Shown here in pieces: positions 1-26,257 of a DNA stretch of 26,257 nucleotides. Made by a program: the position numbers and the translations under genes. The stretch is from a virus. The number at the start of each line of letters is the position of its first letter. Position 1 is the first letter of the stretch. The stretch is from positions 1-26,257 of IMG/VR virus record IMGVR_UViG_3300010400_000050, one strand, 5' to 3'. The notes under the pieces are model-generated. The model was not told where the DNA came from. It did no database searches and was given only the letters and a program-made list of their open reading frames with translations.

Positions 1-43
1 CATGCGCGGGCGCGCGGCAGGCGCCAAGGGGCGTGCACGATGA
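1..43 (+). CDS. C-terminal end of an upstream gene (partial)
   Basis: The frame with codons starting at base 2 is open from the window edge to a TGA at 41-43. That TGA overlaps the ATG of the next gene in an ATGA arrangement, as at many gene junctions here. The visible tail is short and rich in Arg, Gly and Ala, so no function can be given. The inference rests only on the overlap pattern; the bases could simply be untranslated leader of the next gene. Confidence 0.3.
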   Translation, partial: MRGRAAGAKGRAR

Positions 44-339
44 CCGCGGAGCACCTGGAGGCCGCCGTACGGGCCGCCATCACTTCGACCGCGGCCGTGT
101 TTGAGGCGCGCTTGCTCGAGCTGCAGCGCGCCGCGGCCGTGCACCTGGAAGAGGCGACTCGGCTACGGCTGGAGCTCGCGCACGCCCAGGACCTCCGCGC
201 CAAGGAGCGTAGGGAGCACGACCGCCGGGCCGACTTGGACCTCCTGGAGCGGGACGTGCGCGACGCGTTGCTTATGCCGCGCTCCCGGGACCTGAGGGAG
301 CGGCTGGCCGAGGCCATGGCCGGGCGGGACGAGGAATGA
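40..339 (+). CDS. Small charged, probably coiled-coil protein
   Basis: This 99-aa protein is almost entirely predicted helix, with long alternating Glu/Arg/Leu/Ala stretches between about residues 20 and 95 and no Cys or membrane segment. An AAGGGG Shine-Dalgarno sits about 9 bases before the ATG. Its TGA overlaps the start of the RuvC-like nuclease gene (ATGA at 336-339), so the two are probably translationally coupled. It may be an accessory or scaffold for that nuclease, but this is inference from position. No family is recognised. Confidence 0.72.
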   Translation: MTAEHLEAAVRAAITSTAAVFEARLLELQRAAAVHLEEATRLRLELAHAQDLRAKERREHDRRADLDLLERDVRDALLMPRSRDLRERLAEAMAGRDEE

Positions 340-917
340 CCGCCCTCCATTTGGACCTGGACCCGGGCCGCAAGGGGTTCGGGTGGGCGGCGCGCCTAGA
401 CCAGACCGTGATCGCGGCCTCGGTCGTGCCTCCGCCGCCCCCGCCGCGCGACTTCGACCGCGCCTCCACCGTTGCTGTGGCGGATCACGCGGAGCTCGCG
501 ATCCGGTGCGCGCTGGCCGTGCGGGCCGGGGTCCTGCTGCCCGCGGCCAGCGTGGGCGTGGAGTACATGGTCCACTACCCGCCCAAGCCCGCGCCGCGCG
601 GCGTAAAGCGGCGCCAGCCGGACGAGAAAGCTCGGACCGCCATCGCGAATGACCTCCTGGAGCTCCAGGCGATCGGGGCGCTGGTGGCCCGTGCGTTCGT
701 GGCTTGCCCGGCCTCGATCATCTACCGCACGGCCGCGCAGTGGAAAGGCAGCACGGACACGGACGCGATCGAGCGTCGCCTGAACGAGTGGTGTGGGTGG
801 CTGCCCGTGGAGCTGGCGGTTTGGGCGGGGGTCCAGCGCCTGGCAAAGGACCTCCGCCACAACGCGGCGGACGCGACCGCGATGGCCCTGGTGCGCGCCG
901 GGCGGTTCCGGCTATAA
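336..917 (+). CDS. RuvC-like Holliday-junction resolvase/nuclease (RNase H fold)
   Basis: This 193-aa protein has the acidic layout of the RuvC family. The first strand carries HLDLDPG (D7/D9), a second acidic residue lies in VGVEYM (E76), and a C-terminal helix HNAADATAMAL supplies H175 and D179. A QWKG segment near residue 136 resembles the WKG element of phage RuvC-like proteins. Family members cut branched DNA, and in phages they resolve recombination or replication intermediates before packaging. An unusual run of prolines lies at 32-37. The gene is coupled to the 99-aa gene upstream and converges directly on the minus-strand 67-aa gene: its TAA (915-917) abuts that gene's TAG (912-914). 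The exact substrate is unknown. Confidence 0.85.
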   Translation: MTALHLDLDPGRKGFGWAARLDQTVIAASVVPPPPPPRDFDRASTVAVADHAELAIRCALAVRAGVLLPAASVGVEYMVHYPPKPAPRGVKRRQPDEKARTAIANDLLELQAIGALVARAFVACPASIIYRTAAQWKGSTDTDAIERRLNEWCGWLPVELAVWAGVQRLAKDLRHNAADATAMALVRAGRFRL

Positions 918-1115
918 GGTCGCGAGCGGCGTTTCGCCAACGGTCAGGTCCGAGTAGCGACCGCCGTACAGCTTCACGGCCTGGCGCAGCGCGGATTCGT
1001 TGTCCGGGGCGCGCACCAGCCCCACGTGCCGCACGTGTTTTCGCAGCGCCCTCGAGTAGCCGGACACCCGCCACAGGCAGTCCCGGTCCGGGGGCGGGCA
1101 CTTGATGGTGGTCAC
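912..1115 (-). CDS. Small basic hypothetical protein
   Basis: This 67-aa protein starts with a GTG that overlaps the TGA of the upstream minus-strand gene (GTGA at 1112-1115). It is basic in the middle (SRALRKHVRH) and ends in a small alpha/beta-like segment. Two cysteines, at residues 6 and 13, are too few for a convincing metal site. No family is recognised. Its assignment as real rests on the coupled start, compact size and exact fit against the convergent nuclease gene. A role with the GQH-motif protein is possible because they are co-translated. Confidence 0.6.
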   Translation of the reverse strand: MTTIKCPPPDRDCLWRVSGYSRALRKHVRHVGLVRAPDNESALRQAVKLYGGRYSDLTVGETPLATL

Positions 1116-1978
1116 CCCGCCACCCCTTGGCTTTCCTGGGGCCCTTGAGGGGGGACCTCGGTCACGGCCGAGGGCGAGGGCGGCGGGGTTGAGCCCGGGG
1201 TGCTCCGGACCGACTTACGGGCCCGTTTGGGCATCGTCTCGCTGGCTTGGACCACGGACATGCCCTCGCCCTGGTCCACGGCCGCCAGCGCGGACAGGGC
1301 CGTGAAAAACCGCATTTTCTGAGCGCGAGCGCCCTCCCGCCCGCCCATGGAGGACAGTCTCCGCGCGAGCGCGCGCATAGGGTCGTCCTCCCGGTCCTTG
1401 TCCCAGTTCATGTCCTCGAGGCGCCGCGCCGCCCCCTCCAGATTCTGGAACCCGGAGAGCTCTGCGAACACGAATGCCGCGTGCACGCCGGCCGTGTAGG
1501 ACTTGGCCAGGCCGGCGTAGCGCTCCAGCACGGCCTGGTGCTCGCGCGCGAACGCGACGATCGCGGTGTTGCTGGGTTTGGTGTTCCCAAGGCCGTGGTC
1601 CAGCACGATGCGCGCGGCGCTGGTCAGGCGCGATACCGGGGTGTCGCTCTCCAGCGCCGCGCCGGCGATCTGCGCGGCCGTGCGTGTGCGCCCCTGGTCC
1701 AGCACCTCACCCACGCCTACGGGGGCGTCTCGCGTCACCCACAGGGTCTGGGACAGGCCCGACGACACGATCGCGGAGAGCGTGTGCTGCCCGTTCTCCA
1801 GCTCCCCGTCCGTGGCGAACACGAGGCCGTGCGGGGACGTTCGCCAGCGCCCCTCTTTCATTTCCGTGGCGTAACGCCGGACCAGGTCGCGCGAGATCGG
1901 GCGCGGGTTGCGGCTGTTGTGCTCGCGGAGGATTGCGGCGGCCGTGGAGGGCGTGATGTTCTCGGTCGTGGCGTACAT
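1112..1978 (-). CDS. Phage protein with GQH (DGQHR-like) motif
   Basis: This 288-aa protein starts at ATG 1978, preceded by GGAAG 8 bases upstream; longer in-frame starts lack a good signal. Residues about 25-80 read as helix (RDLVRRYATEMKEGRW), strand (GLVFATDGEL), then ENGQHTLSAIVSSG and a strand ending in DQGRTRTAAQ. This layout is common in actinophage-type and environmental phage proteins with a (D/N)GQHRL motif, which resemble ParB/DGQHR-type domains. Here the Arg of HRL is Thr. The middle is helical and the last roughly 35 residues are a Pro/Ser-rich tail. A nucleic-acid role is plausible by analogy but not shown. It is the first gene after a 242-bp non-coding region. Confidence 0.78.
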   Translation of the reverse strand: MYATTENITPSTAAAILREHNSRNPRPISRDLVRRYATEMKEGRWRTSPHGLVFATDGELENGQHTLSAIVSSGLSQTLWVTRDAPVGVGEVLDQGRTRTAAQIAGAALESDTPVSRLTSAARIVLDHGLGNTKPSNTAIVAFAREHQAVLERYAGLAKSYTAGVHAAFVFAELSGFQNLEGAARRLEDMNWDKDREDDPMRALARRLSSMGGREGARAQKMRFFTALSALAAVDQGEGMSVVQASETMPKRARKSVRSTPGSTPPPSPSAVTEVPPQGPQESQGVAG

Positions 1979-2220
1979 GGTGTGTCTTCCTTTTTGTTTG
2001 CGGATTTCTTGACTCCTGTTGCAGTCCTTGTGCCGGCCGTTTGCGCGGGAGGAAAATCCTTGTGATAACCAAAAGTCACCAGTGCTTCGGGCTACGCATA
2101 GCCAGTGCTTTTCCAACACACTGCGCCAAAGTTGGTTGTCTCACTGGATAGAGTAGATGCCAGTTGGAGGCACCACCAAAGGGCCTTGCGTGCGGCGGGG
2201 AAGTCAGCGACTCTGAGCGC
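1979..2220. promoter_or_regulatory. Divergent intergenic region, probable promoters
   Basis: This 242-bp region lies between the divergently read GQH-motif gene and the Cys-rich gene and is clearly richer in A and T than its surroundings. It should hold the start signals for both. Only the Shine-Dalgarno of the minus gene (GGAAG, around 1987-1991) is clear. A TTGAC occurs at 2009-2013 and a TTGTCT at about 2135, but neither is followed at standard spacing by a convincing -10 box. No RNA gene is seen. Confidence 0.4.
2079..2110. repeat. Operator-like repeats in the divergent region
   Basis: Two copies of CCAGTGCTT lie at 2079-2087 and 2102-2110, 23 bp apart, about two helical turns. Between them is a small inverted repeat, GGCTA-CGCA-TAGCC (2090-2103). 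The arrangement looks like a repressor or activator site placed between two divergent genes. Nothing in the sequence identifies the binding protein. Confidence 0.25.
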
Positions 2221-2499
2221 ATGGGCGATAAGCCGCAGCACGCCTCAGACCCATGCTACTTATGCCGGGCGCCGGCTCCACCGGAGGGGTGGCAGGCCGC
2301 CTGCCTGACCGGGGTCGGACTGACGCGCCCGCCCGCGGTGTGCTCCTGTTGCAGCGAGAGGGTCCGCCAGAACGTGGGCAAGATCCCGCGCGCGGACCGC
2401 AAGGAGCTGGAGGACAGGATGAGGGCCCGCGGCGTGCCCCCCGACCTACAGGTGCGCGCCGTGCTGGTCGCATGCTGGCACGGCGCGGTCGGGGTCTAG
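2221..2499 (+). CDS. Small Cys-rich, possible zinc-binding protein
   Basis: This protein of about 92 aa is read from ATG 2221; an upstream TTG at 2164 would add 19 residues but has no Shine-Dalgarno. Cysteines fall as CYLC (residues 12 and 15), C28, then CSCC (41, 43, 44), a spacing suggestive of a small zinc ribbon or treble clef. A charged helix (residues about 45-65) and C83 follow. No family is assigned. It is a plus-strand island between minus-strand units. Its TAG at 2497-2499 shares CTAG with the stop of the lipoprotein gene on the other strand. The start is uncertain because no strong ribosome site is visible at 2221. Confidence 0.62.
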   Translation: MGDKPQHASDPCYLCRAPAPPEGWQAACLTGVGLTRPPAVCSCCSERVRQNVGKIPRADRKELEDRMRARGVPPDLQVRAVLVACWHGAVGV

Positions 2500-2996
2500 C
2501 GGACCCAGGCGCGCTCCGCCGGGGCGAGCTCCCAGCCCTCGCCCCCGTTGCCCATAAGCCAGCGATCGCTGGACTGGGTGCCGTGGTGGCGCAACCCCAG
2601 CGCGTGCCCGATCTCGTGTGTGACCGTCTGGTCATTGCAGTCCCAGATCGTGATCTGCGCGCTTTTCATCGTCTGCGCGAAGTGCACCCACTCCGTGTGG
2701 CCCAGCGCGCGCGGGTTTTGCTCGTCCAAGGCGCACGTCAAGCTGATCGTGCCGTCGTGCATCTCTCGGGCTTCCGGGCCGCCGTAGGTCGGCACGAGAT
2801 AGGGCGCGAACTCTACCCAGTAGTCCAGGGAGTAGTCGATGCTTTCGAAGCACAGCGCGCACGACTCCGAATCGATCAGGAGAGGCACCGGTCTCTGGAA
2901 AGGCCGCCAATGCGAGGAGGCGTCGAACGGTCCGGCCTTGCACGCCGTGACGGCCAGCAGGCACAAACAGGCGAGTGCGAGGTGCGCGAATTTCAT
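2496..2996 (-). CDS. Lipoprotein with metzincin-type zinc protease motif
   Basis: This 166-aa protein starts with a basic residue and a hydrophobic stretch ending in a lipobox, VTAC, with C19 as the expected lipidated residue. The mature part contains HEIGHALGLRH (127-137), a full HExxHxxGxxH metzincin signature with three histidine ligands and catalytic E128. A Met follows at 148 (WLMGN) where a Met-turn would lie. Other cysteines (46, 49, 88, 120) could form disulfides outside the cytoplasm. Known matrixin-like proteases with this motif cleave proteins. The ATG overlaps the amidase stop (ATGA at 2993-2996), so it belongs to the lysis cassette, in the slot often used by an outer-membrane spanin lipoprotein. 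Its substrate and any role in lysis are inference. Confidence 0.85.
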   Translation of the reverse strand: MKFAHLALACLCLLAVTACKAGPFDASSHWRPFQRPVPLLIDSESCALCFESIDYSLDYWVEFAPYLVPTYGGPEAREMHDGTISLTCALDEQNPRALGHTEWVHFAQTMKSAQITIWDCNDQTVTHEIGHALGLRHHGTQSSDRWLMGNGGEGWELAPAERAWVR

Positions 2997-3595
2997 GGTC
3001 GGGCCTCGTTCACCAGGTCCAGGATGCCCCGGCCCGGGTCGGTTTTCTCGTCGGAGATCTCGTAGTGCCCGAGCACGCCGCGGAACTCCGCCAGCTCGCG
3101 CGCCGTAGCCGTGTCCCCGCCCGCTCGAGCGCGGAATGGGAGCCCCCAGGCCGCGCACACCGCGCGGGTCAGCGCGAGCGCAGAGCGGGTCTGGGGCGCC
3201 GTGAAGCTCGCGTGCCGGACGCGCTGGCCGCGGATTGAACACTCCGCAAGCGTGCGCCCGTCGGCCGCGTCCTTGGCGGTCAGCACCGCACCGGCCGGGT
3301 TCACGATCTCGACCCCAATGCTCCAGCTGTTCGCGGGGCCGGCATGGCTGCAGCGGCGGTCACAGTCCGCGAACTGCCAGACAGTGCCGTCTGCCTCCAC
3401 CACGAAGTGCACGGACAAGCCGCGCTCCCGTAACGTCTCGAACACGCCCGCGGCGCCGCGCCGGCCACCGGTCCAGTGCAGCACCACCGCGCGCGTCTCG
3501 GCGCGGCGGCCAAGGGCCTGGAACTTGAAGTCCCGCGTCGCGCGCACCGGCGCCACGCACTCGACCTCGACCCCTCTGGACAGGATGTAGCTCAC
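2993..3595 (-). CDS. Endolysin: N-acetylmuramoyl-L-alanine amidase (Amidase_2 type)
   Basis: This 200-aa single-domain protein cuts the amide bond between MurNAc and L-alanine in peptidoglycan. Its zinc ligands are visible in the usual order: H40 in VVLHWTGG, H177 in GVLGHYEIS and D186 in KTDPGRG, with K184 in the position of the T7 lysozyme lysine. E96 lies in the conserved IGVEIVNP strand. There is no signal peptide, so release should depend on a holin. GTG 3595 overlaps the stop of the XhlA-like gene (GTGA at 3592-3595) and its own stop overlaps the lipoprotein start. No separate cell-wall-binding domain is seen. Confidence 0.93.
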   Translation of the reverse strand: MSYILSRGVEVECVAPVRATRDFKFQALGRRAETRAVVLHWTGGRRGAAGVFETLRERGLSVHFVVEADGTVWQFADCDRRCSHAGPANSWSIGVEIVNPAGAVLTAKDAADGRTLAECSIRGQRVRHASFTAPQTRSALALTRAVCAAWGLPFRARAGGDTATARELAEFRGVLGHYEISDEKTDPGRGILDLVNEARP

Positions 3596-3831
3596 GGCCG
3601 CTCGCGCGCCTCCACGTACGAGGCCGCGCGCTCCACGCGCAACGCCCAGCCGGCCACCCCGCCCAAAACGCCGGTCACCGCGATCAGCGCCGCCGCGACC
3701 CCGCGCACCCAGGCGCGGTCGGCCTGGAGCGTGTGCACGCCGGCCTGGAGCCGGTCGATCCGCTCGTGCACACGCAAGAGATCGTCTTTGATCTCCTGGC
3801 GCATCTCCTTGATCTCCTCGTGGAGGTTCAC
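3592..3831 (-). CDS. XhlA-like coiled-coil membrane protein (lysis accessory)
   Basis: This 79-aa protein is read from a GTG at 3831 that overlaps the holin-candidate stop (GTGA). Residues 1-40 are an amphipathic heptad-like helix (Ile, Leu and Val spaced every 3-4 residues) followed by one membrane span at about 44-64 and a short basic tail. This is the layout of hemolysin XhlA-type proteins, which assist holins. The longer upstream reading in the same frame runs across the holin gene and looks like non-coding sequence. It directly precedes the amidase with overlapping stop and start. An inner-membrane spanin subunit is an alternative, but the membrane span is at the C-terminal side, which favours XhlA. 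Confidence 0.75.
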   Translation of the reverse strand: MNLHEEIKEMRQEIKDDLLRVHERIDRLQAGVHTLQADRAWVRGVAAALIAVTGVLGGVAGWALRVERAASYVEARERP

Positions 3832-4037
3832 TTGCTCGTGCCCCACTTGGCGGCCTCCGGCATGACGTGCCCCAAGCCCAGGGACAGGGCCAAGGCCTCC
3901 AAGATGTGGGCGGACAGCCACTCCTTGACCTCCGGCGGCAAGTACCCGTGCTGGACGCCGGCGCCTACAACCATGTAGAGGAACAAGATCGCCAGCTTTT
4001 GGGAGATCGGGTGGGCGAGAAATGCTAGGTACTGCAT
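3828..4037 (-). CDS. Small membrane protein, candidate holin
   Basis: This 69-aa protein has a strong membrane span at about 15-31 (LAILFLYMVVGAGVQ), a short loop, and a weaker hydrophobic helix at about 43-59 (HILEALALSLGLGHVM), with a charged C-terminal end. Size, hydrophobicity and position as first gene of the lysis cassette suggest a holin that opens the inner membrane for the amidase. The next gene also encodes a membrane protein, so the two may act together. ATG 4037 lacks a well-spaced Shine-Dalgarno (AGGAG lies about 22 bases upstream), so expression may be weak or depend on read-through from the tail genes. Confidence 0.6.
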   Translation of the reverse strand: MQYLAFLAHPISQKLAILFLYMVVGAGVQHGYLPPEVKEWLSAHILEALALSLGLGHVMPEAAKWGTSK

Positions 4038-4213
4038 GCGTCGACAGTGCCAAACCTGGGCTCCTGGCGCCAGATTTCGGGGAGTACGGCTTTGCCTTGC
4101 CCTCGTGCGGGCACTAGTTTTTGACCACTCTCGGGCATTTCCGCCGCCCCGGGCGGGGTGTACTCAAGTGGGGCAGGCACAAAAGCCGCGCACCAAAGAA
4201 AAGAGGTCCCTAA
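4038..4213. promoter_or_regulatory. Divergent intergenic region at the lysis cassette
   Basis: These 176 bp separate the holin candidate (minus) from the secreted-protein gene (plus). AAGAGG just upstream of 4214 is the ribosome site of the plus gene. TTGACC at 4121-4126 would fit a -35 box for that gene, but no -10 match follows at 16-18 bp. A 13-bp GC palindrome, CCGCCC-C-GGGCGG, lies at 4144-4156. Both signals are weak, and no terminator with a T tract is present. Confidence 0.38.
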
Positions 4214-4549
4214 ATGCTCAAATACATCATTCTCGTGATTCTGCTCCTACCCGCCACGCCCGCTTTTGCTCAGGAAATCGTGTGGGAGGACGTGACGGGC
4301 ACCTTGGCCTGTGGTTACCCGCCTCCCGGGTATGTGGTTTTTGACGGCTCAGACAACTGGAGCGCCTGCTATCGCGCCAATTACGCTGCAGCTGGCGTCA
4401 CTGCGCAGCAGGCATGGGAGGACGCCTGCAACGTATTCGCGGCGTACTTTGTGCCGAACCAGCTCACGCACTGGGCGTGCATCATCGGCGACGGCTGGGG
4501 ACGCCTATCCTGTAACCCGACCGTGTTTTCGCCGGGCGCAGAAAACTAG
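4214..4549 (+). CDS. Small secreted Cys-containing protein (moron candidate)
   Basis: This 111-aa protein has a clean Sec signal peptide: Lys at position 3, a hydrophobic core of Ile/Leu/Val, and a cleavage site after AFA at residue 19. The mature part of about 92 aa is rich in Trp, Tyr and Ala and has five cysteines, so it is probably folded by disulfides outside the cytoplasm. An AAGAGG ribosome site lies 7 bases upstream of the ATG. It is read against the surrounding late genes and ends in the CTAG shared with the tail-fibre stop. An independently transcribed cargo gene, for example one altering the host surface, is a reasonable inference. No family is recognised. Confidence 0.72.
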   Translation: MLKYIILVILLLPATPAFAQEIVWEDVTGTLACGYPPPGYVVFDGSDNWSACYRANYAAAGVTAQQAWEDACNVFAAYFVPNQLTHWACIIGDGWGRLSCNPTVFSPGAEN

Positions 4550-6483
4550 GTCTTTAGGACGTAGCAGTCGGTCGACTCGTCGCCCATGGTGTTCCCGAAC
4601 CCGCCGCCGGCCACCGTGGCTTCCAGGTTTGCCCAAGTCAACGCGCGAGCCGCCGTCTTCAGTCCGGTCGCCGTGTCAAGCGCACGCGCGGTCGTCATGC
4701 CCCCGAAGGTGAAATCGCTGGCGGCGCTGCGCGTTACGGAGATCGCGGAAGCGGCCTGGTTAGTCGTGACGCGCGACCCGCGATCGGTCGCGGCGATCAC
4801 AACCGAGGCCGCGTTGCCCGAGCCCCAGATCCCGCCATTGATACGGGCAGACGCCAGACCGGTCAGCGTAAACATCGCTCCGGATGGGAGCTTGCGGAAG
4901 CCTACGCCCGACTCAATGAAAAGGCGGCCGCCTTGAGCCATCGTTCCGTACCCGGCCCCGCTAAAAACAATGTTGTTTCGGAGCGTTACACCGCTAGGGG
5001 TCGTTGACCCGGAGCTCCACACCGCGCGCGACAAGCCGCTATTGCAAAAAACGCGCGTGTAGTTGTCATTGCCATCGTGACCGGTCCCGGACAGGTACAG
5101 ACACCCATTGCGGTAGATGTTCCCGCCCGAGCAACGGAGCGTATGGCCGGCTCCGCCGATGATGCAGCGGTTGATAAAGACGTTGGCGCCTTGACTGAAT
5201 ATGCGCGTGAACCCGCCATCAAGCTTGAGGTCGGAAAAGTTGGCCTGACTTCCACTGACCAGTACGGTTGCTTGCGCGAGCGTAGTCCCGGGCGTGTAGC
5301 TCGTGATCGTGCGGCCATTGGCCGTATTCGACGTCCCGGCCGTGGTGATGCCAAGGTTCGTTACAAAGTCCGAAAACCAAGGACACACAATCGAATCGCT
5401 CGCGCCACCGCTCAGACCGCCTCCCTGCTCATCCACCCACGTCCCGAGCCCCGTATTGTCTAAGACCAGCCTGTTCGTTTGGGCGGCGCTCGTCCAACCG
5501 GTGTCGCCATGGAAGGACGCGTCGGTGTTCGCGGCCGCGGAGTGGTTCACGACACTCGAGATCGTCGTGGTCGTCTGGGCGGTCAGGGTGCCGCGGTAGT
5601 GAATGATCGCGGTGTTATTAGGCTCCGTAACGATGTTCCAGATCAACGGGTCCAGCGTCCCCGTTGCGAAGATGGTCTGCAGAGCCAGCTTCGGACGGTA
5701 GGTCAGCCCTAGCCGGCGCACCAGCTCCGCATTCGTCTTGATCGGCGCGCCCGAGGTCGCGTCGTTCTCGTCGCTGCCCGTGCTGGCGTTGATGTAGACC
5801 TGGTCCTGGTACGCCCAACTCGGGTGCGGCGTATTCAATCGCTCCCAGCGCCAATTACCGCCGGAGGCGTGCGCGATCACCTCGGCCCCATCGACCGCGC
5901 GCGGGCTGACGCGGTTGCTCGCCACGAACGAGTCCCGGAACGTGAGCACGAAAATGCGCGTGCCCTCCGGCGCCCCCACAGCGGCCAACTGGGCGGCGTT
6001 CGTCGCGGTCAGGTCAGCGAAGCCGATCTTCGCCGCCACGGTCAGCGCCAGCGCGGTCAGCGTCGCGTACAACGTCACAAGCGCGTCATTGACCGTGGAC
6101 CCCAGCCCCGCGATCGCGTGCGTCACCAGCGCCGCCGTATAGTCGGCGAGCGCGGCAGTCACTGCGCCGGCGCGGCCAAAGACGCTCGTCACGACGTTGG
6201 CCTGCGCGCCGGCCTCGATGCCGGCCAGCTTCGTGACCTGGGCCGGCGACATGAAGCCCGCCGCCGCGCCGGCCAGCGCGTGCAAGGTCCCGCCGGGCTG
6301 GTTGCCGTGCTCGTGTACGTGGTTGCCGGCGCTGGCCTCCGTGGCGTCGCCCGCGGAGGCCACTCCTAGCGGTTGCGGGAGCGCGGCAGACAGCGGCGGC
6401 TGTGGGCCGGCCGGACCCTGGCCGGTCGCGATCGTGAGCGCGATCGAGGGGGTGGGCTGAATCTCCAGCTCAATGTCGCTCAT
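4546..6483 (-). CDS. Tail fibre/tailspike, receptor-binding protein
   Basis: This 645-aa protein begins with a Pro-rich head (residues 1-60). A typical tail-fibre module follows at about 60-115 (GFMSPAQVTKLAGIEAGAQ, then VTSVFGRAGAVTA), a pattern common in fibres with repeated collar segments. A linker region with a TGSDENDATSGAPIKT element at about 230-245 leads into a long Ser/Thr/Gly/Asn-rich stretch of short strands, which fits a right-handed parallel beta-helix that binds the host surface. The beta-helix half is visibly less GC-rich than the neighbouring genes, suggesting module exchange. ATG 6483 overlaps the upstream stop (ATGA). No intramolecular chaperone domain or depolymerase active site was identified. 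Confidence 0.88.
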   Translation of the reverse strand: MSDIELEIQPTPSIALTIATGQGPAGPQPPLSAALPQPLGVASAGDATEASAGNHVHEHGNQPGGTLHALAGAAAGFMSPAQVTKLAGIEAGAQANVVTSVFGRAGAVTAALADYTAALVTHAIAGLGSTVNDALVTLYATLTALALTVAAKIGFADLTATNAAQLAAVGAPEGTRIFVLTFRDSFVASNRVSPRAVDGAEVIAHASGGNWRWERLNTPHPSWAYQDQVYINASTGSDENDATSGAPIKTNAELVRRLGLTYRPKLALQTIFATGTLDPLIWNIVTEPNNTAIIHYRGTLTAQTTTTISSVVNHSAAANTDASFHGDTGWTSAAQTNRLVLDNTGLGTWVDEQGGGLSGGASDSIVCPWFSDFVTNLGITTAGTSNTANGRTITSYTPGTTLAQATVLVSGSQANFSDLKLDGGFTRIFSQGANVFINRCIIGGAGHTLRCSGGNIYRNGCLYLSGTGHDGNDNYTRVFCNSGLSRAVWSSGSTTPSGVTLRNNIVFSGAGYGTMAQGGRLFIESGVGFRKLPSGAMFTLTGLASARINGGIWGSGNAASVVIAATDRGSRVTTNQAASAISVTRSAASDFTFGGMTTARALDTATGLKTAARALTWANLEATVAGGGFGNTMGDESTDCYVLKT

Positions 6484-6842
6484 CGCGTGACCTCGCGCAG
6501 CACGCGCACCACGCCATACGCCAGAGGCGTGTCGCGCCCCAGCGCGTCCTCCAGCTCAAGGTCCCAGACGTACCGGGATGCGGTTTCGTCCGGTGTTTCC
6601 CCACACGTGAGCGCCGCGGTTTGTGCCTTCGTTAGGGTCACCTCGAACGCTCCGTTGACCGCGTCCGTTACGACAATAGTGAACGTCAGCACCAAGGTCG
6701 CGTCCAGCCCACGCTTGCGCATTTGCGCGCGCAGCACGCTCCCAGTCAGGTCCACATCGATCGTGGCCGTGAACCGGAAGTCCGCCCCCTGCCGGACCTT
6801 GAGGTCGAGGGGCGCGCCGTAGTCTCCGATCTCGGTATTCAC
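6480..6842 (-). CDS. Small structural protein next to tail fibre
   Basis: This 120-aa protein is read from a GTG at 6842 that overlaps the upstream TGA (GTGA). A longer upstream reading in this frame crosses the preceding gene and is rejected. It starts with a segment like DYGAPLDLKVRQGADF, then alternating strands, and ends in a strand-rich LAYGVVRVLREV. The pattern is common in small phage genes beside tail fibres and resembles N-terminal domains of baseplate-upper-type proteins. It probably links fibre and baseplate, by position. The family assignment is tentative. Confidence 0.7.
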   Translation of the reverse strand: MNTEIGDYGAPLDLKVRQGADFRFTATIDVDLTGSVLRAQMRKRGLDATLVLTFTIVVTDAVNGAFEVTLTKAQTAALTCGETPDETASRYVWDLELEDALGRDTPLAYGVVRVLREVTR

Positions 6843-7261
6843 GCGGTGTACCTCGACACGATCCACCACTTGGTGGCGCCGTCCGACTTCAGGATCACCA
6901 CGGACCCGACCGTGGTCAGGTTCGCGACCGCGCTCCCCAGGGAGTCGCCGGCTTGCACCGCAACGGACGTGGTCTGGGCTACGGTCTGGAGGAATCCAAC
7001 GCACGACCCCGGGCAGGTCGAGGCCTTGGGCAGCGTGCCTGTGGTCGCGCCCGTCCCGAGCCGCACCAGTTCCCCGGCGGCGGCAGTGTACGGCGCGGTT
7101 TTCGCGGCCGTGAACTTGCTGGCGCCCGTGCGCAGGATCGTGCGGTCCCCGGGTAGGTCGTCCGCCCAGTCCGCGCCCTCGAAGTCCGAAAACGTGCGGT
7201 TCAGGGTCTCCACATTGGAGGCCTTGAAGCGCCGCCCGAAAATGCCGTCCAGCAGCGCCAC
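6839..7261 (-). CDS. Tail-fibre accessory protein with beta module
   Basis: This 140-aa protein begins at GTG 7261. Residues about 56-138 form a module often attached to phage fibres: a YTAAAGELVRL strand, a TLP segment, VGFLQTVAQTTSVAVQAG, and a final strand pattern SDGATKWWIVSRY. Such beta modules occur in capsid or tail decorations and may bind sugars or other fibre subunits. The N-terminal 50 residues (with FSDFEGADWADD) look like an attachment region. Its stop is coupled to the next gene. Confidence 0.7.
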   Translation of the reverse strand: MALLDGIFGRRFKASNVETLNRTFSDFEGADWADDLPGDRTILRTGASKFTAAKTAPYTAAAGELVRLGTGATTGTLPKASTCPGSCVGFLQTVAQTTSVAVQAGDSLGSAVANLTTVGSVVILKSDGATKWWIVSRYTA

Positions 7262-7263
7262 GG

Positions 7264-7839
7264 CTACGCCAGCCGACCGATCGACAAGAGGCGAGAGGCG
7301 GCCCCCGTCGCGGGCGTGATCAGGTCCGCAACGGCCGCTTTGACCGCGATTTTCTGCGCCGCCGCCAGCTGGAGAACAGCACTGCAGACCACATCCACGC
7401 TGATTGCAACCTCATCCACAAACCGGCGTGGTGCGGCGGCAGCAACCTCCACCGCATCCGCGTAAATTCCGACGGCAACGTAGGCCCCGTCCGCGGTGCC
7501 CGCGCCATCGTCCGCGATGTTTCGGGTCATGGAACAGTGGAGCGATACCAAGTAGAGCCCGGCCGTAACGATCGTGACTTCGTCCGAGCCCAAGGTCAGT
7601 TCGTTGGCTGCGATCTGGGTCAGCGTGAACTTGGCCCCGCTGGCGGGGGACCCAGACACAGCGTAACGACCAAAGGCGTTCGCAGCCACGAGGGCGTCGA
7701 TCCGGTTTTTGTTGTTCCGGGTGCGGTTCGACAGAGGTTGAATGGCCTGGATCACGCTGGCCGCGGTCAGGGCGTCCCCGTCCGTGGGGGCCACGACCGG
7801 GGAGGTGAAAGCATCCACATCAACGATATTGGCCGACAT
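7264..7839 (-). CDS. Putative fibre protein with jelly-roll (C1q/TNF-like) domain
   Basis: This 191-aa protein starts at ATG 7839, six bases after the preceding stop. The first 50 residues are helical and polar (RTRNNKNRIDALVAAN), suitable for a trimeric stalk. The rest alternates beta strands with the element EVTIVTAGLYLVSLHCS, recalling the Gly-x-Tyr-x-Val strand of C1q/TNF-like fibre heads, and a predicted core ending in LLSIGRL. A trimeric receptor-binding or decoration role is inferred. No catalytic motif is visible. Confidence 0.65.
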   Translation of the reverse strand: MSANIVDVDAFTSPVVAPTDGDALTAASVIQAIQPLSNRTRNNKNRIDALVAANAFGRYAVSGSPASGAKFTLTQIAANELTLGSDEVTIVTAGLYLVSLHCSMTRNIADDGAGTADGAYVAVGIYADAVEVAAAAPRRFVDEVAISVDVVCSAVLQLAAAQKIAVKAAVADLITPATGAASRLLSIGRLA

Positions 7840-7842
7840 TAT

Positions 7843-8643
7843 CTACTCCACCGCCATGCGCACAGCTGGCGCGCTGCCCCAGGTAAGACCGGGCCCGCCC
7901 CAGACGTTGCTGGTCGGGTACCCCCACAAAAGCACGTCCGGGGTCAACAGGACAATTTCCCCGAAACAGTGCCCCGCGATCCACTCGCGCGGCACCAGGC
8001 GCAGGTCCACTACCTCGGACACGGTCAGGTCAGACCCCCACACTTTGCCGTCTCCCCAGGTTCGTCCGACGTCCCCCCAGTATACGGCGGCCGGGGACGG
8101 CACCGCCGGCCAGCTGTAGAACAGCGTCCAGTGCGCCCACTTCTCCGCGGCCAGCGTCCAGGCATCGTCCCGGGTCACGTCCCCGTTCAGAGCCAGCCGG
8201 AAGCGGCGCCCGCTCGGGTAGATCAGGTCGATCTGGAAGTTGTCCGGGGCGTAGTGGGCGTGCAGCTGGGCCAGCAGCGCGTAAGGCCCGCCGCGCGTGC
8301 GGTGGTCGTCCAGCCAGCGCCGTTGGCGCGCGGCGTAGGTCGCATCCGACTCCCCGCGCCCGCGCCGGATGCGGCGCTCCCGGCCGGTCACGGCCAAGGC
8401 ATCCGGCGGCCCGAGGCCGGGGAACCGAGCCTTGACCCCGTCCACCAGGGCGTCCCCGAACGCGTCCATGTGCACGCCGAACGTGTACATGATCTTCCCG
8501 CCCAGGCCGCGCTTGAGCCAGACGGCGGCCGAACGCAAGAGCGTGTCCCGGAAGGTCGGCGCTGGCGCGGTCGAGTTCGCCTGGCTGCCGGGCAAAGAGG
8601 CCTGGGCCGGCGCGGACCCCACGTCCCAATAGACTTCAGGCAT
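7843..8643 (-). CDS. Baseplate/tail protein in the gpI-like position
   Basis: In this 266-aa protein, residues about 60-135 (FGDALVDGVKARFPG, then a basic RRIRRGRGESDATYAARQRRW and RTRGGPYALLAQLH) match a pattern seen in many phage tail proteins encoded after baseplate J, where P2 places gpI. The C-terminal 80 residues carry two related Trp-Gly clusters: W189/W196/W202 and W240/W248/W255, each Trp followed by Gly and each cluster ending WGS. The ATG overlaps the upstream gene by 8 bp. It likely joins the baseplate to the fibres. Family naming is by pattern only. Confidence 0.72.
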   Translation of the reverse strand: MPEVYWDVGSAPAQASLPGSQANSTAPAPTFRDTLLRSAAVWLKRGLGGKIMYTFGVHMDAFGDALVDGVKARFPGLGPPDALAVTGRERRIRRGRGESDATYAARQRRWLDDHRTRGGPYALLAQLHAHYAPDNFQIDLIYPSGRRFRLALNGDVTRDDAWTLAAEKWAHWTLFYSWPAVPSPAAVYWGDVGRTWGDGKVWGSDLTVSEVVDLRLVPREWIAGHCFGEIVLLTPDVLLWGYPTSNVWGGPGLTWGSAPAVRMAVE

Positions 8644-9058
8644 GGATCACCACCAGGTTGCCGCCCCTATCCACCACGTTCGCGCGCAGCCGCACCCGGT
8701 TCTGGTAGGGGAACCCACCGGCCCGGACCAGCGTGAACACGTTATCGATCTTGCTCGAACCGGAGAAATTCCCAATGAAGGCCAGGGTCTCACCATCGTA
8801 GGCCAGTTCATAACTCTTGGGCGTGCGGCCAAACCCAACCCACAGGTCTTGCAAAGCAAACCCCGTATCGTCAGACAGCAGGAACACGACCGGGGCCACG
8901 TTCGAGATCACAGTGGCCGCCGGCGGCGAAACGATCGTCAGGACCGGCGGGGACGAGTCCGTAACGCGAGGCGCAAATACCGCGTTGAAGTCAAACGGGT
9001 CAATGGGGGCCCACATGATCCCGGACGAGGCGCGAAAATCTGCAGAGAAGTCAGCCAT
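8636..9058 (-). CDS. Ig-like structural protein
   Basis: This 140-aa protein is read from ATG 9058, which overlaps the preceding TGA by one base (TGATG). An N-terminal segment of about 40 residues rich in Phe and Asp precedes a predicted seven-strand domain (VLTIVSPPAATVISN, VVFLLSDD, then alternating strands to RVRLRANVVDRGGN), resembling bacterial Ig-like or cadherin-type folds. Such domains decorate phage tails and heads and often bind surface sugars weakly. A baseplate location follows from its neighbours. The family is not certain. Confidence 0.68.
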   Translation of the reverse strand: MADFSADFRASSGIMWAPIDPFDFNAVFAPRVTDSSPPVLTIVSPPAATVISNVAPVVFLLSDDTGFALQDLWVGFGRTPKSYELAYDGETLAFIGNFSGSSKIDNVFTLVRAGGFPYQNRVRLRANVVDRGGNLVVIHA

Positions 9059-9981
9059 CAAGACACCGAGGGTACAGTGCCGGTGGTGTTCATGTAGCAG
9101 TAGTTGCCCAAGTAGAAAAACGAAGTGGCCGAAGCCAGGTTTGCCGTGGCCGGATGCGTTCGTGGAGGCCCCTTCGCGGCAATGTTGGTGCCGATGCCTT
9201 TCGCGCGAGTGGTCGCGGTAAGCGTGTAGGACCACTGCATGAACCCGTTCACGTCCTTGCTGTTCAGGGGATCGACGCCCATGGCCCCGTTGTAAATGCC
9301 CGATGCGGCGGTCATGCCAGTAGACCACGCTTGCGACCCGGTCCCGTAGGCAATCCAGCCGGACGCGGTACCCGAAAAGGTGGAGTTGGCCGCGTACCAA
9401 ACACACGGCGAAACGTCCAAGGAGTCATACGACCCGGGGGCCATCGCCTCACAGAACACCTGGATTCCGGACTGGGTGGCAGAGCCGACCGTCACGCCTT
9501 CGATCTGGAACGGGTAGACCCCGCCGACCCCCGACGTTTCCGCCACGATATGGAGGCGGAGCGTGGTCGTGGACGCCATGTTGATGCCGGTTGGTGAGGC
9601 ATCCGTGCCGCCGCCGGCCAAAACCTGTTCGTCGGCCGTGGCGGAGGGCGTGACCGTTGCCGCCGGGGAGCCGTTCACGAAACCAGCGGACTCTGACATC
9701 TTGAAGCGCCAACTGCCGGCATTCATGTTGCCGGTAGCCACGTTTTGAAGCGTGATCTCGCGTCGCCCACCCGGGTCCCGCAGCCGGCACCACGCGCGGG
9801 TGTTGGCAAAACCGTTGGCCCCCGACCCGCCGTGTGTGATTTGGGTCCCGGCAGCGTTGTACGTGGTGCCGTCCGAGTCAGAGATCGAGGACCAGCCGGC
9901 GGACACAAGCACGCTGCGCCAGGCAAACAGGGCGCTGCCCGTGGTGCTGAAAATGTTGTTCTGGTTTCCAACTCGAGCCAT
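9058..9981 (-). CDS. Virion structural protein (baseplate/tail tip region)
   Basis: This 307-aa protein is rich in Gly, Ser, Thr and Ala and has few charges. It begins with a recognisable phage segment (LFAWRSVLVSAGWSS, then DGTTYNAAGTQIT and AWCRLRDPGGRREITLQ) seen in many tail-tip-associated proteins of unknown exact role. Beta-rich sequence continues to the end. It starts at ATG 9981 two bases after the baseplate J stop. Function is inferred from location between baseplate J and the fibre genes. No enzyme motif is visible. Confidence 0.72.
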   Translation of the reverse strand: MARVGNQNNIFSTTGSALFAWRSVLVSAGWSSISDSDGTTYNAAGTQITHGGSGANGFANTRAWCRLRDPGGRREITLQNVATGNMNAGSWRFKMSESAGFVNGSPAATVTPSATADEQVLAGGGTDASPTGINMASTTTLRLHIVAETSGVGGVYPFQIEGVTVGSATQSGIQVFCEAMAPGSYDSLDVSPCVWYAANSTFSGTASGWIAYGTGSQAWSTGMTAASGIYNGAMGVDPLNSKDVNGFMQWSYTLTATTRAKGIGTNIAAKGPPRTHPATANLASATSFFYLGNYCYMNTTGTVPSVS

Positions 9982-9983
9982 GG

Positions 9984-11171
9984 CTACACCACTCCGCCGT
10001 CGGGGGGCGCGACCTGCACGATCGTCCCGGTCACGGTCCCGAGCACAGGGACCTCATCCACATCCAGCGCCGTGTCCCCGGCGGGCAGCGTCACCAACAC
10101 GTGAATGGTGAGCGGGTGCGCGTAGGTCGCTCCGATCACGGTCCGGACCGCGTCCCCGTACACCTTGCCCGCGCCGTCACCAGGGATCTTGTTCCCGCCG
10201 ATCGGCTGCGTGCTCATGAACGAGGCCAGCCGCAGCGCGACCGCGTCTTTGATCTGGTCCTCGGTCTGCCCGACGGTGTTGTAGAGTGTCAGGGTGTAGG
10301 TCACCGGGATCGATACCGGCACCGCGCTGGACGTGTTCGCGGTCACGGCCTGGGGCACGGCCTGGCGCTGTACGGCCTCATTGATCGCGCCCAAGTCCGT
10401 GTCCGGGTCATTCTGATCCCCAGTCACGCCGCCGGTTGCGGTGGCCACGAACAAGGTCACGAACCCGTACCCGTCCTTTTCCAGCCGCGCGCGCGTCACG
10501 CCGATCGGGCTGCCGTCCACGCGCTTCGCGTTCTTGGCGACATAGGAGTAGGCGTCCCAGGGCCCGTTCGGGGAAAGCGCGCCCAGCTTCTCCAGGCATC
10601 GCGTCCGGAGCGCCGGGTCGCGCTCCGCGTCCGCCCCGACGATGGCTGTGGCGTTCGTCACGGTCACGCCGGCAGGCCCGGACTCGATCTCGTCCACGGC
10701 GCCGGCGATCGAAGTGGACGCGGAGCCTGCCTCGACCGCCTGAACGGCAATCGTCAGGGTCTCGCCCGCATTCAACGTGAACGGCTCAGTGTTGCGATAG
10801 GACTTGTCCGTGGCGCTGTTCCGCACGGTGAGGTCGTCCGGGTCGTAGGTGTAGACGCCGCCGCCCGGGTTCGTCAGGGTCACCTCCCCGGTGGCGAACG
10901 TGGCCTGGATTTTCTCGACCCCGAACACGTACAGCGCGACCAGCGCGAGCCAGTCCCCAGAGGAGAGTTCAAGGAATCCCGACTTGGCGATCGCAGCCTG
11001 CAAGTAGGACAGCGACGACAGGAACAAGCTCACGCTGGTGACCATGGCGCGCACGACAGACCCCACCATCCAGCTCGTGGTGCTCACGCCCAGCACGCCC
11101 AGCCCGTCGTAAATGGACTGCTCAACGCGCGCACGCGTCACGGGGGTGGTGAGGTCTGCCAGGGAAATCAT
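9984..11171 (-). CDS. Baseplate wedge protein, gpJ-like
   Basis: This 395-aa protein is read from ATG 11171, which overlaps the gp25-like stop (ATGA); an upstream in-frame start is rejected for lack of a ribosome site. Features of the Baseplate J family are an N-terminal helical region (about 15-75) followed by a strand-rich core. The core has the elements AVEAGSASTSIAGAVDEIESG, DAERDPALRTRCLEKLG and a later PVTYTLTLY strand. The protein forms wedges around the hub that drive sheath contraction. Order gp25-like, J, then gpI-like matches P2 and Mu-type baseplate operons. Confidence 0.9.
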   Translation of the reverse strand: MISLADLTTPVTRARVEQSIYDGLGVLGVSTTSWMVGSVVRAMVTSVSLFLSSLSYLQAAIAKSGFLELSSGDWLALVALYVFGVEKIQATFATGEVTLTNPGGGVYTYDPDDLTVRNSATDKSYRNTEPFTLNAGETLTIAVQAVEAGSASTSIAGAVDEIESGPAGVTVTNATAIVGADAERDPALRTRCLEKLGALSPNGPWDAYSYVAKNAKRVDGSPIGVTRARLEKDGYGFVTLFVATATGGVTGDQNDPDTDLGAINEAVQRQAVPQAVTANTSSAVPVSIPVTYTLTLYNTVGQTEDQIKDAVALRLASFMSTQPIGGNKIPGDGAGKVYGDAVRTVIGATYAHPLTIHVLVTLPAGDTALDVDEVPVLGTVTGTIVQVAPPDGGVV

Positions 11172-11641
11172 TGCATCGCCTCCAGGATCACCGTGCCGTT
11201 GGCGCACGCCAGCACCAGCTCAAAGTCCGCGCTGGACGGGTCGCGCAACGTGACCCGCAAAGAGATCGACAGGCTCCGGGCGCTCGAGTCCGCGACCACG
11301 CGCACCTCCGACGTGTCCACGCGATCGTCCTTCGACACCTCATTTTTGATGCGGGTGGCCAGGCCGGCCAGGTCGGCCGCCGTGGTGCCGCGGTTCTCCG
11401 CGCCAGTGATGTCCTCCCCGTAGTCCGGGTCATCCAATAGCGACCCGTGCGGCGTGGTGAGGCGCCGGATCAAAGCCTCCGCGACCGCGCGCGGAAAGGA
11501 CGGGTCTACCTCGGCCAAGGTCTCGTCCAGCTCGGTCGTGCAAGAGAGGTCGCGACCGTAGCCGAACGGTGCCACGGGCTCGGGCACGATCCGCACCAGC
11601 TCCGCCAACTGAGCGCTAATCTGTTCGTCTACTACGGTCAC
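11168..11641 (-). CDS. Baseplate wedge protein, gp25-like (gpW-like)
   Basis: This 157-aa protein starts at GTG 11641 overlapping the preceding stop (GTGA). The segment from about 25 to 80 (FGYGRDLSC, a helix with AVAEALIRRLTTPHGSLLDDPDYGEDI) is the signature of the gp25/gpW wedge family, whose EPR-type core starts sheath assembly at the baseplate. The C-terminal half is a beta sheet (VRVVADSS, SISLRVTL, FELVLA). It stands directly upstream of baseplate J and is translationally coupled to it. Confidence 0.88.
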   Translation of the reverse strand: MTVVDEQISAQLAELVRIVPEPVAPFGYGRDLSCTTELDETLAEVDPSFPRAVAEALIRRLTTPHGSLLDDPDYGEDITGAENRGTTAADLAGLATRIKNEVSKDDRVDTSEVRVVADSSARSLSISLRVTLRDPSSADFELVLACANGTVILEAMQ

Positions 11642-12804
11642 GACCCAATCCGGACTTTCGTCGATCCGCCCACGATTGTCCCGTTTGCGACCGCCGGAGG
11701 GGTCCAGGTCACCGTGCCCACTGCTGGGGAACCGCCGATGGTCCCGGAGAACGAGGCGGGGGGTAGGGTCACCTGGACGGGGTCTCCGACGCGCGCCGCG
11801 AAAGGGCCGCCGGCTCCGCCAAGTTCCAGCAGCAACGGAACAAACCCGGCGCCGTCCTTGCCTGCGAACGCGGTCACGACCGGCTGGCTGGGGTCCCCCT
11901 CGAGGAACTGGACCAGGACCTCAGCGCTCGGGGCGAGCGTGGCGTGAGACCCAGCGACCCCCGGCCACATGCTGACCTTGAGCAGATCGGGCACGCCGGC
12001 GGCCTTTCGCACGGCCTGGAGGTCCACACGGTCCCCGACGGCCGAAACCATCCGGTAGCGGTAGGCTCCTAGGAGACGGCCGCTAATCATCTGCGATACC
12101 ACTGCTCGCATGGCACGCTGCAAGGCGCCCTCCCCTGCCCCGCACCAGGCCGTGACCGTGAGGTCCTCCGGGCTGGCCGTGATCGCCAGCTCCGCGATGG
12201 TCAGCGTCTCGGGCAGGTTTTTGGCCAGGGTCTGTCCGACCGCCAAGGCCTCGGGCCGGTCCATGGCCAGAGTGGCCACGCGCCCGTCCGGGTCGTAGGC
12301 CAGCACCTCATAGTCGCGCGGGTCCGCCGCGGCGCTCGAGCGCGTGCCGGCCTGCGTGGTGCCGGAGTAGTCCACCCACCAGGAAACGCCCCCGCAGGCG
12401 TGCTCCAGCGCGACCGAGGCCGGCCCGGCCTCGCGCGCGAAATGCTTGCCCAGGCGCGCCGCGCGCGGGACGAACGAGCCCAACGTCTCGCCCACGGCCT
12501 CCGCCGCCTCCTGGGCGACCTGGGACGCCTTCACACCCAGGTCATTCTGGTAGGACTTGGCGGCTACGTCCTCGCCCCAACGCCCCGCGCCGGCCACGAT
12601 CCGGGCTTTCGTGACGCCCCCGAACGTCCCAGAGTCGCTGGGGTCCACGGTCCCGGAGGCGCGCAGGCCGCCGATCACGACCTCCACGCGCCCGGACAGG
12701 GGCTGGTCGTTCTCCAGCTCCACCTCCGCGATCCAAGCCCCCTTATTCGGCACACGCAGGGAAACTTTGCGCGCTCGGGCGCCCGCGACCGTAGCAGTGG
12801 TCAT
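11638..12804 (-). CDS. Baseplate hub/spike protein with OB-fold region
   Basis: In this 388-aa protein, the C-terminal third contains VSMWPGVAGSHATLAPSAEVLVQFLEGDPSQPVV (residues about 285-320, described here by parts: PGVAGS, then VLVQFLEGDP). This is the OB-fold pattern of Mu gp45/P2 gpV-type spikes. The first 240 residues resemble gpD/hub-like domains (YEVLAYDPDGR, LAITASPEDLTVTAW). The protein thus seems to join hub and spike base in one chain. No long beta-helix needle or metal-binding apex HxH is obvious, so a separate tip protein could exist elsewhere. The ATG overlaps the upstream stop. Confidence 0.82.
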   Translation of the reverse strand: MTTATVAGARARKVSLRVPNKGAWIAEVELENDQPLSGRVEVVIGGLRASGTVDPSDSGTFGGVTKARIVAGAGRWGEDVAAKSYQNDLGVKASQVAQEAAEAVGETLGSFVPRAARLGKHFAREAGPASVALEHACGGVSWWVDYSGTTQAGTRSSAAADPRDYEVLAYDPDGRVATLAMDRPEALAVGQTLAKNLPETLTIAELAITASPEDLTVTAWCGAGEGALQRAMRAVVSQMISGRLLGAYRYRMVSAVGDRVDLQAVRKAAGVPDLLKVSMWPGVAGSHATLAPSAEVLVQFLEGDPSQPVVTAFAGKDGAGFVPLLLELGGAGGPFAARVGDPVQVTLPPASFSGTIGGSPAVGTVTWTPPAVANGTIVGGSTKVRIGS

Positions 12805-13343
12805 CGGCCGCGAGCCAGGCGATCACGAAACGCCTGGTTCTCCCCGTTCAAGGCCTCGATCTCCTGTTCGACCGGGTCCACCGGACGCGGCTTGGTTGCC
12901 TCCGGCTTGGCCAAGGTCACTTGCGGTGCATGAAACTGGATGAACTTGACCACGATCACCCACACACCGTCCTCGACCTGGTCCGGCTGGCCGATCTCCT
13001 CCACGCCCAGGGCCACGATCCCGAGGTCCTCCAGGATCGGGTGCGCTGCGCGCAAGTACCCGCCGGCCGGCGTGACGCCACCGCGCGAGCGCGGCAGGCG
13101 CTTGATCATCTGGCTCCAGACGTGCCACGCATCCCACTGCTCCGCGGTGGTCAGCCGGAACTCTGCCACAGGGTGGGCCAGCCGGCGCTTGCGGAAGATC
13201 GAAAACCCGCCGGTCTGGCCGTAGCCCCCGCGCTCGAGCCACTCCCTCATGTCCGCCGCGTTCTTGATGGTGCACAGGCCGGGGCTGGGCTTGCCGTCCA
13301 GCTCCAAGACATCGACCGGGTTGCGGAAGGGATTGAAGGGCAT
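12801..13343 (-). CDS. Tail/baseplate protein encoded after the tape measure
   Basis: This 180-aa protein starts at ATG 13343 overlapping the tape-measure TGA by one base. Its pattern (NPVDVLELDGKPSPGLCTI, a Gly-rich ERGGYGQTGG, then HPILEDLGIVALGVEEIGQ and DGVWVIVVKFIQF followed by a PVDPVE tail helix) occurs in many phages in the same place between tape measure and hub. It may bridge tube end and hub, like DNA-circulation/hub-adaptor proteins. Exact function is unknown; location and conservation pattern support a structural role. Confidence 0.75.
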   Translation of the reverse strand: MPFNPFRNPVDVLELDGKPSPGLCTIKNAADMREWLERGGYGQTGGFSIFRKRRLAHPVAEFRLTTAEQWDAWHVWSQMIKRLPRSRGGVTPAGGYLRAAHPILEDLGIVALGVEEIGQPDQVEDGVWVIVVKFIQFHAPQVTLAKPEATKPRPVDPVEQEIEALNGENQAFRDRLARGR

Positions 13344-15280
13344 CACGCACCCCGGGGCGCCAGAGGCGCGGCAATCTGAAGGGCCAGACGCTCGAACACG
13401 CGCGCCAGCCCGCGCTCCAGGTCGGCGGTCATGCCCTCCAGGTCCGGCGCGGCCGAGGTGATCGTCACGCCTCCGAGCTGGATCACGATGCTCGGCCCGG
13501 CGGCGGGCGCGGACGCAGCGGGCGCGCTGGAGGTGCCGCCCTCCGCGTCCTTGGGCGGGCGCACCGCGACCATGTTGTCCACGGCCTTTTGGGCGTCCGG
13601 CTTGCCGCGCTCCACGCCCTGGGCCACGCCCTGGGGCAGCGTCTGGCCCAGCTTCGCAAACTCCTTGCTCGGGCTCGCGATGCCCAGGGACGCCTTGAAA
13701 GACTTCATGGCCTGCGCGCCCAGGTCGCGCATGGCGTTCACGACCCAGGACGCGCCGGACTTCACGCCGCGCACGATCCCGGACACCACGTTCTTGCCCC
13801 ACTCCACGGCCTGGTTGCCCAGGTCCAGCAAGACGGGGTAAAGCTCCTTGCCTAGCTGAACCAGCTGGTAGCCTACGGCCACAGCCGCCGCGAACGCCGC
13901 GGCCAACAGCAAAAACGGCGCCGCAGCCACGGCCCCCGCCACCGCAAGCGAGGCCGTGGCCGTGACCGCGCCCCAGATGAAGGGCACCGCCAAGGAGAGC
14001 GCACCTACGACCAGCGCGCCCGTTGCCGCGAACGCCGCGCCGACCGCGGCCACGGCCGCCTCACCGGCCCAAAGCGCGGCCGTGGTCATGTCCAGGTTCG
14101 CGGCGAACGAGCCGCCGAACGTCTCCCGGAACCACAGCCGCAGACGCAAGATCACGTTCTCCACACGCAGCGCAGCGATGATCATGCCCTGGAAAAACCG
14201 GCGCACGTAGAGCCCCGCACCCTCCGACCCATCGATCAGGGGCTGGAACAGGCCATCGATCATGCCGCGCAGCGCGCGCCCGGAAGCCGTGTTCAGCGTG
14301 AAAAGCTCGGTCACTTGCTTGAGCCCGCGCAAGAGGGGCTCCACGTTCAGGCCGCCGAACAGCGACGCGAACCCCTCCTTGAGCTTCTTCGTCTGGACCG
14401 TCCAGGACAGCATCTGGCGCGCCGCGATCGGCCCGAGCCGCGCGCGGATGTCGTCCGCAAGGCCATTCACGGACCCGCCAGCCAGTGAGATCGAGGCCGC
14501 GAGCCCGGCGAAGCGCGACGCCGCGGCAGACCCTTGCGTGGAGGCCTTGATCGCCACGGCCTCGAGGGCGTCCGCCAGGTTCTGGCCGCGCAGGCCCGAC
14601 CTGTAGAGCTGTTCCGTGAACCCCGCGACCTGGTCACGTCCGATCGCCACGCCGGAGGCTACCCGATCGGTCGCGTCTTGCAGCTCATGAGCGCTCCCCG
14701 CGGCCGCGCTGTACCAAAACCGGAGCTTGGTCAGGCCCTCCAGGCGCAAAAGTTCGTCGCGCCGCGCGTCCGCCTGCGCCACGCCGTACGCGGCCAGGGC
14801 CAGCGCGCCCGCGACCGTGGCCGCGGTCAAGGCAACCACGGCGGCGCTGATTGCCACGACGCCGGCGGCAATGGCTCCGGACTTCAGGAGCCCGGACAGA
14901 CCCCCGAGCTTGTCCAAGAGGCCCCCGAGCGGGCCCGGAGTGCTCTTGGCGGCCTCCCGGAGTCGCTCTACAAGGCTCAAAACCGGCTTTCCTTGGCCCG
15001 GGATGCGCCCGAACGTCCCGCCCAGGTTCACGTAGGCCGCTTGCGCGTCCGCGATCGACTGCTTTTGCGCCGCGATCTTGGTCCGGAGCTCCTGGGCGGC
15101 CTGGATGTTCACGACTTTGGCCGAATTCAGGGTCTTGAACGCCGCTTCCATGCCGCGCAAGGCCTTGGTGTCGGCCTCGATCTGCGAGCGCAGGCCGCGC
15201 AAGGCCTCGGACGCGCCCTCAGCGCTACCGCTGACCCCGTCCTGTAGCTCGACCTTATAAACCGCGGTATTATCAGCCAC
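13343..15280 (-). CDS. Tail tape measure protein
   Basis: This 645-aa protein starts at GTG 15280. An N-terminal coiled coil (about 20-85) is followed by a hydrophobic region (about 133-168), helical linkers, and a second long Ala/Val-rich hydrophobic stretch (about 415-480), ending in a Gly/Pro-rich tail. Tape measures set tail length by stretching through the tube at roughly 0.15 nm per residue, so a tail of about 95-100 nm would be expected. The hydrophobic segments may help DNA cross the inner membrane. It follows the frameshifted tail-assembly chaperone, whose extended stop (15273-15275) lies inside this gene. Confidence 0.92.
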   Translation of the reverse strand: MADNTAVYKVELQDGVSGSAEGASEALRGLRSQIEADTKALRGMEAAFKTLNSAKVVNIQAAQELRTKIAAQKQSIADAQAAYVNLGGTFGRIPGQGKPVLSLVERLREAAKSTPGPLGGLLDKLGGLSGLLKSGAIAAGVVAISAAVVALTAATVAGALALAAYGVAQADARRDELLRLEGLTKLRFWYSAAAGSAHELQDATDRVASGVAIGRDQVAGFTEQLYRSGLRGQNLADALEAVAIKASTQGSAAASRFAGLAASISLAGGSVNGLADDIRARLGPIAARQMLSWTVQTKKLKEGFASLFGGLNVEPLLRGLKQVTELFTLNTASGRALRGMIDGLFQPLIDGSEGAGLYVRRFFQGMIIAALRVENVILRLRLWFRETFGGSFAANLDMTTAALWAGEAAVAAVGAAFAATGALVVGALSLAVPFIWGAVTATASLAVAGAVAAAPFLLLAAAFAAAVAVGYQLVQLGKELYPVLLDLGNQAVEWGKNVVSGIVRGVKSGASWVVNAMRDLGAQAMKSFKASLGIASPSKEFAKLGQTLPQGVAQGVERGKPDAQKAVDNMVAVRPPKDAEGGTSSAPAASAPAAGPSIVIQLGGVTITSAAPDLEGMTADLERGLARVFERLALQIAAPLAPRGA

Positions 15281-15871
15281 TTGGAGAGGCCCTCAGACGG
15301 CGTAGGCCGTCCGCAAACAATAGCGCCCCGGCGAACGCCTGGGCAAATTCGCGGTCGGACAGCTCCCTGGCCGTGGCCCCGAACAAGGCTAGGAGGCACT
15401 CGGCCGCGGGCCAATCGTCCTCCAGTGCCTCCCTTCGGAGCGCTAGGATTTTCCCGAGGTGGCCTTGGCGCGCACGCCCGCCAGCTCGCTAGCCTTGGAG
15501 GCGAGCGGGGCCAGGATGCCCGGGAAGTCCTCGGCCAGTTGCTCGAACACGTCGCGCGACGGGTGCACCAGGCAGGTAAGCACCAGCTCCTCGCACACCG
15601 CCACCGTGAGCTGGGGCGCGTCCGCGAACCGCCGGAACAGCAGATGGTTCGGGCGCTTGATGATCACCACGCCGCGCGGCGTCTTGTAGGTCTCGATCTG
15701 GTCCCCGACGCGCCCGTAGGTGCGCTCCGCGGCGTCCACGGCCTCCGCGTCCGCGAGCTCCATCCTGGCCTTGGCCAGCGCGGCCTCCGGGTCCTCGTGC
15801 CGTTGCTGGCGTGCTTCGGCCAGCTCTGCGAGGCGCGCGCGCACCTCGGCCAGGGTCTTGGGTTCTGACAT
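15273..15871 (-). CDS. Tail assembly chaperone, -1 frameshift extended form (gpGT-like)
   Basis: Reading from ATG 15871, the ribosome can slip by -1 at GGGAAAA (15449-15455) two codons before the TAG of the short form. The -1 frame then stays open for 58 codons to TGA 15273-15275, giving a product of about 199 aa. The extension (ILALRREALEDDWPAAEC and on to DGLRRLRASPSG) is helical and acidic/hydrophobic, like T domains that bind the tape measure. Without the slip, the bases 15281-15442 would be a non-coding gap, unlike the rest of this packed operon. In lambda and P2 a similar slip makes gpGT or E+E'. Efficiency cannot be judged from sequence. Confidence 0.82.
15392..15432 (-). promoter_or_regulatory. 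RNA stem-loop downstream of the frameshift site
   Basis: On the coding strand GGAGGCACT (15432-15424) pairs perfectly over 9 bp with AGTGCCTCC (15400-15392). The 23-nt loop holds a second small stem, GGCC-CGC-GGCC (15412-15402). The spacer from the slippery heptamer is 16 nt, longer than the usual 5-9 nt. A smaller stem CTCC-GAAG-GGAG lies closer and competes for the same bases. Confidence 0.5.
15443..15871 (-). CDS. Tail assembly chaperone, short form (gpG-like)
   Basis: This 142-aa protein starts at ATG 15871 with AGAAGGA as ribosome site. A charged N-terminal helix (EVRARLAELAEARQQRHED) is followed by a conserved-looking core with RGVVIIKRPNHLLFRRF and CEELVLTCLVHPSRDVFEQLAEDFPG. That core pattern is common in gpG/gpE-type chaperones that hold the tape measure before tube polymerisation. 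It sits between the tube gene and the tape measure, the standard place. It ends at TAG 15443-15445 unless the ribosome slips just before. Confidence 0.87.
   Translation of the reverse strand: MSEPKTLAEVRARLAELAEARQQRHEDPEAALAKARMELADAEAVDAAERTYGRVGDQIETYKTPRGVVIIKRPNHLLFRRFADAPQLTVAVCEELVLTCLVHPSRDVFEQLAEDFPGILAPLASKASELAGVRAKATSGKS
15449..15455 (-). promoter_or_regulatory. Programmed -1 frameshift site GGGAAAA
   Basis: On the coding strand the frame reads TCG GGA AAA TCC TAG. The heptamer G GGA AAA fits X XXY YYZ with X=G, Y=A, Z=A, so both tRNAs can re-pair as GGG AAA after a -1 slip. It lies in the chaperone gene immediately before the stop and opens the 58-codon extension. Confidence 0.82.
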
Positions 15872-15916
15872 GGCGGTGTCCTTCTGTTGGGCGGTTTTGG
15901 CGGCGCGACGTCAGGC

Positions 15917-16396
15917 CTACGGCAGGCCCTGGGTCGAGTCGAACAGCGTCTTGCCGTTGCGCATGATCCACATGCAGTCCAACGTCAGTTCGTCCTGGAG
16001 CGGGTCCGCGGACTCCTCGTGGCCGGACGCGTCCTCCGCGATCTTGCAGCCGCGAATGCGCACGTTCATGGGGATGTCCCCCAGTTCGATGAACTGCAGA
16101 TTCAGGTCGAACTCTGGGATCCCGATCGACTTGCCGTCCGGGGCCGCGATCGCGTACTGGCGCCGGATGGCCTCGATCGTGGACTTCGGGCCCTTGAGCT
16201 TGACGGGGTCCGTGGTGTACTTGCCCGCGGAGCGCCCGCGCGGCGCGTGCGCGCGGCCCATGCCCGGCAGCTTCACGCGCTCGATCTTGTCCCCGTACGC
16301 GATCGAGGTCAGGCCGTGGTAGCGGACGCCGCCCAGCTTCGCGATCGTGGACGACCACGAGTGCATGGCGCCATTGATACGTACTTGATCGGACAC
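15917..16396 (-). CDS. Tail tube protein
   Basis: This 159-aa protein starts at GTG 16396 with a strong AGGAGG ribosome site. It opens with VRINGAMHSWSSTIAKLGGVRYHGLTSIAYGDKIE, a beta-rich region, and continues to a DGKSIGIPEFDLNLQFIELGDIP segment and a C-terminal sheet ending in WIMRNGKTLF. This pattern and size fit tube proteins of the Mu gp40/P2 FII group, which stack as hexamers inside the sheath. It lies directly after the sheath gene, as in most contractile phages. Confidence 0.85.
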   Translation of the reverse strand: MSDQVRINGAMHSWSSTIAKLGGVRYHGLTSIAYGDKIERVKLPGMGRAHAPRGRSAGKYTTDPVKLKGPKSTIEAIRRQYAIAAPDGKSIGIPEFDLNLQFIELGDIPMNVRIRGCKIAEDASGHEESADPLQDELTLDCMWIMRNGKTLFDSTQGLP

Positions 16397-16408
16397 GGTG
16401 CCCTCCTA

Positions 16409-17878
16409 CTAGGCGGCCTGGACCTGGAGCGCGGGGTTGAAATACCCGAGGTCGAAGTTGATGAATTCGACGTACGCCAGGGGCACGATTCGCCCTTGGC
16501 CGGTCAGAGTGCGCGTGGACAGCAGGTTGTCCGTGCGGGAGATTGAGACGAACTTGCCCCCCTCGAACCCGCCGCCGGAGGCCTTCGGGACCGCCATGAG
16601 CACGGACCGAAGCGCGCCGTCGGCACCGTCCTCGATATCGAGGGCTTCCTGCTCCAGAATGAACCCGGACTTGGAGTCCACCAAGACCGGCTTGTTGAGC
16701 CGGCCCATGAAGTAGACACGAAGCGTCTCACGCGCCAGGTTCATGACGCGGATGTGGGGCACCAGGAAGAAGTCCGAGCCGGGCGCCGAGAACAGGCGGG
16801 GCCGGTTGACGTACACGCCGCCGTAGCCGTCGTGCGTGCGGAGGACCGTGAACCGGTCATCATCCAGGCCCGGGTTCAGGCTCTCATCGTGCTCGTCCGC
16901 GTTGCCGTTCGCGTCACGGACCGATACACCAGGCAGCGCGCCCAGCGTCACGTCCGCCGTATCGATCTCGTCCGAAACCGCGCCCTCGCGGGCTGCGATC
17001 GGCCAGCTCGCGGGCCGGCGGTACTTGCGGCCCGGGTTCGGCCCCGAGCTGGTCAGCTTGCACGCGCCCGCGCACAGGTCCCCGAACACCGTGGTCTTGG
17101 ACGAGAAAATGCCCTGGAGGACCGTGCGGTAGGCAGACTCGGACTCACCCACGTTGGGCATACGCGCGTTGCCGATCCAATACTTCGGCTTGGTCGCGGA
17201 CGAAAGGGCCTGCATTTTGAGCTCGATCGCGTCGAACGCGGTCGCGTCGATCGGTCCGACGATATGCACCTCGCGCCAGTTGCTCGTGGTGCCGACCAGC
17301 GCGGCCAGCGCGTCCGCGAGCTCCGTGGCGTTCCAGTTCGGCGCCGTGGTGCGGCACGAAACGCGGTCGCCAGCGATGAGCGTGCCGGCGGCAAAGTCGA
17401 TGTTCAGGCCGCCGGTGCCGGGGAACACGAACGTGTTCGCCGTCCCGAGCGCCGTGATCGGGGACAGCACGCGGCCGCCGTCCAGGCTCCACTGGAACAT
17501 GATGCCGGCCGTGCCGACGGTGCCGCCCGTGGTCACGATGAAATAGGGCTCGTAGTCATCGTTCGGCGCGGTCGTGTCGAGCGTGACCACGCTGGTGCCC
17601 GTCACGGACGTGACCAGCGTGCCGGGCAGGCCGACCACCGAGTTTCCGGTGCGCACCAGCAGGATCGGCCGCTTGTAGGTCTCGATGTACGCGCACGCGT
17701 ACTCCACCAGCGGGCCGGCTCCGAACGTCGCGATCACGTCCTTGGTGCGGGCGAACGCGGCCGGCGTGTTCAGCGGGCCGGAAGTGGCCGTGCCCACGGC
17801 CGTGTGGATCTTGTCGCCGGGGGGCAGGGTGCCCAGCGCCCCGTCGATCATCTGGATATTGACGGCCGGTTGGCTCAT
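16409..17878 (-). CDS. Tail sheath protein (DUF2586-like)
   Basis: In this 489-aa protein, an N-terminal arm and strand pattern (VNIQMIDGALG, then a GTATSGPLNTPAAF segment) leads to an inserted beta domain (about 85-175). A core follows with NWREVHIVGPIDATAFDAIELKMQAL-type alternation and a C-terminal domain with RTHDGYGGVYVNRPRLF, SDFFLVPHIRVMNLA and VEFINFDLGYFNP. This layout fits sheath proteins of the Mu-like/DUF2586 group, which contract to push the tube into the cell. ATG 17878 is 43 bases after the previous stop. Size is typical for a mid-sized sheath. Confidence 0.88.
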   Translation of the reverse strand: MSQPAVNIQMIDGALGTLPPGDKIHTAVGTATSGPLNTPAAFARTKDVIATFGAGPLVEYACAYIETYKRPILLVRTGNSVVGLPGTLVTSVTGTSVVTLDTTAPNDDYEPYFIVTTGGTVGTAGIMFQWSLDGGRVLSPITALGTANTFVFPGTGGLNIDFAAGTLIAGDRVSCRTTAPNWNATELADALAALVGTTSNWREVHIVGPIDATAFDAIELKMQALSSATKPKYWIGNARMPNVGESESAYRTVLQGIFSSKTTVFGDLCAGACKLTSSGPNPGRKYRRPASWPIAAREGAVSDEIDTADVTLGALPGVSVRDANGNADEHDESLNPGLDDDRFTVLRTHDGYGGVYVNRPRLFSAPGSDFFLVPHIRVMNLARETLRVYFMGRLNKPVLVDSKSGFILEQEALDIEDGADGALRSVLMAVPKASGGGFEGGKFVSISRTDNLLSTRTLTGQGRIVPLAYVEFINFDLGYFNPALQVQAA

Positions 17879-17921
17879 GGCTGGATGCTCCTATGTGGGG
17901 CTTTCACGGGCAAGAATGTGG

Positions 17922-18488
17922 CTAGCTGCCCGAGGCCTCGAACGTGTCCGTAGTTTCCTCGTCCTCGCTGTAGCCCGAGGCGATCTCCGCTTTCAGCTTC
18001 TGGCCCTGGCTCGCGTCCGGCTGGCAGGAGTCAGGGAGCAACGCCTGGACCGAGCACAAGACGCGCAGCGCCGCGCCGTAGCGCCGGTCCTTCAAGTCCG
18101 TGACCCAAGATACGTCACGCACGACCAGCGTGTCTGTTGCTGCAAGGTATGCAGCTCGATACCAGGCGTCGAACAAGAACCGGCACGCCTCATACTGCGC
18201 CAGCTCGTCCTCCGGGGACTCTTTGTCCGAGGCCCAGATCGTCACCGTGAACAGCTCGTTCAACGTCCCCAGCGAACGCGCCTGCGCGCGGCCCGGGTAG
18301 CGCGCGGCCGTCACCTCACCGGCGGACCCGTCCTGGTCGTCCCCAGGAGTGAACAGGACGCGCGGGTCCCCCTCTCCGCGCTGGGCCCTCTGGCGCCAGC
18401 CAAACAGCACGGGCACCACCAAGCCATCATCGGCGAACCGAGCCTTGACCGCCCGGTACAGCCAGGGAAGCGCGAGCTGGTCAGCCAT
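17922..18488 (-). CDS. Tail completion/terminator candidate (neck)
   Basis: This 188-aa protein is read from ATG 18488; upstream reading in this frame overlaps the previous gene without a ribosome site and is excluded. It has an N-terminal helix (LALPWLYRAVKARFADDG), strands (VVPVLFGWR, ELFTVTIWASD), a helix with EACRFLFDAWYRAAYLA, and an acidic tail (YSEDEETTDTFE). Size, order before the sheath gene and the alpha/beta pattern fit tail terminator or neck proteins. It overlaps the gpG-like gene by 8 bp. Exact family is unverified. Confidence 0.7.
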   Translation of the reverse strand: MADQLALPWLYRAVKARFADDGLVVPVLFGWRQRAQRGEGDPRVLFTPGDDQDGSAGEVTAARYPGRAQARSLGTLNELFTVTIWASDKESPEDELAQYEACRFLFDAWYRAAYLAATDTLVVRDVSWVTDLKDRRYGAALRVLCSVQALLPDSCQPDASQGQKLKAEIASGYSEDEETTDTFEASGS

Positions 18489-18864
18489 TCTTGGCCTCGA
18501 GGAACTGCCGGTCCAGCGCGGCCTTGATGGCTCGCGCGTAGGCCGCGGGGACGCCGGACGCCGGAAGGATCTGGCGCTGGATGCCGCCGCGCGCCGTACC
18601 ATTGTTGTGCCGCGCCACGTGTTGGGTCAGCCGCGCGAACACCGTAGCGCCCACGTTCACCACGCGCAGATTCTTGGCCGCGTCTTGCAACGCCTGGCCG
18701 CCCTCTTTGGTCTTGGGCCAGGGCTTGCCGTCCGGGTCCGTGCCGGCCGCCACCTGCTGGCGGATGGTGCGCGCCAGGCTCTTGGCCACTTCCGGGGCCG
18801 CATCGTCCACCAGGCTGCCGACGCGCGCCAGCGAGTCCAGCAGAGCGTCCATGGGGTCAGCCAC
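18481..18864 (-). CDS. Virion morphogenesis protein, Mu gpG-like
   Basis: This 127-aa protein is read from GTG 18864, which overlaps the upstream stop; ATG 18882 or ATG 18852 are alternatives. The pattern fits the phage virion morphogenesis (Phage_tail_S/Mu gpG) family: a helical start, then QQVAAGTDPDGKPWPKTKEGG, a short strand pair (LRVVNVGATVFARL), HNNGT and a C-terminal helix after VPAAYARAIKAALDRQF. In Mu, gpG joins head completion and tail attachment. It sits between the gp36-like and the tail-completion genes, in keeping with that job. Confidence 0.82.
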   Translation of the reverse strand: MADPMDALLDSLARVGSLVDDAAPEVAKSLARTIRQQVAAGTDPDGKPWPKTKEGGQALQDAAKNLRVVNVGATVFARLTQHVARHNNGTARGGIQRQILPASGVPAAYARAIKAALDRQFLEAKNG

Positions 18865-19345
18865 GGAACGACCCCTCGCCATTGGAGTCCTCGTCCCTGC
18901 CGGCCTCGGCCTGGCGCGAGGTCCACACGTACGGGCTCGCCTCCGTGTAGGACCGGGGCGCGCCGCGCGAGGCCGCCACCTTTTGAAGGTCCGCGCGTAG
19001 AGGGAGCTCGAACAAGCCCTGGTCCCCGTCCGCGGCCTCCTTGATCTCGTCGCGCGCGCGCTGCGCGGAGTCGATCGTGGTCTGCATGTCCGCCGTGGTC
19101 GGGTCAAACCCGCGCCTGGTCCAGCAATCCATGGTGACCAGGTCCGACACCCAACCTCGGACAATCTCCGGGAAGGGCGCGGCGAAAGGCACCGCGTAGC
19201 GCTTGGACAGCCGCGCGTTTAGCCACGCGCTCCAGTACGCCACCCGGGCCAGCACCCAACCCTCCCGCGAGCGCTCGAGCGCGTCCACGTAGTCCCCGGG
19301 CATGGTGGTCAGGCCCTTGAATTCGTCCAGGGTGGTCAGGTACAC
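18857..19345 (-). CDS. Head-tail connector, Mu gp36-like (DUF1320)
   Basis: This 162-aa protein starts at GTG 19345 with GGAGGG before it. It opens with YLTTLDEFKGLTTMPGDYVDALERSREG and continues with helices holding AWLNARLSKRYAVPFAAPFPEIVRGWVSDLVTMD. This is the standard pattern of Mu gp36/DUF1320 and related head-completion proteins, which bind the portal side of the neck. The last 50 residues are polar and probably flexible. It follows the capsid gene after a short hairpin-containing gap. Confidence 0.85.
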   Translation of the reverse strand: MYLTTLDEFKGLTTMPGDYVDALERSREGWVLARVAYWSAWLNARLSKRYAVPFAAPFPEIVRGWVSDLVTMDCWTRRGFDPTTADMQTTIDSAQRARDEIKEAADGDQGLFELPLRADLQKVAASRGAPRSYTEASPYVWTSRQAEAGRDEDSNGEGSFRG

Positions 19346-19370
19346 GCGCGCAACCCTCCAAACACAAACG

Positions 19371-19416
19371 CCCAGAGCTGGGTTCCCCCGGCCCCGGGCG
19401 TTCCGGCACCCGCCGG
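19371..19416 (-). terminator. Two small hairpins after the capsid gene
   Basis: Just after the capsid stop (19424) the coding strand can fold CCGGC-GGGT-GCCGG (19416-19403). Next to it is CCCAG-CT-CTGGG (19382-19371). There is no following T run, so a full intrinsic terminator is unlikely. The pair may protect the abundant capsid mRNA end or lower transcription into the connector gene. Confidence 0.35.
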
Positions 19417-19423
19417 CTTTGGG

Positions 19424-20455
19424 TTAGGCCTTGAACAGGAGGAACGGGTGGCCGGGACCGATCACGTTGCGGCCCTCGGGGAACCACTCGAACTCACGCT
19501 TGCGCGCCAGCTCCGCGTCCGACATGGGGCCGTGGTAGCTGATGTGGAAGGGCTCACGGTTCACGAAGGTGAACGCGCCCTGGGTCACGCCCATGGCCTC
19601 GCAGCCGATGTAGTAGGCCGTGTCCGAGCCGCCGTAGGCCGCGCCGAACTCCTCGCACACCACGACCTCGAGGCCGAAGCTGTCCACGATCATGGAGACG
19701 TCCGCGGAGCCGCCGCCCGAGGCCGCGGCCTGGGCGATGAACTTCGCGCCCGTCACCTGGAGCGCGCGCGAGCGAAGCTTGACCGGCACGAACAGGAACC
19801 GCGGCTTGAGGCGGCGCGGGTTCTTGCCGTTGGGTTGCTTGATGTTCTGGATGTAGGCCAGAGCGTTCGACAGGTTCGCGATCGCGACGTCCAGCGTCAC
19901 GCTGGTGTCGATCGGGCATGCGCCCGGGTTGTTCGCGTCCGCGGCGCCCGTGAACAGGTTCGCGAAACGGCCCTGGGCCGCGTCCGTGGGGTCGAGCGGA
20001 TGGCCCGTCGTGCCGCCCGCGTTCGCGTGGAAGAACGCAACGCCGTCGTAGGCGGTCGGGTTCGCGAGCACGGCCTTGGCCAGCTCCTGCTGGGGGAAGT
20101 ACGCGCCCAGAACGCCCATGGTCTTGGACCACTCCGTGGCCGCGTTCACGCCGTTCCCGTCCAGGTCCTCGAACTGGGACTTGAGCAGGCGCAGGCCCGA
20201 GCCGGTCACGAACTGGTTCTCGTACTCGGTCATCTTGGTGGCCAGGTCGTGGAACTGGGCCGTGCCCTCCGTGCCGTAGCCCAGGAAGCCCGTGCCGATC
20301 AGCCAGGAGATGATCTCCTTGCGGCTCTGGCTGGGGAGCTCCTTGCACATCTTGGAGAACCAGAGATTGCCGATCAGGCTGGTGTAGGTGTTCTCGGTCA
20401 CCACCTGCATTCGGTTCTCGAGGCTGGTCAGAAAGTTCTGGGTCAGGACTGCCAT
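19424..20455 (-). CDS. Major capsid protein, Mu gpT-like
   Basis: This 343-aa protein starts at ATG 20455 with AGGAG 6 bases before. The pattern fits the Mu-like major head subunit: an early segment ENTYTSLIGNLWFSKMCKELPSQSRKEI, EYENQFVTGSGLRLLKSQFED, a Gly/Ala-rich middle with AYDGVAFFHANAG, and a late YYIGCEAMGVTQGAFTFVNREPF plus KREFEWFPEGRNVIGPGHPF. It should form the HK97-fold shell. There is no N-terminal propeptide of noticeable length, which agrees with a separate scaffold in the protease gene. Strong ribosome site and hairpins after the gene suit high expression. Confidence 0.9.
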   Translation of the reverse strand: MAVLTQNFLTSLENRMQVVTENTYTSLIGNLWFSKMCKELPSQSRKEIISWLIGTGFLGYGTEGTAQFHDLATKMTEYENQFVTGSGLRLLKSQFEDLDGNGVNAATEWSKTMGVLGAYFPQQELAKAVLANPTAYDGVAFFHANAGGTTGHPLDPTDAAQGRFANLFTGAADANNPGACPIDTSVTLDVAIANLSNALAYIQNIKQPNGKNPRRLKPRFLFVPVKLRSRALQVTGAKFIAQAAASGGGSADVSMIVDSFGLEVVVCEEFGAAYGGSDTAYYIGCEAMGVTQGAFTFVNREPFHISYHGPMSDAELARKREFEWFPEGRNVIGPGHPFLLFKA

Positions 20456-20503
20456 GGGAAACTCCTAGGGGACGCTTGGAAAGGTGGTGCTGGGGCCGGG
20501 CGA

Positions 20504-20923
20504 CTAGCTCGCGGCTCCGCCGTTCAGGAACATCTGGACCCAGCACAGACCGTCTGCGCTGTCCACGCCCCAGAGGCGACCCGCCACGGACGAACCCGTG
20601 GAGGTCGTGGACACCTCGGGCGTGGTGCGAAGGTAGACCACCTTGCCCGCGTCCGCGTCCGTGGGCGTGCCCGTCGCGGACGCGGTCAGCTTCTGGACCG
20701 TGACCTCCGCGAACAGCTGGACTTCCATCACCTTGACGCCGTCACCGGTGAACGAGTCCGTGAAGTAGCCGATCGGGACCAGCGTGGTCGCCACGCCGGC
20801 GGGGACCAGAGCACCGTCCGCGGTGTCGAGGCACGCGATTTGGCCCTTCTCCGCGACGGCGGCCGACTTCAGGACGCGTCGAAAGCGGCTCCAGCATGCA
20901 ACGATCTTCTTACGTTCGGCCAT
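20504..20923 (-). CDS. Putative capsid decoration protein
   Basis: This 139-aa protein is read from ATG 20923 with GGGAG before it; the longer reading in this frame runs through the protease gene and is a shadow. After a basic start (MAERKKIVACWSRFRRVLKSA), it is mostly beta with Val/Thr/Gly (GDGVKVMEVQLFAEVTVQKL, GKVVYLRTTPEVSTT). Such small beta proteins between scaffold and capsid genes are usually head decoration or stabilising proteins (lambda gpD position). Assigned by position and fold pattern, not by a specific motif. Confidence 0.72.
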   Translation of the reverse strand: MAERKKIVACWSRFRRVLKSAAVAEKGQIACLDTADGALVPAGVATTLVPIGYFTDSFTGDGVKVMEVQLFAEVTVQKLTASATGTPTDADAGKVVYLRTTPEVSTTSTGSSVAGRLWGVDSADGLCWVQMFLNGGAAS

Positions 20924-20981
20924 GTTACGGGCTCCCTTTTTTAGTGAAATCTCTTGGTGCTGGGCCGGTTGGCCCCGGGGG

Positions 20982-21698
20982 TTACTTGGCCGCCTGGGCC
21001 GTCTGTGGCACGGCCACCGGGGCACCGAGCACCAACTTGGTCGCGGTCCGCTGAACGCCGCGCGACTCCATGGCCACCAGGCCCATTTGGATGTCGAGCT
21101 GGGCTCCGATGTCCGCATCGGCCGGGGTCTGTGCGGGCGCCGCGGCGCTGACCGGCTGGGTCGCGGGCACGGTCGTGGCCGTGGCGGCCGGCTTGGCCCG
21201 CCTGGGCTTGGGGATGCCGGCCAAGATCTCGCGCACCTCTGCGGCGGGCTTACCGGACAAGGTCCGGCGTAGCTCGGGGCTGATGTCCGGGCGACCGTCC
21301 AGCAGCGCGCGGCGCTTCTCCCCGTCCAGCTGGGACGCGAGCTGGCGCTGTCCCTTGGCCAGGGACTCGACCTGACGGGCAAGCCCGCGCGCGGTCGTGC
21401 CGCTCACTCGGCCGGCGCGCGCACCGCGCGCATCCTTGCCCTTCTTCGGGGGCGGGGCGTCCTCGTCCTCGTCGTCCGACTCCGCGGCCGCCTCGTCCTC
21501 GTCCTCGTCGTCCGACTCCGCGGCCGCCTCGTCCTCGTCCTCGTCGTCCGACTCCGCGGATTCCTCGTCCTCGTCCGACTCCGCGGCCGGCGCGCTCTCC
21601 GCGCTCAGGGCCAGGAGCTCCTTGCGCGCCGCGGCAGCGTCCGGGCCTCCGGCCTTGATGGTGGCGCGCAGCGAAGCGATCATTTCGGCAAGAGTCAT
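20982..21698 (-). CDS. Nested scaffold protein (in-frame internal start)
   Basis: ATG 21698, codon 254 of the protease gene, is preceded by GAGG about 8 bases upstream (minus strand GAGGAAAAGCCC), a good Shine-Dalgarno. The product would be 238 aa: helix (TLAEMIASLRATIKAG), acidic repeats, helix with RQVESLAKGQRQLASQLDGEKR, and a C-terminal capsid-binding end. It lacks the protease. Lambda C/Nu3 and Mu I/Z use the same nesting. Inference from signal and domain limit; the product itself is not seen. Confidence 0.65.
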   Translation of the reverse strand: MTLAEMIASLRATIKAGGPDAAAARKELLALSAESAPAAESDEDEESAESDDEDEDEAAAESDDEDEDEAAAESDDEDEDAPPPKKGKDARGARAGRVSGTTARGLARQVESLAKGQRQLASQLDGEKRRALLDGRPDISPELRRTLSGKPAAEVREILAGIPKPRRAKPAATATTVPATQPVSAAAPAQTPADADIGAQLDIQMGLVAMESRGVQRTATKLVLGAPVAVPQTAQAAK

Positions 21699-22457
21699 GG
21701 GCTTTTCCTCGTGTGGGGCCAACGTGGCCAGGAGTTCCTCGAAAGTCTCGACCCGATCAGCCAGGCCCGCGTCTACCGCACGGCGCCCCAGGAAGGTTCC
21801 CGCCTCGAGGCCGGCGACAATATCGATCGAGGTATCCCGCGAATCGGAGACCAGCGCAAAAAACTGATCGGCCAAATCCTGGACGGCCTCGCGCTCTTTC
21901 TCGCGCTCGTCCTCCGTGACCTTGGTCTGAGGGTTGCCGTAGGCCTTCCGGTACCCGGACATGGTGAACTCGAAACGGACGCCGGACTTGCGCGCCGCCT
22001 CGGTTGCGTCCACTCGAGCGGAGATCACGCCCACGGACCCGGCCTGGCCGCTCGGGGGAACCACGATCTCGTCCGCCACGCACGCCCACGCGTAGCCCGC
22101 GCTCAGGGCCTTGTCCACGAACGCGATCGAGCGCTTGCCGGACTCCTTGAGCACTGCCCGCGCAACGGCCACGGCCTCGAAGCAACCGGCCGCCTCCCCG
22201 CCGGGGGAGTCGATGCGCAAAACGACTGTCTTGGCCGGGCTGGCCGCGGCCGCGGCGATGCGCGCGCCGATCGCCTCGTAGCAGTCCCAGCAGCTCCAGG
22301 TCCGGGTGAGCGGGCCTTGGATGTAGACCACCGCAACGTCCGCGGCCGCCTCGCCCTCCCCGGCTTCGGGGACGTCGAATTCCTCGAACATGGCCGACGG
22401 GGCGATCGCGAGAAAGCCAGACCGACCGAACAGCGCGCGTGTGTGCTGGACCGTCAT
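20982..22457 (-). CDS. Capsid maturation protease (S49) fused to scaffold
   Basis: In this 491-aa protein, residues 40-250 form a SppA/S49-type serine protease. VVLRIDSPGGEAAG (SPGG at 84-87) forms the oxyanion loop, and S119 in ALSAGYAWA is the nucleophile. K171 in SGYRKAYGNP lies 52 residues later, the same Ser-Lys spacing as in Bacillus SppA. An acidic repeated linker (about 295-340) leads to a basic, helical scaffold domain and a Pro/Ala-rich end. It cuts scaffold and itself in the prohead. The ATG overlaps the portal stop (ATGA). An in-frame start at 21698 probably gives scaffold alone, as in Mu I/Z. Confidence 0.9.
   Translation of the reverse strand: MTVQHTRALFGRSGFLAIAPSAMFEEFDVPEAGEGEAAADVAVVYIQGPLTRTWSCWDCYEAIGARIAAAAASPAKTVVLRIDSPGGEAAGCFEAVAVARAVLKESGKRSIAFVDKALSAGYAWACVADEIVVPPSGQAGSVGVISARVDATEAARKSGVRFEFTMSGYRKAYGNPQTKVTEDEREKEREAVQDLADQFFALVSDSRDTSIDIVAGLEAGTFLGRRAVDAGLADRVETFEELLATLAPHEEKPMTLAEMIASLRATIKAGGPDAAAARKELLALSAESAPAAESDEDEESAESDDEDEDEAAAESDDEDEDEAAAESDDEDEDAPPPKKGKDARGARAGRVSGTTARGLARQVESLAKGQRQLASQLDGEKRRALLDGRPDISPELRRTLSGKPAAEVREILAGIPKPRRAKPAATATTVPATQPVSAAAPAQTPADADIGAQLDIQMGLVAMESRGVQRTATKLVLGAPVAVPQTAQAAK
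21459..21585. repeat. 36-bp tandem repeat coding an acidic linker
   Basis: Two full 36-bp units (21478-21513 and 21514-21549) are identical, with partial copies on both sides. On the minus strand they code for a 12-residue unit of Glu, Ser, Asp and Ala (ESDDEDEDEAAA). The codons for Asp and Glu are almost uniform, so recent copy-number change by slippage is likely. The array stays in frame. Confidence 0.9.
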
Positions 22458-23791
22458 GCGGCCACCTTGAGCTTGGGTTTGGACTTGGCCGGAGTTTGGT
22501 CGCGCTGGCCGTCCCCATCAAAGTCCTCGAGGACGGGCACGCCGAACTTGCGGCACAGGGCAGGAATGTCCAGCTCGTTCCCGCTGCGCTCGAGCGCGTC
22601 CGCCATCTGGCCGATCGCCTGCGCGAGCGTGCTGATCGTGGTGGCCTCCGCCTGGAGATCGCGCGGCGGGCGCACGTCCCATTCCATGGCCGGGGACCGC
22701 TCGATCGCGTCCTCGCCGTAGCGCGCGGCCACGAACACCGGGATCCCCTGCGTGTTCACGGTGTACGCCAGGGCATCGGCCGTGGACTTGATGAGGTCCG
22801 CCCGGATCGACTTGTGCACGTCCGCGTTCGCGAACCCGGCGCCGCCGTCCGTGGTCACGGTCTGGCCCGCGATCGCGATGATGAACTCCCCGTTGCAGTC
22901 CTTGATCGTCTGGACGAACGAGTCCGCGCCGCGGCCGTTGCTCTCCAACAGCTTGACGTCGTATCCGGGCTTGAGCCCGAACACGGTGTTGACCCCCCAG
23001 GCCATGACCTGCCGGAACCAGCCGTCCGATTCCTCGTCCGCGGCGCCGGCGGCGGCAAACGCAACGCGCGCCGGGTTGGCCAGCTTGGCCTCCCAGTTAT
23101 CCTTGTGGAGATTGGCGTGCTCCTTGCGTATGTACGCCTTTCCGAGCGCGCGCCAGAGCCCGTTTTGCCAGGGCGCGTTCCTGCCGCCGGGCGTGTGGAG
23201 GACCCACCGGCCGTCCCCGGGCACGATCAGAATCTCACCGATCAGCGAGGCGTAATACCACCGGTTTTCGTTCCAGCGGTAGCGCAGGCCCGACGGGTCT
23301 AGGCGCACGAACACGGGGAAGTCCCGTCCCTCGACCTCCTGGAACTCCCCAACGCCCACGCCCAAGGTCAGGCCATCGCCGGCCAGTAGCGCGAGCTCCT
23401 GGGGAGGGAACATGTCGTCGAACCGACTGCGGCCGTACTCCTTGCCCTCGAGGTCGGCCACCATTTCACCGTCGCCCGCGAAGCGCTTGGCCAGACGAAC
23501 GAGCCCGTCAGTGCGCGTGGACAGCACACCGGATAGGGTGCCGTCCTTGCGCGCGGCGCGCATGAGTTGGGCCGCAAGGGCCAGGTTGCCACAGTCCGCG
23601 GCCAGCTCCGCGTGCTCCACGTCTTCCGGATACCAGCGCGTGCGCGTGACCGGGGGCGCGGACAACTGCCCGCCGTACAGCGCGCGGAACCGGCGCACCT
23701 CCGCATCCGACAAGCTCCAGGACGTGGCCGGGGTGTTGGCCGTGTAGGTGGACACGCCCAGCAGAGCAGACACCTTAGAACGGATGCTCAC
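22454..23791 (-). CDS. Portal protein, DUF935/Mu gp29-like
   Basis: This 445-aa protein starts at GTG 23791. Its pattern is that of DUF935 portals: VEHAELAADCGNLALAAQLM, KDGTLSGVLSTRTDGL, and a wing region with RLDPSGLRYRWNENRW. It continues with GGRNAPWQNGLWRALGKAYIRKEH, VMAWGVNTVFGLKPGYDVKL, ADVHKSIRADLIKSTADALAYTVN, and a C-terminal clip ending in Lys/Pro. It forms the dodecameric ring through which DNA enters the head and to which terminase and neck bind. It lies between terminase and protease in the usual order. No separate Mu gpF/gp30-type head gene follows; the stop overlaps the protease start. Confidence 0.9.
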   Translation of the reverse strand: MSIRSKVSALLGVSTYTANTPATSWSLSDAEVRRFRALYGGQLSAPPVTRTRWYPEDVEHAELAADCGNLALAAQLMRAARKDGTLSGVLSTRTDGLVRLAKRFAGDGEMVADLEGKEYGRSRFDDMFPPQELALLAGDGLTLGVGVGEFQEVEGRDFPVFVRLDPSGLRYRWNENRWYYASLIGEILIVPGDGRWVLHTPGGRNAPWQNGLWRALGKAYIRKEHANLHKDNWEAKLANPARVAFAAAGAADEESDGWFRQVMAWGVNTVFGLKPGYDVKLLESNGRGADSFVQTIKDCNGEFIIAIAGQTVTTDGGAGFANADVHKSIRADLIKSTADALAYTVNTQGIPVFVAARYGEDAIERSPAMEWDVRPPRDLQAEATTISTLAQAIGQMADALERSGNELDIPALCRKFGVPVLEDFDGDGQRDQTPAKSKPKLKVAA

Positions 23792-23942
23792 GTGCCCACC
23801 CTGCCCGCGCGGCGCGGCTCGGGCAAGTTTGGGGAGAGGGCACGGGTTTCCCCTGGGGGCGCGCCCGTGCCAGACGCGGGTCGAACCTGCCGACCTCGAG
23901 GGCTAGGCCCGGCGCGGACCCTAACCTGGCCGGCGGGCCGGG
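23792..23942. other. Structured intergenic region between terminase and portal
   Basis: These 151 bp hold no convincing gene. GGCACGGG (23839-23846) and CCCGTGCC (23864-23871) form a perfect 8-bp stem whose 17-base loop contains a second CCC/GGG stem. GCGGG-TCGAA-CCTGC (23876-23890) is a further small hairpin, and GC-rich complementary runs adjoin the terminase stop. No T tract follows, and no cloverleaf can be drawn. An mRNA processing, attenuator or packaging-linked element is possible. Confidence 0.5.
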
Positions 23943-25574
23943 TCAATACCGGAACGAGCTGGCCCCATCGTAGGGGTCGATCCTGCCGTCGACCACGGCC
24001 GCGCTCGGGACCGCTGCGCCGGCCGCCACACCAGCCTGGGCGCCCTCGCGGAGCCAGGAAGGCTCCCACAGGGCCAGGGCCAGCGCGTCGTAGCGGTCCG
24101 GGCTGCGCCCCAGTAGCCCCTTGATCTTGTCCTTGGGGATCAGCTTGTAGCGCCCATTTTGCGCGGCCACGTACCACTCTAGGACGTGCATTTCCTGGGC
24201 GCGCTTGATGTCCGGCATGAATGCGCCGCCGTCCTTGATCCACCCTTCAACCGAGGCGCACAGGCAATCGCGCATGCGGTCATACACGCGCGGCTCGCGC
24301 ACGGCGCGGTCGGACGCACGGACGCCCACCAGCCGGTAGTCCCCCGGGTGGTTATCCGCGTGCGCGGCCAAGAGCCCGTAGACCTGGGAGCCCACCTTGC
24401 CCTCCCGGTCCACGACCACCAAGGGGGCCTCCCCGTCCCGCCTGTGGTCGGACAGCATCTTGAGCACCTGGACCAGGTGCCCCTCCTCGGTCAGCCCGCG
24501 CGCCTCGAACTTGTCCAGCTCGCGCAGGCCGCGACGCAAGCTGAACGCGGACTCGTCCCCGGACCCGCTCGGGCCCGCGGGGTCGATCCCCAGCTGCAAG
24601 TGGCCGTCCGCGTCGTCGTCCGAACCATCTTTCCAGAATTCCTCGGCCTGCCCGATCGCGTGCAGGCCGAAAATGCGGCCTTCCTCCTTGGTCGCGTGAC
24701 GCCCCAAGATGCGCACTGCGAAGGCCGCAGAGTCCGGCCCCCAGTCCTTGCGCATCTCCTCGACCCACTCGAGCTCCGCCATGCCGGGCACGCGTAGGCC
24801 GCGCTCCGCCAGGTAGCGCGCAACAAACTCGGACGAGATCGTGAAGCCCTTCCACAGGTCCGCCTTGGTGTGGAATGCGTCGTAGAACACGCCCAGGTTA
24901 CGGGTCGGGTTCGAGAACATGGCCACGCGCGCGCCGCCCGCCCGGTTGCCCTCGATCGCCTGGAAAATCTCGTCCGGGATACCGGAGGCCTCGTCCGGCA
25001 GGTACAGCAAATTCCCGCCGGACACGCCCGCGATAGCCTCTGGTTCCTTGGCCGTGTAGCCCGTGATCTCCCGGAAGTCCTTGGCCTTCAAGCCCGTTCG
25101 CGCGAGCTCCCCTAGCGAGCCCTCAATCAGGGCGCTGTGAGGGCAGGGCTTGGGGCCCTTGTATTTCGAGGCCTTGCACTCCAGGCACACCCCGGAGCCG
25201 GCGTGCACCTTACGGATTTCACGCCACAGGATCGCGTTCACCTGCCGGTCTGTGGTCGAGGTAAGCACCACGCGGGCGTCCTCGAAAGAGCAGTAAAACC
25301 ACAAGGCGAGCATGGCCGCGGTCCGCGACTTGCCGATCTTATGGCCCGATCTTACCGCCACGCGTTTGTGGTCGCGCACGGCCTCCATGATCTCGACCTG
25401 CCAAGGGAAAGGCTCGATCCCCAGGATCTCGCGGCAGAACGCCGCCGGGTCTGCCTGGTAGCGCGGGCAGGGGAATACGACCGAATGCACGGACGCAAGG
25501 CGCGCGCGGGCGTGCGCCAGGAGGTCGCCGCGCAGGGTCTTGAGGACCTTTTTGGGCCTACCCTTCGGAGCCAT
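23943..25574 (-). CDS. terL: Terminase large subunit (packaging ATPase/nuclease)
   Basis: This 543-aa protein drives DNA into the prohead and cuts it. The ATPase half has a Walker A motif SGHKIGKS (76-83) and Walker B LLYLPDE (189-195, catalytic E195). The RNase H-like nuclease half has D331 in LGIDPAG, D389 in VVVDREG, and D493/D496 in SPDRYDALALAL. A Cys/His set, C130-x2-C133 and C144-x-H146, sits between Walker A and B and could bind zinc, which is unusual. ATG 25574 overlaps the upstream gene by 17 bp. It stands first in the order terminase, portal, protease. Confidence 0.95.
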   Translation of the reverse strand: MAPKGRPKKVLKTLRGDLLAHARARLASVHSVVFPCPRYQADPAAFCREILGIEPFPWQVEIMEAVRDHKRVAVRSGHKIGKSRTAAMLALWFYCSFEDARVVLTSTTDRQVNAILWREIRKVHAGSGVCLECKASKYKGPKPCPHSALIEGSLGELARTGLKAKDFREITGYTAKEPEAIAGVSGGNLLYLPDEASGIPDEIFQAIEGNRAGGARVAMFSNPTRNLGVFYDAFHTKADLWKGFTISSEFVARYLAERGLRVPGMAELEWVEEMRKDWGPDSAAFAVRILGRHATKEEGRIFGLHAIGQAEEFWKDGSDDDADGHLQLGIDPAGPSGSGDESAFSLRRGLRELDKFEARGLTEEGHLVQVLKMLSDHRRDGEAPLVVVDREGKVGSQVYGLLAAHADNHPGDYRLVGVRASDRAVREPRVYDRMRDCLCASVEGWIKDGGAFMPDIKRAQEMHVLEWYVAAQNGRYKLIPKDKIKGLLGRSPDRYDALALALWEPSWLREGAQAGVAAGAAVPSAAVVDGRIDPYDGASSFRY

Positions 25575-26208
25575 CGACGTCCATGGCGCGGACCACGGCC
25601 TCCAGGGCGTCCGGGTGGTCGGCCAGGGCGTCCAGGATGCGGTCCCGCAGGCTGGCCCAAGCCGGGTGGTTAGCGATCACGTCCTGCCGTACCGCCGCCG
25701 AATCCTGTAGGGCCTGTTGCATCTTGAGCGCGTTCATGAGCTGGTCTGCCCAGGCCTTCATTTCGCCGGGGGTCAGGTTCTGTGTGGCCATCGCGGTCCT
25801 GGCCCTGTTGGCCAGCGCAAGCACGCCTGCAAGGGGGTCGCTGGGGTCCGTGGTCTCGAGGGGAGGTACCTGGGTTGGGGCCACCACGCGGCGCGGCTGG
25901 CCGGGGCCGGGGGCTTTGGCCTGGGCGGCGAGGGCTTCCCCCGGGCGCAAGGGGACCTCCTTGGCTGGGCGCGCGGCAGGGCGCGCCGGCGCCGGCAGGT
26001 CGGGCGGAGACTTCCAGGCGCCGGCCGGAATGCCCAGGAGGGACTCCATTTCGCGCGCGGCGTCCGGGCCGGGCGTGCGCCGCCCGCTGGACCAGTGGCT
26101 GACCAGGCCCGCGGTCACGCCCAGCTCCCGGGCCAGCTCGGAGCCGCGCCGCCCCAGCTGCAAAAGCTGCCTTTGACCTTCATTGACTATGTCGCGGACT
26201 GTTGACAA
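25558..26208 (-). CDS. HTH protein, probable small terminase subunit
   Basis: This protein of about 216 aa is read from TTG 26208 with AAAGG 9 bases before; a GTG at 26250 in the same frame is possible. An XRE-type helix-turn-helix is clear near the N-terminus (GSELARELGVTAGLVSHWSSGRRTP, about residues 20-45). A Pro/Ala-rich linker follows (about 60-125), then helices with PGEMKAWADQLMNALKMQQAL and an acidic end. Small terminases pair a DNA-binding HTH with an oligomerising helical part and lie just before the large subunit, as here. An alternative is a transcription regulator of the late operon. The start codon choice is uncertain. Confidence 0.72.
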   Translation of the reverse strand: MSTVRDIVNEGQRQLLQLGRRGSELARELGVTAGLVSHWSSGRRTPGPDAAREMESLLGIPAGAWKSPPDLPAPARPAARPAKEVPLRPGEALAAQAKAPGPGQPRRVVAPTQVPPLETTDPSDPLAGVLALANRARTAMATQNLTPGEMKAWADQLMNALKMQQALQDSAAVRQDVIANHPAWASLRDRILDALADHPDALEAVVRAMDVDGSEG

Positions 26209-26225
26209 GGCCCTATACCTTTGAC
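26173..26225. promoter_or_regulatory. Four TTGAC direct repeats at the packaging-gene start
   Basis: TTGAC occurs at 26173, 26183, 26202 and 26221 on the plus strand, spaced 10, 19 and 19 bp, all on the same face of the helix or nearly so. The last is part of an inverted repeat TTGA-CGTA-TCAA (26221-26232). The TTG start of the HTH gene lies among them. They could be a binding array for the HTH protein itself (operator or pac-like site) or overlapping -35 elements of a rightward promoter; no good -10 box is visible. Confidence 0.4.
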
Positions 26226-26257
26226 GTATCAAGAAAGCACCGGAACACACGCACGGG

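Follow-up and report, generated by a model that had tools for sequence, protein, structure and literature searches.

It is very probable, judging from the sequences compared here, that a programmed -1 ribosomal frameshift yields two tail-assembly chaperones from one start codon in the virus that we studied. Most ribosomes would terminate at a TAG codon and release a 142-aa G-like protein, and a minority would slip one base back on the heptamer G_GGA_AAA and produce a G-T fusion of ~199 aa. We place this frameshift, by its sequence features, as an unannotated member of the known lambda G/GT kind. The window, that is, the whole stretch of DNA analysed, is an IMG/VR virus record (IMGVR_UViG_3300010400_000050) of 26,257 bases with a G+C content of 68%. 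A preliminary description of this sequence had located the split gene at 15273-15871, with GGGAAAA in register near the stop; these coordinates hold, with one sense codon (TCC) before the TAG.

Tail genes and the split chaperone frame

On the minus strand the window encodes, in order, a terminase, Portal_Mu, an S49 protease, a Mu-like major head protein, a DUF2586 sheath, a tube protein, the 142-aa ORF, a tape measure protein and baseplate J (Table 1). The head of this virus is Mu-like (Pfam matches to Portal_Mu, E 3e-40, and Mu-like_gpT, E 4e-5), but its tail, with a PF10758 sheath, is not that of Mu. The chaperone ORF sits between the tube gene and the tape measure, as in the lambda G/GT kind, and the order of sheath, tube, chaperone, extension and tape measure is constant across relatives and named phages, with a tape-measure homologue coming after the extension in the relatives too. 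Elsewhere in the window, a 36-bp tandem repeat (21458-21576, 3.3 copies, 96%) lies in the S49 protease gene, where it encodes an acidic ESDDEDEDEAAA repeat within the scaffold-like C-terminal half, and an ORF at 2496-3242, which adjoins an amidase (2993-3595), carries a weak zinc-metalloprotease motif, HEIGHALGLRH (Reprolysin_5, E 8e-5, below the cut-off).

Table 1. Positions of the tail genes and frameshift features in the window, and of the corresponding extensions in other phages
Feature	Position	Strand	Basis
Tail sheath, DUF2586 (PF10758)	16409..17878	-	Pfam E 1e-22; phrog_907 tail sheath
Probable tail tube protein, directly upstream of the chaperone ORF	15917..16396	-	Homologue at the same place in relatives and named phages
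Predicted zero-frame tail-assembly chaperone (G-like), 142 aa, ATG to TAG	15443..15871	-	ORF; 57 homologues aligned; AlphaFold; PDB matches
Candidate slippery heptamer G_GGA_AAA	15449..15455	-	X_XXY_YYZ register checked (TCG GGA AAA)
Zero-frame stop TAG	15443..15445	-	One sense codon (TCC) after the slip codon
Predicted -1 frame extension (T-like), 58 codons + TGA (15273-15275)	15273..15449	-	Homology, purifying selection
Tape measure protein, 645 aa, GTG start	13343..15280	-	PHROG tape-measure matches, best E 2e-19
Separately annotated extensions (Mx4, MMP7, Riverbug, pippi8-1)	L027:7245-7433, L026:6182-6331, L025:6223-6315, L030:5039-5167		
Sister-group +1 (or -2) loci	L025 ~6150, L026 ~6166, L109 ~6167, L110-L114, L116		

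The 3' end of the chaperone ORF reads ACC TCG GGA AAA TCC TAG, and past the slip the -1 frame reads ILALRREALEDDWPAAECLLALFGATARELSDREFAQAFAGALLFADGLRRLRASPSG, followed by a stop. The claim that a 58-codon extension fills the gap up to the tape measure proved exact: the extension ends at 15273 and overlaps the tape-measure gene (GTG start 15280) by 8 nt. Upstream, a stop ~40 nt before the slip bounds the -1 frame, and from that stop to 12 codons into the extension this frame contains no ATG, GTG or TTG in the window. The heptamer GGGAAAA occurs once on the two strands of the window, against 1.8 expected in shuffles; since this count does not exceed chance, GGGAAAA alone proves nothing, and the evidential weight lies in its register, its position and, above all, its conservation.

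Among PDB entries in Foldseek, the AlphaFold model of the chaperone (pLDDT 92) is best matched by an uncharacterised Bacillus protein, 3fgx (prob 1.00, E 0.004), and by 2ob9, the chaperone for tail assembly in HK97 (prob 0.90-0.97, E 0.01-0.02); these fold matches are moderate (TM 0.3-0.7), with none at E <= 0.001. Several annotated tail assembly chaperones are among the viral-library structure matches, at weak scores, and none of the Pfam TAC families scored above the cut-off with the chaperone, one family member reaching E 0.09 to Phage_TAC_7. The extension is modelled as three helices (pLDDT 84.5), and alone it matched nothing useful in Pfam or Foldseek. The short protein is predicted to fold like known tail-assembly chaperones, in agreement with its position and with the split frame; its identity as a tail chaperone is supported by this predicted fold and by the genes around it (DUF2586 sheath, tube and tape measure).

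Conservation of the -1 frame among relatives

When the chaperone itself was the query, neither named phages nor viral contigs gave a relative; because this protein is too diverged for such a search, the sheath served as the query instead. In this way 23 and then 80 viral loci were collected, plus one MAG contig; among bacterial genomes, scanning yielded a single close MAG contig, assigned to Actinomycetota, and one Meiothermus. Every forward frame of the collected loci was searched with a chaperone profile and an extension profile, and both were present in 62 distinct loci after removal of duplicates, comprising the window, viral contigs and one bacterial MAG. The homologous extension lies in the -1 frame, free of stops, in all 62 loci and never in frame 0 or +1 within the clade, and no relative carries the two parts fused in one frame. 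In 16 close pairs, which are not all independent but are uniform in direction, dN/dS is ~0.04-0.27 in the -1 frame, against 0.5-2.3 and >2 in the other two frames of the extension, and the differences between close pairs at codon positions 1/2/3 number 120/58/331. These results indicate that purifying selection acts on the extension in the -1 frame, and the conservation of this frame in relatives, which had been suggested as a check, is borne out; together with the gene neighbours and the predicted fold, it supports the reading of the locus as a tail-chaperone frameshift.

Predicted slip site, zero-frame stop and alternative explanations

A canonical heptamer is present in 46 of the 62 loci (GGGAAAA in 38, lambda's GGGAAAG in 1 and AAAAAAA in 7), and the remaining sites are NGCAAAA, NGAAAAA, CTCAAAA, CGGAAAA and GGGGAAA. 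The preliminary description had named -1 frame stops or a lost heptamer in relatives as evidence against a frameshift; no relative has such a stop, but the heptamer is changed in these 16 loci, 15 of which retain A_AAA and all of which keep the frame. Only the GGGAAAG and GGGGAAA loci lack A_AAA. At the slip codon 61/62 loci have AAA, against 118/549 (21%) of the Lys codons in the gene body, and the Gly before it is encoded by GGA in 40/41 cases, against 47/414 (11%) in the gene body. On the sheath tree the XXX half shows repeated loss, with at least 10 changes; in this tree the row of locus L099 is unreliable because the wrong ORF was probably picked. At locus L118 (~5775) the extension, which lies in the -1 frame, comes without an obvious slippery site (GTG GAA GAA CTG TAG).

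Both Z_ZZN tetramers and X_XXZ_ZZN heptamers have been described as -1 motifs, A_AAA being the weakest of six clearly active tetramers in E. coli (PMC4066793); since A_AAA alone is a weak shifter there, the 16 non-canonical relatives would need stimulators. The zero-frame stop directly follows the slip codon in 48 loci and comes one codon later in 14; the mean slip-to-stop distance in the SEA-PHAGES set is 26 nt (PMC10885494). An adjacent stop occurs in 15/16 non-canonical and 33/46 canonical loci (p 0.09, a statistic that ignores relatedness), and the link of non-canonical sites to an adjacent stop is only suggestive. The SD-like signal is strongest immediately before the heptamer (mean duplex -6.8 kcal/mol, most of the gene being at ~-1 kcal/mol), and GGAG or GAGG precedes the slip site in 47/62 loci, where 36.7 +/- 3.0 are expected from synonymous resampling; the excess across the family is modest, amino acids account for much of the signal, and the window lacks an SD-like motif at the distance from the slip site where one usually lies. 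RNA structure downstream of the slip (z -1.01 +/- 0.19, against -0.47 +/- 0.07 in controls) is likewise only modestly above controls, by ~0.5 z.

The zero-frame stops are TAG in 42 loci, TAA in 19 and TGA in 1, against a background in which TGA terminates 358/476 (75%) of the other long ORFs and 39/62 extensions, and the combination AAA TGA is used at the slip site in 0/62. One possible reason for avoiding UGA directly after AAA is that AAA TGA puts an ATG in the -1 frame, and selection against a free extension is a possible cause of the avoidance. The bias is seen also where the stop is one codon later, in loci that the creation of an ATG does not cover, and there it may come from the residues of the extension.

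Tandem tRNA slippage is established for X_XXY_YYZ sites. We infer that ribosomes slip at G_GGA_AAA in this manner, in which case tRNA-Gly would move from GGA to GGG and tRNA-Lys from AAA to AAA. A joint reading of the features of the family, which we hold tentatively and would sooner doubt than adopt, is that the slip is coupled to termination, with the XXX half dispensable, UGA excluded and the direction switched in Thermus and Meiothermus phages. The Lys-tRNA on A_AAA would slip with a UAG or UAA codon standing in the following site and an upstream SD as aid, and the XXX half could then be dispensed with; UGA would be excluded because AAA UGA would give an AUG in the -1 frame and hence a free extension; and in the Thermus/Meiothermus branch the same gene would have switched to a +1 slip on UUU_C.

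Among the alternatives to a programmed frameshift, it is improbable that the extension is a separate small gene with its own start, translated by reinitiation after the TAG or by SD-driven initiation at the AUA or AUC after AAA. The SD-like sequences just before the slip site in the 47 loci would suit such a gene, low-level AUA initiation behind an SD has been reported in E. coli (PMC4066793), and the extension has its own entry as a hypothetical protein in some GenBank records (Mx4_p58, MMP7, Riverbug), but ATG, GTG and TTG are absent nearby in the window and in 36/62 loci, and the window is without an SD. Further, the first codon of the extension is not conserved as a start (ATA in 48 loci, ATC in 10, and also AGT, ACC and AAG), the zero-frame stop that would create an ATG is never used, and the fixed GGGAAAA/A_AAA would be left unexplained. 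With start codons missing and the first codon not conserved, we reject independent initiation.

Less probable still is transcriptional slippage in the A run, which would make a shifted mRNA in place of a ribosomal slip: the 6-7 consecutive A of some relatives (AAAAAAA in seven loci) would allow it, but the run is no longer than AAAA in the window and in most relatives, and the GGG that is conserved in codon register is not needed by such slippage. A Mu-type -2 reading was also rejected, the extension being in the -1 and not the +1 frame in 62/62 loci. The chance that an indel, through decay or misassembly, has split what was a gene in one frame is negligible, as nothing but the split frame favours it and an identical split in 62 distinct loci, with purifying selection, refutes it for the family.

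Named phages and known frameshifting chaperones

In Myxococcus phage Mx4 the gap that precedes the tape measure is filled by a -1 extension, at A_AAA_AAA, and the Winoviridae Flavobacterium FPSV-S27, pippi8-1 and Winogradskyella Peternella_1 carry one in the same gap, at A_AAA_AAG. These four phages share with the window the sheath, the tube and a chaperone with a -1 extension before the tape measure, a DUF2586 sheath being annotated in pippi8-1 and Peternella_1, but their heptamers are unlike the G_GGA_AAA of the window, and the chaperone and extension of the Winoviridae, too diverged, gave no profile match. In none of the four are the chaperone and the extension annotated as a joined gene, and the literature searched yielded no account of a frameshift in Mx4. 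The preliminary description was right that the extension is overlooked in gene calls: in GenBank the T half is either absent or, as in Mx4, MMP7, Riverbug and pippi8-1, a separate hypothetical protein.

In a sister group consisting of Thermus phage Riverbug, Meiothermus MMP7, a Meiothermus MAG and six viral contigs, the homologous extension lies in the +1 frame, and TTT C stands where the +1 homology begins in 9/9 loci. The natural reading of this sequence would be a +1 slip of tRNA-Phe from UUU to UUC; a -2 shift is an alternative with which these loci are also compatible.

These results add an unannotated group of contractile-tailed, Mu-like-headed phages to the known frameshifting chaperones and correct the gene calls for these phages. 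The depth of the alignment makes it possible to inquire into the division of a bacterial -1 signal into essential parts (A_AAA near the stop) and replaceable ones (XXX, SD), and with the +1 sister group it offers a natural series on the evolutionary change of shift direction within a homologous chaperone. The novelty is limited, because a -1 shift within GGGAAAA has already been reported in Microbacterium phage Bush (PMC11749239), the Mu shift is -2, and tailed phages are known to have variants of all three kinds, -1, -2 and +1 (PMC5009743). Bush and other actinobacteriophage chaperones have the heptamer and direction seen here, but Bush is a siphovirus, unlike the window virus. Pseudomonas aeruginosa Mu-like phage PaMx73, with a predicted -1 shift at T_TTT_TTC (PMC4378225), resembles the window virus in its -1 chaperone shift and Mu-like genome, and differs in its siphovirus tail, its heptamer and the 43 codons before the stop. 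Mu gp41/gp42 are alike in the Mu-like head genes, the contractile tail and the overlapping chaperone frames, but the shift here is -1, with a PF10758 sheath, and that of Mu is -2; the earlier label of a Mu-headed myovirus therefore stands for the head and is refined for the tail.

A close parallel in arrangement is with lambda G/GT (G_GGA_AAG), in the place before the tape measure, in the short chaperone with a -1 extension and in the near-identical heptamer. No sequence similarity to lambda was found, AAA stands here in place of lambda's AAG, the stop comes 0-1 codon after the slip, and the tail is contractile. Binding to the tape measure is, in lambda, a property of gpG and of the G portion of gpGT, and the T portion binds the major tail protein (PMC5009743). 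By analogy we infer that the short and long forms act as chaperones like gpG and gpGT, in which case the G part would coat the tape measure, the T part would recruit tube subunits, and the ratio of short to long form would therefore matter.
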